Assembly (NCBI GenBank): GCA_018268315.1
Contig: JAFDWU010000002.1
Location: 62,001-126,000, forward strand
DNA from: Armatimonadota bacterium
Lineage (GTDB): Bacteria; Armatimonadota; Fimbriimonadia; Fimbriimonadales; Fimbriimonadaceae
Direction: 5' to 3'
DNA length: 64,000 nucleotides
Shown: piece after piece, positions 1 through 64,000 of the stretch
How positions within the stretch are numbered: position 1 is the first letter of the stretch
Layout of the letters: every line of letters begins with the position of its first letter
Notes under the pieces: generated by a model
Database searches by the model: none
Told to the model about the DNA's origin: nothing
What the model saw: the letters and a program-made list of their open reading frames with translations, nothing else
Made by a program: the position numbers and the translations under genes

Positions 1-635
1 CGGTGATGCAGGCCAAGACGATGGAGCTTTACAAGGAGTACGGCATCAACCCGATGGCGGGATGCGTGCCGGCGATGATCCAGCTTCCCTTCTTCCTTAC
101 CGTTTACCGGTGCATGCTGCATTACCGCTTTGAGTTCCAGAAAGGCTTCTTCTTCTGGATCAGCCCCGGAACCTCGCAGGCAACCCACGGTTTCTTCGCT
201 CCTAACCTTGGCGAGCAAGACAACCTGCTGATTGGGCTTTATCTGATTTCGATGGTCATCTCGACCTACCTACAGCCGATTACTAACCCCGACCAGGCAA
301 AGCAGCAACGCATGATGGGCATTATTTTCGCCCTGATGTTCGGCGGAAGCATGTTCCTTGGCTTCTTCCCGGTTCCGGCCGCTTTCGTCCTTTACTGGAC
401 CTTCACCAACATCTTCGCCACCATTCAATCGCTTAGGGCGTACCGCCTGCCGATGCCGCCGCTTGAAAAGAAGTCTGCGCCCGGCGGAGGGTTCTTCCCC
501 AAGCAATTTGAGGCGTTGATGCAGCAGCAAAACGGCGTTTCGAACGGAAGCTCAAACGGCGTCGTTACACCAAAGCTGGTAGATAACAACCGCACCGGGA
601 AGCCAATAAAGCACAAACCGAAAAAGCGGAAGTAA
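1..635 (+). CDS. yidC: YidC/Oxa1 membrane protein insertase, C-terminal part (5' end outside window)
   Basis: YidC inserts and folds inner-membrane proteins, alone or with SecYEG. The gene is already open at the window edge (codon phase begins at base 3), so only about 210 C-terminal residues are visible. The cytoplasmic/TM2 signature is clear near the start (MELYKEYGINPMAGC), followed by three further hydrophobic helices and the conserved helix-end sequence LYWTFTNIF. A basic tail (HKPKKRK) ends the protein, as in YidC homologues that contact the ribosome. jag follows directly, the standard bacterial yidC-jag order. Family assignment is secure; the true start is outside the window. Confidence 0.96.
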   Translation, partial: VMQAKTMELYKEYGINPMAGCVPAMIQLPFFLTVYRCMLHYRFEFQKGFFFWISPGTSQATHGFFAPNLGEQDNLLIGLYLISMVISTYLQPITNPDQAKQQRMMGIIFALMFGGSMFLGFFPVPAAFVLYWTFTNIFATIQSLRAYRLPMPPLEKKSAPGGGFFPKQFEALMQQQNGVSNGSSNGVVTPKLVDNNRTGKPIKHKPKKRK

Positions 636-671
636 GATGGGGATAGGGATTTGGAGACACTTCAAGAACGA

Positions 672-1511
672 ATGAAAGCAATCGAAGCAACTGGCAAGAC
701 ATTAGAGGAAGCGAAGGAGAACGCTGCGAAGCAGCTGGGGGCCGACGTTTCCAAGATCAAATGGAGCGTAGTCGAGGAGAGCAAAGGCCTCTTCGGTAAA
801 TCGGTGGTCCGCGTTCGCGGCGAACTGGCCGAGGCTCCGGCTAAGGTTGCGGTTGAGACCAAGCCTGAGCCGGTCGTGGCAGTTGCCGAGCCGGTCGCAG
901 CGGCTGAAGAGCCTGCGGCTGCGGCTGTTGAGCCGGAACCGACGGTTGCCGCAGCGCCTAAGGGCCGTGGCCGCTCTGCCGCGCCCAAGAAGGAAGCTCC
1001 GACCGCCGTTGTGCAGACCGAAGAAGGCGGTGAGCCGCAGTCCGAAGTCGTCGCAACCCAGGAGGACGCCGACAAACTGCTTGCCGTGGTCAAAAAGATC
1101 ATCGATTCCGCGGAATTGACGGTCGACATGAAGGTTTCTGAGCTAAGCGGACGCTACGTCAGCATCGAGCTTGATGGCCGAGACGTAGCCCACCTGGTTG
1201 GCAAGCATGGCGAAGTCATCAACGCGCTCCAGTATCTGGTCAACATCATTTCCAGCCGCAAGGTGACCCCCGGCGTGCGCGCGACGATCGACGGCAACAA
1301 CTATCGCCGCCGCCGTGAAGAGCAGCTAAGCCGATTGGCCAACCGAATTGCCACCGAAGTGAAGAACCGCCAGGAAGAGGCCGTTTTGAATGCGCTTCCG
1401 GCTTTCGAGCGAAGGATCGTCCACAAGGCGCTCTCGACCTTCGAAGGCGTGGTGACCTACAGCGAGGGCGAAGAGCCTAACCGCTGCGTGGTCGTCGCCC
1501 CGGTTGAGTAA
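672..1511 (+). CDS. jag: Jag/KhpB-type RNA-binding protein (Jag_N, KH, R3H)
   Basis: This is the SpoIIIJ-associated Jag protein, a KH/R3H RNA-binding protein encoded beside yidC in many bacteria. The N-terminal Jag_N domain starts directly with MKAIEATGKTLEEA, which is why I prefer the ATG at 672. A TTG at 651 in the same frame, preceded by GGGGATAGGGAT, would add seven residues and remains possible. An Ala/Glu/Pro-rich linker of about 80 residues follows. Next come a KH domain with its GxxG loop (GKHG) and a C-terminal R3H domain with the R-x3-H signature (RRIVH). The gene lies 36 nt after yidC and is probably co-transcribed with it. tRNA-Lys begins 22 nt downstream. Confidence 0.93.
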   Translation: MKAIEATGKTLEEAKENAAKQLGADVSKIKWSVVEESKGLFGKSVVRVRGELAEAPAKVAVETKPEPVVAVAEPVAAAEEPAAAAVEPEPTVAAAPKGRGRSAAPKKEAPTAVVQTEEGGEPQSEVVATQEDADKLLAVVKKIIDSAELTVDMKVSELSGRYVSIELDGRDVAHLVGKHGEVINALQYLVNIISSRKVTPGVRATIDGNNYRRRREEQLSRLANRIATEVKNRQEEAVLNALPAFERRIVHKALSTFEGVVTYSEGEEPNRCVVVAPVE

Positions 1512-1533
1512 AATCGCTATCTCCCGATCTTGT

Positions 1534-1608
1534 GGGCTGGTAGCTCAGCGGTAGAGCAGCGGCCTTTTAAGCCGTTGGTCATGGGTTCGAATCCCATCCG
1601 GCCCACCA
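1534..1608 (+). tRNA. tRNA-Lys (anticodon TTT), CCA encoded
   Basis: A complete cloverleaf can be folded. The acceptor is GGGCTGG/CCGGCCC with one G-T pair, the D arm GCTC..GAGC, the anticodon loop CTTTTAA with anticodon TTT, and the T loop TTCGAAT. Discriminator A and an encoded CCA end at 1608. It reads AAA/AAG lysine codons. Confidence 0.97.
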
Positions 1609-1628
1609 TTTTCCTTTGCGCGTCCGTG

Positions 1629-1647
1629 TGTGTCCGTTCTGGACACA
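1629..1647. repeat. Short inverted repeat TGTGTCC/GGACACA after tRNA-Lys
   Basis: A 7-bp perfect inverted repeat with a 5-nt loop, followed by ATGGGTAACACC. No T-run follows, so it is a poor terminator. The sequence context resembles ends of some integrase-type insertion elements, but no transposase is nearby. It could be a relic or chance. Confidence 0.4.
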
Positions 1648-1679
1648 TGGGTAACACCCTGATCGCTTGGCCGGCCCGC

Positions 1680-1913
1680 TCATTTCTTGCCGGCTCTTCG
1701 AACCTGTAGGGCCAACGACAACACCAGACCCGCCACTAGCCCAACCGGACCGCCCAAGAAGAATCCAGGAATGATAGGAGGCGCACCGCTATTTCGGTAG
1801 TAGTCCTTGACTCCAAACTGAAAGAACAGCGTAACAGCGGCAACTCCCAGCCCGATGCTGAGGAATACGATCAGGCAGCCACGCAACATTGGGCTTATGC
1901 TACACAGCGCCAC
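1680..1913 (-). CDS. Small hypothetical membrane protein
   Basis: I do not recognise this 77-residue protein. It has two hydrophobic segments, about residues 8-33 and 47-69, the second Gly/Leu rich, and ends with a basic tail (RRAGKK), consistent with a two-helix inner-membrane protein. An alternative in-frame start (MLRGC) lies eight codons in. It stands alone between tRNA-Lys and an oppositely oriented membrane-protein gene. Its reality rests on hydrophobic pattern and lack of a competing frame only. Confidence 0.5.
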   Translation of the reverse strand: MALCSISPMLRGCLIVFLSIGLGVAAVTLFFQFGVKDYYRNSGAPPIIPGFFLGGPVGLVAGLVLSLALQVRRAGKK

Positions 1914-1991
1914 TTGGGTCAGGGCCGCGTAAGCGACAACGCGATGGAACTGTAATGGCCACGTTAAGTTGTATCATGCGGGAGAAATCTT

Positions 1992-2447
1992 GTGAAGGTC
2001 CTTTTCTACTCCGGCAAAGAAATAAGCGGCGGTCTGTCCTCGTTGTTCTTGGCGGTTGTGCTCGCCATCTTTCAAGCCACTGTGGGTTTGCCGCCACTAA
2101 CAACCCGCCAAGGCTCAATCGTCATCGGCCCGCCGATACTTTATGTTTTGCTGCCGCTGGTTTACTCGCTCTACAGTTGCCGAAGCATCTACTCCATCTC
2201 GGCGGACGAGCGGTGCATCCGCAAAATCGACTTCTTTGGCCTTGCCAAGCGCATGATCCTGTGGGAGGAGATTGCCGCCAGCGGCGAAACCTTCAGCCCA
2301 ACTTATGGGCGCGTTTATAGGGTCTCGACCGGGCTCGTCTCAATCGATTTCGATAGCCGCTCCGACTATTTCGATCCCCTCGTCATGTTCGTCCAAATGC
2401 ACCTGCCGCCGCACTTGCGGCAGCCGATGGAAACTCAGCCGAATTAG
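1992..2447 (+). CDS. Hypothetical membrane protein with PH-like soluble tail
   Basis: This 151-residue protein is unassigned. Two transmembrane helices lie near residues 15-35 and 45-65. A soluble part follows whose strand pattern (SADERCIRKIDFFG.., ILWEEI, then VSIDFDS) resembles the bacterial PH domain found in small membrane proteins; that is an inference. The GTG start is preceded by GGGAGAAATCTT, a good Shine-Dalgarno, and TATCAT lies 14 nt upstream. Its stop codon interlocks with that of the convergent caspase gene in the quadruplet TTAG at 2444-2447, which supports both ends. Confidence 0.65.
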   Translation: MKVLFYSGKEISGGLSSLFLAVVLAIFQATVGLPPLTTRQGSIVIGPPILYVLLPLVYSLYSCRSIYSISADERCIRKIDFFGLAKRMILWEEIAASGETFSPTYGRVYRVSTGLVSIDFDSRSDYFDPLVMFVQMHLPPHLRQPMETQPN

Positions 2448-5400
2448 CCCTTCGCCAAATCCTTCACGCGGGTTTCGAGCTCGGTTCTCACCTGTTCCGC
2501 CAGCTCATCAAGGCGGGCAGCGGAACCCTTCACAGTAAACGTCTGTAAGGTCTTGCGAGACTGGGCGGCGTCGAAACGCTGAATCACAACCTTTACCGTC
2601 ACCGCGTCGCCTTCAACCTCATAGCTCCCCGCTACCCGAAACACGTTCGGGTGCTTGGCGACATCAAACCACGCCTTGAAGCCCTGCGCATTGCGAAGCG
2701 CCTTCCCCACCGCCGGTTCAAGCCCCGCCGGGTCTTCTTGATCCTTTTCGAACGGACCGACGATCACAATCGGAACCGGCGGATGCAGCCCAATGAAGCC
2801 GCGACTCTCTGTGGTCGTCACGCCTAAATCAAACGACGCCCGCGCCGCTGAGCGCTTAAACTCGGGTCGCTGAATGCCGGAAATTCCGACCTCGTTCTTC
2901 AGGGACTCCACGCGGTCCGCCGCGTAGGTCAGCCACCGCTCGACATCCACAAATAGCTGCGAACCCGAACCTTGCCGCAAGCCGGTTGGGCTGGCGGTAT
3001 CCAGCGCCTCCAGCAGACCGTAAGTCAGCATTCCATGCTCAACATTCGAGGATTCGTAGCTAAGCTGGTCCGCCGCCGTGCCCGCCAGCAACCAGGTTCC
3101 GGTGGCATCCTTGATGCCCTCGTAAGCCCGCTGATAATCGCCCGAGACGCTACGCGCCATAATCAGCTCCTTCGCCGCCGCCCCGGAGTGGCAGGTATCC
3201 AAAATCACCACCTGCTTATTCGCGCTGATGGTTGCCAGCATCGACTTGAGCTCTTCGCCCGAAATCGCGCCGGTTATCGCGGTGGCCGCATTCACGTCGG
3301 TCGGGTCGGCCTCCATCGTCAGGAAGAAGTAGTCCTTCTTGTCGCCGATGGCGCTGGTTCCGTGCCCGGATAAGAACACGACCACGATGTCGGTGGATTT
3401 GGCCGTCTTGCTGACTTCATCAAACCACGCAGTGATATTCGCCTTCGTCGGCTTTGCTTCGCTGCCAGTAACGAGGGTCCGCACATGAACCCTGCCCGGT
3501 AGCAGATTGCTGGCAACCTTCTCCAGGCCCTTGGCCAGCGTGGAGGCATCGCTTGGCGGCGCTTTCAGGTCGCCCTGAGAGCCCGCATAGTCGCCTACGC
3601 CAACACATAAAGCGTACAGGTTCACATCCGGGCTCGCGAGTTGGGCCGGAACGCCAACGTCGGTAGTAATGGGGTCGCTGCTGAGGGTGCCGGAATCGTT
3701 GGCAACCACGACCGAAAGCTGATTCCCGCCGCCGCCAAGCTCCGCCTGCGGCAGCATGTACTTCACGTAGTCGTTCAGATCAATCTTGAAATAGCCGTCG
3801 CCATCCCGGCGCACCACCAGCTTGCCGTTTACGAAGACCGAGACCTTTCCCACTCCACCGCCATCGCGCTCTTCCACGCTCACGGCGTAGATGTTCTTGT
3901 TCTTGGGGTCGGGTTTGATGCTTGCCACCGGAAACAAGCGCAACGAGTCAAGGTTCGGGACCGCGCGAACCGCGTCTTTATCAATTCCCAGCAGCTTCGC
4001 AAGAAGGCCCGGCTCGTAATACTGGCTCTTGAGCTGATTCACCGAGATCGGCTCCAATCCGCCATCCCACTGCAAAACGTAAGAAGCGCCCTCCACATGA
4101 GCGGGATCGCTGGCATCGTAGCGCCCCTCGCTATCCATCGCGAGCCACCCTGAATCGACGCCGATCTGGAGCGACCCCAGCTTCTTGGGCGTCGAACCGT
4201 CAATATCCCAAATCGTCACACCATCGGTGGCGTCCAGGGCAAGAAGCCGCTTTCCGTCCGGCGTGAAAGTTGCCGCTCGGGCTTCATCGGTCAGGTCGAT
4301 TGAAGTTAGCGCACCGGTTTGGTAGTTCCAAACATGCGCCTGGGTTCCGCTCACCAGCGGCATCAGCGACTGCGAGGGGCTGGGGTTACCCGAATCCTTA
4401 TTTCCATACGGAGTTGATATCGCCTGACCGGTCGCCAAATCCAGCGAGAGAGTAGCTGTGCGGCCAACGCAAACCAGGCGTCCGCCAAGACCAAAGATCG
4501 GCGCTCGCGCACCCCATTGAGGCTCATTGCCCAGATCGTGGCTGATCGACTTGCCGGTTTCAACATTCCAGGCGGTCACCTCATTGTTCGTCGCCATCGC
4601 CACCCACTTGCCATCAGGCGACCAGCTGGACGCCAGCCCCAATCCCTTCAACTTGCCAAGCGACGTGACCTTGTCCGAATCGAGGTGACAGAGGAGAGCC
4701 TCTCCGCTTTCGTTCACGGCGATCGCGAGATCTCCTGCGTTGCGAACGTTTACTCCCATAATCTCGCCTTTATCGGCGGCCTTGCAGCTTGCGATCGGCG
4801 TTCCCGTTTCGCATAAAACGACCACCACATCCTGCTCAATTGAGCATGCAAACAGGGAGCCATCGGGGGAGAAGGAGGGGGAAGAAGCCTCTTTTTTGAA
4901 TTCGCAAAGCTTCTTATCCCGGACCAAGTCGATCAAATAGCCATGCTCACCATCTAAGCGGAAGAAGCCGTATTTTCCATCGGGGGAAATCACGGGCCGC
5001 CCGCTGCAGCGGGGGTAATCGGTGCGCCCATTGCTTGTAATACCGACGGCCACACTTTCCGTGGCGCTTGAAAAAGCGGAGTGATCCGCGGTGGTTAGCA
5101 AAAGCCGATTGCCTCCCGCCATCACGTTGAAGTCGTCAAGGTCCTTCATGGCGCCGTAGGTAATGTTGCTCACCTTGCCGGTAGCAAGCTCGTGGCGGCG
5201 GATGCTGCCGTTGCTGTAGCCGACCCAGAAATGCGCACCTGCGGCGCTAAAATCGGCCGCCGTTGGAAGGTCGCTCGGCCGATCAAAGGAATACTCCTTG
5301 CCGGTCTCGATATTCCACAGCTTCAGCTGCTCATCCCTGCCATAGGTTCCCAACGACTTGCCATCGCGCGAGACTCTAAGCTCACGAACGGCGTCGGTGT

Positions 5401-6310
5401 GCCCCTCCAGCTTTATCACCGGTTTGAGGGTGTTGCGGTCAATGACAGGCATCGTCCCCGAGCGCTCGCAATAAAGAACGCCATCGTGGGTCGGGCCGAC
5501 AAAGCGAGCGGCCATCATCGTGGCGGCGACCCCGCGGTCGCCGGTGTAGTGCGGTAGTGTCGCCAGCTTCTTCCCGCTTCCAACATCGTACAGAAATGCG
5601 CCGCCCTTGCCGAAGACCGCAAGTTCCTCGGCAGAGTCATTGTCTGGCGAAATAGTAGTAAGCAACGCCTGGGCTCCGTCTTCGCTGAGGTAGCCCCACT
5701 TCACAAGCCCGCCTGGTTGCATCTTGGACACAACCTGGCCCTGCGAGCTTAGAACCGCCGCCTGCCCCTTCGCTCCGGCAACAAGCACTCGGCTTCCGTC
5801 TGCGCTGATATCGATGCTGCGCGGATCAGGCACGGCTTCGTACCACGTCAAGCTTTCGGGCGCTTTCATGTCAGCCAAGCCCAACTGCCCCTCTTGGGTA
5901 ATCAGGCCAATCAGTTTGCCGTCCCGGCTAATCTGAGCCGCGACAATCGAGTGGCTCTTATCCGAAGCTAGCTGATACCGCTTCAGGCCCAGTTTCGAAT
6001 CATAAAGCCCGACCCCGAGCGACGAGTGGGTGAGGATGTAATCGCCCTTCCAAGAGAAATCCACCCAGTCGATGGATTCATGGCTTCCCCCGAGATTCCT
6101 CAGAATCCGCATTGAGCGCGGATCCCACAGCTTGGGAACGAATCCGCGGTCGTGCGTGAGCAACCGAGTGCCGTCCGGCGATTCGAGAATGTCCTCCAGG
6201 CGGCGGTCGCTCTTGATCGGCACAAGTTCAATTCGAGACTTGGCCGGTTCCTGCCGCACGAGCAAGCTTGAAGCAAGCAGCAGACCCACGAAGGCATGAG
6301 ACTTAAACAT
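2444..6310 (-). CDS. Secreted WD40-repeat protein with C-terminal caspase-like (C14) peptidase domain
   Basis: A 1288-residue protein starting at MFKSHAF, which opens a Sec signal peptide; an upstream in-frame start would spoil it. Residues about 30-750 are repeated WD40-like blades (for example a run with LKLWNIETGKEYSF). A caspase-like domain spans about 895-1110. The His of SGHG (about residue 980) and the Cys of DTCHSG (about residue 1037) form the expected dyad. The last 170 residues are unassigned. WD40-plus-caspase fusions are known in bacteria, usually as predicted signalling or death effectors, but a signal peptide implies an exported role. A second caspase gene lies just upstream, separated by a terminator hairpin. 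Substrate is unknown. Confidence 0.9.
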   Translation of the reverse strand: MFKSHAFVGLLLASSLLVRQEPAKSRIELVPIKSDRRLEDILESPDGTRLLTHDRGFVPKLWDPRSMRILRNLGGSHESIDWVDFSWKGDYILTHSSLGVGLYDSKLGLKRYQLASDKSHSIVAAQISRDGKLIGLITQEGQLGLADMKAPESLTWYEAVPDPRSIDISADGSRVLVAGAKGQAAVLSSQGQVVSKMQPGGLVKWGYLSEDGAQALLTTISPDNDSAEELAVFGKGGAFLYDVGSGKKLATLPHYTGDRGVAATMMAARFVGPTHDGVLYCERSGTMPVIDRNTLKPVIKLEGHTDAVRELRVSRDGKSLGTYGRDEQLKLWNIETGKEYSFDRPSDLPTAADFSAAGAHFWVGYSNGSIRRHELATGKVSNITYGAMKDLDDFNVMAGGNRLLLTTADHSAFSSATESVAVGITSNGRTDYPRCSGRPVISPDGKYGFFRLDGEHGYLIDLVRDKKLCEFKKEASSPSFSPDGSLFACSIEQDVVVVLCETGTPIASCKAADKGEIMGVNVRNAGDLAIAVNESGEALLCHLDSDKVTSLGKLKGLGLASSWSPDGKWVAMATNNEVTAWNVETGKSISHDLGNEPQWGARAPIFGLGGRLVCVGRTATLSLDLATGQAISTPYGNKDSGNPSPSQSLMPLVSGTQAHVWNYQTGALTSIDLTDEARAATFTPDGKRLLALDATDGVTIWDIDGSTPKKLGSLQIGVDSGWLAMDSEGRYDASDPAHVEGASYVLQWDGGLEPISVNQLKSQYYEPGLLAKLLGIDKDAVRAVPNLDSLRLFPVASIKPDPKNKNIYAVSVEERDGGGVGKVSVFVNGKLVVRRDGDGYFKIDLNDYVKYMLPQAELGGGGNQLSVVVANDSGTLSSDPITTDVGVPAQLASPDVNLYALCVGVGDYAGSQGDLKAPPSDASTLAKGLEKVASNLLPGRVHVRTLVTGSEAKPTKANITAWFDEVSKTAKSTDIVVVFLSGHGTSAIGDKKDYFFLTMEADPTDVNAATAITGAISGEELKSMLATISANKQVVILDTCHSGAAAKELIMARSVSGDYQRAYEGIKDATGTWLLAGTAADQLSYESSNVEHGMLTYGLLEALDTASPTGLRQGSGSQLFVDVERWLTYAADRVESLKNEVGISGIQRPEFKRSAARASFDLGVTTTESRGFIGLHPPVPIVIVGPFEKDQEDPAGLEPAVGKALRNAQGFKAWFDVAKHPNVFRVAGSYEVEGDAVTVKVVIQRFDAAQSRKTLQTFTVKGSAARLDELAEQVRTELETRVKDLAKG

Positions 6311-6320
6311 GATAATTCCA

Positions 6321-6352
6321 AATAAGAAAGGAGGCCGCTTTGCGCGACCTCC
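6321..6352 (-). terminator. Rho-independent terminator between the two caspase genes
   Basis: Read on the minus strand, a 9-bp stem (GGAGGTCGC/GCGGCCTCC, one G-T pair) with loop GCAAA is followed by TTTCTTATTT. It sits between the stop of the upstream caspase gene and the start of the WD40-caspase gene, so it may end or attenuate transcription into the larger gene. Confidence 0.8.
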
Positions 6353-6365
6353 CAAATAACAATCC

Positions 6366-7298
6366 TTACGAACCGACGACGAGTGGCTGCTTAGCGCGCG
6401 CTTCCGTGGAAGCCTCGAAATCCGGCGCTTGCTTGAAGCCCTCGAAGTCCGGGCGCTTCTCCTTGATCTGCTTGTTCAAAGCTGCGATCGTAGCGTTAAT
6501 CGCTTCGAACATATCGGTCATCGGAGTCTTGGGGTTGTCCTCGATGACGGACATCAGCAGAGTGGTGAACAAGCCATGAGGAGGCGTGTCGCCAAGCTGC
6601 GGCAGGTCGATCGTCGGCTGATCCGCCTTACCCGCGTAATAGAATGCGTAGCTGCCTTTCGGCGCTTCGTCGCCCTTGGTGCGAAGCACCAGATTCGCCA
6701 TCGAAGCTTTCGTCAGATCAACTTTCTTGGAGCGAGGGCCAACCTTGATGTCGCCATAGCTCTTTAGCCGGGGCTGGAACATCTCACCGCCCGGGCGGGA
6801 CATGCCGCCGCTGAAGCAGGAATCAAGCACGATGGTAGCGTGGACGCCGTTGGCGGCCTCCATCTTCGCAAACTCGCCCATAAGCTTGCCCGGCAGCAAT
6901 TTGCCGTCGGCAAGAACGATGACCGACTCGTGGCCATCTGGCTCATCCTTATCTTCTAGCCGTCCGCCGTGGCCGCTAAAGGCGAAGACCACCTGGTCGC
7001 CTGGCTTCGCCGTCTTGATGAGCCAGCGGATGCCGTCCACCACGTTATCGGCGTCGGCGTCCTTATCGCGAAGCATCTTGATGTTGCCTTCGTGCGCGCC
7101 GTAGTGCTTCACCAGAATGTCGCGCATCGAGTTCGCGTCGTTCACGGCGCCGCGAAGGTTGTGGTCCACCTCATGCCCGTCGGCATCTTTCGAGGATCCG
7201 TATTGGTTGATGCCGATGCAGACCGCATACGTTTCTGCAAAGGAGGCTGCGCTGAGCCCGGCAATGATAGCGGCTGCCAAAAATCGTTTTAACTTCAT
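6366..7298 (-). CDS. Secreted caspase-family (C14) peptidase
   Basis: A 310-residue metacaspase-like cysteine peptidase. I chose the ATG at 7298 because it opens a clean signal peptide (MKLKRFLAAAIIAGLSAASFA), directly followed by the family's first strand (YAVCIGINQY). The catalytic dyad is intact: His110 in FSGHGG and Cys161 in LDSCFSGG. A weak Shine-Dalgarno (TAAGGAAA) lies about 14 nt upstream. It has no WD40 or partner domain, so it is a stand-alone catalytic unit. The hairpin terminator downstream separates it from the WD40-caspase gene. Bacterial members typically cleave after Arg or Lys; the specificity here is not visible. Confidence 0.9.
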   Translation of the reverse strand: MKLKRFLAAAIIAGLSAASFAETYAVCIGINQYGSSKDADGHEVDHNLRGAVNDANSMRDILVKHYGAHEGNIKMLRDKDADADNVVDGIRWLIKTAKPGDQVVFAFSGHGGRLEDKDEPDGHESVIVLADGKLLPGKLMGEFAKMEAANGVHATIVLDSCFSGGMSRPGGEMFQPRLKSYGDIKVGPRSKKVDLTKASMANLVLRTKGDEAPKGSYAFYYAGKADQPTIDLPQLGDTPPHGLFTTLLMSVIEDNPKTPMTDMFEAINATIAALNKQIKEKRPDFEGFKQAPDFEASTEARAKQPLVVGS

Positions 7299-7365
7299 TG
7301 TTGTTTTAGTTGTTTCCTTAAATAAGTGAGCCGGAATTCCCGGCACCAACAAAAGACGAACGAGG

Positions 7366-7393
7366 GCATAACCCTATTCATCAAAATTATCAA
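7366..7393 (-). promoter_or_regulatory. Candidate -35/-10 promoter of the caspase gene
   Basis: Minus-strand TTGATA (7388-7393) is followed 16 nt later by TTATGC (7366-7371). That predicts a leader of about 60 nt before ATG 7298, unlike the apparently leaderless genes elsewhere. Pattern match only. Confidence 0.3.
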
Positions 7394-7431
7394 GGAAAGC
7401 TAAGAACGTCAAAAATACGTGGTCAGCAGGT

Positions 7432-8211
7432 TCAAAAGAACTTCTTTTCGCGCAGCAGCGCTTCCAATGCCGCCGAGTCTTCGATGAAAGTCTCGGGGTC
7501 GTACTTGGCCTCGCTGGTGTAGAACTGGGCGAGCGACGTAATGCCGAGGCGCTCGATTTCCGCCTTCAGCTCAGGAAACGCCATGTACCGGTTCCAGCCG
7601 TTAACTTCCCTTGCCCGATAAAGCTCTTCAAGCTCTGCCGGAGAGGGGTCGTGATACTTCTCATCGTGGATGAACGCTTCCATCGGCAAGCGGTCGCGCT
7701 TCTGAGGGTCCTCGTTGGGGTAGCCCACCACCACGGAAGTCACCGCCACGCACGTTTCCGGAAGCTCCAGAAACTCGGAGATGTTGCGCATGGAGTGCAG
7801 CGTGGTGCCCATGTAGCAAATGCCCAACCCGCGTGCCTCGAAGCCAAGGCAGACACTTTGTGCGGTAATGATCGCGTCGACCAATGCCACGTGATAGCCG
7901 ATCAGGTTGTTGAAGTTATCGCGCGCGCCGCGCATCTTCAGCCACTGGCGAGTTCGATGCCAGTCCGCGCAAAAGGTGATGACGAGCGGCGCTTCCAGCA
8001 CCATCGGCTGCTCGAAATGAAATTCGTATAGCTTCTTCTTGCGCTCCACGTCGCGCGTCAGCACGATAGAAACGCTGTTCAGATTGCCCGAGGAAGACGC
8101 CCCGATAATGCCCTCTTCCAGCACCTCGTCGATCAGCGCCTGCGGAATTGGGTCCGACTTGTACTTGCGGATGGAACGATGGGTGCGAAAGACCTCGCTG
8201 AACTCAGGCAT
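7432..8211 (-). CDS. Nitroreductase family (NfsA-like) flavoprotein
   Basis: A 259-residue FMN-dependent oxidoreductase. The N-terminus carries the family signature (FRTHRSIRKYKSDPIP) and the FMN-binding ASSSGNLNS segment. The central GLGICYMGTTLHSMRNISEFLELP block and following VVVGYP are typical of NAD(P)H-dependent nitro/quinone reductases. The physiological substrate cannot be read from sequence. The start is ATG 8211; CATAAT ends 6 nt upstream with no Shine-Dalgarno, fitting the leaderless pattern. A GC-rich hairpin separates it from the gene upstream. Confidence 0.88.
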   Translation of the reverse strand: MPEFSEVFRTHRSIRKYKSDPIPQALIDEVLEEGIIGASSSGNLNSVSIVLTRDVERKKKLYEFHFEQPMVLEAPLVITFCADWHRTRQWLKMRGARDNFNNLIGYHVALVDAIITAQSVCLGFEARGLGICYMGTTLHSMRNISEFLELPETCVAVTSVVVGYPNEDPQKRDRLPMEAFIHDEKYHDPSPAELEELYRAREVNGWNRYMAFPELKAEIERLGITSLAQFYTSEAKYDPETFIEDSAALEALLREKKFF

Positions 8212-8226
8212 TGCAGAATTATGACC

Positions 8227-8249
8227 CGCGGGCGGTTAACCCGCCCGCG
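8227..8249. terminator. GC-rich hairpin between nitroreductase and secreted protein genes
   Basis: A perfect 9-bp stem (CGCGGGCGG/CCGCCCGCG) with loop TTAAC. There is no strong U-run on either strand. Its position after the stop of the 8262-10097 gene suggests termination. CATAAT, the proposed -10 of the nitroreductase gene, lies directly beyond it. Confidence 0.5.
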
Positions 8250-8261
8250 AGCCCCTGCGGC

Positions 8262-10097
8262 TTAACTTCCAAGCTGGAGGGCGAGAGCCTTGATCTTCTC
8301 TGACTTGGTGGTGGCGGCAAGCGCCGCCATCGAATCCTTCAGATCACCAATGCCGAACTTCTGGAAATACTGAAGCGCCTTCAGCTCATCGGCTTCTGTG
8401 CCTTCGAAGACCATCGCCTCAAGCTGATCAAGCCCACCGAGTGAGCGGAACTGCTCGACCATCGCCTTCGGCAGGTGATCCAACAGGATGAAGCCCGCCT
8501 CGTGCGATTCCTTCTGCGGGTTGGCCAGCAACGCGTTCGTAAGGTACGCCGCGAACTGGACGTAGTCCGTGTCAGGATTCTGGAACACCGCGTCTCCGTA
8601 CTGGCGAGCAGCGTTGATCAGCGAACCGGGATCGCGCGACGCGACCATTTCCGCCGCCCAATACACCGCATCCTCTCTCGTTCCCGGTTGGAACAGGATG
8701 TCCGCAGTTATGTTCTTTTCGATCGCCGCTGAAGCGGCGGGGTCGGTTTCAACCTTGTAAACATCCTCCGCAAGCTCCCGATATCGGCCACCGCCCGGGC
8801 ACGGGATAAGGCGGGTCTTGATCTGGTCATAGCTTGCCCTATCGGTGTGAATCCACATCCTCATCTGATCCCACGGACCGTGGAAGTGAGATGCGGCGGT
8901 CATCCGCGCAAGCTGCGCCACCACCGGGTCAACCGAAACCGCCGGCCGGAAGTGGGTCCGCGAGCTGGGCTCGTGCAGGCCCATCTGCGTGCAAAGCACG
9001 CGGACCTTCATTGGAGGCGAATCCTGGGTGAAGCCAGGAATCATCGAGGCAAGCGGTCCCCAGCGCGGGTTCGTCATAAAGACGTCCTGGCTCAGCACCA
9101 TTCGCTGCGAAGAACCGTCGTCGGGCACGAAGATCGTACCGGCGGGAAACTCGCAAAGCTGGGTCATCTCGCCAAGGCCGACTGTGCAGTAGTTCATGTT
9201 CTGCCCAGTGATGTTCACGTAACCCGACAAGTGGTTATAACCTTCCAGCGAATTATCTGCAAGAAAGCCATCATAAGTCGAGCCGTCCCAAATGCGCGGC
9301 AACCCCGTAGCCGTCTTCGGCTTCTCTTCCTTGCACAGGCAATTCACAGTATCCGTAAGCAGCGGTGTTGGGTCGGTAACGTAAACGGAGCCGCAGTTAA
9401 GGTTGATTTCATCGCTGCGAATGGTCTCCTTCTTTCCGGTTACGTCGCGAACAATAACGCTGATGTTGACTTGAACATTCAGCGTATAGGGCCGCTCGAC
9501 ATATCTCATTGCCACCGAAGTGCACGGCTTATCCTTGGATGGATGGCCGGGATCAACTTTGATCTTTTCCTTCATCGCTTTCTGGATTTCGGCCACCTTA
9601 TCGCTCGTGCCCAAATTCCAGTAGGCGATGGCTTCTATGTCCATGTCCTTGGCAATTGCAGTCACCTTCTCTCGAATCTGCCTGCCGTTCGCACGTCCCT
9701 GACCTCGCCCGATCGGCGCGAAGTGAGACATCGCCTTCAATTCCTTCTTGTGATCAACTGTGCAAGCCTTGTCACAGCTGGTGTCGCACTCCTTATGCTC
9801 CTTGTGCTTGCCGCCCTGGCACGCCGACGTGCACTTGTCCTCCGCAATGTCTTCTGGCTCGCCGTTGTACTTAGGCTTCAGGGACCAGCTGTAGGTTATC
9901 TCCATACGGGCAATGGCATCGTAGTCTTTGCCGTTGTACTTTTTCTTGAATACGGACTCCCGTCCGTCCCATTGATTCGGATAGTCCTTATCCTCTTTCC
10001 CTAATTCGGTATTGAGTTTTTCGAAAACCGAATTGCCTTCAGCGAAGCAAGAGATCGAAGCCAAGACGAGCAACAACGTTGTGAGAAGTCTCCTCAT
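8262..10097 (-). CDS. Large secreted protein of unknown function with Cys-rich segment
   Basis: About 611 residues, family not recognised. The protein starts MRRLLTTLLLVLASISCFA, a Sec signal peptide. Around residues 85-115 is a Cys/His/Lys-rich patch (KCTSACQGGKHKEHK.., CDTSCDKAC). Further Cys pairs follow, including LCKEEK and CPGGGRYRE. The last 150 residues look alpha-helical and repeat-like. Disulfide-stabilised export to the periplasm or surface is plausible. A perfect TATAAT ends 7 nt before the ATG at 10097, so the mRNA is probably leaderless. An ATG at 10106 is three codons upstream but its A overlaps the hexamer. Confidence 0.75.
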   Translation of the reverse strand: MRRLLTTLLLVLASISCFAEGNSVFEKLNTELGKEDKDYPNQWDGRESVFKKKYNGKDYDAIARMEITYSWSLKPKYNGEPEDIAEDKCTSACQGGKHKEHKECDTSCDKACTVDHKKELKAMSHFAPIGRGQGRANGRQIREKVTAIAKDMDIEAIAYWNLGTSDKVAEIQKAMKEKIKVDPGHPSKDKPCTSVAMRYVERPYTLNVQVNISVIVRDVTGKKETIRSDEINLNCGSVYVTDPTPLLTDTVNCLCKEEKPKTATGLPRIWDGSTYDGFLADNSLEGYNHLSGYVNITGQNMNYCTVGLGEMTQLCEFPAGTIFVPDDGSSQRMVLSQDVFMTNPRWGPLASMIPGFTQDSPPMKVRVLCTQMGLHEPSSRTHFRPAVSVDPVVAQLARMTAASHFHGPWDQMRMWIHTDRASYDQIKTRLIPCPGGGRYRELAEDVYKVETDPAASAAIEKNITADILFQPGTREDAVYWAAEMVASRDPGSLINAARQYGDAVFQNPDTDYVQFAAYLTNALLANPQKESHEAGFILLDHLPKAMVEQFRSLGGLDQLEAMVFEGTEADELKALQYFQKFGIGDLKDSMAALAATTKSEKIKALALQLGS

Positions 10098-10104
10098 GCC
10101 CGCC

Positions 10105-10110
10105 ATTATA
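10105..10110 (-). promoter_or_regulatory. -10 element TATAAT, 7 nt before ATG (leaderless type)
   Basis: Consensus TATAAT on the minus strand, then GGCGGGC, then ATG 10097. No Shine-Dalgarno can fit in the remaining leader. Confidence 0.65.
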
Positions 10111-10184
10111 CGAGGTTGCCGTAATGCGAATTATATGTCTGATTGTGCCTATCGCTTTGCGAAAACCGCTGGTATACCGATCCC

Positions 10185-11618
10185 ATGCCTTCTGAACTGG
10201 ACCCGAAAGATTGGAACGCTTTTCGCGCGGTTGCCCACCAGGCGCTGGACGACGCCATCACCTACATGCAGACGGTCGGCGATCGGCCAGTTTGGCGGAC
10301 CGTACCCGAGGATGTGAAGAAGGCTCTGCGCGAGCCCTTGCCTGAAACAGGTCAGCCGCTTGAGCAGGTCTACTCGCAGTTCAAAGAATTAGTTTTGCCC
10401 TATCCAAACGGCAATATCCATCCCCGATTTTGGGGATGGGTGATGGGCACTGGCAGCCCCACCGCGATGCTTGCAGAGATGCTGGGCGGGGCGATGAACG
10501 CCCACTTGGCGGGTTACGACCAGAGCCCTTCCATAGTGGAGGAGCAAACCCTTGAGTGGCTTAAGCAGATGCTGGGCTACCCGATGGAGGCGACCGGCGT
10601 GCTGGTCTCGGGCTGCACCACCGCCAATCTCATCGGCCTTGCGGTTGCGCGTCATGCCGCCGATCCCGAGATTCGCGCCAGCGGCCTTGGCGGGCGGCAG
10701 ATGACGGTTTACGGGTCCACCGAAACCCACTCGTGGGCGGCAAAAGCCTGCGAGCTAATGGGGCTCGGAAAGGCTGCCTTGCGGCTGGTTCCGGTGGATA
10801 GCGATTTTCGGATTAAGCTGGATGACCTTGCCGCGCAGGTCGCCGCCGACAGGGCGGCAGGCATGCAGCCGTTCTGCGTTATCGGCAATGCGGGCACGGT
10901 GAACACCGCCGCGACCGACGACCTTAACGCCCTTGCCGACTTCTGTGAGCGCGAGGATTTGTGGTTCCATGTGGACGGCGCCTTCGGCGCTTTGGCGGCG
11001 CTGGTCCCGAAGCTGCGCCCGCAGGTGGCAGGCATGGAACGGGCGGATTCGCTCGCATTTGACTTGCATAAGTGGGGCTACCTGCCATACGAGATCGCCT
11101 GCATCTTCGTGAGGGATTCCGCGGTTCACCGCAGCACCTTCGCCACCAAAGCTCACTATCTGAACGCAATCGCCGGAGGCGTTGCGAGGGAACCGCTGGT
11201 ATTCCCTGACCTGGGCATTCAGCTTTCGCGCGGCTTCCGGGCGCTGAAGCTGTGGATGGCGCTGAAGAACCAGGGCGTGGACGCCTGGGCTCGGGCTATC
11301 GAGCGCAACGTGGACGACTGCCAGTACTTGGCGGCGCGAATTACCGCTACGCCGGAGCTGGAGTTGCTTGCGCCGGTTCCGCTGAACATTGTCTGCTTCC
11401 GCTACCGCGCGCCGGAGGCGGAAGCGAACGCTTTGAATCAGGCGATTCTGGTGCGCTTGCAGGAGGACGGTATCGCGCTGCCTTCAAGCACGGTGATCGA
11501 CGGCAAGTTCGCAATCCGAGTGGCGAATACGAACCATCGCACGTCGCGGGAAGATTTCGATGTGCTGGTGGAGGCGGTTGTGAGGCTAGGCAGTTCGTTA
11601 CTTGTGCCCGCGCAATGA
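10185..11618 (+). CDS. PLP-dependent decarboxylase (aromatic-L-amino-acid decarboxylase family)
   Basis: A 477-residue group II pyridoxal-phosphate decarboxylase. The Schiff-base lysine is in DLHKWGY (Lys296). The upstream HVDGAFGA segment supplies the Asp that binds the pyridine nitrogen, and VSGCTTANL lies in the cofactor pocket. Length and motif order fit the TDC/DDC family. The amine made could be from Trp, Tyr, Phe or another amino acid and is not fixed by the sequence. The start is MPSELDPKDWN at 10185; TATACC ends 6 nt before it, close to but not matching TANNNT. The gene is monocistronic, with tRNA-Ala opposite downstream. Confidence 0.9.
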   Translation: MPSELDPKDWNAFRAVAHQALDDAITYMQTVGDRPVWRTVPEDVKKALREPLPETGQPLEQVYSQFKELVLPYPNGNIHPRFWGWVMGTGSPTAMLAEMLGGAMNAHLAGYDQSPSIVEEQTLEWLKQMLGYPMEATGVLVSGCTTANLIGLAVARHAADPEIRASGLGGRQMTVYGSTETHSWAAKACELMGLGKAALRLVPVDSDFRIKLDDLAAQVAADRAAGMQPFCVIGNAGTVNTAATDDLNALADFCEREDLWFHVDGAFGALAALVPKLRPQVAGMERADSLAFDLHKWGYLPYEIACIFVRDSAVHRSTFATKAHYLNAIAGGVAREPLVFPDLGIQLSRGFRALKLWMALKNQGVDAWARAIERNVDDCQYLAARITATPELELLAPVPLNIVCFRYRAPEAEANALNQAILVRLQEDGIALPSSTVIDGKFAIRVANTNHRTSREDFDVLVEAVVRLGSSLLVPAQ

Positions 11619-11628
11619 GTGGGGCGAG

Positions 11629-11704
11629 TGGTGGAGATGATGGGATTCGAACCCACGACCTCTGCAGTGCGATTGCAGCGCTCTCCCAGCTGAGCTACAT
11701 CCCC
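11629..11704 (-). tRNA. tRNA-Ala (anticodon CGC), CCA encoded
   Basis: On the minus strand the acceptor is GGGGATG/CATCTCC with one G-T pair, the D arm GCTC..GAGC, the anticodon stem CTGCA/TGCAG with anticodon CGC, the T loop TTCGAAT, and discriminator A plus an encoded CCA. It reads GCG. Confidence 0.95.
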
Positions 11705-11748
11705 AAAGGCAGAATCAACTTTACCACCGATTCCGCCCCACCCGAACC

Positions 11749-12660
11749 TTAACCGCCGTGGCCGAGCTTGGTCACCTCTTCCCGGTAGATCATCTTCTGC
11801 TCCTGCGTCAGAATCGTCTGGAAGCGGGCCACATGATTCATCATCAGCGCTTGTCGCTTCGCATCGCCGTCCGGTCCGGCGGGTACCTTCTTCAGCTCCG
11901 CCGCAAGCTCTGCCTCGAACTGCTTAATCTGTGCCTTCTGCTTCGGCGTCAAATCAAGCTTTGCAAACAAGGCATCTCTCTGGCGCATGTGGGCTGCCAT
12001 TCCATCCTCTGGAGCGGCAGCGACTGAGCTCGGTAGGTTGATGCAAAGCGAGATCACTTCCAGGTACTCGGTGTACTTCTTGCCTTCGTAATCGCCGCCT
12101 TTCGGGATGTGAACCATCGCGCCAAGGGCAAGCGAACGGTGGAAGTGAGGAAGCGCGAACGATCCGTCGTTGCCAACTTTCACATCGACCTCGTCGCCGC
12201 CATCTACGTAGGTCTCAACCGAGACGTCCTTCACAGGCTTGCCGCCATTTAGGACAACCCCTTTCCAACCCGAGCCCGACTTCTTAAGCACGATCTCACC
12301 GGCGGTCTTCAGCGCAGCAACCGCCTGTTCCGGCTTGCTCACGCCCTTCGCGGACCAGTGAACAAGCGAAGTTCCATGAAGGCCGTAAAGAGCCTCCAAA
12401 GCCGCAGGCTTGCCTTTCGCCACCACCGGCGCTGTCATGAGCGCATGGTCTTGCGCATCGCTTAAGGCGCCAATGTTCTTGAGGCGAATGCGCGACTGAA
12501 TTCGATAGAGGATCGGAGCGATGTCTTTGCCCGGGGAATCGGCAAGCTGCATGGTCGCCTTGCCGTCCTTGGCGTCAACCGTAAGCCAAACAAAGTGAGC
12601 GCTTCCAAAAGGGGCCAACAGGCATGATGCCAACACAAAATAGGGAGTTAATGATTTCAT
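11749..12660 (-). CDS. Exported DUF4198-like protein with LTxxQ-type helical tail
   Basis: A 303-residue protein with a signal peptide ending at about FGSAHFVW. The mature start HFVWL followed by an Ig-like beta region is typical of DUF4198/NikM-like periplasmic proteins; residues about 120-200 hold the Gly-rich beta part. The last 80 residues instead form charged helices (LTPKQKAQIKQF...) like the LTxxQ/CpxP-Spy or zinc-resistance-type helical motif. That pairing of two periplasmic folds is the odd feature. A metal or stress role is inference. TAAGGT ends 8 nt before ATG 12660 with no Shine-Dalgarno. It is divergent from a TetR gene 53 nt away. Confidence 0.7.
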   Translation of the reverse strand: MKSLTPYFVLASCLLAPFGSAHFVWLTVDAKDGKATMQLADSPGKDIAPILYRIQSRIRLKNIGALSDAQDHALMTAPVVAKGKPAALEALYGLHGTSLVHWSAKGVSKPEQAVAALKTAGEIVLKKSGSGWKGVVLNGGKPVKDVSVETYVDGGDEVDVKVGNDGSFALPHFHRSLALGAMVHIPKGGDYEGKKYTEYLEVISLCINLPSSVAAAPEDGMAAHMRQRDALFAKLDLTPKQKAQIKQFEAELAAELKKVPAGPDGDAKRQALMMNHVARFQTILTQEQKMIYREEVTKLGHGG

Positions 12661-12668
12661 CTCATGGG

Positions 12669-12674
12669 ACCTTA
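12669..12674 (-). promoter_or_regulatory. -10-like TAAGGT, 8 nt before ATG (leaderless type)
   Basis: Minus-strand TAAGGT, then CCCATGAG, then ATG 12660. It lies in the 53-nt divergent region shared with the TetR gene, so TetR control of both genes is possible. Confidence 0.5.
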
Positions 12675-12713
12675 CGCCCCCCGCCTGGTTAGATGGCGGA
12701 CAAAATATAGGTT

Positions 12714-13316
12714 GTGTCTATTAACGCACAGCATCGACCCCTCATCCAAGCCCAAGACCGCCGCGTAGTCCGCACGCGCAGGGCTTTGAAGGACGCAATG
12801 ATAATGCTCACCAAGGAGCGAGGCTATGCGAATTTCAACGTTAAGGATATCTGTGAGCATGCTGACGTTGGGCGATCCTCTTTCTATGTCCATTTCAAGG
12901 ATAAGGAAGACGTGCTTCGCGCCTCCCTAGATGATCTCCACAATGTTATTGTTAGCCATTGGAGAGCCTCCCTAAAAGACGGAACAGGGGAGCTTGGCAA
13001 GGCTTCGTTCCTAACCCCGTTCCTGCAGCACGTCAATGAGTCTCGCGACATGTGGCGCGGAATGATCGGGGCCGAAGCGGCTGAGGTTGTTAACCGCAGG
13101 TTTCGCATCATCTTTGCCGACATGTTCGCTCAGGACCTGCAGTTTAAGAGTCCATACACCCCTCTTCAAGTCGCTCGAATTCATGTTTGGGTTGGGGCAT
13201 TCATGGAAATCCTCGCTTGGTGGCTGGATTCCGAAGTCCCGCTGTCCCCCCTTGAAGTCAACAACATTTTCCTCGCCGAATACACCGCGGCCACCACGTT
13301 CATAGAACTTTCATAG
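12714..13316 (+). CDS. TetR/AcrR family transcriptional regulator
   Basis: A 200-residue regulator. The N-terminal helix-turn-helix is clear: RRALKDAMIMLTKERGYANFNVKDICEHADV, then GRSSFYVHFKDKEDVL across about residues 20-65. The C-terminal ligand and dimer part has no recognisable signature. The GTG start at 12714 is the only one giving a full HTH. CAAAAT ends 7 nt before it, a weaker version of the leaderless arrangement. The divergent DUF4198-like gene is the nearest plausible target. The downstream fasciclin gene may be another. Confidence 0.88.
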   Translation: MSINAQHRPLIQAQDRRVVRTRRALKDAMIMLTKERGYANFNVKDICEHADVGRSSFYVHFKDKEDVLRASLDDLHNVIVSHWRASLKDGTGELGKASFLTPFLQHVNESRDMWRGMIGAEAAEVVNRRFRIIFADMFAQDLQFKSPYTPLQVARIHVWVGAFMEILAWWLDSEVPLSPLEVNNIFLAEYTAATTFIELS

Positions 13317-13394
13317 TGGCGTCAGAGGGCTTTCATCTTGCCCGAGTTGAATATCTCTGTAACCCAAGAGAGATATCTCAACAAGGAACAAAAG

Positions 13395-13970
13395 ATGAAG
13401 AAAACACTCACGCTTATCGCACTCACGTCCCTCGCCCTCAGCGCCTTCGCTGCGCCCAGCCTCAACACTCGCGGCAACGATGACGACACCGTAATGGTCG
13501 GCGGCAACGCAATGTTCCCGCTCAAGAACATCGTCGAGAACGCCGTCAACTCCAAGGATCACACGACTCTCGTCGCCGCCGTCAAGGCTGCCGGCCTTGT
13601 GGACGTTCTTATGTCCAAGGGCCCGTTCACGGTCTTCGCACCGGTTAACAGCGCTTTCTCCGCTCTTCCCGAAGGCACGGTTGAGAACTTGCTCAAGCCA
13701 GAGAACAAGGGCACCCTCACCAAGATCCTGACCTACCACGTGGTGGCAGGACGGTTGGACAGCATGGAGCTTCGCCGCCGAATCCAGATGGGCCACGGAA
13801 AGGCTGAACTCAAGACGGTTGCCGGTGGCATGCTCTGGATCAGTATGAACGGTCCTTCCAACATCGTCGTTACCGACGAGAACGGCGGCACCGCCAACAT
13901 CCCGACTTACGACGTGATGCAGTCCAACGGCGTCATCCACGTCATCGACAAGGTTTTACTACCCAAGTAG
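13395..13970 (+). CDS. Exported fasciclin (FAS1) domain protein
   Basis: A 191-residue protein. ATG 13395 opens a signal peptide (MKKTLTLIALTSLALSAFAA) and is preceded by AAGGAAC at Shine-Dalgarno distance. One FAS1 domain fills the rest: the H1 block (GPFTVFAPVNSAFSALP), LTYHVVAGRLD, and the closing YDVMQSNGVIHVIDKVLLP are all present. FAS1 proteins act in adhesion or cell-surface contact. A strong terminator follows directly, so it is transcribed separately from msrB. It is longer than the minimal secreted FAS1 by a short N-terminal linker. Confidence 0.93.
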   Translation: MKKTLTLIALTSLALSAFAAPSLNTRGNDDDTVMVGGNAMFPLKNIVENAVNSKDHTTLVAAVKAAGLVDVLMSKGPFTVFAPVNSAFSALPEGTVENLLKPENKGTLTKILTYHVVAGRLDSMELRRRIQMGHGKAELKTVAGGMLWISMNGPSNIVVTDENGGTANIPTYDVMQSNGVIHVIDKVLLPK

Positions 13971-13981
13971 ATTGATCCCTT

Positions 13982-14017
13982 GCCCATGCGCATCACCGCG
14001 CATGGGCGCTTCTTTTT
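13982..14017 (+). terminator. Strong rho-independent terminator after the fasciclin gene
   Basis: A perfect 10-bp stem GCCCATGCGC/GCGCATGGGC, loop ATCACC, then GCTTCTTTTT. Confidence 0.92.
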
Positions 14018-14028
14018 CAAGGACTGAA

Positions 14029-14484
14029 ATGAAAACCGTACTCTTGTCTCTCCTAATGCTCGCGATTCCCGCGCAGCAGTTCAAGGTCCAGCACACCGAT
14101 GCCGAATGGCAGAAGATGCTGCCGAAGAAGTCGTATTTGGTCATGCGCAAGGCGGCTACTGAGAAGCCATACACCGGCGCCTTCTGGGACTTCCATGAAG
14201 CTGGTACGTACGCCTGCAAGGGCTGCGGACAGGTGATTTTCAGCAGCGATGCGAAGTTCGATTCCCACACCGGCTGGCCGAGCTTCTACCAGACGATCGC
14301 CAAGGATCGCATCATCACCCGCCCCGACGACAGTGAAGGAACACGACGCACCGAGGTCATCTGCAGCAGGTGCGGCAGCCACTTCGGCCACGTGTTCGAG
14401 GATGGCCCACAGCCCACCGGCTTGCGGTATTGCATGAACTCCGCCGCGTTCAACTTCATTCCGAAAGGCATGAAGAAGCGATAG
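14029..14484 (+). CDS. msrB: Exported peptide-methionine (R)-S-oxide reductase MsrB (copy 1)
   Basis: A 151-residue MsrB that reduces the R epimer of methionine sulfoxide in proteins. The start MKTVLLSLLMLAIPA, with AAGGACTGAA upstream, gives a short signal peptide, so it should act in the periplasm. Zinc ligands are Cys63/Cys66 (CKGC) and Cys112/Cys115 (CSRC). The catalytic Cys135 is in RYCMNSA. All catalytic positions are intact. It is the first of three exported MsrB genes in the window, with no MsrA. Its TAG stop is also the first triplet of the -10 of the next gene. Confidence 0.93.
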   Translation: MKTVLLSLLMLAIPAQQFKVQHTDAEWQKMLPKKSYLVMRKAATEKPYTGAFWDFHEAGTYACKGCGQVIFSSDAKFDSHTGWPSFYQTIAKDRIITRPDDSEGTRRTEVICSRCGSHFGHVFEDGPQPTGLRYCMNSAAFNFIPKGMKKR

Positions 14485-14487
14485 AAT
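14482..14487 (+). promoter_or_regulatory. -10 element TAGAAT overlapping the msrB stop codon (leaderless type)
   Basis: TAGAAT begins with the msrB stop TAG, followed by CAGTGGCA (8 nt) and ATG 14496. The kinase can thus be transcribed without the msrB mRNA. Confidence 0.6.
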
Positions 14488-14495
14488 CAGTGGCA

Positions 14496-16478
14496 ATGAC
14501 CGAACAGTCGGTTCGTCGAGTTCTCAATGAGGCTCACTTTCGCCTGGGACCGCTTTCCGAGGCCGAGCAGGGCGCGCTTTTGCGCACCCTGCTTCAAATG
14601 AGCCCGCATGGTGTTCTCGTCACCGGTCTAGACCACAAGGCGCTGGCTTGCAATGACGAGTTCGGGCGCATCTACAAGGTTGATCCCGCCAGCGTCCCCG
14701 ACATGGATGTCGAGGAGCTTCGCGCTTACGTCTACCCTCGCCTGCGGGAGCCACAAGAATGGGTGGACCAACTTGAAACGATCTATCAAGACCAAGGCCG
14801 AACTTACAGCGATGAACTAGAACTGCAAAACCCGCGATTGTGGGTTCGGCGCATTACCGGCCCCCTTGTCGCCGGTAACGAAATCGTGGGCCGCCTGTGG
14901 ACGTTTGAGGACATTACGAGCGAGCGGAAGCGGCAAAGATTCCGCGAAGCTACCCAACAGGTCAGCCTATTCCACAACGCCGATCCCAGCGAAATCTGCG
15001 ATCTGGTTACGGAGACCGTCGCCAGCGTGTACCAAACAATCTCGATTCTATCGATCTTGAAAGGCGACGCGATGGTCTTCCGCTCCATTGCAAATTTGCC
15101 GCCAGGAGTGCCGCGCCAGACCGAGAACCTGCTTCGCAATTCCTACTGCCAAACCGTGATGACTTCTGAACATCCCATCATCATCCAGAACGGCAAGGAT
15201 GACCCCCGGGTGTGCAACATCCCACCGGTGGCGATGGGGCTTTCCCGCTACATGGGTTCACCGATCATCGGCTCAGACAATAAGCCAATTGGCACCCTCT
15301 GCATTCTCGATAGTAAAAGCGACGAGATTCTTGATGGCGAGGACCTTGAGTTCATCGCCACGATGGCCCGCCGCATTTCGGTGGAGCTAGAGCGCGAGCG
15401 CCTTTACGTGGAGCGAACGCGGACTCAAGCCGAGACGGTTGCCCGGCAACAGCTTGAGCTGTTCCACACCGAGCGCGTGCTTGCGGCCATGAACGAAGGC
15501 GTGTCTTTGCTGGATGAATGCGAAAGCGAACAGCAGCTTCTGCGTCGGCAGGAAGAGATCCTCCAGGGTCAGCTGGGGTTTGAGTCTGTTCGCCTGATTC
15601 CAGGCGGTAAAGGTGGCTCCAAGACCGCAAAGCGAAAGCAAATTCAAATAGGGGGCGACCGACTGGTGCTGGAATTTGCCGAGCCATCTGTTTCACTTCC
15701 ACCGGGTTTCGTGGACGCCCACATCGCGGCGCTTGCCGACCAGATTGCCTTAACCATCAGTTCATTCCGGATGCAGCACCAACTGCGAGAGGCTCATCGG
15801 GAGTTGCGGGCAGCACAAGGTCGCCTAATTCAGGCGGAAAAGTTAAGCGTGGTTGGCACATTGGCGGCCAGCGTCGCCCACGATATCCGGAACATCCTCT
15901 CCTCCGTCTCGTTGGCGGCAAGCGCGCCCGGCGATCCCGCCGAGAATCTTCGCAAGGTGCGAGTGCAGACCGAGAGATTTAACGTTCTATCTCACCGGTT
16001 GCTTTCTTACGTCAAACCGCGGTTCGTGGCAAGACAGCCGGTCGATCTCATCAATCTCATTTCGCGCTCCATCAGCATTATTGAAAGCCAGGCGCGCGCC
16101 GCCAAGGCAAGCATTGAAGTGGTGGTACCGCCAACTTCGCCCGAAGTCCAGGCTGATCCCGGTCAGGCCGAGCATCTGCTGGTCAACCTTCTGATGAACG
16201 CCCTCCAAGCGATGATGGGTGCGGGCGGCTGCATTAAGGTCACCTGCTCGATCGAGAATGAAGGCGTACGGGTCGTTATCGGAGACAGCGGCAAGGGCAT
16301 TCCGGCGGACCTCCTGGATCACATCTTCGAGCCGTTTGTCTCCTCGCGCAAGGATGGATTTGGTCTCGGGCTGTACAGCTGCAAACGCATTGCCGATGAC
16401 CATGGCTGGACCCTCACCGCGCGCAGCGAAGAAGGCAAAGGCGCGGAATTCGATATCTTTATCCCCAAGGAGTCTTGA
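14496..16478 (+). CDS. Cytoplasmic PAS-GAF sensor histidine kinase
   Basis: A 660-residue kinase with no transmembrane segment, so it should sense an internal signal. Order: a PAS domain (about 30-140, ending in a PAC-like WTFEDITSERK), a GAF domain (about 155-300, with the SPIIGSDNKPIGTLCILD core), a second less clear GAF-like part, a DHp helix with the phosphoacceptor His462 in VAHDIRN, and HATPase (GDSGKGIP, GFGLGLY). The start is MTEQSVRR at 14496, since TAGAAT lies 8 nt upstream; longer in-frame starts fall inside msrB. The stop overlaps the regulator start (TGATG), a standard two-component pair. Confidence 0.92.
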   Translation: MTEQSVRRVLNEAHFRLGPLSEAEQGALLRTLLQMSPHGVLVTGLDHKALACNDEFGRIYKVDPASVPDMDVEELRAYVYPRLREPQEWVDQLETIYQDQGRTYSDELELQNPRLWVRRITGPLVAGNEIVGRLWTFEDITSERKRQRFREATQQVSLFHNADPSEICDLVTETVASVYQTISILSILKGDAMVFRSIANLPPGVPRQTENLLRNSYCQTVMTSEHPIIIQNGKDDPRVCNIPPVAMGLSRYMGSPIIGSDNKPIGTLCILDSKSDEILDGEDLEFIATMARRISVELERERLYVERTRTQAETVARQQLELFHTERVLAAMNEGVSLLDECESEQQLLRRQEEILQGQLGFESVRLIPGGKGGSKTAKRKQIQIGGDRLVLEFAEPSVSLPPGFVDAHIAALADQIALTISSFRMQHQLREAHRELRAAQGRLIQAEKLSVVGTLAASVAHDIRNILSSVSLAASAPGDPAENLRKVRVQTERFNVLSHRLLSYVKPRFVARQPVDLINLISRSISIIESQARAAKASIEVVVPPTSPEVQADPGQAEHLLVNLLMNALQAMMGAGGCIKVTCSIENEGVRVVIGDSGKGIPADLLDHIFEPFVSSRKDGFGLGLYSCKRIADDHGWTLTARSEEGKGAEFDIFIPKES

Positions 16479-17170
16479 TGCCCACAACCATTCTTCTTGT
16501 CGACGACGACCACTTCCTGCTTGAAAACGCAGAGGCGCTGCTGAAGCGCAGCGGTGAGTATGTCGTTCGTACATGTTTTTCTGGGGAGGAAGCATTGAAC
16601 CTCTTGGCCGATGAACCGGTGGATTTGGTTGTCCTTGACCTCGGATTACCGGGAATCGATGGGATTACCACTTGCCGCCGAATTAGGGCGAAGTGGACGA
16701 TGCCCATTATCATGCTGACCGCCCGCACGGATTCGATGGACAAGGTTATTGGTCTTGAGGTCGGCGCCGACGATTACCTCACTAAGCCTTTCGAACCCAG
16801 TGAACTCACCGCCCGAATACGGGCGCAGCTTCGCAGGGCCACGGAATACCTTGAAAAGCAGCCTGCGCAGAAGGCGGAAACCACCGTTGGGAATTGGGTG
16901 ATCGATCACGCTCAACGGCAGGTGTTCATCGATGGGCAATCCGGTGGGCTCACGAACCGGGAGTTTGAAATCATCGCCTACCTTTGCAAGAACCGCAACC
17001 GGGCAATCTCACGAGAATCCCTGTTCGAGGGCGTGTGGGGTTATGACATGGAATTCAGCAGCAACAGTCTTGATGTGCTCATCTATCGAATTCGGAAGAA
17101 GCTGGAAAAGGACCCCAACAACCCAGATCACCTTCAAACCGTCCGCGGATTCGGTTACAAATTGGCCTAG
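16478..17170 (+). CDS. OmpR/PhoB-family response regulator
   Basis: A 230-residue regulator. The receiver domain has the acidic pocket Asp10/Asp11, the phosphoacceptor Asp54 in VLDLGLPG, Thr in MLTAR, and the Lys of TKPFEP. A winged-helix DNA-binding domain follows (LTNREFEIIAYL.. to TVRGFGYKL). AAGGAGTCTTG gives a strong Shine-Dalgarno and the start overlaps the kinase stop, so translation is coupled. Its stop interlocks with that of ligD in CTAG at 17167-17170. Target genes are not visible. Confidence 0.95.
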   Translation: MPTTILLVDDDHFLLENAEALLKRSGEYVVRTCFSGEEALNLLADEPVDLVVLDLGLPGIDGITTCRRIRAKWTMPIIMLTARTDSMDKVIGLEVGADDYLTKPFEPSELTARIRAQLRRATEYLEKQPAQKAETTVGNWVIDHAQRQVFIDGQSGGLTNREFEIIAYLCKNRNRAISRESLFEGVWGYDMEFSSNSLDVLIYRIRKKLEKDPNNPDHLQTVRGFGYKLA

Positions 17171-19839
17171 CCGCCCAATATCTTGCGCAGGTCCTGCTTT
17201 GCGTCGAGAATCCCCGCCCAAAGGTCGCCACGTGCCTCTAAGTAATCCGGCACGTTCCAGATCGTGAAGTCGGTCGGATACACGGTGGGAAGGTCCTCCC
17301 AGCTAACCGGAAAGCTCACGCCCGCAAACGGAATCGGTCGGGGCGAGTAGATTCCCGCAAGCGTCTTGCCGCGCACGTTCTGGTTGTGGTCGAAGAACAC
17401 CTTGGCGGGTCGCTTCTTCACCGACCACTCCATCGTGACCTCATCCGGCATCTTGGCCATCACCTGTCGCCCCAGAGTCTCGCACAGCAGCCGCACCGCG
17501 TCGTAACCAATGTTCCGCACAATCGGGATGAAGATGTGAAGGCCAGTCTTGCCGGTGGTCTTCAGGAACCCCTCCAAGCCCAGCACCTTCAGCATCTCCC
17601 GCAGTTCAAGCGCCACCGAAACAGTGGTGCGGAATGCCTTCGGGTTTAGCTCCGGCTCCTGACCCTCTTTCTCCTCACCCGAATAGACATAAGGGTCTAG
17701 GTCGATAACCATGAAGTCGGGGAAATCGAGAATTGAGCTTTCAAGCGCCTGCTCCGAAGACCCCGTGTCGGCGTGATGACCAATCCCATCGCCGGTTAGA
17801 TCGACGCGCGAGTACCACGGGTGCAGCTCCAGCGTACCGAGTTGCCCAAACCACATGAGCGCGGGAAGGCTGTCGCAAAGAGGGTAATCGGTCGTTCGGT
17901 TGTTGTGGCTGGAGTAGATGGGGATGGTGCGGATGAAGTCGGGCCGCCCCTGCTCCAGGTGCTTTTGGAAGAATAGCTCCCCAGTGATGCCGTTCGGCCC
18001 GCGCACATACGACATTGGGCGCCCGCGCGTGTGCCGCAGCAGATCATCCGAGACGCGGGCATAGTAGCGCAGCAGGTCGAGCTTCGTCACCGGTGGGTTT
18101 CCGCTAAACTCCGGCCACAGCACCTTCTTAGGATTCGTGATCTTGAGAATCTGTCCCTCAACGTTCAGCGAAAAATCCTTCTGATGATCAAGCGATAGCT
18201 GATGGATGACGTCCGCCTTCCCCGAGCCGGTGGGCGCCTGCGGGTCGTCAGCCTGCGCAGCCGGTGGCGCTTCCATCAAATCCAGGCGCAAGCGCTTAAA
18301 GACCGGGAAGCGCATCTTGTCGTCGGCGGTCATCTGCTGAAACTGCACTTCGGCGACCAGAATCGGCTCGACCCATGTCGGGCTCTCGCCCTCAATTGGG
18401 CCATTGAACGGCGACGACGAAGCGCGAATCGTGTCCAGCTTCTTCCGGATGTCCTGCAAATCCGCATCGCTAAAGCCTGAGCCAACCGACCCAACCCAAG
18501 TAAGCCCCTTCTCATCCTTGCGGCCAAGAATCAGCGAGCCAAACGTCGCCGCCCTCATGCCGCTGCCCCGCGTATAGCCGCCAATCACGAACTCGTCGGA
18601 GTGGGATTTCTTTATCTTCTGCCAATTGTTGGAGCGCACACCTTCCTTGTACGTAGAATCGAGTTTCTTGACAACGATCCCCTCAAAGCCAACCTTGACC
18701 GAGTGCTCATGAACCAGTTGCGCGTTGCCAACGAACGAGGAAACCAGCTTTGTATGAAACCCGCGCAGCCCCAACGATTCCAAGAACTTGCGGCGATCCC
18801 GCAACGCCACACCGCGCAAATCCCATCCTCCGTAATACAGGATGTCGAACAGCCAAAACTCCACCGGCTGCGCCGCCTCCGCCCGGTTGATCGCCATTGC
18901 GTCCCCAAGCTGGAAGCGCTGCATCAGCTGACCAAAATTCGGTAACCCGTTAGCGTCGATCGACACAATCTCGCCGTCCAACACCATGTCCGGCCGCATC
19001 CACCAGGCAAGCTCGCGCGTTACTCCGGGGAACTTGTAGCTGATGTCCAGCCCATTACGGCTTTGCAGCCGCGCCGAGTCTCCGTGATAGTAGGCGATGC
19101 ATCGAATGCCGTCCAGCTTCGGCTCAACCAGCCACTGATCGCCGCTCGGCGGCGCGCTTAAATCGCTGCACAGCATTGGGTGGACGTTCTTCAAGCCCGG
19201 CGAGCGCACTGCGCCCTTCAAATCCTCTGGCTTCATCGGCGGCTGATACGAACCCGCCGCAGCAGCTTCGAGGTCTGGCAGCGTCATCCCGGAAAGAACC
19301 GATGCAGGGTCGTCGATGAACTCCTCGCCCTCTTTCACGAAGCTATCCTGATGCTTGATCAGCAGCCAGTCGGTCTTGGTCTTAACCAGCGTGTAGGAGC
19401 CCCGCAGCTTGGCCCCGCGAAACGTGATCGAAAGCTTCCCTGCCGCGAAGTCGGCTACCATCCGCTTCTCCGCTTCCGCTCGGTTGTCGTAAGCCAGAAC
19501 TCCGCCTTCATCAGGGGTGTAGATTCCGGCATCCCAAACGTTAATCGGCCCCGCGCCGTACTGGCCGGGGGGAATAACCGCCTCGAACCGCAGATACTCA
19601 AGGGGGTGGTCCTCAACATGCACCGCAAGATGCTTTTCGTGCGGATCTCGAGAAAAACCCTTGGGCACCGCAAAGCACCAGAGGGCGCCTTGGCACTCTA
19701 GCCGCAGGTCCCAGTGGAGGCGGGTGGCGTCGTGCATTTGCACGGAGTAGCGCAGTGGGCCTTCGGTTGGCCCCAACACGCCCCCGGCAGGTTCGTTGGT
19801 TACGCCAAAGTCGCGTTTCTGCCGGTACTCCTCAAGCAT
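17167..19839 (-). CDS. ligD: Multifunctional ATP-dependent DNA ligase D (PE-LIG-POL)
   Basis: An 890-residue end-joining enzyme. Domains in order: 3'-phosphoesterase (about 1-190, with MHDATRLHWDLRLE and VHVEDHPLEY), ATP-dependent ligase (about 215-530, adenylated Lys in EPKLDGIRC near residue 239), and an AEP-type polymerase (about 590-890, DLDP near 711 and TTGKTGLHIF). This order matches Pseudomonas-type LigD. It repairs double-strand breaks with Ku, whose gene ends 3 nt upstream. There is no Shine-Dalgarno gap, so translation is probably coupled to ku. The stop interlocks with the response regulator stop. Confidence 0.97.
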   Translation of the reverse strand: MLEEYRQKRDFGVTNEPAGGVLGPTEGPLRYSVQMHDATRLHWDLRLECQGALWCFAVPKGFSRDPHEKHLAVHVEDHPLEYLRFEAVIPPGQYGAGPINVWDAGIYTPDEGGVLAYDNRAEAEKRMVADFAAGKLSITFRGAKLRGSYTLVKTKTDWLLIKHQDSFVKEGEEFIDDPASVLSGMTLPDLEAAAAGSYQPPMKPEDLKGAVRSPGLKNVHPMLCSDLSAPPSGDQWLVEPKLDGIRCIAYYHGDSARLQSRNGLDISYKFPGVTRELAWWMRPDMVLDGEIVSIDANGLPNFGQLMQRFQLGDAMAINRAEAAQPVEFWLFDILYYGGWDLRGVALRDRRKFLESLGLRGFHTKLVSSFVGNAQLVHEHSVKVGFEGIVVKKLDSTYKEGVRSNNWQKIKKSHSDEFVIGGYTRGSGMRAATFGSLILGRKDEKGLTWVGSVGSGFSDADLQDIRKKLDTIRASSSPFNGPIEGESPTWVEPILVAEVQFQQMTADDKMRFPVFKRLRLDLMEAPPAAQADDPQAPTGSGKADVIHQLSLDHQKDFSLNVEGQILKITNPKKVLWPEFSGNPPVTKLDLLRYYARVSDDLLRHTRGRPMSYVRGPNGITGELFFQKHLEQGRPDFIRTIPIYSSHNNRTTDYPLCDSLPALMWFGQLGTLELHPWYSRVDLTGDGIGHHADTGSSEQALESSILDFPDFMVIDLDPYVYSGEEKEGQEPELNPKAFRTTVSVALELREMLKVLGLEGFLKTTGKTGLHIFIPIVRNIGYDAVRLLCETLGRQVMAKMPDEVTMEWSVKKRPAKVFFDHNQNVRGKTLAGIYSPRPIPFAGVSFPVSWEDLPTVYPTDFTIWNVPDYLEARGDLWAGILDAKQDLRKILGG

Positions 19840-19842
19840 AAA

Positions 19843-20622
19843 TTATCCGCTGGCTTTGCGCGCCTCGGCATCTTCCAGGCTGCGGCGAAGCGCTTCCATA
19901 AGGTCGATCGTCGCCGTCTCAACTGGCACTGGCGCGCTGGTAAGCACCCCGCCTTGAGCCTTCGATTCGATGCGCTTGATAAGCTCCTCGCGGTACAGGT
20001 CCTTGTGCTCGGCGGGGTCAAACGGCTTCTCAAGCAAGGCGACCAGGCTCAGCGCCATCTGCAATTCGCGGTCGTCAACTGCCACGTCCTCCACCTTGAC
20101 TTCCGGCTCTTTGATCTCATCCGGATAGAACAGCGTTTCCAGAAGCACTTGCCCTTTCGAGGGCCGCAGCAAGCAAAGCGTCTCCTTGTTCCGCACCGCG
20201 ATCTTGGCGACCGCGCATACGCCCTTCTCTTCAAGCGCCTTCATCAGCAGCTTATACGGCTTGCGGCCGGTCTCGGTTGGCGCGAGGAAATAGGTGGTGT
20301 CGAAATAGATGGGGTCAACCTCTTCGTGATGCACGAACGCGGTGACTTCGATCGTGTGCTTGGACGGCACCGGCAACGCTTCAAAGTCCTCTTCGTTCAC
20401 GATCACGTAGCTGTTCTTCGAGACCTCGTAACCCTTCTCGATCTCGTCGGTTTCGACGAGGCGCTCGCAGTGCGGGCAGAATCGCTGCTGCTTGATGCGG
20501 GTTCCGCAAACCTTATGAAGCTGGTTAAATCGTAAGTCCTTTTCTTGGGTCGCCGTCTGTAGTCCGACCGGGATGCTCACGAGTCCAAAACTGATGACTC
20601 CATTCCAAATTGATCGCGCCAT
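19843..20622 (-). CDS. ku: Non-homologous end-joining protein Ku
   Basis: A 259-residue prokaryotic Ku homodimer subunit that binds DNA ends and recruits LigD. The start MARSIWNGVISFGLVSIPV is the family's canonical N-terminus. Longer in-frame starts run into the divergent peptidase promoter. The Ku core is complete through RVETDEIEKGYE, ALEEKGVCAVAKI and LLRPSKGQVLLETL. The C-terminal extension is short (DAEARKASG). GATAAT ends 6 nt before ATG 20622. It forms a two-gene operon with ligD and is divergent from the S10 peptidase cluster. Confidence 0.96.
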   Translation of the reverse strand: MARSIWNGVISFGLVSIPVGLQTATQEKDLRFNQLHKVCGTRIKQQRFCPHCERLVETDEIEKGYEVSKNSYVIVNEEDFEALPVPSKHTIEVTAFVHHEEVDPIYFDTTYFLAPTETGRKPYKLLMKALEEKGVCAVAKIAVRNKETLCLLRPSKGQVLLETLFYPDEIKEPEVKVEDVAVDDRELQMALSLVALLEKPFDPAEHKDLYREELIKRIESKAQGGVLTSAPVPVETATIDLMEALRRSLEDAEARKASG

Positions 20623-20679
20623 TACTGCATTATCCTGCATGTGGGCCAATGGTCCCAAAATAGATACAAGCCCTCGCAG

Positions 20680-20685
20680 TATCCT
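20680..20685 (+). promoter_or_regulatory. -10-like TATCCT, 7 nt before ATG (leaderless type)
   Basis: TATCCT, then GCGGTCC, then ATG 20693 of the first S10 peptidase. No Shine-Dalgarno. Confidence 0.55.
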
Positions 20686-20692
20686 GCGGTCC

Positions 20693-22099
20693 ATGCTCAC
20701 CCTTGCTCTAAATACAATTCTGGCGCTTGCGCCGGCGAGCATCCACCAAAGTGCGCCCACCGACTGGGCGCACGGCGAGCGGGATGCGACCATTCGTTCC
20801 AAGGCTTATCACTACACGGCGACGGCAGGCTACATGCCCCTGACCGACGATAAGGGCGAAGTCGAAGCCAAGATATTCTTCACCGCCTACACGATGCCGT
20901 CGGACCCAAACCGGCCCGTCACGTTCGTTTGGAATGGTGGCCCCGGCAGTTCGAGCTTGCTGATGCACATGTTCAATGTCGGCCCGCGCAAGCTGAAGCC
21001 AGTCGATGAAAAGCAGAGCGCCTACGAAATCGTTGACAACGACAATTCATTGCTGCCTACGACTGACCTCGTTTGCATGGACCCGGTCGGCACCGGCTTC
21101 AGCAAGGCGGTGAAGGGTGATGGCAAGGACTACTGGAGCGTTGAAGGCGATCAGGAGGCCACCCGAAAATTCATCCAGAAGTATCTGGAGCTAACGGGGC
21201 GACAGAATGCGCCGGTGTTCCTTGATGGCGAATCATACGGCACCTTCCGAGCATCCGGCATCGCCTATTCGCTCCTTCAGCGAAAGGTGAACCTTAAGGG
21301 ACTGGTTCTGGTTTCGAACGCCCTTTCTTACGAACCCTTCGCGGGCGGAAACGGATTCAGCGATATTTACTACCTGGGCTACGTTCCTTCTTACACAGCT
21401 GCCGCGGCCTTCCACCACAAGCTAAAAGCAGAGTGGAACAACAACCCGCAGGCTGCGATTGAAGAGAGCGTTCGGTTTACGAAGAACGAGTATGCGGCGG
21501 CGCTTGAGAAGGGTGACGAACTCAGTTCCGCCGAACGAGACGTGATTGCGAATAAGCTCTCTGAACTTACAAGCATCGATGTGGCAACGATCAAGGAGTC
21601 GAATTTGCGGCTTGACCCAGATCAGTTCCGCAACACGCTTATGAAGGAGACCCACAAGTCCCTCGATGTTTACAATTCGTCCTTGCTTGGTTTCTACAAT
21701 CCTTCTCCGCCTCCTGCGGTCAAGCGGTTCGAGCAGTATCTGAAGGAAGAGATCGGATTCAATCCCGGTGCGGAACACTACATTGGCCTAAGCTTCGCGG
21801 TCAACAGCAAATGGCAATATCCTTCTGCGCTTGGCGGCTACCCACAAGTGATGGACAAGCTGAGGATTGCGCTCACCAAGTATCCGGCGTTGCGCGCCTT
21901 TGTTGCCCAAGGCAAGTACGACTTCGCCACCGCATTCTATGGCTCTGAGCGCTCGCTGAACCACCTCAATCTTCCAGAAAAAGTGAGGGGTCACTGGAAG
22001 CTCAAAGTGTACGAAGGAGGCCACATGATGTACCTCGTTCCGGAATCTCACGTTCAACTGCATGACGACGTCGAGCAGTTCATGAACAGCCTTAAGTAA
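20693..22099 (+). CDS. Secreted S10 family serine carboxypeptidase (tandem copy 1)
   Basis: A 468-residue exported serine carboxypeptidase-like protein. The start at 20693 opens a signal peptide (LTLALNTILALAPAS). The S10 signatures are present: WNGGPGSSS (oxyanion region), nucleophile Ser181 in GESYGTFR, the Asp of GKYDFATAF and the His of GGHMMY. It likely removes C-terminal residues from peptides outside the cytoplasm. It is the first of three head-to-tail paralogues. It has a Ser-Ser pair after GGPG where copy 2 has Gly-Ser and copy 3 Ala-Ser. A perfect hairpin terminator follows. Confidence 0.93.
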   Translation: MLTLALNTILALAPASIHQSAPTDWAHGERDATIRSKAYHYTATAGYMPLTDDKGEVEAKIFFTAYTMPSDPNRPVTFVWNGGPGSSSLLMHMFNVGPRKLKPVDEKQSAYEIVDNDNSLLPTTDLVCMDPVGTGFSKAVKGDGKDYWSVEGDQEATRKFIQKYLELTGRQNAPVFLDGESYGTFRASGIAYSLLQRKVNLKGLVLVSNALSYEPFAGGNGFSDIYYLGYVPSYTAAAAFHHKLKAEWNNNPQAAIEESVRFTKNEYAAALEKGDELSSAERDVIANKLSELTSIDVATIKESNLRLDPDQFRNTLMKETHKSLDVYNSSLLGFYNPSPPPAVKRFEQYLKEEIGFNPGAEHYIGLSFAVNSKWQYPSALGGYPQVMDKLRIALTKYPALRAFVAQGKYDFATAFYGSERSLNHLNLPEKVRGHWKLKVYEGGHMMYLVPESHVQLHDDVEQFMNSLK

Positions 22100-22107
22100 G
22101 GCATCTC

Positions 22108-22137
22108 TTACGGCGGAGAGCTGCCTCTCCGCCGTAA
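22108..22137 (+). terminator. Hairpin terminator after S10 copy 1
   Basis: A perfect 13-bp stem TTACGGCGGAGAG/CTCTCCGCCGTAA with loop CTGC. The T-run after it is weak (TTACCTTGTTG). Confidence 0.75.
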
Positions 22138-22224
22138 TTACCTTGTTGATACGTTGAAAGTGGCTTTGGCAGAGGACCGTTAGGCCCAGATGGGCGATTT
22201 CGGCACTGTAACCTATAGCCAGAG

Positions 22225-23622
22225 ATGATTACCCTTGCACTTTACACAACCTTGGCCCACGCGCCAATGCAAGCCACAGCTCCCACCGGTTGGACGAGTT
22301 CCGATCGAGATGTGACTATTCGGAGCAAACGCTACCATTACACGGCATCCGCAGGCTATGTGAACCTACCTGGCGAGAAGGCAGGCGAAGTGGCTGCCCG
22401 CATGTTCTTTACGGCCTACACGATGCCTTCCGATCCGAACCGGCCGATCACGTTTGTGTGGAACGGCGGACCGGGCGGCTCCAGCATCCTCATGCACATG
22501 TATAACCTCGGACCGCGCAAGCTGGTCCAGATGGATGAAAAGCAGACGAAGTACGACATCGTCGATAACGACAACTCGCTCTTGCCTACGTCCGACCTCG
22601 TTTTCATGGACCCGGTTGGTACCGGCTTCAGCAAAGCGGATAAGGCCGACCCCAAGACTTACTGGGGTGTTGAGGGCGATATCCAGGCAACCCGAAAGTT
22701 CATTCAGGGTTATCTGGATCAGACCGGTCGCAAGAGTGCTTCGGTCTTCCTCGCCGGAGAGTCTTACGGGACGTTCCGCGCCGCCGGCGTTGCATACCCC
22801 TTGATTCAGCACGATGTGAATCTGAAAGGCATCGTTCTGATTTCAAACGCGGTGAACCTGAATACTTTCGCGGGGGACGACTATAACGACGTGGTGTATC
22901 TGGGCTACCTGCCAACTTACACGGCAATCGCCGCCCACCATCATAAGCTCAGCGACGAGTGGAACAAGAATCCACAGAAAGCAATCGCCGAAAGCATCCG
23001 CTTCGACAAAGAAGAGTACATCCCGGCCCTCGAAAAAGGAGACGCACTCACCGCTGCCGAGCGTATGGCGCTGGCTAAGAAGCTATCTTCCTTGACCGGT
23101 ATTGATGCGGAAATCTTCGACAAAAGCAACCTGCGGCTTGATCCTGAGCGATTTCGCAACATCATCATGAAAGAAGCCCACAAGCCGGTTGATCGCTACA
23201 ATGGCGCGATTCTCGGTAACTTTGAGCCTGCGTCGAAAGCGGCGGTTGCGCGCTTCACCCAGTATCTGAAGGATGAGATCGGCTTCACCGAGAAGACCGA
23301 ATACGTGCCGCTGAGCTTCGTTGCCAACTTTAACTGGAAGTGGGGCACGGCAATCGTTGGCCCGCCCAACGTTTCAGATCGGCTCAAGACAGCGATGGTA
23401 AAGAGCCCGGCCCTGCGCGTGCTGGTGGCTCAGGGATGCTACGACCTGGCTACCCCGTTCTTCGGAGAAGAGCGCACGATGCTCCACCTCGGGCTGCCGG
23501 ACAACATTAAGGATCACTGGAAGCTGAACATTTACGAAGGCGGCCACATGATGTACCTCGTACCGGAATCGCACGTGAAGCTGCACGATGACATCGAGAA
23601 GTTCATGACGAGCCTAAAGTAG
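22225..23622 (+). CDS. Secreted S10 family serine carboxypeptidase (tandem copy 2)
   Basis: A 465-residue paralogue of the preceding gene, nearly collinear with it. It has a short signal peptide (MITLALYTTLAHAP). The S10 motifs are WNGGPGGSS, GESYGTFR (nucleophile Ser), the Asp of GCYDLATPF and the His of GGHMMY. Unlike copy 1 it has a Cys in the Asp loop (QGCYD), shared with copy 3. TAACCT and TATAGC lie 10 and 5 nt before the ATG with no Shine-Dalgarno, so the promoter is probably close to the start. A terminator follows it as well, so the copies seem to be independent transcription units. Confidence 0.93.
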   Translation: MITLALYTTLAHAPMQATAPTGWTSSDRDVTIRSKRYHYTASAGYVNLPGEKAGEVAARMFFTAYTMPSDPNRPITFVWNGGPGGSSILMHMYNLGPRKLVQMDEKQTKYDIVDNDNSLLPTSDLVFMDPVGTGFSKADKADPKTYWGVEGDIQATRKFIQGYLDQTGRKSASVFLAGESYGTFRAAGVAYPLIQHDVNLKGIVLISNAVNLNTFAGDDYNDVVYLGYLPTYTAIAAHHHKLSDEWNKNPQKAIAESIRFDKEEYIPALEKGDALTAAERMALAKKLSSLTGIDAEIFDKSNLRLDPERFRNIIMKEAHKPVDRYNGAILGNFEPASKAAVARFTQYLKDEIGFTEKTEYVPLSFVANFNWKWGTAIVGPPNVSDRLKTAMVKSPALRVLVAQGCYDLATPFFGEERTMLHLGLPDNIKDHWKLNIYEGGHMMYLVPESHVKLHDDIEKFMTSLK

Positions 23623-23643
23623 TCTCATACTCAGCGCTTCCTT

Positions 23644-23681
23644 CGGGGCTTCACCATTTGGTGAGGCCCCGTTCACTTTTT
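23644..23681 (+). terminator. Rho-independent terminator after S10 copy 2
   Basis: A 12-bp stem CGGGGCTTCACC/GGTGAGGCCCCG (one G-T pair) with loop ATTT, then TTCACTTTTT. Confidence 0.88.
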
Positions 23682-23778
23682 GTTTGCGAGGTTTGAAAAC
23701 CTTTAGCTTTTTGTGCCCAGTTCCAAGAGTATCTCGGCAAGGATTCGCGCCCAGTCCCAAACCATTTGATGTGCCCTG

Positions 23779-23784
23779 TAATCT
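23779..23784 (+). promoter_or_regulatory. -10-like TAATCT, 8 nt before ATG (leaderless type)
   Basis: TAATCT, then TCAACAAA, then ATG 23793 of S10 copy 3. Confidence 0.5.
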
Positions 23785-23792
23785 TCAACAAA

Positions 23793-25196
23793 ATGTTCGC
23801 GGCAACTCTTTTCTTAAGCTTGGTGCTCAATCCTGCCGTCGCAGGGCCTTCTGGCCAAGGCGGTTGGTCTGAAACGGAGCACGACGTCGTAATCCGTGCC
23901 AAGAAGTTTCACTACGCAGCCAAAACCGGCTATCTGAACCTCACGGGTGAAAAGGAGGACGATGTCCAGGCGCGCATTTTCTTCACCTCATATAGCATCC
24001 CATCTGACCCAAACCGCCCCATAACGTTCGTTTGGAACGGTGGGCCAGGCGCATCCAGCATGCTGATGCACATGCGCAATCTCGGGCCGCGAAAACTGGT
24101 TGCGCTCGATGACAAGCAATCCAAATTTGGTGTCGAAAACAACGATAATTCACTCTTGCCAACCACCGATCTCGTTTTCATGGACCCGGTGGGCACTGGA
24201 TTCAGTAAGGCGGTTGGCGTGGATGAGAAATCTTTTTGGGGCGCCAACGAGGATCTGCAGGCAACACAAAGATTCATCCAGAGATATCTGGAGGTCACGG
24301 GGCGCGTGAAAGCCCCCGTTTTCCTTGCCGGAGAATCGTACGGAACGTTCCGGGCGGCTGGTCTCGCCTATCCACTGCTTCAACGCGGTATCGACGTGAG
24401 AGGCTTGATCCTGATTTCCAACGCCATCCGCATGAGCGCCCACATGGCAGACTCATACAATGACGCGATGTATGTTGGCTTCTTGCCAACCTATACGGCG
24501 ACGGCAGCCTTCCACAAGAAGCTCGGCCCCGAATTGAACGGCAATATTCAGAAGGCGATTAGCGAATCAATGCGGTTTGCCCAATCGGAATACCTGCCCG
24601 CGCTTGCTAAGGGCGATGAACTTGCCCCCAGCGAGCGCAAGGAGCTGGCCAAGAAGCTTTCCGCCTTAACGGGTATCGATGCGGATACCTATGAGAAATC
24701 CCATCTCCGCCTTGATCCGGAGCGATTCCGTACCTTGATTACCGCCAGCCAGCATAAGCCGGTGGACATCTACAATGGCTCGCTTATCGGCGCCTTCCTC
24801 CCAGATTCAAAGCCATCGATCGAGCGCTTTCGGGAATATCTTGACAAAGAACTAGGCTTCACGGAACAAGGCGAATATATCCCGCTTAACATTCGGGCGA
24901 ATGCAAACTGGAAATGGGGCTCGGCCCTTGGCGGTCCCCCGAGCGTAATGGACCGACTAAGAACCGCGCTGGTGAAATACCCTTCGTTGCGGGTGTTCGT
25001 TGCCCAGGGTTGCTACGACTTTGCAACGCCCTTCTTCAGCTCCATGTACACCATGAAGCACCTTGGACTGCCCGACGAAATCAAGGACCATTGGCAACTC
25101 AAGGTTTATGAAGGCGGCCACATGATGTACTTGGAGCCGGAGGCACATGTGAAGCTTCACGATGATCTTGAGCAATTCATGACAAGCCTTAAGTAA
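23793..25196 (+). CDS. Secreted S10 family serine carboxypeptidase (tandem copy 3)
   Basis: A 467-residue third paralogue. I chose ATG 23793 because it opens a proper signal peptide (MFAATLFLSLVLNPAVAG) and has TAATCT 8 nt upstream; ATG 23769 would put a polar stretch before it. Motifs are WNGGPGASS, GESYGTFR, GCYDFATPF and GGHMMY, all catalytic residues kept. The substrate-binding middle region (about residues 210-330) differs most between the three copies, which fits divergence in specificity after duplication. No hairpin terminator is obvious downstream. Confidence 0.93.
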   Translation: MFAATLFLSLVLNPAVAGPSGQGGWSETEHDVVIRAKKFHYAAKTGYLNLTGEKEDDVQARIFFTSYSIPSDPNRPITFVWNGGPGASSMLMHMRNLGPRKLVALDDKQSKFGVENNDNSLLPTTDLVFMDPVGTGFSKAVGVDEKSFWGANEDLQATQRFIQRYLEVTGRVKAPVFLAGESYGTFRAAGLAYPLLQRGIDVRGLILISNAIRMSAHMADSYNDAMYVGFLPTYTATAAFHKKLGPELNGNIQKAISESMRFAQSEYLPALAKGDELAPSERKELAKKLSALTGIDADTYEKSHLRLDPERFRTLITASQHKPVDIYNGSLIGAFLPDSKPSIERFREYLDKELGFTEQGEYIPLNIRANANWKWGSALGGPPSVMDRLRTALVKYPSLRVFVAQGCYDFATPFFSSMYTMKHLGLPDEIKDHWQLKVYEGGHMMYLEPEAHVKLHDDLEQFMTSLK

Positions 25197-25329
25197 TTCT
25201 TTTCAGCGTAACAGCTGGTTTGCGCGCCTGGCATCTTGTGCTCTCTTCACAATTCGGATGATCGCCCTTCCCAAAGCAATCGGCGAGTTTTATTTGCATT
25301 CTGTTGCTTTGCCACCGCTGACCTTGGAC

Positions 25330-25335
25330 TATGAT
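25330..25335 (+). promoter_or_regulatory. -10-like TATGAT, 8 nt before ATG (leaderless type)
   Basis: TATGAT, then AGGTATTG, then ATG 25344. An in-frame TTG lies just before the ATG. Confidence 0.5.
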
Positions 25336-25343
25336 AGGTATTG

Positions 25344-26978
25344 ATGCCGCAGGACTCCCGAAAAGTTGACTTGCGACCTCTGTTTGGGGCCAAGCTAGGC
25401 CGCTTCCGAATTTGGCCATTCGTGCTTGCGATTCTGGTCACGATCGGCTCCTATCAATACGAAAGCCTAACCTTTGTTCCAAGTTCACTGATGCCGGGCC
25501 ACGCATCAAGGCTTCTTGTCATTAAGCTGTGCACCGTCCTGCTCGTTTCGATTCTTGGGTTAAGCGCAGATTGGCTGATCCGTAATATCCGAGCGGACAA
25601 CCCGCTCGCCAAGCGATGGCTTCGCTATGGCTCCTTTTACTTTGCGCTCAACCTCATTCTCCTTCTCCTAACCTGGCCGGGGACGTACCGCCTTGATGAG
25701 TTCGTGATAACGCGCTTGGGTCTGGCTTATGAGTTTTGCTACTGGCAGCACTATCTCACATCACTTTTCTATATGGCTTCGTGGAACGTGATCCCGTTGT
25801 ATTCAGCGCCGGTGATCTTCCAATGCCTAATGGCTTCGGCGGTTGTTGGTTATCTCGTAGCCTTCTACTCCCTAAAGCAGGCCACCCGCAAGTGGGCTCT
25901 GCTCATCTTTGTTCCGTTCCTAATGCTTCCCACGCTGGACCACAACCTGTACGCGATGCGGACCACGCCATGGACCTACTTGATCATCGGGCTGCTGGCT
26001 TGGCTGCTCACGTTCGAGAGATCAACGGCTCTCAACTCAAGGCTCAAGATCGTAACGTTAGTTATCCTACTGGCGGTAATCGGCGCTTGGCGGTCGGAAG
26101 CGGTGATTCTAATGCCAGCCTTCCTGCCGTTTCTGCTCGCCTATTATTGGCGTCAACTCTCGCCGAAAGCCCGCTGGCTCATCGCCCTCGGGCCGATTGC
26201 CGGTATGCAACTCTTGAACTTGGAGCAAAAGCAGGATCCCGAGATAGCCGCCCACCGGTATGAGATCACCTCCTTTGTCGCGCCGGTTGCCCCGCTTGTC
26301 GTCGCCCACGAGCACGATCCCGCTGCCGCCAAAGACATGGCCCAACTCGCCCGGCTCTTCAACTTTGAGCCGTTCCGAACGAAGCAGGGTGGAGAGGCTT
26401 TCTGGAACAAAGGCATGCGCGAGGGCTTCACTCAGGAGGATTTCATCGCCGGGCGCAATGCATTCATCCACTTGGCGAAAATGTATCCGGGCCTCGTGCT
26501 GGCGGAGCGGTGGGATAACTTCACCGCATCGATGGGGTTCCACGGCTTTTGCCATGTGCGAAGCACTTCCCTTGTTTTCGACCCCGCGCCGAACTCGCAG
26601 CTTGAACCGATCATGGTCCTGACCATCAGCAAGCTGCCAAGCCTGCAGCCTTTCAATAAAGAGTTCAGGAGGAAGGTGGTGTCCTACCTGCAAATGCGCT
26701 ACGCCGCCGATCCGCGCGAGTCCACAATCGGAAGCATCGTGCTCTACAACTCTGCCCCGGCGTTCATCGCCCTCTTGCTGGCTCTCACGTTCGGTCTGAT
26801 GCGAAGGCAAACCCTGATTGTTGGCGGCTGCATTTCGATGCTCCTTTGCTCACTTGGTATTTTCATCACCGCACCGCAAAGCTTCTTCTTCTACTACTAC
26901 TTTGTTTACATTGGAGGCCCGATACTTTTAATACTAAGTTGGTTCGAGCAAATGCGTAAGAACCAGCCTGAAGTTTAG
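25344..26978 (+). CDS. Polytopic membrane protein, possible envelope glycan enzyme
   Basis: A 544-residue protein, not confidently assigned. About ten to eleven hydrophobic helices cover residues 25-330 and the last 80 residues. A soluble loop lies between (about 300-450, with HGFCHVRSTSLVF). The pattern, with an acidic Tyr-Arg-Leu-Asp-Glu motif in an early loop (about residue 118), resembles DUF6020-like or GT-C-type proteins. A transferase role is inference from fold and from the sugar operon that starts 60 nt downstream. It has a long non-conserved cytoplasmic N-terminus and ends with Gln-Pro-Glu-Val. Confidence 0.6.
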   Translation: MPQDSRKVDLRPLFGAKLGRFRIWPFVLAILVTIGSYQYESLTFVPSSLMPGHASRLLVIKLCTVLLVSILGLSADWLIRNIRADNPLAKRWLRYGSFYFALNLILLLLTWPGTYRLDEFVITRLGLAYEFCYWQHYLTSLFYMASWNVIPLYSAPVIFQCLMASAVVGYLVAFYSLKQATRKWALLIFVPFLMLPTLDHNLYAMRTTPWTYLIIGLLAWLLTFERSTALNSRLKIVTLVILLAVIGAWRSEAVILMPAFLPFLLAYYWRQLSPKARWLIALGPIAGMQLLNLEQKQDPEIAAHRYEITSFVAPVAPLVVAHEHDPAAAKDMAQLARLFNFEPFRTKQGGEAFWNKGMREGFTQEDFIAGRNAFIHLAKMYPGLVLAERWDNFTASMGFHGFCHVRSTSLVFDPAPNSQLEPIMVLTISKLPSLQPFNKEFRRKVVSYLQMRYAADPRESTIGSIVLYNSAPAFIALLLALTFGLMRRQTLIVGGCISMLLCSLGIFITAPQSFFFYYYFVYIGGPILLILSWFEQMRKNQPEV

Positions 26979-27038
26979 GAGCCTGTTTTTGCGACTGGGT
27001 AACATCCCTCTCGCTGCGTCTTGCGGACAAGTGGATTC

Positions 27039-28478
27039 ATGCGCACCCTCGTAATTGCCTACGATGACCTCGGGCGTCCACCGATAGACGTCCAATCCAT
27101 TGTTGGCGACAAGCTGTTTGGCCAAGTCCTTTACCGCGGCAAACCGCTTTACGAACTCTTCTCCGATGCCGCGACAAGCATTCCGCTTCCCATACGATGC
27201 CAGCGAATCAAAGATGCCAGCGAGGTGCAGGGCTTCCTCGATTCGATAGAAGGAGTCGGAACAGACACCGTCTTCCTCCACGTTCCATCTCGGCTTGCGG
27301 TAATGCATGCCGACGACTTTGGCAAGGCGCTCCAGCGGCTTTACTACGCCGACCAAACCGCAACCTTCAAGGTTCAAGACGTACCCCTGTTCGCCACAAC
27401 GAAAGCTGAAGAACTTGCCGCTCGCTTGCTGGTCCGAAGCAACGGCGGCGAGCCGGCGGATAGCGGCATTATTACGGACGCGCCCGCATTCGGGCTCTGC
27501 GATCTTGGTTCAGGCGACCGCTTCGTTCGCTTCCTAGCAAACGTTTTCGATACCCGCTACTTTAATTCCGTCTCGCTTGCTGGTGCCACGGTCACAAAGA
27601 AATCGAACCTCGTCGAGAAGATTTGCGCCGAGCACGACCTTTACTGGCTGCTGCCAAATGAGCTTAAGCGCTACTTCGTGATGCCGTACAACCTGGTGGT
27701 TGAAGCTGATTCGGCTTCGTACCAAATGGAGCGGCTTTCCGCGCCCGATCTCGCCATTCAATGGGTCAACCAGGCTCTAGCGGGTGAGCGACTAGAGCAG
27801 GTCCTTGGGCATATTTTTGAATTCGTCCGCTCCCGTCCGATCAAGAAAGTTGAAAGCGCCCAGCACCTCGCGGTCTTGCAGGACGTGTATTTGCAGAAGG
27901 TTAAGGATCGCGTGGCGCGGGTCGAGGAATCTCCCAACGGCCGCCTCGCCGCGAGCCTCTTAAAGAACCACGGCACCGACCTTTGCCAAATCCTTCAGCT
28001 TTACGTGTCGCTCTTCGAGAAGTCACTGAAGAAGCGCAAGCTTGGCGAACTCGCCATCGGTCATGGCGACCTTTGCTTTTCCAACATCCTCTATTCGGGC
28101 GGTCTTGGGACAATTAAGCTGATCGACCCGAAGGGCGCCAGGGTCGAGGCCGACCTATGGCAAGACCCCTATTACGACCTTGCGAAGCTTTCCCACAGCG
28201 TCCTGGGCAGCTACGATTTTATTAACGCGTCCGCCTTCGATCTTCAGCTAAGCGACAGCTTGAATGTGAAGGTAAAGACCTTCGAGCCACCGGTGCACGT
28301 CCGGCAGATGTTTATCGAAAAGCTGCACCAGGCTGGGTTCGATTGCGAGCTCACCCGGCTCTATGAGGCTTCCCTCTTCCTTTCGATGCTCCCGCTCCAC
28401 GACGAGTCGCCAAAGAAGATGGTTGCCTTCGCCCTGCGTGGGCAACAAATCTTACAGGAGCTGTGCCGCAATGGCTGA
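27039..28478 (+). CDS. Two-part protein with C-terminal aminoglycoside-phosphotransferase-like kinase fold
   Basis: A 479-residue protein. The C-terminal half has the APH/choline-kinase catalytic loop (IGHGDLCFSNIL) and metal loop (LIDPKG), so it should phosphorylate a small hydroxyl compound. The N-terminal 230 residues begin MRTLVIAYDD and look like a Rossmann or nucleotidyltransferase-like half, without a motif I can name. It is the first gene of a coupled operon with HAD phosphatase, nucleotidyltransferase, GT2 and flippase-like genes. A role in making an activated polyol or sugar phosphate for the envelope is inferred. ATG 27039 is preferred; TTG 27021 is in frame. Confidence 0.7.
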   Translation: MRTLVIAYDDLGRPPIDVQSIVGDKLFGQVLYRGKPLYELFSDAATSIPLPIRCQRIKDASEVQGFLDSIEGVGTDTVFLHVPSRLAVMHADDFGKALQRLYYADQTATFKVQDVPLFATTKAEELAARLLVRSNGGEPADSGIITDAPAFGLCDLGSGDRFVRFLANVFDTRYFNSVSLAGATVTKKSNLVEKICAEHDLYWLLPNELKRYFVMPYNLVVEADSASYQMERLSAPDLAIQWVNQALAGERLEQVLGHIFEFVRSRPIKKVESAQHLAVLQDVYLQKVKDRVARVEESPNGRLAASLLKNHGTDLCQILQLYVSLFEKSLKKRKLGELAIGHGDLCFSNILYSGGLGTIKLIDPKGARVEADLWQDPYYDLAKLSHSVLGSYDFINASAFDLQLSDSLNVKVKTFEPPVHVRQMFIEKLHQAGFDCELTRLYEASLFLSMLPLHDESPKKMVAFALRGQQILQELCRNG

Positions 28479-28866
28479 GGGCTACACGTTCATCGTCGAT
28501 ATCGACGGCACCCTGTGCCCGATCAAGGCGAAGGACCAGCACTACAAGGACCTCGTCCCCTACCCCTCGATGGTCGAAAAACTGCGGAAGCTGAGGGAGC
28601 AAGGCGCGAAGATCGTTCTCTACACCTCCCGCAACATGAACACCTACGGCGGGAACCTGGGTCAGATTAATTTGAACACCGCCCGTGTGCTCCTTGACTG
28701 GATTGACAAGTGGGAAATCCCTTGTGATGAGTTGCTCTACGGCAAGCCGTGGCCCGGGCACAACGGCTACTACGTTGACGACCGCACGATCCGGCCCAAA
28801 GAGTTTCTTGAACTCGAGCTCAACGAGTTTGAAGGGGTCGTCGAACGGGACAGGTGCAAAGAGTGA
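28471..28866 (+). CDS. HAD-superfamily phosphatase (capsule-biosynthesis type)
   Basis: A 131-residue small HAD protein. HAD motif I is DIDGTLCPIK near the N-terminus, motif II the Thr/Ser of LYTSRNMNT, then Lys in the KPWPGH loop and motif IV in YVDDRTI. It lacks a large cap domain, which is normal for this short class encoded in capsule and LOS loci. The start at 28471 overlaps the kinase gene by 8 nt, so they are translated together. The likely job is to dephosphorylate a sugar- or polyol-phosphate intermediate, inferred from context. Longer in-frame starts would place non-homologous sequence before motif I. Confidence 0.85.
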   Translation: MAEGYTFIVDIDGTLCPIKAKDQHYKDLVPYPSMVEKLRKLREQGAKIVLYTSRNMNTYGGNLGQINLNTARVLLDWIDKWEIPCDELLYGKPWPGHNGYYVDDRTIRPKEFLELELNEFEGVVERDRCKE

Positions 28867-29594
28867 ACGTCGTCATCACGATGGCGGGCTTCGGCAGGCG
28901 CTTTCAGGAAGCGGGTTACACGCAGCCCAAATATGAAATCGAGGTTGCGGGTCGTTCACTGCTTGAGTGGTCGATGAGCAGCCTTACCGACTTCATCGGC
29001 GAAGATCATCGCTGGATATTCATCAGCCGCCGCGAAACAAATGCTCCACAGTTCGTACGGCAGACGATGACCAAACTAGGGCAGCACGACGTTGAATTCG
29101 TCGAGCTTGAGGCGCCCACCGACGGCCAAGCAACCACCGCAATGGAGGCTCGGGGCCATTGGCAAGCGGATGAGCCGATGTTCGTCTTCAACATCGACAC
29201 CTATGTCGAACCCGGCCAAGTCAGAGCTGCGCAGATGCAGGGCGATGGCTGCATTCCTTGCTTCCACGCTCCAGGAAACCACTGGAGCTTCGTGCGCACC
29301 GATGGAGCCGGCCGCGTTGTTGAGGTTCGAGAGAAAGACCGCATTTCAGACAACTGCTCCGTTGGGGCGTATTACTTTTCGTCTTGCCGATTGTTCGAGG
29401 ATGCTTACAAAGCCTATTTCTCGCACGAGCATCCTGAGTTGAAGGAGCGGTATATCGCGCCAATTTACGGTTCGCTGCTAGAACAAGGGCGACTCGTAAC
29501 AATGACCCTGCTCGATGCCGCGAAGGTTCATGCCCTCGGCACACCGGAAGAGGTCGAGGCGTTCCGCCTGCAAAACGTGAGCCCAACCCCATGA
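28863..29594 (+). CDS. Nucleotidyltransferase (sugar/polyol-phosphate NTP transferase)
   Basis: A 243-residue NTP transferase. The N-terminal signature is MNVVITMAGFGRRF with the substrate Lys in TQPKYEIEVAG, as in LicC/GlmU-type enzymes. A metal-binding Asp follows in FNIDTYV. It would join NTP with a phosphorylated sugar, polyol or choline-like compound. The start GTG 28863 overlaps the phosphatase stop (GTGA); a second GTG lies three codons upstream. With the kinase and phosphatase it forms a compact activated-intermediate module, and the transferred group is unknown. Confidence 0.85.
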   Translation: MNVVITMAGFGRRFQEAGYTQPKYEIEVAGRSLLEWSMSSLTDFIGEDHRWIFISRRETNAPQFVRQTMTKLGQHDVEFVELEAPTDGQATTAMEARGHWQADEPMFVFNIDTYVEPGQVRAAQMQGDGCIPCFHAPGNHWSFVRTDGAGRVVEVREKDRISDNCSVGAYYFSSCRLFEDAYKAYFSHEHPELKERYIAPIYGSLLEQGRLVTMTLLDAAKVHALGTPEEVEAFRLQNVSPTP

Positions 29595-30376
29595 AGCGCC
29601 TTCTCTTCATCCCGATGTACAACTGCGAGAAGCAGATCCCCCGCGTCATCACGCAGCTCACACCTGAAATAACCGCCCACTTTCAGCAGCTTCTGATGGT
29701 GGATAACCGCAGCCCCGACTCCACCCTAAACACCGCGATCGAGGCGGCAAAAAGCCTGCCGATACCTGTCGAGATCGTGAAGAACAGCGAGAACTACGGC
29801 CTTGGCGGCTCCCACAAGGTGGCGTTTGAATACGCGCTAACGAATGGATTTGAGGAAGTGGTGGTGCTGCATGGCGACGACCAGGCGCGGGTGCAGGACC
29901 TGCTGCCCGTGCTTCAGCAGGACACGAGCGCCCATCAGTGCTGGCTTGGGGCGCGCTTCGCACCCGGCTCTAGCCTTATTGGCTACTCCGCGTTTCGCAT
30001 TTTTGGCAATCGGGTCTTCAACTGGCTTTTCTCGGCAGTGCTGTTTAGAACGGTTTACGACCTCGGCTCAGGGCTGAACCTTTACCAAACCTCAATGCTG
30101 GCTTCTCGCTACTACTTGAACTTTCCCGATGACCTTACGTTCAACTATGCGATGGTGCTGGCGATCTCCGGCTACAAGCAAGATGCCCGCTTCTTCCCCA
30201 TAAGCTGGCGAGAGGAAGATCAGATTTCCAACGTCAAGCTGTTCTCGCAGGCGAGGCGCGTGCTGGGGATGCTGGCCAAGTACGCATTCCTACGCAAGTC
30301 GTTCTTGAAGAAGGAAATGCGGATGACCCCTCGCGACACCTATCCGTTCGAAAGTCAGTTCAAGCAGGGCCTATGA
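29591..30376 (+). CDS. GT2 family glycosyltransferase
   Basis: A 261-residue GT-A fold transferase. The N-terminus KRLLFIPMYNCEKQIP leads to the DNRSPDST nucleotide-binding segment and the GDDQAR metal site at about residue 97. A helix-rich C-terminus (FGNRVFNWLFSAVLF) suggests membrane contact, as for polyprenyl-phosphate acceptor enzymes. It starts at an ATGA overlap with the nucleotidyltransferase and ends at an ATGA overlap with the next gene. It probably transfers the moiety activated by the upstream enzymes. Confidence 0.88.
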   Translation: MKRLLFIPMYNCEKQIPRVITQLTPEITAHFQQLLMVDNRSPDSTLNTAIEAAKSLPIPVEIVKNSENYGLGGSHKVAFEYALTNGFEEVVVLHGDDQARVQDLLPVLQQDTSAHQCWLGARFAPGSSLIGYSAFRIFGNRVFNWLFSAVLFRTVYDLGSGLNLYQTSMLASRYYLNFPDDLTFNYAMVLAISGYKQDARFFPISWREEDQISNVKLFSQARRVLGMLAKYAFLRKSFLKKEMRMTPRDTYPFESQFKQGL

Positions 30377-31269
30377 AGCGCACACCGACCTACATCGCCC
30401 TCAACCTGCTGGTACTGTTCGTGTGCCTCTTTTACCTTGGGGTCCTCATCGTAGAGCCGCGACCCTTCGGTCACCTACAAGGTTTTGCTGGCGCGGGTTA
30501 TCTTGGCCTTGCCGCGATGCTACTGATCATCTCCCAGGCCATCAAGGCCTTGCGCCTCAACATGCTGCTGATCGAAGAGGAGAACACTGCCATCCCCTTC
30601 GTCGCGCTGTACTGCAAGACGACCATTGTCAGCATCATCATTCCCGCCAAGCTGGGCGAACTATTCCGGTATTACAGCTTCGCGTATCGCTCCAAGAAGA
30701 AGTTGCGCGCGATCATGGGCGTGCTGCTGGACCGCATGTCCGACGTCCTTGTGCTGATTCCGCTGTTCGCTATCCAGCTACTATCCGAGCCTTCAACTGT
30801 CAACGCGATACTTGCGCCGATCATGCTGTTTGGCGTCACCTTCTGCGTCGCCTTCATCGGATTCCCGTCCTTCTACCGCTTCTTCAATCTGCACCTCATC
30901 GTGAAGGGCAACGGCTCGTCTTCCATCTTTCTGCTGCGAAACCTTCATGTGGCCAATGAGGTTCATTCCACGACGATGGGCATTCTGCGCAGCCGATGGG
31001 CAATTGCGCTTTTCCTTTCCGCCATCGCATGGTTCTTTGATTACACCTGCCTTGGCTGCTGCGCGGCTTACTTGCGGCAGCCGTTTAATCTAAGCGTTTA
31101 CGGCCAGTTCCTGCGGCTTGGAGGGTTGAATTTTGGCGCCGTGCAGACGCTTTACAGCGTGTATCTCATCCTCGCCGGCGTTGTGCTTGGCGTGGTGGCG
31201 GCAGGAGCGTACGTGAGCCGGACGCTAGCCAATACACGCTCGCTCGCGGAACCGTTCGCACTTAACTAA
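30373..31269 (+). CDS. UPF0104/lysylphosphatidylglycerol-synthase-TM-type membrane protein
   Basis: A 298-residue protein with about eight hydrophobic helices. The sequence has features of the flippase-like UPF0104/LPG synthase TM family: a helix pair (LLIISQAIKALRLNMLL) and the PAKLGELFRYY loop. Members move or shield lipid-linked substrates. As the last gene of the operon it may flip or export the product of the GT2. The start is an ATGA overlap. A hairpin lies between its stop and the convergent PRC-barrel gene. Confidence 0.8.
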   Translation: MKRTPTYIALNLLVLFVCLFYLGVLIVEPRPFGHLQGFAGAGYLGLAAMLLIISQAIKALRLNMLLIEEENTAIPFVALYCKTTIVSIIIPAKLGELFRYYSFAYRSKKKLRAIMGVLLDRMSDVLVLIPLFAIQLLSEPSTVNAILAPIMLFGVTFCVAFIGFPSFYRFFNLHLIVKGNGSSSIFLLRNLHVANEVHSTTMGILRSRWAIALFLSAIAWFFDYTCLGCCAAYLRQPFNLSVYGQFLRLGGLNFGAVQTLYSVYLILAGVVLGVVAAGAYVSRTLANTRSLAEPFALN

Positions 31270-31278
31270 TTGGGTCGT

Positions 31279-31313
31279 GTCCAGTCCACGGCCCTAAAGC
31301 CATGGACCGGGAC
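31279..31313. terminator. Imperfect hairpin between convergent genes
   Basis: Inner stem GTCCA/TGGAC and GGC/GCC with one mismatch, loop CCTAAA, plus outer GTCC/GGAC. There is no T-run. Possibly a bidirectional terminator. Confidence 0.4.
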
Positions 31314-31319
31314 TGCACG

Positions 31320-32087
31320 TTAACGAGAGGAATGCGAAGCGGTTTTCTTGTCGTCGAGCCAATAGCCCTCGCGACTGTAGTGACGGTACAATTCAGTTTC
31401 GTACTCTCGGCTTAGGAGAGACTGATCCGTGTACTTGGGAGAATCCTTGATCGTTTCGCGATTAATCGAGACGTATGCTTTCGCGTCGCCCCAGCTAATA
31501 CGGTCAACCCATCGCGTCGGGATGAGGACCTTCCTGCCCGGCCACCAGGAGCCTGTATCAACAACCAGATATCGAATCGTCCAGGTTTCGTCGTCAACAA
31601 TAAAGTCGACGATATTGCCTAACTCGCCGTCCGTGGCCTCGATCGCGTAGCCCTCCACTGCGTTGGTACTGCGCAGATGCGGATCCCACTTTGGCATGTC
31701 CTTTTCGGGCTCAGGAGGAGGGGTGCTCATTGTATACGGGTAACCACCAGTAATGGTGGGGGCGCCCCAGTAGGTCGGCCACCCGTAGTACCGGTGGTAG
31801 CTTTCTTCAAACTGCCGGGAAACCGGTTTATCGCTATCTAATGGCGGACTTTCCTCAATCTGCTTCTTCGTGAGGCTAACCCCGATCTCTCGCGCCTTTG
31901 TGTCCACTCGGTCGATGGCCTTTGGCGAAATCAGCACCTGGGTTCCCATGAGCCAGTTGCCGGTGTTTACCACGAGGTAGCGGATGCCCCAGTAATCGTC
32001 GTCGAAATAGAATTCTTTAACGGACCCAATATCTCCATCAAGACTGTGAAGCTTGAACCCGGTGATTGTCTTCGCGTTGATAAGCAT
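31320..32087 (-). CDS. Double PRC-barrel domain protein
   Basis: A 255-residue protein with two PRC-barrel domains. The first spans about residues 1-80 (LINAKTITGFKLHSLDGDIGSVKEFYFDD) and the second about 150-235 (EGYAIEATDGELGNIVDFIVDDET). They are joined by a Tyr/Trp/Gly/Pro-rich linker around 110-150. Each repeat ends with a WWPGRKVLIP- or MGTQVLISP-like strand. The family is linked to photosystem, ribosome-maturation and stress contexts in bacteria, and this one is unspecified. ATG 32087 has AAAGGAACAAACGCT upstream; a start at 32159 would add 24 residues before the domain. Confidence 0.85.
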   Translation of the reverse strand: MLINAKTITGFKLHSLDGDIGSVKEFYFDDDYWGIRYLVVNTGNWLMGTQVLISPKAIDRVDTKAREIGVSLTKKQIEESPPLDSDKPVSRQFEESYHRYYGWPTYWGAPTITGGYPYTMSTPPPEPEKDMPKWDPHLRSTNAVEGYAIEATDGELGNIVDFIVDDETWTIRYLVVDTGSWWPGRKVLIPTRWVDRISWGDAKAYVSINRETIKDSPKYTDQSLLSREYETELYRHYSREGYWLDDKKTASHSSR

Positions 32088-32425
32088 AGCGTTTGTTCCT
32101 TTTCTTCCTTGACTGCCGCCTTTCGCGTAAGCGATTCCAGTCCGGTCAACGGTTAGCAAGGCATCGACTGAGGCGGATCTCGCTTGGGGTCGTGTTGAGC
32201 AACGACCTGATCGAAGCGATCACTTGAACTCATGCAGTGCCTGCGTCTTACTAATTGGCAGAGTGCCAGCCTGTGATTTGGGCCCCTTGCAGAGTCATTT
32301 TTGGGTTGGCAAATATGCCACTTACAGATTGTCCGACAGCCGTGCCCATACGCTAGTCGGTATTAACATGTCCAACACTTCGCTTATGAGGTTTAGATGA
32401 CAACGATTTCGAGGACAACCAAAAC
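32088..32425. other. 338-nt gene-free region upstream of the PRC-barrel gene
   Basis: This separates two minus-strand genes. I see a modest inverted repeat, GGTCGT..ACGACC, at about 32190-32209, and a minus-strand TTGACC about 50 nt before the PRC-barrel start. No convincing -10, RNA gene or coding frame was found. Confidence 0.4.
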
Positions 32426-33223
32426 CTATTTCCCAAGGTACTCGCTTGCAGGCACGTCCTTCAGATCGAGCGAATCTCGCAAGAAGCCGCGGATCATCGC
32501 CACGTGGGAATCTCCCAGCACCACCAGAATCCGATCTTTTGGCGATGTCGCGCTACGCAGTATGTTTTCCATCATCGCCATATTGCGCTGATACCAGCCC
32601 GCCAAGACTTCGGCGCCCGGGTATTCGTGATTAGCGGTGAAATCGGTCAGCCGCAGATAGAACCCACGGTTAAGCCGAGCCATCTCATCAGAATTCAAAA
32701 CCCCAAGTATCTGCCCCACCGTCTTGGTTTGGAACAGGTGATTCATCTCGTCCTGCGCTGCTCCAACAGCCTTCATGAAGCCGCCAAGCTGCGCGTCAAG
32801 GTGGTTCTTGGCCGCAAAGCTCATGAGCTTGTCGAAATCCATGTCCATCTTCACGTCCACGCCAACGACCTTCGCGCTGCAATCCTTCGCGATCCGGAAA
32901 CCAATCAGCTCGGTCTCGTTGGCCTGCATTGCCTGAATGCCGCTTGAGTAACGTTTAAACCAATCTTGAAGCCCGTCCTTGTTCGCCGGGTATTCCACGG
33001 CAACAACTGTTGGCTTGAAGCGCTCCAAACGATTGACAACCTCCTCGATTTCCTTGAGCCGCTTTGGGCTGCGGTGATCGTCGAGCTTGAACTTGACCAT
33101 ATCGAGGCCAGGATTAGCAAAGTGGTAACAGCCAACCAGAAGAACGGAAGGCTTCTCCTTAGATTCGAACTGCGACAGCGAGCTTTGGCTTAAGGCAGCG
33201 ATGAGGAGCGCGGAGTAGAACAT
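32426..33223 (-). CDS. DUF5694-type exported protein (TraB/haem-uptake-like fold)
   Basis: A 265-residue protein. The conserved core matches DUF5694: LLVGCYHFANPGLDMV near the N-terminus, then a basic PKRLKEIEEVV helix, FKPTVVAVEYP in the middle and LVVLGDSHVAMIRGFL near the C-terminus. GxxH and GDSH are reminiscent of TraB/TIKI-type metallo-active sites. The first 17 residues (MFYSALLIAALSQSSLS) form a weak signal peptide. Function is not known. TACAAT ends 9 nt before ATG 33223 with no Shine-Dalgarno. tRNA-Thr lies 85 nt upstream on the same strand. Confidence 0.8.
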   Translation of the reverse strand: MFYSALLIAALSQSSLSQFESKEKPSVLLVGCYHFANPGLDMVKFKLDDHRSPKRLKEIEEVVNRLERFKPTVVAVEYPANKDGLQDWFKRYSSGIQAMQANETELIGFRIAKDCSAKVVGVDVKMDMDFDKLMSFAAKNHLDAQLGGFMKAVGAAQDEMNHLFQTKTVGQILGVLNSDEMARLNRGFYLRLTDFTANHEYPGAEVLAGWYQRNMAMMENILRSATSPKDRILVVLGDSHVAMIRGFLRDSLDLKDVPASEYLGK

Positions 33224-33232
33224 CGTTCAGCC

Positions 33233-33238
33233 ATTGTA
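33233..33238 (-). promoter_or_regulatory. -10-like TACAAT, 9 nt before ATG (leaderless type)
   Basis: Minus-strand TACAAT, then GGCTGAACG, then ATG 33223. Confidence 0.5.
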
Positions 33239-33307
33239 ACTGCCCAGTCAGTTCGGTCCTGGGTACCAGAGGAGGAGGGAAAGGGCGAATCGTCGATACT
33301 GGATATC

Positions 33308-33382
33308 TGGAGCCGGCGACAGGATTCGAACCCGCGACCCGCTGTTTACAAAACAGCTGCTCTACCCCTGAGCTACGCCGGC
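33308..33382 (-). tRNA. tRNA-Thr (anticodon TGT), CCA encoded
   Basis: On the minus strand the acceptor is GCCGGCG/CGCCGGC (perfect), the anticodon stem GCTGT/ACAGC with loop TTTGTAA and anticodon TGT, and the T loop TTCGAAT. Discriminator T precedes an encoded CCA at 33308-33310. It reads ACA. Confidence 0.95.
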
Positions 33383-33434
33383 AGTCGGTTGAATTGTGGG
33401 TGACTTGCTTGCCAAAGTCAATACCCAAACGTAA

Positions 33435-33464
33435 AACGGGAGAAGCAATCCTGCTTCTCCCGTT
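33435..33464 (-). terminator. Strong hairpin terminator between AT-hook gene and tRNA-Thr
   Basis: A perfect 13-bp stem AACGGGAGAAGCA/TGCTTCTCCCGTT with a 4-nt loop. On the minus strand TTTTACGTTTG continues past it. It ends the 33483-33881 gene and isolates tRNA-Thr. Confidence 0.85.
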
Positions 33465-33482
33465 CAAATCATTGCGGTGGAA

Positions 33483-33881
33483 CTACTTGCGGCGGCGGCG
33501 GGAACGAACGAGTCGCGGAACGCCATCGGGGCCATAGCCAAGCTTGTAGCCAGCCGGAATGTTCTTCAGCGCCGATTCCAGCTCTGCCGGAAGGCTCACA
33601 GCGCGAGGGCCGCGCGGCCTGCCTCGGCGTCGGGAAGGCGTGAGCGCAGCATGCGCTTCGGACGCATCCTCATTAGAAGCCATCCCTTTAAGCCCCTTAC
33701 CGTCCACTCGATACAGCTCTGAACTAGCCGGGAACGACAGGAACACATACTTTCCATCACTGAGCACTCTTGCTTCCACGGGAAGCGAGTACTTTTTCAC
33801 GCCAACCTTAACAGACAAGACGCCCGCCTTTGGGTCTGCCTTGAATTTAAGTGAATTCTTAACACTCTGTACAGTCTTCAT
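33483..33881 (-). CDS. Small basic protein with AT-hook motif
   Basis: A 132-residue protein of no family I recognise. The N-terminal 60 residues form a beta-rich unit (VLSVKVGVKKYSLPVEARVLSDGKYVFLSFP). An Ala/Ser linker follows, then an AT-hook core RGRPRG flanked by Arg (about residues 83-92), a further 25 residues, and an Arg-rich end (RSRRRRK). AT-hooks bind the minor groove of AT-rich DNA. A nucleoid-associated or regulatory role is inferred. GAGGATTTAATATCGAA places a Shine-Dalgarno before ATG 33881. It has its own strong terminator and stands alone. Confidence 0.75.
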   Translation of the reverse strand: MKTVQSVKNSLKFKADPKAGVLSVKVGVKKYSLPVEARVLSDGKYVFLSFPASSELYRVDGKGLKGMASNEDASEAHAALTPSRRRGRPRGPRAVSLPAELESALKNIPAGYKLGYGPDGVPRLVRSRRRRK

Positions 33882-33939
33882 TTCGATATTAAATCCTCAC
33901 CGCACCATTGCGGTAATACCAATAAACGACCGTAGTATA

Positions 33940-34782
33940 TCATTTAGCGAAGAAAAAGTCATCGCAGATGAGGACGTTATCTATTAAGCGCGTATTCCCT
34001 AGCCGGGCTGCTCCGATGGCCGCACCGCGCTCCGTCCTATGGATTAGCGGTTCAAAAGTATCAAAATCTACCAAATCAAGATAGTCCACCTGCCAGCCTG
34101 TAGATTGCAGTGCCTGAATCCCCGATTTAATCGCAGTCTCCACGGCATCATCGCTGCCAGCTATCCGCCTGAGTACTCTATTCAATAATCCAGCATTTTG
34201 AATTTGTTCGGGGGTCAAATAGCGATTTCTGCTTGAAAGTGCTAGCCCGTTTGGTTCTCGCATTGTTGGCAAAATCCGAAGCGTCGAGTTGAAAAACTGC
34301 TCCTTAAATAAGGCCCGAATAACCGCGCATTGCTGTAGGTCCTTCTGGCCAAAGTAAGCAACCTTCGGCTCAAAAATATGGATTAGTTTTGAAACTACCG
34401 TTGCAACGCCGTTGAAGTGCCCGGGGCGGACGTACCCCTCATACACATCCGCGAGCGAACCTACCGATACCGATATTTGATCACCTGCGTAAATCTCCTC
34501 CGCAGCGGGAATGAACAAGAGATCGCAACCTGCTGCCTCCGCTAATGCAATATCGTTGGCTTCATCACGGGGATACTTCGTATAGTCTTCGTGTGGCCCA
34601 AACTGCGTAGGATTAACAAAAAGGCTTACGGCGCAAAACCCGCAATCAGCTTTAGCTGCTCGCATTAGCGAAAGATGTCCCTCATGGAATGCCCCCATTG
34701 TGGGGACAAACCCGCAAGAAGTCGAACCTGAAGCACGAACTTCAGCGACGCTACGGGCGATCTTCAAAGCTGTGCTCCGCAT
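33940..34782 (-). CDS. panC: Pantothenate synthetase
   Basis: A 280-residue PanC that joins pantoate and beta-alanine with ATP in coenzyme A synthesis. Motifs: FVPTMGAFHEGHLSL (the HxGH ATP site), VNPTQFGPHEDYTKYPR (pantoate site), FGQKDLQQ and LALSSRNRYL (KMSKS-like). Length is usual. The start overlaps panB by 32 nt, so the two are translated from one mRNA with panB first. The gene looks lower in GC than its neighbours by eye, with many TTT/AAA/ATA codons. Confidence 0.97.
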   Translation of the reverse strand: MRSTALKIARSVAEVRASGSTSCGFVPTMGAFHEGHLSLMRAAKADCGFCAVSLFVNPTQFGPHEDYTKYPRDEANDIALAEAAGCDLLFIPAAEEIYAGDQISVSVGSLADVYEGYVRPGHFNGVATVVSKLIHIFEPKVAYFGQKDLQQCAVIRALFKEQFFNSTLRILPTMREPNGLALSSRNRYLTPEQIQNAGLLNRVLRRIAGSDDAVETAIKSGIQALQSTGWQVDYLDLVDFDTFEPLIHRTERGAAIGAARLGNTRLIDNVLICDDFFFAK

Positions 34783-35548
34783 CAGGGAAAGCGCCGCTCT
34801 TCACTTCGTCGCTGTATTGCTTAAACGCTGCTACTACTTGTTCGCCCAGCTTTGCGTAAAACTTGGAATGCTTAAAATCGCCCTCTCCCAAACCTAACAT
34901 GTCGTGCATCACCAGCACCTGGCCGTCGCACTCCGGACCGGCTCCTATGCCGATGGTGGCGCACCCCACCGAGCGTGTGATTTCACAAGCCAAGGCGCGA
35001 GGCACCAGTTCCAGCACCATGCCGATTGCCCCCGCCTCATCCACCGTCTTTGCCGCTTCAATAACCGGTTGGCCCCTGCCGTTACGACCTTGAACCTTGT
35101 GGCCGCCAAAGAGATTAACGGATTGCGGGGTCATCCCCACGTGGCCAAACACCGGAATTCCCGCACGAGTTATCGCACGAATCGCCTCATGATACGGCCC
35201 CTCAAGCTTCACTACTTCCGCGCCCGCCTTTACGAGTTCAACAGCTGCACGTACAGCGTCCTCAGGCGAGGCCTGGTACGAGCCAAATGGCATATCGCTT
35301 ATGATCAACGCGCGCCGGGGGGAGCTAGCCACCGCTCGCGTATGGTGCACCATTGCTTCCATCGAAACCGGCAGCGTTGTGTGGTAGCCAAGCATTACGT
35401 TTCCGAGGGAATCTCCAACAAGGATCGCATCTACACCCGCCTCGTCGGCAAGTCGCGCGAATGCCGCGTCGTACGCGGTGATCATGGAGATTTTCTCCCC
35501 TTTACGCTTCATTTCGCGAAGCATTGGGGCGGTGATCTTGCTAGGCAT
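34751..35548 (-). CDS. panB: 3-methyl-2-oxobutanoate hydroxymethyltransferase
   Basis: A 265-residue PanB that makes ketopantoate from 2-oxoisovalerate and methylene-THF. Motifs: ISMITAYDAAFARLADEAGVD.. with the metal-binding Asp of ILVGDSLGN, MPFGSY, KLEGP, VFGHVGMTPQ and IGIGAGPECDGQVLV. TAGAAT ends 14 nt before ATG 35548, suggesting a leader of about 7 nt. panC overlaps its 3' end. The operon appears to contain just these two genes, with panD not visible here. Confidence 0.97.
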   Translation of the reverse strand: MPSKITAPMLREMKRKGEKISMITAYDAAFARLADEAGVDAILVGDSLGNVMLGYHTTLPVSMEAMVHHTRAVASSPRRALIISDMPFGSYQASPEDAVRAAVELVKAGAEVVKLEGPYHEAIRAITRAGIPVFGHVGMTPQSVNLFGGHKVQGRNGRGQPVIEAAKTVDEAGAIGMVLELVPRALACEITRSVGCATIGIGAGPECDGQVLVMHDMLGLGEGDFKHSKFYAKLGEQVVAAFKQYSDEVKSGAFPDAEHSFEDRP

Positions 35549-35577
35549 AGTTCTGTTGGGCGATTCTACCAGCGGGG

Positions 35578-36042
35578 TTAAGCGCTCATCTGAGCACTCA
35601 GGGCTTCCCGCAGCTCCGCACTGTGCCCCTGCGGTTTAACCTTGTTCCAAACCTTGATTACAACTCCCTTTTCGTCAACAAGGAATGTTGTTCGCTCGAC
35701 CCCCATGTAGGCCTTACCATACATGGATTTCACCGACCAAACTCCGCAGGCTTCACAAAGCAGTTTGTCAATGTCGGAAAGCAAACGGAAATTAAGGCTG
35801 AACTTGTCCACGAACTTCTTGTGGCTCTTAGCGCTGTCTGGCGATATTCCAAAGACCTTAACTCCCTCAAAGTGGGGCATCGAGTCCCTAATCTCGCAAG
35901 CCTCAACCGTGCAACCGGGGGTGTCGTCCTTCGGATAAAAGTAGTAAATCGTTTTCGAGCCGAGCGTATCGCTCTTGGTAACCCAGTTATCATCCTGATC
36001 CTGAAGCTTGAAATCTGGGAATTTGTCTCCGATACCTAACAT
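35578..36042 (-). CDS. bcp: Thioredoxin-dependent thiol peroxidase (BCP/PrxQ)
   Basis: A 154-residue peroxiredoxin of the PrxQ class. Peroxidatic Cys44 is in DTPGCTVEACEIRD and Cys49, five residues on, is the usual intramolecular resolving Cys. The GFTKQ-equivalent, FVDKFSLNFRLLSD and RTTFLVDEKG segments are intact. It reduces hydroperoxides in the cytoplasm with thioredoxin. CAGGAGACAAGA gives a good Shine-Dalgarno before ATG 36042. It lies 22 nt after the CBS gene and is probably co-transcribed. Confidence 0.95.
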   Translation of the reverse strand: MLGIGDKFPDFKLQDQDDNWVTKSDTLGSKTIYYFYPKDDTPGCTVEACEIRDSMPHFEGVKVFGISPDSAKSHKKFVDKFSLNFRLLSDIDKLLCEACGVWSVKSMYGKAYMGVERTTFLVDEKGVVIKVWNKVKPQGHSAELREALSAQMSA

Positions 36043-36063
36043 TCTTGTCTCCTGTTGCTCTTT

Positions 36064-36465
36064 CTACGCGCGATCTGTCGCCATGTCCTGCAAAATCGCC
36101 TGCATAAGATCCACTCGCAACACAATCCCGCAGTAACGCTGATGCTCTACAATGGGTAGGACGGTTAAACCGCTACGAAGCATTCGGTGTAGCGCCTCAG
36201 AAACTTCTTCATCGGGATGAGCAACTGTCGGAGATTTCGTCGCGTGGTCGAAAGCAAGGTCGCTAGCAATCCGCACCAAACTTCCCTCTTTATCCGCGAG
36301 TCGGCAAATATCGCCTTCTGTGATTACGGCCACCGGCTTACTATCTTCATCCAGAATCGGGAGGGCCGCGAACTGGTAGATGTCCATCTTATCGACGGCG
36401 TCTCGCATCGTCGATTCCAGACTCAAAGTTGGCGCGTGCGCGTGCAGAATCTCCCGTAGTGTCAT
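36064..36465 (-). CDS. Tandem CBS domain protein
   Basis: A 133-residue protein made of two CBS motifs (about 10-60 and 70-125), the second containing LTVLPIVEHQRYCGIVLRVDLM. Such stand-alone pairs bind adenosyl ligands and act as regulators, and no partner can be identified here. TAAACT ends 8 nt before ATG 36465 with no Shine-Dalgarno. It is divergent from the MTAP-like gene by 29 nt, so the two promoters overlap face to face. Co-orientation with bcp suggests a redox or energy link, but this is context only. Confidence 0.88.
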   Translation of the reverse strand: MTLREILHAHAPTLSLESTMRDAVDKMDIYQFAALPILDEDSKPVAVITEGDICRLADKEGSLVRIASDLAFDHATKSPTVAHPDEEVSEALHRMLRSGLTVLPIVEHQRYCGIVLRVDLMQAILQDMATDRA

Positions 36466-36473
36466 GCCCGGCT

Positions 36474-36479
36474 AGTTTA
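36474..36479 (-). promoter_or_regulatory. -10-like TAAACT, 8 nt before ATG (leaderless type)
   Basis: Minus-strand TAAACT, then AGCCGGGC, then ATG 36465. The opposing MTAP-like gene starts at 36495, preceded by CATAAT 5 nt upstream. Confidence 0.55.
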
Positions 36480-36494
36480 CGCCCATAATGCGCT

Positions 36495-37223
36495 ATGTCT
36501 TCCGCCACCGCTCTAATTGGAGGCAGCGGCATTGGCCACCACCTCGCCGCCCTCGGCGGCGAACTTGTCCACGTTCCCACTCAGTTTGGACTGGCCCGCT
36601 TTCGGCGGCTGGTTCGGGAAGGCACGGAGCTTTGGTTGGTGGAACGGCACGGCTCTGGACATAAGGTTCCTCCAGCCGAGGTCAATTACCGCGCCATGGC
36701 AGTGGGACTGAAGTCGGTTGGCGTTATGCGTTGCATCTCAACCGCTGCGGTTGGCAGCCTGCGTACCGAATGGAAGGCAGGAACCTGTGCGGTTTGCACG
36801 GATATCATTGATCTCAGCGGTCGTAACCTCACCCTGTTCGAGCAAAGCGTCCAACACACGGATATCTCCCACCCATTCGATCGCAGCCTAAGCAAGGCGT
36901 TGGGTGTTTCACTTTCCAAGGAAGGCTTATCTGCCTTTCAGCCCTGCGTGTATGCCTGCACGAACGGGCCGCGATATGAATCGCCTGCCGAGGTGGCGGC
37001 AATCCGCGGACTCGGCGCAGATGTGGTCGGAATGACGCTCGCCAGTGAAGCGGTTGCGATGGCCGAAGCTGGGGTTGCCTTGGCCGCGGTTGCAATGGTC
37101 ACAAACCTTGCCGCCGGACTTTCCCGCGAGACTCTCAACCATGCGGAAGTCGTCCAGGAAGTAGAGCGGATTTCGGAGAAGGTGGCAAAGGCTATCCTGT
37201 CCGCTGCTTGTTCAACTCAATGA
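36495..37223 (+). CDS. Purine nucleoside phosphorylase/MTAP-like protein
   Basis: A 242-residue PNP/MTAP-type phosphorylase. Features: LIGGSGIGHH phosphate loop, LVERHGSGHKVPPAEVNYRA (the RHGxxH signature), the CVYACTNGPRYESPAEV segment and the VVGMTLASEAVAMAEAG block that contacts the base and ribose. It is shorter than typical MTAP (about 280). Substrate preference (MTA, inosine or guanosine) cannot be settled. It is the first gene of a coupled three-gene operon ending in murQ, so a nucleoside and cell-wall salvage group is inferred. Confidence 0.88.
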   Translation: MSSATALIGGSGIGHHLAALGGELVHVPTQFGLARFRRLVREGTELWLVERHGSGHKVPPAEVNYRAMAVGLKSVGVMRCISTAAVGSLRTEWKAGTCAVCTDIIDLSGRNLTLFEQSVQHTDISHPFDRSLSKALGVSLSKEGLSAFQPCVYACTNGPRYESPAEVAAIRGLGADVVGMTLASEAVAMAEAGVALAAVAMVTNLAAGLSRETLNHAEVVQEVERISEKVAKAILSAACSTQ

Positions 37224-38137
37224 GCGATTATTACGGCGGCCTTGATTGCGGCGGATCGACCACGCGCCTGCTCGTCGTGGATGCGGATGGGCAACCAGTC
37301 TTTCAGGCGACATCCGGGCCGGCGAACCTAAGCAGCACGCCCATAGGGCGAATTGAGAAGAGCCTTGAAACGGTTGCTTGCGGATGCCCCCCGATGCGCG
37401 CTTTGTGCGGCTGCTTCGCGGGATTGCTTGATGAGGGCCAGCAACAGCTTGCAGCAGAGTCCTTAGGCAAGAGGTTTGCGGCTAAGAAAGTCATCGCCCT
37501 TCCCGATTACGCAGCGCCTCTCTTTGCCGAAGGCCCAACGGACCGAGTCTGCGCGATTGCGGGCACCGGCTCGTTGGTGGCCTCTTATCGCCCCGTCCCC
37601 GGGCAAGAGATGGGTCTGAAAAGCTTCCGCAAAAGTGGTGGCAAAGGGTATCTACTTGGCGACGAGGGCTCCGCCTTCCACTTTGGCAGAGATGCCATCG
37701 CGGAATACCTCGGCAACCCTGAACAGGCTTCTGCGACCTTGCAAGACGGCATCATGGCGCTATTTGGCCCCGCCAGCCCCACTGAAATCACCCGCGCCGT
37801 GTATCAATCGGCAACACCAGCTGCCCTTGTGGCCAAGATGGCGCCTATTCTCGCCAAGGAGGCGAGAGACGGAAAAGAGTACGCCCTGGCCAGCGTCGAA
37901 TTGCATCTTTCGCGGCTTGCGGAGGTGATTGAAGAACACGCTGCCGTCAACAAAGAAGACCTCGGCGACACCGGCATTCTCCTGGCCGGCGGGCTGTGGA
38001 AAATCTCCGCCATTTACCGCGATGGCATTTCTTCGCAACTTTCACGAATTCGGACACGTAAACCCATCGATTTACGTTTTATGAAGAGGGCGTCCGTCAA
38101 CGGCGCCGTCGCAATCGCGAGAACCTATGGCGACTGA
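37220..38137 (+). CDS. BadF/BadG-type sugar kinase (N-acetylglucosamine kinase-like)
   Basis: A 305-residue ASKHA-fold kinase. The phosphate-1 loop LDCGGSTTRLLVVDADG is followed by CAIAGTGSLVASY and KGYLLGDEGSAFHFGRDAI, and the adenosine motif ILLAGGLWK is near the C-terminus. These fit the BadF/BcrA family that includes GlcNAc and MurNAc kinases. The start is an ATGA overlap with the phosphorylase gene, and it overlaps murQ by 11 nt at the 3' end. Being next to murQ it probably phosphorylates an amino sugar released during peptidoglycan turnover. Confidence 0.87.
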   Translation: MSDYYGGLDCGGSTTRLLVVDADGQPVFQATSGPANLSSTPIGRIEKSLETVACGCPPMRALCGCFAGLLDEGQQQLAAESLGKRFAAKKVIALPDYAAPLFAEGPTDRVCAIAGTGSLVASYRPVPGQEMGLKSFRKSGGKGYLLGDEGSAFHFGRDAIAEYLGNPEQASATLQDGIMALFGPASPTEITRAVYQSATPAALVAKMAPILAKEARDGKEYALASVELHLSRLAEVIEEHAAVNKEDLGDTGILLAGGLWKISAIYRDGISSQLSRIRTRKPIDLRFMKRASVNGAVAIARTYGD

Positions 38138-38963
38138 ATCCCGTAACCCACGGTCTTATGGCCTCGACCGCATGAGCGCGCTGGAAATCGTGCGCCTAGC
38201 CAACGAAGAAGAACACATCGTCCTCCGCGCACTGAAGGCAGTTGAAAAACAGGCTGCGCTGCTTGCCGAGAAGGTCGCAGAGACCTATCTTGATGGTGGG
38301 CGCATTATCTACGTGGGCTCAGGAACCAGCGGCCGTATAGCCACCATGGACGCGGCAGAGATGCCTCCCACATTTGGCACCGCGCCGAGCCAGTTCGTCT
38401 CGCTTGTTTCCGGCGGGGCACAGGCGCTTACCAAAGCCGAAGAAGACGCTGAAGATAAGGAAGCAGCGGCGATTATTGGATTGAACGAACTGCGAGCCAA
38501 CAAGTCCGACATCGTCGTGGGACTCAGCGCATCCGGAAGAACCGCCTTCGTACTCTCCGCCATCAAGCACGCTAAAGCGAAAGGTATCTGGACGGCGGGA
38601 ATCGCAAACAACCCGAAGACTCCGCTCTTGCACCAAGCCGACCTCGGCATCTTCCTTGATACCGGCCCCGAAATTCTCACCGGATCGACCCGGTTGAAAG
38701 CTGGCACAAGCCAGAAGCTGCTTCTGAATCAGGTATCCACCGCCGCCATGGTGCTTAGCGGCAAGGTTGTCGAAAACCTGATGGTGGACGTTCAGGCGCG
38801 AAACGACAAGTTGCGAGACCGGTGCGTGCGCATCATGACCGAACTGACTTCCTTGAACTCCGATGAGGCGCGTGTGGTTCTCCGTGAAAACGAGTGGAGC
38901 ATCCGAAAGGCCCTCGATCACGTGGCGGTAAGCGCGCCAGCCGGAACTAAAAAGACGAGCTAG
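38127..38963 (+). CDS. murQ: N-acetylmuramic acid 6-phosphate etherase
   Basis: A 278-residue MurQ that removes D-lactate from MurNAc-6-P to give GlcNAc-6-P in peptidoglycan recycling. The SIS-fold signatures are IIYVGSGTSGRIATMDAAEMPPTF, GLSASGRTAFVL and EILTGSTRLKAGTSQKLLLN. A C-terminal UBA-like helix region (SLNSDEARVVLRENEW) is normal for the family. It overlaps the kinase gene by 11 nt. Together they handle an amino sugar kinase step and the etherase step. Confidence 0.96.
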   Translation: MATESRNPRSYGLDRMSALEIVRLANEEEHIVLRALKAVEKQAALLAEKVAETYLDGGRIIYVGSGTSGRIATMDAAEMPPTFGTAPSQFVSLVSGGAQALTKAEEDAEDKEAAAIIGLNELRANKSDIVVGLSASGRTAFVLSAIKHAKAKGIWTAGIANNPKTPLLHQADLGIFLDTGPEILTGSTRLKAGTSQKLLLNQVSTAAMVLSGKVVENLMVDVQARNDKLRDRCVRIMTELTSLNSDEARVVLRENEWSIRKALDHVAVSAPAGTKKTS

Positions 38964-38978
38964 GGCTTACAGCTAGTG

Positions 38979-39473
38979 ATGAAAGCCTCGCTTGCAAAGT
39001 TAATCGGTCTGCTTGGCGCAGGAATAGCGGTAACCGGACTGGCCACGCATTCCGCTCCTCCGACAGCCCACAAGTTCAAAGTCGTTCATACCGAAGCCGA
39101 GTGGCGCAAGATTCTCGCCCCCGATGCATTCAACATTCTTCGCAAGCAAGGCACGGAACGCGCTTTCACCGGCAAGTATTGGGACAACCACGCAGCTGGA
39201 ATCTACGTCTGCGCTGGCTGCGGCAATGAGCTGTTCTCGTCCGACACCAAGTTTGAATCCGGAACGGGCTGGCCAAGCTTCTTCAAGCCGATCCGGAAGG
39301 ACGCAGTTTTAGAAAACACCGACAGAACCTTCGGTATGGTTCGGACCGAAGTTGTCTGTAGTTGGTGCGGCGGCCACCTTGGCCATGTTTTCGAAGACGG
39401 ACCGAAGCCAACTGGCTTGCGCTATTGCATGAACTCGGCGGCGATGGTCTTCAAACCAAAAGCAAAACCATAA
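38979..39473 (+). CDS. msrB: Exported peptide-methionine (R)-S-oxide reductase MsrB (copy 2)
   Basis: A 164-residue MsrB with a signal peptide ([25 protein letters not shown]). Zn-binding CAGC and CSWC and catalytic Cys in RYCMNSA are intact. It is followed after 31 nt by copy 3, so the two form a tandem duplication. Its start sits 15 nt after murQ. Which of ATG 38979 or GTG 38976 is used is open; the ATG gives the cleaner signal peptide. Upstream TTACAGCTAGTG has no Shine-Dalgarno. It protects envelope proteins from oxidative damage by family role. Confidence 0.93.
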
Positions 39474-39490
39474 GGCGCGAGAAACGGCAT

Positions 39491-39496
39491 TATAAT
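39491..39496 (+). promoter_or_regulatory. -10 element TATAAT, 8 nt before ATG (leaderless type)
   Basis: Consensus TATAAT, then GTCATTGA, then ATG 39505 of the third MsrB gene. Confidence 0.7.
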
Positions 39497-39504
39497 GTCA
39501 TTGA

Positions 39505-39987
39505 ATGGCAAGCAAAGCGCTCGTCCTTGGTACGTCCATCGGACTTACTCTGACACTTAGTGGTTGCTGGCTTCGCATGCCCGCCGAGGAGCAGTTCAAG
39601 GTGATGCACAGCGACTCGGATTGGCATAAGATCCTTTCGCCGAAGGCTTACAGCGTCATGCGTGAGCAGGACACTGAGGATGCCTTCAAGAACGTCTACT
39701 GGGATAACCATGCCGTCGGCGAGTATGTTTGCGCTGGATGCGGCAACGAGCTATTCACATCCGCCACGAAATACGACTCCAAAACTGGCTGGCCAAGCTT
39801 CTTCCAGCCCGTGCGCAAAGATGCCGTTACGGAGCGGATTGATCATTCATTCGGGATCCGCACTGAGGTCATTTGTTCGCAGTGCGGCGGGCACCTTGGG
39901 CATGTATTCAAAGACGGGCCCAAACCAACCGGCTTACGTTATTGCATGAACTCAGCTTCGCTGAAGTTCATGCCGAAAAACCCCTGA
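39505..39987 (+). CDS. msrB: Lipoprotein peptide-methionine (R)-S-oxide reductase MsrB (copy 3)
   Basis: A 160-residue MsrB. The leader MASKALVLGTSIGLTLTLSGC ends in a lipobox, predicting a lipid-anchored protein; this differs from copy 2. Zn ligands CAGC and CSQC and catalytic Cys in RYCMNSA are kept. It has its own TATAAT directly before the gene and no Shine-Dalgarno. Its last 20 nt overlap the end of the convergent TetR gene. Confidence 0.93.
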   Translation: MASKALVLGTSIGLTLTLSGCWLRMPAEEQFKVMHSDSDWHKILSPKAYSVMREQDTEDAFKNVYWDNHAVGEYVCAGCGNELFTSATKYDSKTGWPSFFQPVRKDAVTERIDHSFGIRTEVICSQCGGHLGHVFKDGPKPTGLRYCMNSASLKFMPKNP

Positions 39988-40531
39988 CGAAGCGAACCGC
40001 CCACTCTCGCGCGGCGCTTTCGCCGTCCTCGCCAAAGGCTCCAAAAGCGGCAAACAGCCCTGCCAAGTATGTTTCCGCAGCAAAAGGAAGGCGGTCAATC
40101 TGAATTTCTTGCCGCTCAACACCGCGAAGAAGAATTTCGCAAAGCGGCGAATAGACGCCATTTGCATAGGCAGTCAATGCGGCCTGGCGACTCTCATTTC
40201 TGCTTAGCGATTCAGCGTCGCGCATGAATTGGCGAAGATCAAGGGCTAAGTTCGCAAGCAGGACCTGTCCAAACTTTGTCAGCAGCTCCGCAGTTGAGTC
40301 TTCCGTGCCATGCGCGCGCGGAAGCACCTGCTCTATCCGGGTGAACGCGCGCTCCGCCCATGCCACGAACAGGCCTTCTTTATCTCCAAAGTGGTAATAG
40401 AGGGTTGGCGGCTGAAGCCCAGGTTCGTCCAGCAGCATGGTAACGGTTACCGCGCCGTAGTTCTCCTTTCCAAATAGGCTGGCTGCTGATTCCAGCAGCT
40501 TCTCTTTTCCCTCACCTGAGCCGCGAGCCAC
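39968..40531 (-). CDS. TetR family transcriptional regulator
   Basis: A 187-residue regulator. The HTH covers about residues 8-55: KEKLLESAASLFGKENYGAVTVTMLLDEPGLQPPTLYYHFGDKEGLFVAW, the recognition helix being LQPPTLYYHF. The rest is an Ala-rich helical ligand domain. The GTG start at 40531 gives a short N-arm (ARGSGEG). It overlaps msrB copy 3 by 20 nt tail to tail and may sense oxidative or small-molecule stress, but this is inference only. CACAAT ends 6 nt before the GTG. Confidence 0.88.
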   Translation of the reverse strand: MARGSGEGKEKLLESAASLFGKENYGAVTVTMLLDEPGLQPPTLYYHFGDKEGLFVAWAERAFTRIEQVLPRAHGTEDSTAELLTKFGQVLLANLALDLRQFMRDAESLSRNESRQAALTAYANGVYSPLCEILLRGVERQEIQIDRLPFAAETYLAGLFAAFGAFGEDGESAAREWAVRFVRGFSA

Positions 40532-40665
40532 GAAACCATTGTGTCACGTTCGGCAATATTTATAAAACGATCACTATAGAAACCCGGCAAATCTGTCGGG
40601 AAGCGCGACGAACCAGAAATCCAAAGCGTAAAATAGGAAGTAGCACAGATTTGCGAGATTCAAAA

Positions 40666-41043
40666 ATGATCACTCTAACCCCACGAGCCGTCACCGAACT
40701 AAAAGACCTGATCCAGAGCCAAAGCAAAGAGGGCTCCGCCCTTCGAGTTTGGGTTGCTGGTGGAGGTTGCTCAGGCCTTTCCTACGGAATGGCGCTAGAT
40801 GACTCTCCCGCCGAGGAAGACGATGAGGTTTACGAGCAGGATCAGCTCAAAGTCTACATTGACAAAATGAGCCTCCAGTATATGGATGGAAGCTCCGTTG
40901 ACTACGTTGACGACGTGCTTGGTGGCGGGTTCAAGATCGAAAACCCGAACGCAACCAGCAGCTGCGGATGCGGCTCCAGCTTCAAAACCGCCGACTCAGA
41001 AGGCGGTGGCGGTGGATGCGGCAGTTGCGGATGCAACAGCTAA
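40666..41043 (+). CDS. A-type Fe-S cluster carrier (IscA/ErpA) with Cys-rich tail
   Basis: A 125-residue HesB/IscA-family protein. The ligand cysteines are Cys35 (GGGCSGLSY), Cys100 and Cys102 (SCGCGSSF), standard for A-type carriers. A Gly-rich tail follows with three extra cysteines (Cys118, Cys121, Cys123; CGSCGC), absent from the usual ErpA/IscA end. The ATG at 40666 begins MITLTPRAV, the family start; TTG 40651 is in frame. TAAAAT occurs further upstream. It converges on a PilZ gene with a 1-nt gap. Confidence 0.92.
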   Translation: MITLTPRAVTELKDLIQSQSKEGSALRVWVAGGGCSGLSYGMALDDSPAEEDDEVYEQDQLKVYIDKMSLQYMDGSSVDYVDDVLGGGFKIENPNATSSCGCGSSFKTADSEGGGGGCGSCGCNS

Positions 41044-41044
41044 G

Positions 41045-41428
41045 CTAACCGGTCAGCAGATCAGCCTGACGCTGGAACACCTGATGGACGTATTCCGCCA
41101 CTGCGCGGCGCTCTTCATGGTTTGAAGGCACAAAGCGAATACCGCTTGCAACGAGATCCGAAGCCGGCACCTGCTGGCTGTGGCGAACTTCACCGCGGAT
41201 CGCTACCGGTTCGTTCTCAACGTTGCCCATTCGAATTTCGACAATCTGGCCCACAGGAATCGGATCGCGAGATCGAAGCTGCAATCCACCAAGGCCAATG
41301 TCAACGATGATTGCCCGAATCGGGTTCGCCGCACCCTTGACGTGCACAAGCGCGTAGTCAAGTAGTTCGTAACGAATGTATCGCCGCTGATCAATGCCGT
41401 AATGTGAATTCAAAGTTGCCACCTTCAA
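41045..41428 (-). CDS. PilZ domain protein
   Basis: A 127-residue single PilZ domain. The N-terminal arginine cluster QRRYIRYE corresponds to the RxxxR c-di-GMP motif and DIGLGGLQL to the [D/N]xSxxG motif, with Gly in place of the Ser, so the second half is slightly degenerate. The following beta-barrel and the VASGIRFV strand are present. It should bind c-di-GMP and act as a soluble receptor, possibly for motility or envelope output. The start is uncertain (TTG 41428 or a TTG or GTG a few codons in). It converges on the Fe-S carrier gene. Confidence 0.82.
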   Translation of the reverse strand: MKVATLNSHYGIDQRRYIRYELLDYALVHVKGAANPIRAIIVDIGLGGLQLRSRDPIPVGQIVEIRMGNVENEPVAIRGEVRHSQQVPASDLVASGIRFVPSNHEERRAVAEYVHQVFQRQADLLTG

Positions 41429-41677
41429 TATCGCGAGGCCGCCGGTTCATACCCGGTTTCCATAACAGGCCCCTCGAATTACTATGTCGGCAACATTCCC
41501 AGCAATCTTCTCATCCAAAAAGCCATTTCTTGCTTCACGGCGCAAAATGTCTTTTTCTACCTGCGCGCGCGGAGCCTGTGGCTTGGCCCTCTAGATGCGG
41601 TCTTAGGGTCCATCGCCGTGCATACCCTGGCCCGTCCTAGGGTGAAACCTTCGGAATGTGCACGGACTCAAACGCAG
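41429..41677. other. Gene-free stretch between PilZ and stalk-protein genes
   Basis: About 250 nt without a supported frame. One part (CCGG..TTCATAC..CCGG) looks like a T-arm stem-loop, but I found no acceptor or anticodon stem. I see no assignable RNA gene here, though a conserved structure is not excluded. Confidence 0.35.
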
Positions 41678-41723
41678 CTTCGCCCAGGTTGAGCGATGCA
41701 TAATCGCATATCCCTGGGCGAAG
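41678..41723 (-). terminator. Two-tier hairpin downstream of the stalk-protein gene
   Basis: An outer 11-bp perfect stem CTTCGCCCAGG/CCTGGGCGAAG encloses an inner 5-bp stem GCGAT/ATCGC with loop GCATA. It follows the stop of the minus-strand gene by 2 nt. No U-run is present, so either a terminator variant or a stable 3' end. Confidence 0.55.
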
Positions 41724-41725
41724 GT

Positions 41726-43540
41726 TTAGTTCTTGACTGCGTTCGTAATCAGAACGTGTCCGGTTCGCTTATCGTATGCAACGTCCACATTCAGCGAATC
41801 GTGCAGGAAGCTCAGCGGAACCATCGTTCGGCCTCGCTGAAGGTAAGGCGCCATTTCCAGCTTCACTTCAAGCTTGTTCACGAAAGCCGAAATCTGACCG
41901 ATCTTCAGGTCGACTTCGTTGCCGTTCGCTGCCGCGTGAACCGCCTTGCTCGCGCCATCCCAAGCGATTGATCCGCCGGCGTGCTCGATGAGCCCGCGGA
42001 ATGGGGCAAACGGGATGCCTTGCGTGATCTCCGGCTGCACGTCGCTGAAAGAAAGTGGCGAGCCGTTGAAATCAATCGATTGGAGGCTAGGAATTCTGAA
42101 GCCCTGTCGAACAGCGATCATTACCGGAATCGTTACCGTGTGAACAGCGGTAGCCACGGCCTTTGTGTGAAGCACTGGGGCCAAAGTGGTGGCTTTGCCA
42201 GCGGCGGCGGCCGATGCAGTAGTAGCAGTTACAACCCGCGTGCTTGCTGGCTTGGTTGCAAGTCCGGCCATAACCGGATTCTCAATCGTTGCCATTGCAA
42301 CGGTTGTCTTCGGCGCCACAGGAATGACCTTTGTTACCGTAACCGGCGCCTGCGTTTGCGGCTTCGCAACGCGGGTCACCTTAATTTCCAGCACCGGAGC
42401 GCTGGCGGTCTGGGCGATCTTGGCGGGAACAACTTTAACTTGCGGCTTAGCGACCATGGTTGGCGCCACCGAGGTGATAGCCGCGCGAGCCGAGTTAGCA
42501 ACCTGGCTTGCGCTGATGGCCTTCAGCCCAGCGGCAACGCCGCCAACTTGATAGTCAGCCGGATTCGGAAGCGCGTAAATTCCAGAGACCGCCTTGTGCA
42601 CGGGCCCGATCGGACCAGAAATTGGGACCTTCGGGGTCACCACCTTAGGTTGGGCCACTACAGCAACCCTGGTTACCTGCGTTGGCATCAGCAGTCTCGG
42701 ACCCATGGCAATCGACGTTGCGAATTCCGTTGGCTTAAGCGTCGCGATGCTTGCCACTCCGAGGCCTGCCTTCACTGAGTTGGCAACCGTGTTCAACTGA
42801 ACAACCGTCTTCACGGTAGGCACGATCGGCACCGCCTTGAACGGCGTCGCCTTGCCCATGTTGGAAGGGGCGGTAATGATCGGGCGGCGGTATGTGTGGC
42901 CGCTAGGATTGTTGACGAAAATTTTCAGCTTCTTGGTCTTGTAGGAATCGCTCGTCTCGTCAGCAACGACCCACGCTTCAATCTCGTGCCAGCCGTTTGC
43001 GATCTTGCTGGTGTCCCACACATAAGTGAACGGGGGCACGTTGGAAGTCGACTTGTGGACGTTGTCGATGAAGAACGAAACGTAAACGTTGTGGAGTTCC
43101 TTGCCGAACCCAACCTTGATTTCAATTGGGCCGGTAACGGTCGCGCCGGATTTCGGCGCGCTAAGGAAGACTGGGGTTGCGCCTGCCTGCTCGGCTGTCA
43201 TGGTTGTCTGCTTGGAACCAACCATCTTGCCATCCTTGTCATAAAGCCGAACCTCAACTTCGTTGTCCCCATCAAGCAGATTCGCTAAGTTGATGGTGAA
43301 CGTCGTCTCGCCGCTATTGACCGAAGAATTAAGGGAACGGGTGCTGTAGCTATCTCCATTCACGCGCAACTCGGCTAAAGCGGCGTTCGCGCCGCTGTAC
43401 CTTATCGTGAGGGTTGGACTGTTTAGCGAGCGGTCGATGATGATCTGACCGTCAAGAGTCAGGGCGAGCGCTGATGATGCGCTAACCAGTAGCCCGGCAA
43501 GCATTGCCGCGCGATGATAAACCTTTTTTAACCCTAGCAT
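41726..43540 (-). CDS. Exported copper-amine-oxidase-N1 ('stalk') domain protein
   Basis: A 604-residue protein with a signal peptide (AMLAGLLVSASSALA). Residues about 25-240 are Ig-like folds with charged beta strands; about 240-480 is a Val/Ala/Thr/Pro-rich low-complexity linker; and 490-604 is a copper-amine-oxidase-N-terminal-1 domain (PLSFSDVQPEITQGIPFAPFRGLIEHAGGSIAWDG.., RTMVPLSFL). That domain usually anchors or organises secreted surface proteins. No catalytic copper oxidase part is present. GGGGAAGTT provides the Shine-Dalgarno before ATG 43540. Role on the surface is inferred. Confidence 0.85.
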   Translation of the reverse strand: MLGLKKVYHRAAMLAGLLVSASSALALTLDGQIIIDRSLNSPTLTIRYSGANAALAELRVNGDSYSTRSLNSSVNSGETTFTINLANLLDGDNEVEVRLYDKDGKMVGSKQTTMTAEQAGATPVFLSAPKSGATVTGPIEIKVGFGKELHNVYVSFFIDNVHKSTSNVPPFTYVWDTSKIANGWHEIEAWVVADETSDSYKTKKLKIFVNNPSGHTYRRPIITAPSNMGKATPFKAVPIVPTVKTVVQLNTVANSVKAGLGVASIATLKPTEFATSIAMGPRLLMPTQVTRVAVVAQPKVVTPKVPISGPIGPVHKAVSGIYALPNPADYQVGGVAAGLKAISASQVANSARAAITSVAPTMVAKPQVKVVPAKIAQTASAPVLEIKVTRVAKPQTQAPVTVTKVIPVAPKTTVAMATIENPVMAGLATKPASTRVVTATTASAAAAGKATTLAPVLHTKAVATAVHTVTIPVMIAVRQGFRIPSLQSIDFNGSPLSFSDVQPEITQGIPFAPFRGLIEHAGGSIAWDGASKAVHAAANGNEVDLKIGQISAFVNKLEVKLEMAPYLQRGRTMVPLSFLHDSLNVDVAYDKRTGHVLITNAVKN

Positions 43541-43668
43541 AACTTCCCCACAAACCGAGGCGAATTCCCCAAACGACCCATTTTCTCACGCTTGAGCGCA
43601 AGAGGTCAACGATTTTCAGACGAAATCCACTATTTGATTGGTTCAGTGCGCATTCATTTCCTCTCTGG

Positions 43669-43674
43669 TAGCAT
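43669..43674 (+). promoter_or_regulatory. -10-like TAGCAT, 7 nt before GTG (leaderless type)
   Basis: TAGCAT, then CAACCGC, then GTG 43682. This favours the shorter start of the PqaA-like gene. Confidence 0.5.
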
Positions 43675-43681
43675 CAACCGC

Positions 43682-44842
43682 GTGGTCAAAGACCCCGGTG
43701 TTCTCTCCGAATTCGTGCGCCAGCGAGCCTCGCAAGTTACTTGGCGAGCGTCCATTCACCACCAGGCGTTGCGCATCGAGCTGATGAGCCAAGTTTGGCA
43801 GGACATCCCTTGGATGCACGAAGTTACGGTCACACTTCCCGAAAACACGACCCGCGACACCGCTCTCCTGATGATTACCGGCGGCGACCCGAATGAGGTC
43901 GACCTCGCGGTCGAAGCCGAGCTATCCCGGCTAACAGAAATGCCGGTCGGGACCCTCTATCACATTCCAAACCAGCCCCTGCTTGAAGGTCGATATGAAG
44001 ACGATTTGATTGCGGAGACAATCGAGGAAGCGCTTCGCACCGGCGACCCCACTTGGCTGCTGCTGATGCCGATGGCGGCAAGCGTGGTTTCTGCGATGGA
44101 CGCCATTCAAGAGGCAACGGATGGGCAGATTTCGCGTTTCGTCGTCACCGGCCACAGCAAGCGCGGCTGGACCGCTTGGCTCAGTGCGGCGACTGGCGAT
44201 CCGCGCATCGTCGGTATTGCTCCCCAAGTCTTCGACAATCTGAACTTCCCGCGCCAAATGGAGCACCAGCGGCTTAGCTGGGGCGAGTACAGCGGCAAGA
44301 TTGCCGACTACACCTCGCGCGATCTGCCCGATAGGGCGGCTCAAGAGGCCGAGCTACAGGCGCTAAGCGACCTCATTGATCCCTACAGCTACCTGCCCCT
44401 CATCAACATTCCGGTGCTCATCGTGAACGGGGCGAACGATCCCTATTGGGCGGTGGATGCCCTTTCCCTCTATTTCCACGACATCAGGGGACCAAAAGCA
44501 GCCTGCGTTATCTCAAACGCTGGGCATGATGTAGTGACCCACCCGGATGGGCTGGCGGCAGTCGCGGCCTTTGCACGCTCGTGCGCCAGGGACTTTGAAT
44601 TTCCGAACTTGCATTTCAGCCTCACCGGCGATGCATTTTCGATCAAGGCTTCAAGTCCGGATTGCGAACCGCTCGATCATTTCAAATGGTTTGCGGCCTC
44701 GGATACCAAGGTGTTTCATGAATCCGCCTGGCAAGCGACGCCGGCAAACGGGGCGTTTGTTGCAACCTTTGAAGGCGTTCGCTTCAGCCCACCTGTCGGG
44801 CCGGAATTTACACTCACCACCTACGCTCGCCTACTGGGTTAG
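43682..44842 (+). CDS. PhoPQ-activated pathogenicity-related protein (PqaA-like) alpha/beta hydrolase
   Basis: About 386 residues. The sequence matches PqaA-type proteins: [22 protein letters not shown] at the N-terminus, GASV-like core, [22 protein letters not shown] (nucleophile region), [18 protein letters not shown] and an AGHDV segment carrying the expected His. The GTG start at 43682 has TAGCAT 7 nt upstream; a start 30 codons earlier gives a non-homologous extension. No clear signal peptide remains with this choice. The enzyme function is unproved even for the family. Its stop interlocks with queF in TTAG at 44839-44842. Confidence 0.86.
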
Positions 44843-45192
44843 GCTGGCTTGGGGCCGGTTTCGGCGATGATTTCCGAAGAAATTCCACCACGCACATTGA
44901 ACTTGCCCGTCACGCGCATCCAGCGCGGCGAGCAAGAAGCAGCAAGCTCATCAAGGAGGCGGTTCGTCACCGCCTCGTAATAGATTCCTTCGTTGCGGAA
45001 CGAGTAGTAGTACAGCTTCAGCGATTTCAGCTCGATGCAGCTTGCGTCAGGAATGTATTCAAGCTCAATCGTCGCAAAGTCCGGCTGGCCGGTCTTCGGG
45101 CAAACGCTCGTGAACTCCGGGCAGGAGTGCCGGATGACATAGTTCCGCGCAGGCGCGGGATTCGGAAAAGTCTCGATGAGGCTAACTGACAT
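44839..45192 (-). CDS. queF: NADPH-dependent 7-cyano-7-deazaguanine reductase
   Basis: A 117-residue type I QueF that reduces preQ0 to preQ1 in queuosine tRNA modification. Conserved Cys31 of [12 protein letters not shown] forms the thioimide and [20 protein letters not shown] is the signature. It is in the single-domain class. ATG 45192 overlaps the lpd stop (TGATG), so translation is coupled to lpd. A GTG just upstream is the alternative start. A metabolic link with Lpd is not apparent. Confidence 0.96.
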
Positions 45193-46607
45193 CACATCTT
45201 GTGGATCGCGTGCCCTTCCGCGTCCTCAAACGCCTCCAGGACCGCTTCCGACATCGTCGGATGAGCGTGGATGGTCTGCACCATCACTTCCACCGTTGCT
45301 TCCAGCTTAAGCGCGGCGACCGCTTCGTGAATCATATCGGTAACGTGGGCGCCGATCATGTGGACGCCAAGCACTTCGCCGTATTTCTTCTCGGCAACGA
45401 CTTTCACAAAGCCGTCCTGCTCAAGGGTGGCCATCGCCTTGCCCAGCGGGCGGAAGTTGAACTTGCCAACCGTCACGTCGTAGCCCTTCGATTGCGCCTC
45501 ACTTTCCGTGAGGCCAACCGAGGACACTTCCGGTACCGTGTAAACGCAGTTCGGCACCGCCTTGTAATCCATCAGGTTGCTTGTCTGCTTGACGATGTTG
45601 GTCACCGCCAGAATGCCTTCTGCCGAAGCCACGTGGGCAAGCTGAATGCGGCCGGTCACGTCGCCGATCGCGTAGATGTTCGGCACGTGGGTCTTCATCG
45701 TGTCGTCCAGAAGCTCAACTCCACGCCTACCGACCTTTACGCCTATCTTTTCAAGATTCATGTTGTCGGTGCAAGCCTTGCGGCCCACGCCCAGCAGCAC
45801 TACGTCAACTTCGATCTCTTCCGTTTCGGTGCCCTTCTTTACAAAACACTTCCAAGCCTTGCCTTTGCGCTCAACTTTCTCCAGCGTCGCGCCGGTCTTA
45901 ACCTTAATGCCCTGCCGGCCTAGCAGCTTTCCTAGCTCGACTCCCAAATCAGAGTCCATCATCGGAATCAGGTTCGGCATCATCTCAACAAGCGTGACTT
46001 CCGCGCCAAGCCCGTTAAAGACATAAGAAAACTCTGAACCAACCGCGCCGCCGCCAAGGACAAGCATTCGCTTGGGAACAAATGGCGCCGTGACTGCATC
46101 ATCCGAAGTCCAAACGCCCTCTTCGCGGCCACCATCTAGCCCCGGAATATTCAGCTTGATAACCGCAGAACCCATAGCGAGGACAAAGTTCTTCGCCGTC
46201 AGCTTTTCCTTCTTGCCGTCCTTTTCAACTTCAATTGTGTTGGCGTTGACGAACGAGGCAAAGCCTTCAACGTGGCGAACGCCGTTCTTCTTGAACAAGG
46301 CTCCAACGCCGCCACGCTGGGTGACGACGATCTTTTCTTTGCGGGCCATCATCGCTTCGAAATCCATCGTGGCCTCGCCTACCTTAACGCCCATCTTCTC
46401 GGCGTGCTTTACATGGTTCAGTCGCTCAACAGAGCCGATCATCGCCTTGCTCGGAATACATCCCACGTTCAAGCAAGTTCCGCCGAGCCACTTCTTTTCC
46501 ACGCAAATAACGCTGGCTCCAAGTTGAGCAGCGCGGATAGCGGCAACATAGCCGCCGGGGCCTGATCCAATGATGATAATGTCGGCGTCAAATTTATCGC
46601 TAGGCAT
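45192..46607 (-). CDS. lpd: Dihydrolipoyl dehydrogenase
   Basis: About 471 residues from [22 protein letters not shown] loop GSGPGG, redox disulfide in [13 protein letters not shown], second nucleotide motif [15 protein letters not shown] and the closing HAHPTMSE with the base His are all present. It reoxidises lipoyl groups of 2-oxoacid dehydrogenases or glycine cleavage. The reading frame extends 47 codons upstream with other starts (for example MGEQDTHITALG), which may be a real N-terminal extension, but homology begins at the chosen ATG. The Shine-Dalgarno is weak. queF is coupled downstream. Confidence 0.95.
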
Positions 46608-46782
46608 AGTTTGTGGTTGTTCCTGAACCTCGGGGATTTGGGAAATCTCCTGGATGAGCGACTGCGCCCCGGCTACCGATGCGGTTGTAGAGCCGAGGGC
46701 TGTAATGTGAGTATCTTGCTCTCCCATGAAGCGGTAATTCCCGCTCAATGGTACCCCGCGAGTCTAATTTGCGCCCGGCCGG

Positions 46783-48015
46783 TTAGCCGCCACCAGATCC
46801 GCCGGTTGATCCCGAAGAGGACCCGGTCGTCGTTGAGCCTGCGCCCGACGTCGGCGTGCTTCCGTTGCCAGTGCCTGAGGTCCCACCCTGGTCGCTGCCA
46901 TCGCCTTTTGTCGTGTCGGGGCTCTTACCGCTTGGGTCCGGAGCCTGACCGCCTGACGGACTGCCTGCGGTATCCGCGGGTGGGCCGTCCTTCTCGTCAT
47001 CTAGTCCTGGACGTCCCTTCGCTGGATTCGCGGACCATTCGTTGCCGAGAATGTGGTCAATCCAGGCGTTAGGCTGATCCTTGTGGTCATTGGTCCAAAT
47101 CGAGGTGTTCGTTTCGTTGAGCGTTGCCCGTAGGACATCGCTTGTGTAAACAAGCTGGCCCTGGTGCATGCCTCGCACCGTGATCATCACTGCGTCCGAG
47201 AACAGGTCAAGCGAGGCGCGCGCCAAACGGGCCGCTGTGCCGCGCGTTTCGGCGGGATCGCCAGCCACGAACACAAGCGTCATCCGCTTATCCCGCGGGT
47301 CTTGCATCATTGCTACGACCTTCGATGCTTCCGGAGTAGCGGAAGCCAGGCGCTGGAGCAAGTGTCCTTCGCCAGCCGGAGATGGGTCGCCGATCGCTCG
47401 ATTTCCTGGGCCTGGGTTATCAGCTGGCGGCGGATTATCTCCGCCGACGCTCACGGGGTTTGCAACCAGCGATGCCGGGCCAGTGTTATGCGCCTTTTGC
47501 TTGGCGCCCAAGTAGTAGGCAGCGGCAGCAACCAACAAGATTAGAGCGAGAACCGAAACGATGTAGGCATTAACCCGGTTGCGAGACATCGGGATGCCTA
47601 ACTGCTTGGCAGTCTCAACCGCTTCCATCTCATGAACGCGACTCCTAGCGCCTTCTAGCTTGCCTTTTAGGGCGGCGGAATCTGGCGTAAGGTCAAGCGC
47701 AAGCTCATACCAGTTGATCGCTTGGGAAAAGTCGTTTTGCTCGGCGGCGATGTCGCCCAAAAGCGTATTCGCGCTTGCGTTGTTGGGAAATCGCTTCAGG
47801 ATTTGAAGACATTGATCTTCCGCCTTCTTGTACTCGCCGCGCATGCGGAGTAGATTTGCGCGCGAAAGCTCGGTATAGACAGCCTGATCGCTTGATTCTT
47901 CAGTTGCAACAGCGATTGGGGCGCCGCATTCAGGGCAGAACGACTTGCCGACCGGAATCGTCGCGAAACATCGGTCGCAAACATTAAATTTCTTTTCAGG
48001 TACCTGTGCTGCCAA
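46783..48015 (-). CDS. Zinc-ribbon, TPR and single-TM protein with Gly/Ser-rich tail
   Basis: A 410-residue protein. Residues 13-30 hold a zinc ribbon (Cys13, Cys16, Cys27, Cys30). TPR-like helices cover about 45-150 ([21 protein letters not shown]), and one TM helix lies near 170-192 ([16 protein letters not shown]). An extracytoplasmic part follows with a strand-rich region (about 235-345) and a long Ser/Gly/Thr/Pro-rich tail. The architecture resembles regulatory or scaffolding membrane proteins such as the zinc-ribbon/TPR proteins of this window's other end. Function is unknown. The start at 48015 overlaps dut by 20 nt. The spacer to lpd is 175 nt. Confidence 0.75.
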
Positions 48016-48436
48016 ACCCGCCTGTTCCCCTTGACGTAGCGTCTAGATCCTCCGATTCAATCCAATCTGCTTTCACAATTGGAGCAACAACCAATTGCGC
48101 TATCCGCTCGCCTACTTCCAGTTTGACGACTTCTGAGCCCAGATTGATCAAGATTATCGAAATTTCCCCCCTATAATCTTGATCGATTGTCCCAGGTGAA
48201 TTCACCATGCTGAGACCATATTTTGCGGCGAGCCCCGAACGGGGGCGCACTTGAGCTTCAAATCCTTCTGGCAAAGAGATCGAAATTCCGGTCGGCACCA
48301 TCGCCCGCTCCATCGGCGCAAGCGAAACCTTTTCCGCACAAACGAGGTCCAAACCAGCCGAACCGCTTGTTTGATACTTCGGCAACGGAACATCTCTTAA
48401 CCGTTTTATGCCAACCTTTTCGCTACGCCAACCCAT
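47996..48436 (-). CDS. dut: Deoxyuridine 5'-triphosphate nucleotidohydrolase
   Basis: About 146 residues from MGWRSEKVG. All five trimeric dUTPase motifs are seen: SAGLDL (I), RPRSGLA (III core), [23 protein letters not shown] and the C-terminal [10 protein letters not shown]. It converts dUTP to dUMP. GAAGGTCACACG gives a Shine-Dalgarno before ATG 48436; an upstream ATG at 48454 would add six residues (MVEGHT). The end overlaps the zinc-ribbon gene by 20 nt. It is divergent from pxpB. Confidence 0.96.
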
Positions 48437-48479
48437 CGTGTGACCTTCTACCATCGCTTGATAACTTGAGACTGTAACA

Positions 48480-48485
48480 TATCTT
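48480..48485 (+). promoter_or_regulatory. -10-like TATCTT, 7 nt before ATG (leaderless type)
   Basis: TATCTT, then CACCGTC, then ATG 48493 of pxpB. Confidence 0.5.
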
Positions 48486-48492
48486 CACCGTC

Positions 48493-49137
48493 ATGCAGAT
48501 CGATCCCCTCGGCGACACCGCGTTAATCGTTCGCGATCTGGTTCTGCCGTCGTACCACGTCGCCGATCTGCTGAACGTCAGCCGCTTTCCCGGCCTTATC
48601 GAGGCAGTCGCAAGTTACGAAACGGTGGGCGTCTTCCTCGACCCCGCCGAGTTTGACTACGAAGGATTTGAGAGCCTTCTTGAAGGCCTCCCCGTCCTCG
48701 AGAGCGAAAAGCCAAGGCGAACGCTGTCGATTCCCATCTGCTACGAGCTAGGCGAGGACCTACAGGGGGTGGCGAATTCTTTGGGAATCAGCAAGGATGA
48801 GGTGATTTCAGAACACCTTTCTCACGCCTATCTTTGCTACGCAATCGGCTTCTGCCCGGGTTTCCCGTTCCTGGGCTATCTCAGCCGCCCAATTTCCGGT
48901 GTCCCGCGCCTGCCGTCGCCGCGAGCCCATACCGAACCGGGATCAGTGGGCATCACCGGCCGCCAAACCGGCATCTACCCCATTGACCGCCCCGGCGGCT
49001 GGCCAATCATCGCCCGAACACCGCTGACCCTCGTGGATGAAGCAACCCACTACTTTCCAATCCATGCCGGTGACGAGATTCTGTTTCGGCGCATTGACGA
49101 GAGTGAGTTCAACAAGCTCAAGGGGCTGCGGTTTTGA
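48493..49137 (+). CDS. pxpB: 5-oxoprolinase subunit B
   Basis: A 214-residue PxpB/KipI-type protein. The carboxyltransferase-1 (AHS1) signature IPICYELGEDLQGVA, then GFCPGFPFLGYLS and GSVGITGRQTGIYPIDRPGGW, is complete. With PxpA and PxpC it forms the ATP-dependent enzyme that opens 5-oxoproline to glutamate. It is first in a B-A-C operon; pxpA starts inside the last codon (TTGA). Earlier names include KipI, but the linked A subunit supports the 5-oxoprolinase role. Confidence 0.95.
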   Translation: MQIDPLGDTALIVRDLVLPSYHVADLLNVSRFPGLIEAVASYETVGVFLDPAEFDYEGFESLLEGLPVLESEKPRRTLSIPICYELGEDLQGVANSLGISKDEVISEHLSHAYLCYAIGFCPGFPFLGYLSRPISGVPRLPSPRAHTEPGSVGITGRQTGIYPIDRPGGWPIIARTPLTLVDEATHYFPIHAGDEILFRRIDESEFNKLKGLRF

Positions 49138-49820
49138 AGGTCGATCTCAACGTCGATATCGCGGAAGGATTTCCGTACGATGAGGCGCTGCTTGATTTCG
49201 CCACTTCGGCCAACATCTGCCTTGGCGTGCATGCCGGCAACCGTGAACTCACTCTTAGGACTATCGAGAGGTGCAAGCGAAAAGGAGTGCGCATTGGTCT
49301 CCACCCAGGCTTTAACGATCGCGCAACGATGGGACGCGGCCGAGTTGACGAAGATCAATTAGAATCGTTTGCAGAGAACCTGATCAGCCAGTGCCAAGCC
49401 TTTCTAGATGATGGCCATGGGTTCGCCTACGTGAAGCCACACGGAGAGCTCTACCGATGGTTGACTGCGGACTACCCTGGCCAAGAATTCCCCTGCCATC
49501 CGGCACTGCGCCCTTTTTTGGATTGGGCATGCTGCGAGATAAAGCTGCCCATGATGCTGCTCCCCTGCCCCCTCGCGGATCACATTCCAACCATACGAGA
49601 AGGGTTTGCGGATCGGGCGTATGGCCCAGATGGGCGGCTGGTTCCCCGTTCCGAACCGGGAGCAGTGCATTCGTCTCAAGAGATGATTGTAAAGCAGGCG
49701 CTCGCCCTCGTCGGCAAAGTCGACAGCATCTGCCTTCATGGAGATGGAGAGCACTGCGTTGAGCACGCCGCTGCGACTGTGAAGGCAATGCGAGAACACC
49801 ACATCGAGGTGAGGGCTTGA
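49134..49820 (+). CDS. pxpA: 5-oxoprolinase subunit A (LamB/YcsF family)
   Basis: A 228-residue PxpA. The LamB/YcsF core is clear: VDLNVDIAEGFPYDEALL with ANICLGVHAGN, GLHPGF, YVKPHGELYRW, and the closing ICLHGDGEHCVEHAAATVKAM. It is somewhat shorter than the 244-residue E. coli protein. The start is a TTG overlapping the pxpB stop, and its end overlaps pxpC by 4 nt. These overlaps fit stoichiometric synthesis of the complex. Confidence 0.95.
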   Translation: MKVDLNVDIAEGFPYDEALLDFATSANICLGVHAGNRELTLRTIERCKRKGVRIGLHPGFNDRATMGRGRVDEDQLESFAENLISQCQAFLDDGHGFAYVKPHGELYRWLTADYPGQEFPCHPALRPFLDWACCEIKLPMMLLPCPLADHIPTIREGFADRAYGPDGRLVPRSEPGAVHSSQEMIVKQALALVGKVDSICLHGDGEHCVEHAAATVKAMREHHIEVRA

Positions 49821-50707
49821 GCCTTATCTTGCGGCAGGGCTACGGCATTGCGACGATCCAAGGCGCTCCCAACCCCGGCTACCGTAAGTTCGGAGTACCG
49901 CCGGGAGGCGCATTCGACATGATTTCGCTTGCGTTTGCGAACGCGCTTGTTGGCAATGTTTCCGATTTGCCCACCGTCGAATTGGCGCTGTTCACCGGCA
50001 CCTTTGAATCGACATCGAAGCACCTACTGGCAGCCGTAGGAGCCGAGGCGGAAATCCTCGTGAATGGCACTCAGCTGCCTAATCGACGGTCTTTTCTGGT
50101 CTCAAAGGGAGACTCGATTGAAGTTAAGTCCTTCACCCGAGGCTGTCGCCTCTATCTGGCTTCAAAAGGAGGGTTCTTTCACACGCTCGAAGGACCGCTG
50201 CCACGAGGGGCGGAACTTGAGTCGGCAATATTTGAAGGCCCGCCAGCGGCATCAGAAGCGCCGGAGCCCTCGTCGCTTGCCAATGAGAAGTTAAGGATTG
50301 TTCCCGGTCCCCACGCGAACCTGATCGACTTTAGCCAACTAGAAGCCTCCACCTTCAAGTTGGGAGTAAAGATGGATCGGGTGGGAATTCGACTTGAGGG
50401 CCCCATCCTTGGGAGCGCGCCGGAGCTTCCATCCGAACCCAGCGTGATGGGGGCCATTCAGCTTACGCCGGCCGGGGAGCTGATCATTCACGGCCCCGAT
50501 GGCCCCACCGTGGGCGGTTATCCAAAGGTGGCGGCTGTAATCTCCGCCGATTGGCCAAAGATGGGCCAACTAACCCCAGGACAAGAGCTGAAATTTGAGC
50601 TGGACTCCCTTCGCCAGGCACGGATCATGGCGGAGCGCCATGAGCGAAAGTTGAGATCGCAACTGGCCGAGTTGTTTAAGAAGGGTCCTTCTGATTCAAC
50701 CGGGTAA
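49817..50707 (+). CDS. pxpC: 5-oxoprolinase subunit C
   Basis: A 296-residue PxpC/KipA (AHS2) protein. SLILRQGYGIATIQGAPNPGYRKFGVPPGGAFD at the start is diagnostic. MDRVGIRLEGP and the GYPKVAAVISADWPKMGQL block follow. The TTG start sits in TTGA at the pxpA stop. Its last 32 nt overlap the convergent lipoprotein gene. The complete BAC set indicates a functional 5-oxoprolinase. Confidence 0.95.
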   Translation: MSLILRQGYGIATIQGAPNPGYRKFGVPPGGAFDMISLAFANALVGNVSDLPTVELALFTGTFESTSKHLLAAVGAEAEILVNGTQLPNRRSFLVSKGDSIEVKSFTRGCRLYLASKGGFFHTLEGPLPRGAELESAIFEGPPAASEAPEPSSLANEKLRIVPGPHANLIDFSQLEASTFKLGVKMDRVGIRLEGPILGSAPELPSEPSVMGAIQLTPAGELIIHGPDGPTVGGYPKVAAVISADWPKMGQLTPGQELKFELDSLRQARIMAERHERKLRSQLAELFKKGPSDSTG

Positions 50708-51101
50708 AGGTCGAAGTGCCTTCCTCGGAAACCAGAATGAACTGGTTATCCTTGCGCCATGTGACCTTGCCTTTCCGCGAAGCAGTCGCCATCTTGACTT
50801 GCTCTACAAACAGTTTCTTTAGGTGCGGGTCAAGCCCCTTGTACTCAATGGCATCCTGATTTGAATTCAGACTAAGCTGATCGCCGCCGAATTGGTATTT
50901 GCCGCCGACCTTGCCCGACATGCCCGCCATGTCGACCTGCATCCAGAACGTCTGGTCATCGTTGAAGCGGCATTTGGCGGCAATACCGTTATGCGGCACC
51001 GCCATGATTCCTTCCCATTCGCCAACGATTGAATGCGAACCACCGCAGCCGCAAGCCACTAGCGCAAGGAAGCCTACGGATACTTTCCCGAAAACGGACA
51101 T
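50676..51101 (-). CDS. Small lipoprotein (paralogue of the next gene), function unknown
   Basis: A 141-residue protein. MSVFGKVSVGFLALVACGCGG ends in a lipobox. The mature part opens with SIVGEWEG and continues through strand-rich sequence with lipocalin-like strand order (WMQVDMAG.., GKYQFGGDQLSLN), ending at VTWRKDNQFILVSEEGTSTFTRL. The same pattern (WxG.., GTYKVEGDKLSF, DGDHFILKNEKG) occurs in the adjacent gene, so the two look like diverged duplicates. GATAAT ends 9 nt before ATG 51101. It overlaps pxpC at the 3' end. Confidence 0.8.
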   Translation of the reverse strand: MSVFGKVSVGFLALVACGCGGSHSIVGEWEGIMAVPHNGIAAKCRFNDDQTFWMQVDMAGMSGKVGGKYQFGGDQLSLNSNQDAIEYKGLDPHLKKLFVEQVKMATASRKGKVTWRKDNQFILVSEEGTSTFTRLNQKDPS

Positions 51102-51127
51102 CCTGAATGAATTATCGGTCAGCAGCT

Positions 51128-51520
51128 TTAGTTCCCGAAACGCTGGAACGATTCCTCAATCCCCTTCTCATTCTTTAGGATGAAGTGATCGCCATCAATC
51201 CAACGGATTGTCGAATTTGACGTGCGGCGCATCTTCGCCAATTGCTCGCGAGCAACGTTAAGCTTAACCGGATCAGCTTCAGGCAGCTTTGCATTCGCGT
51301 AATCCAAGTCAAAGGAGAGCTTGTCTCCCTCGACCTTGTAGGTGCCGTCTATTTGGATGCCCGCTCCGCCGATTTCCGTTGTTAATTTGCCATCGCCCTT
51401 GAACGTCATTTTTGTAGCAATAGTGCCCAATTGCCCCACCCAGGAACCAACCAAGTTGTTCTGAGGACCGCACGCAAAAAGTACGAGGGCTACGGGCAAG
51501 ATCAACAACCTTCGATTCAT
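51128..51520 (-). CDS. Small lipoprotein, paralogue of the preceding one
   Basis: A 130-residue protein. MNRRLLILPVALVLFACG gives a lipobox with the ATG at 51520. The body has NLVGSWVG, GIQIDGTYKVEGDKLSFDL and DGDHFILKNEKG, matching the neighbouring lipoprotein in order and spacing. It is likely a barrel-like periplasmic or outer-membrane lipoprotein. TATTGT ends 6 nt before the ATG; a GAGGT lies too close to act as a Shine-Dalgarno. It runs toward the other lipoprotein gene and is divergent from the GlnE-like gene. Confidence 0.8.
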   Translation of the reverse strand: MNRRLLILPVALVLFACGPQNNLVGSWVGQLGTIATKMTFKGDGKLTTEIGGAGIQIDGTYKVEGDKLSFDLDYANAKLPEADPVKLNVAREQLAKMRRTSNSTIRWIDGDHFILKNEKGIEESFQRFGN

Positions 51521-51526
51521 ACCTCG

Positions 51527-51532
51527 ACAATA
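51527..51532 (-). promoter_or_regulatory. -10-like TATTGT, 6 nt before ATG (leaderless type)
   Basis: Minus-strand TATTGT, then CGAGGT, then ATG 51520. Confidence 0.5.
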
Positions 51533-51581
51533 CCGCAAGGACCGGGCCAAACTAAAGGAGTCGCGAGTTAAGGAGCACCAG

Positions 51582-52808
51582 TTGGAAATCCCATTGCAAG
51601 AATTCAAAATCAAGCTCATAAACGATTTTAAGCCGTGGGGTCAAAGACTGATCGATGTCGTGGAGGCGATTGCCCACCCGGATGAGGTTTATACCGAGAT
51701 GCAAGCGAGCGAAGCTGCTCGTGATAGAGCCCTAAGGCTGGTCAAGTTTGCCCCCCATCTAGTCTCGGCGCTCGGCTGGCGGCCCTCGGTGTTGAAATCC
51801 GTTGTCGGCGGCAAGCGCGTCTCGGTCGACACGGTTGTCAACAATTTCAAGGCTCTCCCGATAAGCACCAGTGAGCCAGATCTTGCCGAGGCATTTGTCT
51901 CAAGCCACCAATTTCTTCAGGCCGACTGGCTGCTTAATGCAGGGTTTGACCTCTGGGTTGCCACCTCTCGGCTGACGGAAGCCCTGATCGTCCACTCCAT
52001 TGAGCGATTGGGCCTCGACTTCGATGTCTTCGCCCTCGGCGAACTCGCCCGGCTTGAGGTTGGGCCGAGCATGGAGATCGAGCTAATGCTTCTTGCAAGA
52101 GCCGACAACCAAGAGGTTTCCGAGGCCGAAGCGATGCGGTTGGTCCGGTTCTTCCAAGCTCTACAGCAGCACGGCATTGAACTGTCCGCGAGGCTCATCG
52201 GACTAAACGGCGTGGTCAATGAAGAAGCCCTGAAAGAATATGACTTGATGGCGCTGCCGCTTCCTTTACGGTTCGCATTGGGTCAAGCCCGCCTGATAGC
52301 TGGCCGGCCGTTAGGAGAGCAGGTTCAACGGATTGGTTATGCGGTCCCTCTAACGCCGGACCGGCTTCGAGAACTCAGCCAGTTTAAGAAGCATGAGGAG
52401 AACACCCACCTCCAACCCCCCAATGAGCTGCGCAATTTGTATCACGGCCACGGCGGCCTGCAGGATATTGAGTGGCTCGTTCACATGCACGAGTTGCGCT
52501 ACCCCGGAGCAACCCAGGCAGGCACCACGCTTGATATGAAGGAGCGCTTGCGCAGCCTCGCAAGATCGGGATTCCTCAATGCGCTGGAACTCGAGGTGCT
52601 TTTGGAGGGCCATGACGAAAGGTTGCGACTTCGCGAATATCTTGCGGTGCTAGGCGTTGAGAAGGTGCCGGAGAATCCCGACAAGCTTGCGCTGCTCGCC
52701 GAACTGTGGCAGGTGAAGGATGGAAATGAGTTCTTGAAACAGCACGAGCGTTCAATGGAGACCGTCCGTCAGATATTCTTAGGTACATTGGATCGGTTCA
52801 AAGCCTAG
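51582..52808 (+). CDS. Half-length GlnE-family protein with altered catalytic motif
   Basis: A 408-residue protein, less than half of a full glutamine-synthetase adenylyltransferase (about 950). The family pattern is readable: a LTEALIVHSIERLG helix, GELARLEVGPSMEIELMLLARAD at 153-175, RLIAGRPLGE at 238-245, and GGLQDIEWLVHMHEL at 291-305 (GlnE: GGIRDIEFxVQ). Where active enzymes have S-D-x-D, this one has M-E-I-E (Glu165, Glu167), and the glycine pair of GKLGG is also changed. It may be inactive, altered, or a regulator. The TTG start has AAGGAGCACCAG upstream. plsY follows by 10 nt. Confidence 0.72.
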   Translation: MEIPLQEFKIKLINDFKPWGQRLIDVVEAIAHPDEVYTEMQASEAARDRALRLVKFAPHLVSALGWRPSVLKSVVGGKRVSVDTVVNNFKALPISTSEPDLAEAFVSSHQFLQADWLLNAGFDLWVATSRLTEALIVHSIERLGLDFDVFALGELARLEVGPSMEIELMLLARADNQEVSEAEAMRLVRFFQALQQHGIELSARLIGLNGVVNEEALKEYDLMALPLPLRFALGQARLIAGRPLGEQVQRIGYAVPLTPDRLRELSQFKKHEENTHLQPPNELRNLYHGHGGLQDIEWLVHMHELRYPGATQAGTTLDMKERLRSLARSGFLNALELEVLLEGHDERLRLREYLAVLGVEKVPENPDKLALLAELWQVKDGNEFLKQHERSMETVRQIFLGTLDRFKA

Positions 52809-52818
52809 GTTCGCCCGC

Positions 52819-53487
52819 ATGCTTTTTGCACTTTTTGCTTTCGCATACGTCCTCGGCGCGATCCCCTTCGGGGTGATCGTTGCTCGTGCCTCAGGCGTTG
52901 ACATCATGACAACCGGCAGCGGCAACATCGGCGCCACCAATGTTCACCGCACACTAGGAGCGGGAAAGAGCATCCCTGTCTTTCTTCTGGATGTTGGCAA
53001 AGGCTTTGTGCCCTCATTCATTGCCCTGACTTCCTTCGGCCGATCCGATCTTGCCTTCTTGGTCGGTTTGACCGCGGTGCTAGGGCACTGCCTCAGCATC
53101 TTCCTCAAATTCAAGGGCGGCAAAGGCGTTGCCACTGGGCTTGGCGTGCTCATTGGTAGCGTGCCACCCGTTGCGGGGCTCGCCTTTTCAATCTTCGTAG
53201 TCGTCTTGGCGGTCACCCGCTACCTCAGCCTGGGATCAATCATCGCAAGCCTTGCGCTAGTCCCGCTTGGTCTGGCCTTCCACGAGCCTTTAGCGGTCAA
53301 CGTCTGCCTCGGCTGCCTCACCCTGTTTGTCGTCCTGCGCCACCGCAAGAACATCGAACGGCTTAGAAGCGGAAATGAGCCTAAATTCTTTCTGAAGGGC
53401 GCTCCCCAGACGGCAGCCGTCGAAGGTCCGCCGGAACCCCTCCAGTCCCAAACAAAGTCCGAAGAAGTGGTGCCATTTAGCGGATGA
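52819..53487 (+). CDS. plsY: Glycerol-3-phosphate acyltransferase PlsY
   Basis: A 222-residue PlsY that acylates glycerol 3-phosphate from acyl-phosphate, the first phospholipid step. Motifs: GAIPFGVI, GSGNIGATNVHRTLG, GHCLSIFLKFKGGKGVATGLG and HRKNIERLRSGNEPKF. About five hydrophobic helices are seen. A C-terminal tail of about 30 residues (Pro/Glu/Gln rich) is longer than usual. The next gene starts in ATGA at its stop, placing plsY at the head of a lipid/LPS-type operon. Confidence 0.96.
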   Translation: MLFALFAFAYVLGAIPFGVIVARASGVDIMTTGSGNIGATNVHRTLGAGKSIPVFLLDVGKGFVPSFIALTSFGRSDLAFLVGLTAVLGHCLSIFLKFKGGKGVATGLGVLIGSVPPVAGLAFSIFVVVLAVTRYLSLGSIIASLALVPLGLAFHEPLAVNVCLGCLTLFVVLRHRKNIERLRSGNEPKFFLKGAPQTAAVEGPPEPLQSQTKSEEVVPFSG

Positions 53488-54275
53488 CCACGCAGCAGTT
53501 ACTCGAATCTCCCGCCTACGTGGTGATGTCAATCGTGATCTGGATACCGATCACGGTGTGGATCATCTCCATGGTCCACTGGGCCGTTAGCGGTGAAATT
53601 GATGTACTCACGGCGTTTCTTGGCGTCTGCACGGCGTTGGGCCTGGGCATTCTCGCCATTGTCCCACCCGCCCCGTTTTGCACCCCCCTTGCGTCTGCGG
53701 CTGCCTTCTTGACCGTATTGCTGTATCCCTATTTCCGAAACATGAACGAGAAGCGGCAACTTGGGGCACTGGAAGTTCAGGGCGTTGAAAAGGCTTATGA
53801 GCAATTAGCATTCCGTCCGGATAACGTTGGCGCCAAGCTGAAGCTTGCGAAGCTACTGTGGGGACGCGGTCTGTACGGATATGCTATCGCTATTAGCGAA
53901 AAGACGCTCCGGGGGCTCCCCGAAAACGTCTTTCATGAGGAGTTCAAGATGCTGACCTCATGGAAGAACCAATTTCGCGAAAAGCCAACCAGTCTTCCCT
54001 GCCTTGACTGCGGAACTCAAAATGACCCCGGGAACCTTCACTGCAAGCGTTGCGGCGCCCCGTTCTTGCTTTACTATGCTCGTGGCGCATGGCTTGGCCC
54101 GGACCTTACGAAGCGCGTTCTGAATGGATGGGTTGCGGCGATGGCCCTTATTGTTGGCTTTCCAGCGGCTGCTATGACCTTGAATCGGGTCCTGATAATC
54201 CCTGCCGTCATCATTCTCGGAGGGGCTGCGGGCTACTTCACCTATTTGGCCGTGAAGCCATCCAGCACTTCATGA
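53484..54275 (+). CDS. Membrane protein with TPR-like helix and zinc ribbon
   Basis: A 263-residue protein of unknown function. Two or three TM helices lie in residues 12-78, a soluble helical segment (VEKAYEQLAFRPDNVGAKLKLAKLLW, TPR-like) at about 98-150, a zinc ribbon (CLDCGTQNDPGNLHCKRCG, about 173-190), and two further TM helices at the end. The same trio (zinc ribbon, TPR, TM) occurs in the 46783-48015 protein in a different order. It starts in ATGA at the plsY stop and ends in ATGA at lptF, so it is embedded in the envelope operon. Confidence 0.78.
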   Translation: MTTQQLLESPAYVVMSIVIWIPITVWIISMVHWAVSGEIDVLTAFLGVCTALGLGILAIVPPAPFCTPLASAAAFLTVLLYPYFRNMNEKRQLGALEVQGVEKAYEQLAFRPDNVGAKLKLAKLLWGRGLYGYAIAISEKTLRGLPENVFHEEFKMLTSWKNQFREKPTSLPCLDCGTQNDPGNLHCKRCGAPFLLYYARGAWLGPDLTKRVLNGWVAAMALIVGFPAAAMTLNRVLIIPAVIILGGAAGYFTYLAVKPSSTS

Positions 54276-55345
54276 AACGACTGGATCGCTACGTAATCCG
54301 TGAACTTCTAGTCCCCTTCTTCATTGGCACGTTCGCGGTTGTGCTGATGTTCCAGGCCAATCAGCTGATGGCCGATTTCAAAACGTACTCCATCCAGCAT
54401 GTGCCGACCATTGCAATCGTTCAATTGGTCCTGCTGAAAACGCCGTTCTACCTTCAGCTCACGTTGCCGGTCGGAGTCTCCCTGGCGACTTCCCTTGCCT
54501 TCAGCCGCCTGACCCGGGAAAGCGAGCTCACCGCAATGCGCGTCGCCGGCGCGCGGATACTGCGGGTGGTTATGCCGGCGGCCGCATTTGGGCTCCTCGT
54601 TGGTGTTGGCAATTTCTTCATCGTGGAGAAGCTGATGCCGCAAAGCGAGCGGCAATTCCGCAAGCTTTCCATCCAGGTAGGCGTTCTTGGCGCAGCCCCC
54701 GACTTTGCCTCCAATGTTACGATCAAGCTGAAGAATTACGTTGCCTTCATAGGCACCGTAAGCCGGGCTCGCGATGGGGCAGCCCAACTCTCGGACATCC
54801 TGCTTTACGATCGCCACATTTCCGGCTCTGAGGTGCTGATGACGGCGCCAACCGGAAGATTTAAGGACGGGATTTGGACGCTTCAGAAACCGTACGTCCA
54901 TGTGCTTAAAGACAAGAGCTTGGTGCTTGCCGAGTCGCGATCAGACATGATCCTGAACGAGAAGATTCCCCTCCAAGACCTGTTCATGGCCCCGATGCCG
55001 GAAGAGCAGAATGCCGCCGAGCTTAGACAAGCGATTAACGGCGCACATAAGCTTGGGCAAAGCACGAACAGCATGGAAGTGGTGTATCACACCAAGTTCT
55101 CCGTGCCGGCGGCATGCATGATTTTCGCGTTTACCGCTCCAATCTTTTCAATCATCTTTGCGCGGCACGGTGGCCTTGCGGGTGTGCTTCTCAGCATCAT
55201 CCTAGTCTTTGCCTACTACAACGGCTTCGTAATTTCCACCGAAATCCTTGGCCGTACGGGACTCGTGCCGCCCATTATCGCCGCCTGGCTACCCAACTTT
55301 ATCTTTGCCGCCCTGGGCTTTTTCGCCTTGCGGAGGCTTGAGTGA
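54272..55345 (+). CDS. lptF: LptF/LptG family LPS-transport permease
   Basis: A 357-residue permease. The N-terminus MKRLDRYVIRELLVPFFIGTF is the family start; three TM helices lie at about 10-100, a beta-jellyroll periplasmic domain at about 140-260, and three more TM helices end at FAALGFFALRRLE. It belongs to the LptB2FG extractor. Only one such gene is here; a paralogue may be elsewhere. It is coupled by ATGA to the gene before and GTGA to lptD, which supports export of a lipid-linked glycan or LPS-like molecule. Confidence 0.9.
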   Translation: MKRLDRYVIRELLVPFFIGTFAVVLMFQANQLMADFKTYSIQHVPTIAIVQLVLLKTPFYLQLTLPVGVSLATSLAFSRLTRESELTAMRVAGARILRVVMPAAAFGLLVGVGNFFIVEKLMPQSERQFRKLSIQVGVLGAAPDFASNVTIKLKNYVAFIGTVSRARDGAAQLSDILLYDRHISGSEVLMTAPTGRFKDGIWTLQKPYVHVLKDKSLVLAESRSDMILNEKIPLQDLFMAPMPEEQNAAELRQAINGAHKLGQSTNSMEVVYHTKFSVPAACMIFAFTAPIFSIIFARHGGLAGVLLSIILVFAYYNGFVISTEILGRTGLVPPIIAAWLPNFIFAALGFFALRRLE

Positions 55346-57651
55346 GCACCCTCCTTGCTGCCCTCCTGATGGTGACAAGGCCAACCTGGGATGGCGGAGC
55401 GGCATTCTTTACGCAGTCGGCAATTGAAGCTCTGCGAAGCTCCGGTTTGCTTCCCAAAGGGCAAGAACCAAGCAATCCCATGGGACCCAGCGGCTTTCCG
55501 CCTTCCAAGCCTAAAACCGGGAATTTGGGCCAACCGATCGACGAGAACCGCCTCTTTAGAATCATCCACGCGGACGAAGCAAGCCGCGACACCAAAGGGC
55601 ATGTCCACGCCTCCGGCAGCCTCGAAATTCGGTTCCAGGGCTACCACTGCTTTGCCGACGAAGCCGAAGGAGACGAGAACACAGAAGTCTTCACTTTCCG
55701 TGGCAATGTCACGGTTCTCAGCAAGACTTCCGTGGTTCGAGGCGATGAAATCACGGTCGATTTCAAGAAGAAGGTCTATGCCTCTCGGAAATCGCAAGCA
55801 GAAATCCTTCCTGGGTTCAGAGGCACGATTCTCAAGGACCGTATCTATCTAAACAGCCGCGAGAGTGAGGGCAGCGAAAACATCATTCTTGCCCGAGACA
55901 CGGACTTCACTTCATGCGGCAACATCGAGCCGCATTACGACTTCCAGAGTGAGGATGCGAAGATCATTCCCGGCAAGCGAGCCATCCTTCGGCATTCAAA
56001 GCTCTTCATCAACGGGCACAAGATTCTCGACCTGCCGTACTTTGTCCTCCCCCTTGAAGATCCGCGAGATCACCCTCTGCCCGTTGTGGGACATACCCAA
56101 ATCGAGGGCTACTACATCAAGAACACGTTCAGTCTCGATGTCCCCGGTGACAACACCTTGCGGGCGCGCACAGATTACTTTACGAGGCTTGGCAACGCCT
56201 TCGGCGGAGATTATCGCTACGGGAAGAACCAGCAGGACGAACTGAAAGCGTATGGCTTGATCGAGGGACCGAAGTCGTTTCAGCTAGAAACGCATAACCG
56301 GGCTCAGTACCGTTGGGGCAGCCTTCAATTCGACAACTCCCTGGATAGCAACAACTACCTGTCCGCTCCCGGCGTCGTCAATGTCAACAACCGGTTCCAG
56401 GCATACGTGCAGTCGCGTTCGGGGAGTTCAACAATCTCGTTTGCCCGATATCGCAACGACGGCAATTCCTTCACCACCGAAAGCGACACGGTGGCTCTCT
56501 CCGACACCCGCAACTGGTCGCCCAGATTTCAAACCCAATGGAGTTCCATCCTATCCGACAACAAGAGCTCTTTTTCGGACAACACAAACGTGGAACGCAA
56601 AGAGCTCGACGTCAATCTGAAAGTCTCCGACGACCTTCGATTTGCCACCGCCCAGCTCGAATATCAGCGAGCAATTCCGGTAGGAACGATTAGCAACTTC
56701 TACTCGACCACCGACAAAACGCCGGTTTTCACGCTGAAGTCGGATTCAACAAAGCTGATCAGCAATCGCTCTTTCGAATTCCCCTTCCAAACGTCGCTTT
56801 CTTACGGCCAGTTCGTCGATTCGGTATCCCGACAGCTCGTGGACCAAACAATGTTCGACATTGATTGGAGCCGACGGAGCCGCCCGCAGCAAGCCTCGCA
56901 ATTTGACTTCAGCGGCAAGTTTCGGCAGAGCTTCAACTCCGACGACACCGCGCAGTTTCTCGTCAGCCTTAACCCTGGCTACTCCTACCGCTTTGGCGCC
57001 GGATCAACTTTTAACCTTCGATACAATTACAACCGCCCGCAAGGGTTCTCCCCGCTCGGATCAGATCAATTCGGCAGCACGAATTTGCTCTCCTCTGATC
57101 TCACCTGGAAGGCCACCCGTCAGCTCACGATTGGCGCGCAAACCGGATACGATTTCCTTGATTACGTGGGGCTGCAAACCCATTTCCAACAGCTTGGCGT
57201 TCGTGCGGACTACGACATCCGCAAAGATTTCCTACTTCGAACTCTTTCCTCATACGACCCCGCGCTGCGAACATGGTCGAACATCCGGGCCGATCTTAGC
57301 CTGCGGCAAGGACCAAGCTTCATGGCAATTGGCACCCGCTACGACGGCATCCGCCATCAGCTTGCCGCGCTCAACCTTTATGCCACCGCGCTGCGCTACG
57401 GTAAGGCCAGCTTTGACATGCGGGCGGCCTATGATGGCTTTCTCAAGCGGTTTGCCGCCCAGCAGTACGCGATGACTTACGACCTTCACGATGCCGAGCT
57501 AGTGGTAACGTATGACGACGCTTCCACCGGCTTCAACTCTGGAAAGCAGATCGGCATCTTCCTTCGGCTAAAGATCCTTCCGTTCGATAATTCCTTCGGA
57601 CTTGGCCGCCAGGGACAACCGATTGGCGGTGGGACCGGACGTGACTTCTGA
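55342..57651 (+). CDS. LptD/OstA-like outer-membrane beta-barrel protein
   Basis: A 769-residue protein. An OstA-like periplasmic beta domain (about 95-230) contains GNVTVLSKTSVVRGDEITVDFKKK and GKRAILRHSKLFINGHKILDLPYFVLPL, which are typical LptD/OstA strands. The remainder alternates polar and aromatic residues as in a beta-barrel (many Tyr/Phe/Asn strands). The start is a GTG in GTGA at the lptF stop. The predicted signal peptide is weak. Being coupled to lptF it probably inserts the exported lipid into the outer leaflet. It is not certain that it is LptD sensu stricto. Confidence 0.85.
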   Translation: MSTLLAALLMVTRPTWDGGAAFFTQSAIEALRSSGLLPKGQEPSNPMGPSGFPPSKPKTGNLGQPIDENRLFRIIHADEASRDTKGHVHASGSLEIRFQGYHCFADEAEGDENTEVFTFRGNVTVLSKTSVVRGDEITVDFKKKVYASRKSQAEILPGFRGTILKDRIYLNSRESEGSENIILARDTDFTSCGNIEPHYDFQSEDAKIIPGKRAILRHSKLFINGHKILDLPYFVLPLEDPRDHPLPVVGHTQIEGYYIKNTFSLDVPGDNTLRARTDYFTRLGNAFGGDYRYGKNQQDELKAYGLIEGPKSFQLETHNRAQYRWGSLQFDNSLDSNNYLSAPGVVNVNNRFQAYVQSRSGSSTISFARYRNDGNSFTTESDTVALSDTRNWSPRFQTQWSSILSDNKSSFSDNTNVERKELDVNLKVSDDLRFATAQLEYQRAIPVGTISNFYSTTDKTPVFTLKSDSTKLISNRSFEFPFQTSLSYGQFVDSVSRQLVDQTMFDIDWSRRSRPQQASQFDFSGKFRQSFNSDDTAQFLVSLNPGYSYRFGAGSTFNLRYNYNRPQGFSPLGSDQFGSTNLLSSDLTWKATRQLTIGAQTGYDFLDYVGLQTHFQQLGVRADYDIRKDFLLRTLSSYDPALRTWSNIRADLSLRQGPSFMAIGTRYDGIRHQLAALNLYATALRYGKASFDMRAAYDGFLKRFAAQQYAMTYDLHDAELVVTYDDASTGFNSGKQIGIFLRLKILPFDNSFGLGRQGQPIGGGTGRDF

Positions 57652-58436
57652 TGCGGCGAGCCTGGCGTGTATATGTAACCTTTGTTAAAAGCTCGATTCA
57701 ACGGGAGCTAGAATTCCGCGCCAACTTCATCGCTAAGGTGTTCCAGAGCGTCGGCTGGATGTTCTTCTTCCTGATGATGCTGCTGGTGATTTATCGAAAC
57801 ACCAGTAGCGTGGCCGGGTGGGGACGCGGCGGCGCGCTTGTGATGGCAGGAACATGCTTCATCATCGAGTACGTCCAGAACACGTTCTTCTACTCGCTGC
57901 TCGAAATCCCGGAGCAGGTCCGAAAGGGGACCCTCGATTTCGTAGTGACTAAGCCCATCGACTCACAGTTCTGGATAAGCTGCCGGAAGTTCAACTTCGC
58001 AAATGTTGGCGGGGCGCTGGGCGGGTTTGTCGTTGTTTTTATAGGACAAACTACATCACATATCCATCCAAACTTCGCTTCGTGGAGCGCCTACCTCTTT
58101 CAGTTATGTAGCGCGATTGTTATTTTCTACTCGTTCAACATGGCGCTGATGGCGACCGGCATTTGGCTGGTGCGGGTGGACAATCTTTTCGTCCTTGGGG
58201 AGTCCGTCCTGCAGGTGGCGCGCTACCCGATGGACATTTTCTCAAACGGCATTAAGCAGTTCATGACGAACGTGGTGCCTCTTGCTTTCCTCGCCTATTT
58301 CCCCGCTAAGAGCCTAATCGTGGCCATCACGCCAAGTCAGCTTGGCCTTTCCCTGGCATGGTCAACTGCCGCGTTTCTGTTTGGCCGCTATTTCTGGCGA
58401 TTCGCCGTTCGCAGCTATACATCCGCAAGCAGTTAG
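57651..58436 (+). CDS. ABC-2 type permease (ABC2_membrane_6-like)
   Basis: A 261-residue permease with six hydrophobic segments. The KSSIQRELEFRANFIAKVFQSVGWMFFF start, EYVQNTFFYSLLEIPEQVRKGTLDFVVTKPID and the PMDIFSNGIKQFMTNVVPLAFLAYFPAKSL block match the DUF990/ABC2_membrane_6 family. Those usually function with a second permease and an ATPase, neither of which is in the window. The ATG shares a base with the lptD-like stop (TGATG). Substrate is unknown. Confidence 0.88.
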   Translation: MRRAWRVYVTFVKSSIQRELEFRANFIAKVFQSVGWMFFFLMMLLVIYRNTSSVAGWGRGGALVMAGTCFIIEYVQNTFFYSLLEIPEQVRKGTLDFVVTKPIDSQFWISCRKFNFANVGGALGGFVVVFIGQTTSHIHPNFASWSAYLFQLCSAIVIFYSFNMALMATGIWLVRVDNLFVLGESVLQVARYPMDIFSNGIKQFMTNVVPLAFLAYFPAKSLIVAITPSQLGLSLAWSTAAFLFGRYFWRFAVRSYTSASS

Positions 58437-58443
58437 GCGCAAG

Positions 58444-58449
58444 TAGAAT
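58444..58449 (+). promoter_or_regulatory. -10-like TAGAAT, 8 nt before ATG (leaderless type)
   Basis: TAGAAT, then AACGCTCG, then ATG 58458. Confidence 0.6.
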
Positions 58450-58457
58450 AACGCTCG

Positions 58458-60392
58458 ATGCTCGGCGCGCTCATAACCTTCATCTTCGCGAAAGGCATTA
58501 GCGCGCTTGGAAGAAGTTTCGTAAAGGCTCGGTGGTCAACCGGCGACGGAGTTTCCGATTGGGGCGTCGGCGGTTTAGTCGGGTTGGGGCTTGTTGGCCT
58601 CATGGTGCTTCCCATTGGCCTTATCCCAGGCGGGCTGAAGATCGTCCCCGCTCTCGCTTGGCTGCCTGCCCTCTACGGTCTATTCCTGCTATCCAAAGAG
58701 GTTCCTGCTTACTTCAAGCGTAAGTATTCAATCGAAGAGAAGTGCCTTGGCGCCACGCTTCTAGTGTCAGTACTGGTCGCGCTTGTTATGGTCCTCACGC
58801 CTAGCAACACACTGGACTGGGACACCCTTGCCTACCACCTGGCCGTGCCAAAGCTGTGGCTTACCGCTGGGCAGATCCAGTACATCCCCTACATCCACCA
58901 CAGCAACTTCCCGCAGACCATCGACCATCTGTCTCTCCTCGGTCTCGCCTGGGGCGGCGAATCGGGGGCTAAGGCGTTTCAGGCGGTGTTCTTCAGCCTC
59001 GGCCTTCTATCTTTGTTTGGGTTGGCGCGGGCTAACTACGGCAAAGCCGCCGCCCCCTGGGCCGCGCTTTGCCTTATCGCAATCCCGGTCGCGCTTTGGG
59101 AATCGGGCACCGCCTATATCGATGTCGGCAACGGCCTTTACGCCGGTCTCGGGATGTATTTCGCCGCCCGATTCATCGCGAAGAAAGACCCCAAGAACCT
59201 CGTCCTTTGCGGAATCCTGCTTGGCCTAGCAGCAGGAAGCAAATACACCGGCCTGCAGACCATCGGCACGACGGCGCTTGTGCTTTTTGCCGCCGGCGCC
59301 TTCGCTGGCAAGGCGGCAAGCGGATTTCGTAGCGCCGCCACCGTTGGCGTCATTGCCCTTGCCCTATGCGCGCCTTGGTATATCAAGAACGTCGCGTTCA
59401 CCGGTAACCCGGTTTATCCGTTCTTCTATTCCAAGATCGGCGGCAAAAACTGGAGCGACTTCAACTCGAAAATCTACACCGAGGAGCAGCAAACGTTTGG
59501 CGTCGCCCGCAAGGAAGGAGGCGGGCATGATCTCAAGCAGTTCGGTCACGCCGTGCTAGGGCTTGCCTATCAGCCGGGTCGTTACACAAACCCAGATCAG
59601 CTTCATGGCGGAGGATTTCCGATGGGAGCGGTCGGCTTCATCCCCGCCGCCATCCTGCTGCTGTGGCTGATTAGCGGCTCGCTCACCGCGCTTGAAGGCG
59701 CAGTGATTGCAAACGTGCTGCTCAGCTTTGTGCTTTGGTTTTTCCTTAGCCAGCAGAGTCGCTACGTCATCGGCTTCTCGGTTCCCTTGTGCATCATCGC
59801 CGGCGGCGCGACCACCCGCTTCACCATTTCGCGTCTCGTGCAGGGCGCGATCGCTATTCAGGCGATGGCAAGCCTGTATGTGGTGAAAACCTTCGTGCTG
59901 GATGCGCGCCTACCGGTGCTGCTTGGAAAGCAATCGGAGCAGGATTATCTGAACGCCACCGCGCGGTTCTACAAGAACGCCCAGTTCATCAATGCGAACA
60001 AATACGGCAAGGTTGCGCTGTTCAACGAGGTCTTCGGCTACTTCCTCGATGTGCCCTACATGTGGGCGAACCCGGGCCACAGCACCCTGATTCCTTACGA
60101 AACCCTGCAAACCGGACCTGAATTTGCCGCTTCCCTGAGGAGCCTCGGCATTACCCACGCCTACCTGAACTTCGGCGGCGGAATGGAGCAGCAAGACTTC
60201 ATCAAGCGCTGGCTGGAAGCGATGGGAATTGGCGCGCCCGCGCGGCCATTTACGCCCGAGGAACGACAGGCTCTTGATGCCGACCTGCGCTTGAAATGGA
60301 AGCGGCTTTTCGCCGACGCGGTAGCCAGCGGCAACTTCGTTCTCGTGCCCAATGACCAGATACGCGGCGCCCTCCTGTTTGAAGTGAAGTAA
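58458..60392 (+). CDS. Polytopic GT-C/GT39-like membrane protein
   Basis: A 644-residue protein with about ten to twelve TM helices. The loop after the first helices (NTLDWDTLAYHLAVPK) has the acidic motif and PK that characterise GT-C glycosyltransferases of the mannosyltransferase type. HSNFPQTIDHLSLLGL and a C-terminal soluble domain (about 480-644) follow. It probably transfers a sugar from a polyprenyl-phosphate donor in the periplasm. The gene is separated by 21 nt from the ABC-2 gene and has its own promoter. A GT2 that could make polyprenyl-phosphate sugar lies two genes downstream. Confidence 0.72.
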   Translation: MLGALITFIFAKGISALGRSFVKARWSTGDGVSDWGVGGLVGLGLVGLMVLPIGLIPGGLKIVPALAWLPALYGLFLLSKEVPAYFKRKYSIEEKCLGATLLVSVLVALVMVLTPSNTLDWDTLAYHLAVPKLWLTAGQIQYIPYIHHSNFPQTIDHLSLLGLAWGGESGAKAFQAVFFSLGLLSLFGLARANYGKAAAPWAALCLIAIPVALWESGTAYIDVGNGLYAGLGMYFAARFIAKKDPKNLVLCGILLGLAAGSKYTGLQTIGTTALVLFAAGAFAGKAASGFRSAATVGVIALALCAPWYIKNVAFTGNPVYPFFYSKIGGKNWSDFNSKIYTEEQQTFGVARKEGGGHDLKQFGHAVLGLAYQPGRYTNPDQLHGGGFPMGAVGFIPAAILLLWLISGSLTALEGAVIANVLLSFVLWFFLSQQSRYVIGFSVPLCIIAGGATTRFTISRLVQGAIAIQAMASLYVVKTFVLDARLPVLLGKQSEQDYLNATARFYKNAQFINANKYGKVALFNEVFGYFLDVPYMWANPGHSTLIPYETLQTGPEFAASLRSLGITHAYLNFGGGMEQQDFIKRWLEAMGIGAPARPFTPEERQALDADLRLKWKRLFADAVASGNFVLVPNDQIRGALLFEVK

Positions 60393-60398
60393 TCCAAG

Positions 60399-60404
60399 TA
60401 GAAT
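60399..60404 (+). promoter_or_regulatory. -10-like TAGAAT, 8 nt before GTG (leaderless type)
   Basis: TAGAAT, then CCACTTCC, then GTG 60413. Confidence 0.6.
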
Positions 60405-60412
60405 CCACTTCC

Positions 60413-61441
60413 GTGAAAGCGATCGCAAAGACGCGGCCCGCGCCCGGCGTCGAGATCATCGAAGTCGATGAGCCCCGGATTCAACCGGGAATGGTCAAAG
60501 TGAAGCTCAAGGCAGCTTCCGTGTGTGGGACGGACCTCCATATCTATTCCTGGGATGCATGGTCCGCAAGCCGTATTCAGCCTCCCCGCATCATTGGCCA
60601 TGAGTTCTGTGGCGAGATTGTCGAAGTCGGCTCCGGCGTCAACCGCCAAGTCGGCGAATACATTTCAAGCGAATCGCACGTGGTTTGCGGACGGTGCCGC
60701 CAATGCCTCAACGGCCAGGGCCATGTTTGCGTCAACACCCGCATTCTCGGCGTCGATATCGATGGCGGCTTCGCGCCGTATGTGGTGATTCCTGCCGACA
60801 ACGCAGTGCCCGCTAACCCCGCGATTCCCCCACGCATCGCCGCGTTTCAGGATGCCCTCGGAAATGCCGTTCACACCGCCACTGCGGGCCCAGTCGAGGG
60901 TCAGACCATTCTCATTACGGGTCTCGGCCCAATTGGCCTTTTTGCGGCAACCGTGTGCCGCGCCCTTGGCGCGAAGAAGATCGCAGGCACCGAGGTCAGC
61001 CCTTATCGCCTGAACATCGCCGCCCAGATGGGCATGGACGCGGTGTTCGATATGCGCGAGAAGGATGCCGACAAGCGCATCTATGAATTCATGCCGGAAG
61101 GCTTCGATGGAACATTGGAAATGTCGGGCCATCCCTCCGCGATCTCGCTCGCAATCCGCAACACGAGACCCGGCGGACGCATCAGCTTGCTTGGAATCTT
61201 CCCGGAGAACATCCAGCCGGTGGACATCAATCAGGCGATCTTCAAGGGCCTTGACCTTCAGGGCATCGTCGGAAGGAATCTCTGGAAGACCTGGAAGGAA
61301 ATGGCGAAGCTGCATGAAAGCGGCAAGCTGAACCTAGATCCGGTGATCACCCATGAAATGCACTACACAGAATTCCAGACCGCAATGGAGCTGATGAAGG
61401 CAGGACAAGCCGGAAAGGTGGTCTTCCACTTCGATGACTAA
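60413..61441 (+). CDS. tdh: L-threonine 3-dehydrogenase
   Basis: A 342-residue zinc medium-chain dehydrogenase. Catalytic zinc ligands Cys38, His63 and Glu64 and the structural zinc set Cys92, Cys95, Cys98 and Cys106 are intact. The NAD loop GLGPIGLFAA follows. Length and the GRNLWKTWKEM segment match Tdh rather than general alcohol dehydrogenases. It makes 2-amino-3-ketobutyrate from threonine; a kbl partner is not adjacent. The gene starts with GTG directly behind TAGAAT. Confidence 0.93.
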   Translation: MKAIAKTRPAPGVEIIEVDEPRIQPGMVKVKLKAASVCGTDLHIYSWDAWSASRIQPPRIIGHEFCGEIVEVGSGVNRQVGEYISSESHVVCGRCRQCLNGQGHVCVNTRILGVDIDGGFAPYVVIPADNAVPANPAIPPRIAAFQDALGNAVHTATAGPVEGQTILITGLGPIGLFAATVCRALGAKKIAGTEVSPYRLNIAAQMGMDAVFDMREKDADKRIYEFMPEGFDGTLEMSGHPSAISLAIRNTRPGGRISLLGIFPENIQPVDINQAIFKGLDLQGIVGRNLWKTWKEMAKLHESGKLNLDPVITHEMHYTEFQTAMELMKAGQAGKVVFHFDD

Positions 61442-61460
61442 GGTGTAGAACCTGACGCGG

Positions 61461-61466
61461 TAGAAT
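61461..61466 (+). promoter_or_regulatory. -10-like TAGAAT, 9 nt before TTG (leaderless type)
   Basis: TAGAAT, then ACGCCTGCC, then TTG 61476. This is the third TAGAAT in this part of the window. Confidence 0.55.
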
Positions 61467-61475
61467 ACGCCTGCC

Positions 61476-62216
61476 TTGGAAGCCCGCCATCTGTCCATAG
61501 TGATCCCCGCTTACAACGAGGAAGCGCGGCTCCAACCCAGCCTTGTCAAAGTGCGCGAGTACTTTGCCGCTCAGTCGTACCCCTGGGACGTCGCGATCGT
61601 GAGCGACGGCAGCTCTGATCGTACCGACGAAATCGCAGCTGCGTTTGCAAAGGATGACCCGCGGTTTACACTGCTCAGCTATAAGCCTAACAGAGGCAAG
61701 GGTTTCGCCGTGCGTAAGGGAATGCTGGCGGCCAAGGGCGATCTCGTCCTCTTCATGGATGCCGACCTCGCCACGCCCATCGAGGAAACCGAGAAGCTAC
61801 TGCAGCACATGAGGCCAGGCACCGACATCGCCATCGGCAGCCGCCCGCTGAAGGAAAGCAACCTCGAAGTCCATCAGCCGTTCCTGCGGGAAGCGATGGG
61901 CCGCATGTCGAACCAGCTTGTCCAGATGCTGGCGGTAAAGGGCATCCACGACACGCAGTGTGGGTTCAAGATGTTCACCCGTGAAGCATGCCAAGAGGTT
62001 TTCAAGCGCTGCGCGTTGAACGGCTTTTCATTTGATTTCGAAGCGCTGATGATCGCCCGCGATTTGAATCTAAAGATTGAGGAAATTCCCATTCGATGGG
62101 CGCACCAAGAAGGCTCGAAAGTAGTTTTCTGGCGCGATTATCCGCGCGCATTGAAGGATCTTATTGCTCTGCGACTGAAAGGCAAGCAGTCGCGGCTGGA
62201 GATTCGTGAACCCTGA
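61476..62216 (+). CDS. GT2 glycosyltransferase (dolichyl/polyprenyl-phosphate sugar synthase-like)
   Basis: A 246-residue GT-A protein. SIVIPAYNEEARLQ, VSDGSSDRT, NRGKGFAVRKGML and the MDADLATP metal site are all present, and TQCGFKMFTREA is typical of polyprenyl-phosphate glucose or mannose synthases. There is no TM helix, so it works at the cytoplasmic face. It probably supplies a lipid-linked sugar to the GT-C-like protein two genes upstream. The start is TTG at 61476, with TAGAAT 9 nt before. The methyltransferase gene overlaps its end by 11 nt. Confidence 0.9.
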   Translation: MEARHLSIVIPAYNEEARLQPSLVKVREYFAAQSYPWDVAIVSDGSSDRTDEIAAAFAKDDPRFTLLSYKPNRGKGFAVRKGMLAAKGDLVLFMDADLATPIEETEKLLQHMRPGTDIAIGSRPLKESNLEVHQPFLREAMGRMSNQLVQMLAVKGIHDTQCGFKMFTREACQEVFKRCALNGFSFDFEALMIARDLNLKIEEIPIRWAHQEGSKVVFWRDYPRALKDLIALRLKGKQSRLEIREP

Positions 62217-62949
62217 AGAGTACACAAGGATGTACGAGCTGGAGGACCGCTACTGGTGGTTCGTCGGCCGCCGCACTTTGGCCCTCGGGTTACTGCGCAA
62301 GTACTCCCATGTAGCCACTCCGAAAACCTTAGATTTAGGCTGTGGAACCGGTGTGATCTTTGGCAAGCTGAAGGAAGTTGCCGACCCCGTCGGGTTCGAT
62401 TTCAGCCGTCTTGCTCTGCAATACTGCCGCAAGCGCGGGCTTGAGCCGATAGTGCAGGCGGACGCCCATCACCTGCCCGTTCAAGACAACCAGTTCGATG
62501 CCGCGATATGCCTGGATGTCTACGAGCACCTCAAGGATGACTCGCAGGCGCTACGAGAAACATTCCGAGCCTTACGACCGGGAGGCATTCTCGTGCTCAG
62601 CGTCCCTGCGCTGATGGCGCTGTGGGGGCCGCACGACGTGGCTCTGCACCACTTCCGGCGTTACACCCGCTCTCTGATGGCGTCCCGCCTGAAGGCGGTT
62701 GGCTTTGAGATCGAGCGCCTCAGCTATTCGGTTTTCTTCCTCTTCCCCATCGTCATCTTTATCCGATTTCTCGAAAAGCGGCGCAAAGGCGAAGCGAAGG
62801 CATCGCTGCCAAGCGTGCCGGACTGGATGAACCGCGCCTTGATTGGGCTCCAAGCTTTCGAGGCGAAGCTCATTGAATCGGTCCCTCTGCCATGGGGCAG
62901 CAGCGTGGTCGCCGTTGCCCGCAAACCAATCGTAGAAGAAGCTAAATGA
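62206..62949 (+). CDS. SAM-dependent class I methyltransferase
   Basis: A 247-residue methyltransferase. The SAM motif I is TLDLGCGTGVIFGKL at about residues 40-54, with post-I, motif II (FDAAICLDVYEHL) and III in order. Tyr-Trp-Trp-Phe near the start (DRYWWFVGRR) is seen in methyltransferases linked to glycan loci. Substrate is unknown. The GTG start overlaps the GT2 gene by 11 nt, and the stop overlaps mqnA (ATGA), so it is translated with both. A TM-like helix lies at about 165-185 (VFFLFPIVIFI). Confidence 0.88.
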   Translation: MNPEEYTRMYELEDRYWWFVGRRTLALGLLRKYSHVATPKTLDLGCGTGVIFGKLKEVADPVGFDFSRLALQYCRKRGLEPIVQADAHHLPVQDNQFDAAICLDVYEHLKDDSQALRETFRALRPGGILVLSVPALMALWGPHDVALHHFRRYTRSLMASRLKAVGFEIERLSYSVFFLFPIVIFIRFLEKRRKGEAKASLPSVPDWMNRALIGLQAFEAKLIESVPLPWGSSVVAVARKPIVEEAK

Positions 62950-63728
62950 AGCAATACCGAGTCGGATCAGTCCCTTACGTGAACGCCAAGCCTCTAGTTC
63001 ATCGCTTTGGCCGACCCGATTCCCCTGTCGATGTAGTGCTCGAAGTCCCCTCTCAGCTTCCCACTTTGCTGGAAAGCGGAAATGCGGACGCCATCCTCGT
63101 CAGCAGCTACGATTACCTTTCCACTCCCGGTCGCGCCTATGCTCCTGGCGTATGCATCGGCTCTCGCGGCGCGGTGGAGAGCGTTCGGCTTTTCTCTAAG
63201 GTCCCGATCAAAGGCATTGAGTCGCTGGCTCTTGATCAGAGTTCACTTACGAGCAACAACCTCGCGCTTGGGTTATTGGCGGATCGCTATCACATTCATC
63301 CGAACGCGCGCACGGCTCCGCCTTCGTTAGAGGGAATGCTTGCGCACTTCGATGCGTGCGTCCTCATAGGAGACATCGGCATGATGGCTCCCTCAGAAGG
63401 CCTCGTCGTGATGGATCTAGGCGCGGAGTGGGTTGAGCACACAAACCTGCCGTTCGTTTGGGCGCTGTGGGTATCGCAGGGCGAAACGCCTGCAGAGCTT
63501 GCCCGCCTGCTGCAAGAAGAAAGGGATTGGGGCGTTTCCAATGTGGAAGAAGTCGCCCGGCTGGCGTCGGTGCAAGCCCGGTGGCCGTATGAAACGACTT
63601 TGAATTACCTCTCCCAGACCATCGACTACACCTTGGATGCGAGCGCCGAACGCGGTCTTGCCGCCTACCGAGACTTACTTGAGCGTCATCTGCTAATCCG
63701 CAAGCACGAAGCCATCGCTCACTCATAG
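62946..63728 (+). CDS. mqnA: Chorismate dehydratase (menaquinone, futalosine pathway)
   Basis: A 260-residue MqnA that forms 3-enolpyruvoylbenzoate, the first step of futalosine-route menaquinone. The two-lobed binding-protein fold begins YRVGSVPYVNAKPLV; VPSQLPTLLESGNADAILVSSYDYL and SLTSNNLALGLL are signature stretches. Length is typical. It starts in ATGA at the methyltransferase stop, and no other mqn gene is in the window. It is the most specific pathway marker here. Confidence 0.95.
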   Translation: MKQYRVGSVPYVNAKPLVHRFGRPDSPVDVVLEVPSQLPTLLESGNADAILVSSYDYLSTPGRAYAPGVCIGSRGAVESVRLFSKVPIKGIESLALDQSSLTSNNLALGLLADRYHIHPNARTAPPSLEGMLAHFDACVLIGDIGMMAPSEGLVVMDLGAEWVEHTNLPFVWALWVSQGETPAELARLLQEERDWGVSNVEEVARLASVQARWPYETTLNYLSQTIDYTLDASAERGLAAYRDLLERHLLIRKHEAIAHS

Positions 63729-63779
63729 TTAATTCCGTTTGGTGTCCGAAAACGGCGAGTTTCAACCAAGACGCCGCAC

Positions 63780-63785
63780 TATACT
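63780..63785 (+). promoter_or_regulatory. -10-like TATACT, 6 nt before ATG (leaderless type)
   Basis: TATACT, then GATGGC, then ATG 63792 of the Ada-type gene. Confidence 0.5.
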
Positions 63786-63791
63786 GATGGC

Positions 63792-64000
63792 ATGACTCTC
63801 GATTACGAGGCTTGCCACCGCGCTCTCGCCGCCCACGATTCGCGGTTCGACGGACTCTTCTTTGTGGCGGTGAAGACGACTGGCATTTATTGCCGCCCTG
63901 TCTGCACGGTTAAGCCGCCGAAGCGGGAAAACTGCACGTTCTACGAGAATGCGGCGATGGCGGAAAGCGCGGGCTACCGACCATGTCTGAAGTGCCGACC
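63792..64000 (+). CDS. Ada-type methyl-phosphotriester/alkylation-repair protein, N-terminal fragment
   Basis: The first 69 residues of a gene cut off by the window end. It opens MTLDYEACHRALAAHDSRFDGLFFVAV, with the Ada zinc-site sequence KTTGIYCRPVCTVK and a second Cys pair (RPCLKCRP) at the edge. These cysteines bind zinc and accept methyl groups in Ada. Full proteins add an AraC HTH and often an AlkA glycosylase or Ogt domain, none of which is visible here. Start ATG at 63792 with TATACT 6 nt upstream. Confidence 0.88.
   Translation, partial: MTLDYEACHRALAAHDSRFDGLFFVAVKTTGIYCRPVCTVKPPKRENCTFYENAAMAESAGYRPCLKCR

Follow-up and report, generated by a model that had tools for sequence, protein, structure and literature searches.

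A glnE orthologue reduced to a degenerate C-terminal half in a Fimbriimonadaceae genome, with a helical bundle probably retained for a non-catalytic role

GlnE adds AMP to glutamine synthetase (GS) and also removes it, thereby switching the synthetase, with PII as activator. The enzyme is built from two nucleotidyltransferase units with a regulatory region between them, and measures about 850-1000 amino acids in all. Some members of the nucleotidyltransferase superfamily naturally have Glu at one of the carboxylate positions. In the literature library searched, no paper on GlnE in Fimbriimonas or Fimbriimonadaceae was uncovered, and for nth-glnE fusions nothing relevant stood among the titles listed. 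Here, we describe a half-length GlnE relative from the window, a 64,000-nucleotide stretch of a Fimbriimonadaceae (Armatimonadota) genome, and compare it with its counterparts across the family.

A second point of reference comes from the antitoxin of the HepT/MntA system. Changing its GSX10DXD motif to GSX10EXE, which gives MntA(D39E,D41E), abolishes modification (adenylylation) of the partner while leaving partner binding intact (PMC7641770). This variant shares an ExE core with the protein described below, although it is engineered and far smaller, and the likeness is one of working mode only.

In nearly all of the Fimbriimonadaceae relatives examined, glnE lies in the standard order nth-glnE-plsY-(Zn ribbon)-lptF-lptD and encodes a normal two-domain protein of ~880 amino acids. 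Comparison of gene order places the frame at 51582-52808 of the window in the glnE position of this conserved locus, and its product aligns with only the linker and the C-terminal half of full-length GlnE proteins. The window gene is a glnE orthologue reduced to its C-terminal half; a horizontally acquired nucleotidyltransferase is ruled out by the synteny. The preliminary description had correctly placed the half beside plsY and lptF and away from glutamine synthetase, but this is not an unusual arrangement, being the standard position of glnE in Fimbriimonadaceae. The features of the locus are as follows.

51570..51575, + strand: AAGGAG, Shine-Dalgarno-like, 6 bases upstream of the TTG start (read from the sequence)
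51582..52808, + strand: putative GlnE C-terminal-half pseudoenzyme, 408 amino acids (open frame with stop; synteny, motifs, model)
51582..51941, + strand: residues 1-120, N-terminal helices and linker, equivalent to the inter-domain region of full GlnE (alignment, model)
51942..52223, + strand: residues 121-214, degenerate nucleotidyltransferase core (alignment, model)
52038..52043, + strand: Gly153-Glu154, replacing Gly-Ser of the nucleotide-binding turn (alignment)
52074..52082, + strand: Glu165-Ile-Glu167, replacing the catalytic Asp-x-Asp, exactly in the GlnE DxD columns
52179..52208, + strand: residues 200-209, ELSARLIGLN, replacing DLRLRPEG.. (alignment)
52350..52805, + strand: residues 257-408, conserved C-terminal helical bundle, PF08335-like (profile, alignment)
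52819..53487, + strand: plsY, the next gene and conserved glnE neighbour, starting 10 bases past the stop of the GlnE half
53484..55345, + strand: Zn-ribbon protein and lptF-like gene, in the conserved downstream order

The frame starts at a TTG codon, and its GC content by codon position (0.67/0.36/0.65) is ordinary for coding DNA along the whole length. A frame error or a truncated assembly was considered and rejected, given the intact frame, the gene's own ribosome-binding site and its place inside a 667-kb contig; a truncated assembly is also countered by the other genes that fill the region upstream. A frame problem behind a copy that differs from relatives with an intact DxD had been named at the outset as something that would count against the reading; the relatives do have the intact motif, but the frame of the window copy is sound. 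The genome (2.8 Mb, estimated 100% complete) has no other GlnE, there being no match to PF03710 elsewhere, and hence none of the separate complete copy for which a search had been proposed.

The usual glnE neighbour nth (endonuclease III) was not recognised in the window genome, whose two HhH-GPD matches (L297 and L298) are MutY-like and Ada-AlkA-like. One deletion could have taken nth and the N-terminal half of glnE together. The site that holds nth and the first glnE half in relatives is occupied by a 5-oxoprolinase-like pxpB-pxpA-pxpC set (48493-50707, + strand). Two adjoining small lipoprotein-like genes (50676-51619, - strand), 27% identical to each other, run divergently from the GlnE half, and weak relatives of this pair lie upstream of glnE/nth in G016, G011 and G068.

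The 408-residue protein contains one GlnE-type nucleotidyltransferase unit and aligns as a C-terminal half, in agreement with its first characterization as a half-length, single-unit protein. Its bundle carries GGLQDIEW (291-298) and PENPDKL (363-369); the former is the family's GGLsDIEW, so the GGxQDIE motif had been read correctly. A Pfam scan detects PF08335 alone, at the cut-off, over residues 284-399, and finds no match to PF03710. Among the NCBIfam models, PRK14109 (GlnE) matches the C-terminal region at 2.4e-6, scoring 25.9 bits where the cut-off is 625, and the other GlnE models are likewise far under their cut-offs on the same region. A GlnE profile match therefore exists, contrary to one outcome that would have spoken against the original reading. 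The weak PF08335 match is also what the half has in common with GlnD, the PII uridylyltransferase, but the half has neither an HD nor an ACT domain and no nucleotidyltransferase motif, and its gene position as well as its best profile match correspond to GlnE.

A search of the PDB by sequence found no relative. An AlphaFold2 model built from 14 sequences is confident (pLDDT 87.9, pTM 0.88), and its best PDB matches in a structure search are 1v4a (TM 0.77, E 8.5e-13) and 3k7d (TM 0.70, E 1.2e-11). The first is the N-terminal AR half of E. coli GlnE and the second its C-terminal AT half, so that the fold is that of a GlnE half. In sum of likeness, the half shares with GlnE an orthologous locus, the fold of one GlnE half and a bundle with the GGLxDIEW and PENPDKL of the family's full enzyme; it differs in having one unit rather than two, in lacking SDxD, the GS turn and RLRP, and in the lack of PII in its genome.

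In the C-terminal half of full-length relatives, SDxD and RLRP are present in 33 of 33 proteins, nearly always preceded by GS. Where the active C-halves read GS...SDxD...RLRP, the window half aligns with GE...MEIE...ELSARL; Glu200 stands in the column of the third catalytic Asp, RLRP has gone, and close by there is a deletion of ~6 residues. The replacement of DxD by E165-I166-E167 was thus described accurately from the beginning, but two other motif assignments need correction. The 'RPxxGE segment' (GRPLGE, 242-247) does not correspond to RLRPEG of GlnE, whose place at ~200-207 reads E-L-S-A-R-L-I-G. Likewise, the changed glycines of GKLGG refer to the wrong half: GKLGG is a motif of the N-terminal unit, an active C-terminal unit carries GS[YF][GA] instead, and the relevant change is Ser154 to Glu.

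A nucleotidyltransferase with a new target was one of the two original proposals, and in such an enzyme the triad would be Glu-Glu-Glu. All three carboxylate positions of the window copy do remain acidic (E165, E167 and E200), and ANT-4 entries met in the structure search naturally carry Glu at one such position. An active enzyme of this kind is nonetheless highly improbable: the nucleotide-binding Ser is now Glu, RLRP is gone, and the designed ExE form of MntA is inactive (PMC7641770). Comparison with the other halves found in the family (see below) weighs in the same direction. SDxD and RLRP are lost in all eight halves, and the residues at the DxD positions of the other seven are T-D, P-R, P-R, D-K, P-S, G-E and P-E, so that ExE is private to the window genome (0/7). 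Since these residues vary among the halves, Glu165 and Glu167 are rejected as a conserved new motif, and ExE looks like a step of decay and not a new active site. Considering the loss of motifs in every half, with substitutions in the other seven that differ from those of the window copy, together with the MntA result (PMC7641770), we think that catalysis has been lost in the window half, in keeping with the other original proposal, of a catalytically silent protein.

How widespread are such halves? A C-half profile search across 85 family genomes found them in eight: the window genome, G065, G007, G009, G091, G010, G092 and G022. Three of these, from two genera, have endonuclease III joined in frame to the half, which follows it (G010, L103; G092, L164; G022, L104/L253). 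These fusions, like the window protein, combine a dead C-half with a preserved bundle, whereas the window half is unfused and its genome has no recognised endonuclease III. A fused Nth was also considered for G008, G014, G011 and G025 and rejected: the N-terminal extensions of their long frames are not Nth sequence, and nth is a separate match upstream of glnE. Elsewhere in the order no further half was seen, and the shorter frames present appear to result from contig ends.

A tree of RpoB divides the half-carrying genomes into at least four groups, namely the window genome; G065; G007, G009 and G091; and G010, G092 and G022. A single clade of all halves is rejected (p-AU 6e-7), and a clade of G010, G092 and G022 is compatible with the RpoB data; the RpoB fragments of G079, G088 and G100 were left out of this topology test. 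A five-residue deletion common to G007, G009 and G091 is consistent with one origin for these three. A GlnE match is missing from about 15 genomes of the family, and wherever the plsY locus of such a genome was inspected, the glnE position stands empty (in G083, plsY comes immediately after nth). That loss of the whole gene is tolerated in these genomes is a point against a retained function of the halves.

To assess what has been kept, the domains of each half were compared by identity with 33 active full-length relatives. In every half, the linker and the nucleotidyltransferase core have diverged further than in any of the 33. The bundle of the window half (257-408), with a mean identity of 39.3% to the active relatives, lies above nine of the 33; the G065 bundle lies above 18, and the bundles of G007, G009 and G091 lie above only one, though they score far higher than the cores of the same proteins. 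G009 and G091 share 51% identity in the bundle and 23% in the core. The window half retains 28 of 40 conserved columns in the bundle versus 13 of 29 elsewhere, a difference that is weakly significant on its own (p 0.048). Its deletions are in-frame only.

A more direct measure comes from the close pair G010/G092. Over the dead half as a whole, dN/dS is 0.081 (0.052-0.114), with 0.020 (0.003-0.035) in the bundle and 0.043 in the dead core, and the attached Nth gives 0.068; a control pair, G017/G094, is too similar to yield useful values by domain. The low values in G010/G092 reflect selection on amino acids, beyond what protection of the reading frame alone could produce. In the window copy, purifying selection is suggested indirectly by the intact frame, the conservation of the bundle and the behavior of the other lineages.

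These data bear on the strongest rival explanation, that the half is a functionless relic in slow decay, its frame kept open only because, in the first gene of a plsY-lptF-lptD unit, translation prevents polar effects or, in G010 and G022, because of the fusion to Nth. Much about the family fits such a relic: GlnE is dispensable in many members, PII and the type I synthetase (GS-I) tend to vanish along with it, the linker and core are clearly relaxed, and the half stops 10 bases upstream of plsY. Polarity, however, guards a frame and not its amino acids, and in the G010/G092 bundle replacement changes accumulate 50 times more slowly than silent ones. In addition, the same bundle columns are kept in four lineages, and plsY is intact in genomes without GlnE. 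We therefore regard simple decay as unlikely.

If the bundle is retained, is its partner still the glutamine synthetase? The window genome lacks PII, as do G007, G009, G091, G010, G092, G022, G002, G015, G019, G028, G081, G083 and G093, but it does contain GS-I with the adenylylation-loop tyrosine (DEDLYELP). The other seven half-carrying genomes (G065, G007, G009, G091, G010, G092 and G022) are missing GS-I. A different, loop-less synthetase stands in its place in G007, G009, G010, G022 and others, and a GS-II-like enzyme (L182) is the sole GS of G065. G019, which the RpoB tree places closest to the window genome, keeps the GS-I loop tyrosine (DLYELP) and has no PII and no GlnE match, but its assembly also lacks a plsY match, so that the absence of GlnE is uncertain. 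Among six independent pairs, loss of GlnE goes in the same direction as loss of GS-I in five (sign test 0.06) and as loss of PII in three to four; the trend toward joint loss is consistent but not significant. Two further observations concern the synthetases of the family: in many Fimbriimonadaceae the place of GS-I is taken by a second GS type (L122-L128; ~480-510 amino acids, no adenylylation loop), and the strongly reduced genomes G028 and G093 (1.5 Mb) have no match to glutamine synthetase, PII or GlnE.

The half might still serve GS-I by binding without modification, as an inhibitor, stabiliser or adaptor that replaces the PII/GlnE cascade. This idea, which ranks next after slow decay among the rivals, draws on the presence of a GS-I with its loop tyrosine in the window genome, on glutamine synthetase being the target of full GlnE, and on the precedent that dead nucleotidyltransferases can retain partner binding (MntA, PMC7641770). 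We consider it improbable, because the other seven halves reside in genomes where GS-I is gone and a different GS or GS-II is found instead, and because G019, which has no GlnE match (in an assembly that also lacks the plsY locus), still has the tyrosine loop.

The interpretation that we favor, and judge to be probably correct, is that the window protein is a GlnE-derived pseudoenzyme retained as a putative binding protein, probably for a partner other than GS-I. It builds on observed orthology, motif loss, recurrence, bundle conservation and, in one close pair, purifying selection. In the window lineage, the glnE locus would have lost the upstream nth and also the part of glnE that encodes the AMP-removing N-terminal half. 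What was left would then have lost its adenylylating site (SDxD to MEIE, GS to GE, and loss of DLRLRPEG), and PII would have been lost from the genome as well. The protein is very probably still expressed and folded, and its C-terminal bundle is probably retained for a role without nucleotide transfer, most likely the binding of another protein, perhaps a partner shared across the lineages. Retention of the same bundle in three other lineages without GS-I is what suggests that the partner is not GS-I, and also that the second role predates the loss of the enzyme and was probably already present in the full-length GlnE of Fimbriimonadaceae. The broader form of this proposal, in which the bundle of the family's full-length enzyme has a GS-independent, non-catalytic second function that was exposed by at least four independent losses, is advanced more tentatively, with the case for it falling slightly short of even.

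GlnE is a textbook enzyme that has been thought to serve a single purpose. In these genomes the active site, PII and mostly the substrate are gone, but one and the same part of the protein persists. An annotation of 'GlnE-like' therefore need not imply regulation of glutamine synthetase. Retention in separate lineages, with measurable selection in one of them, suggests that the C-terminal domain of GlnE has a role not yet described, for which the halves would be natural separation-of-function versions of GlnE.
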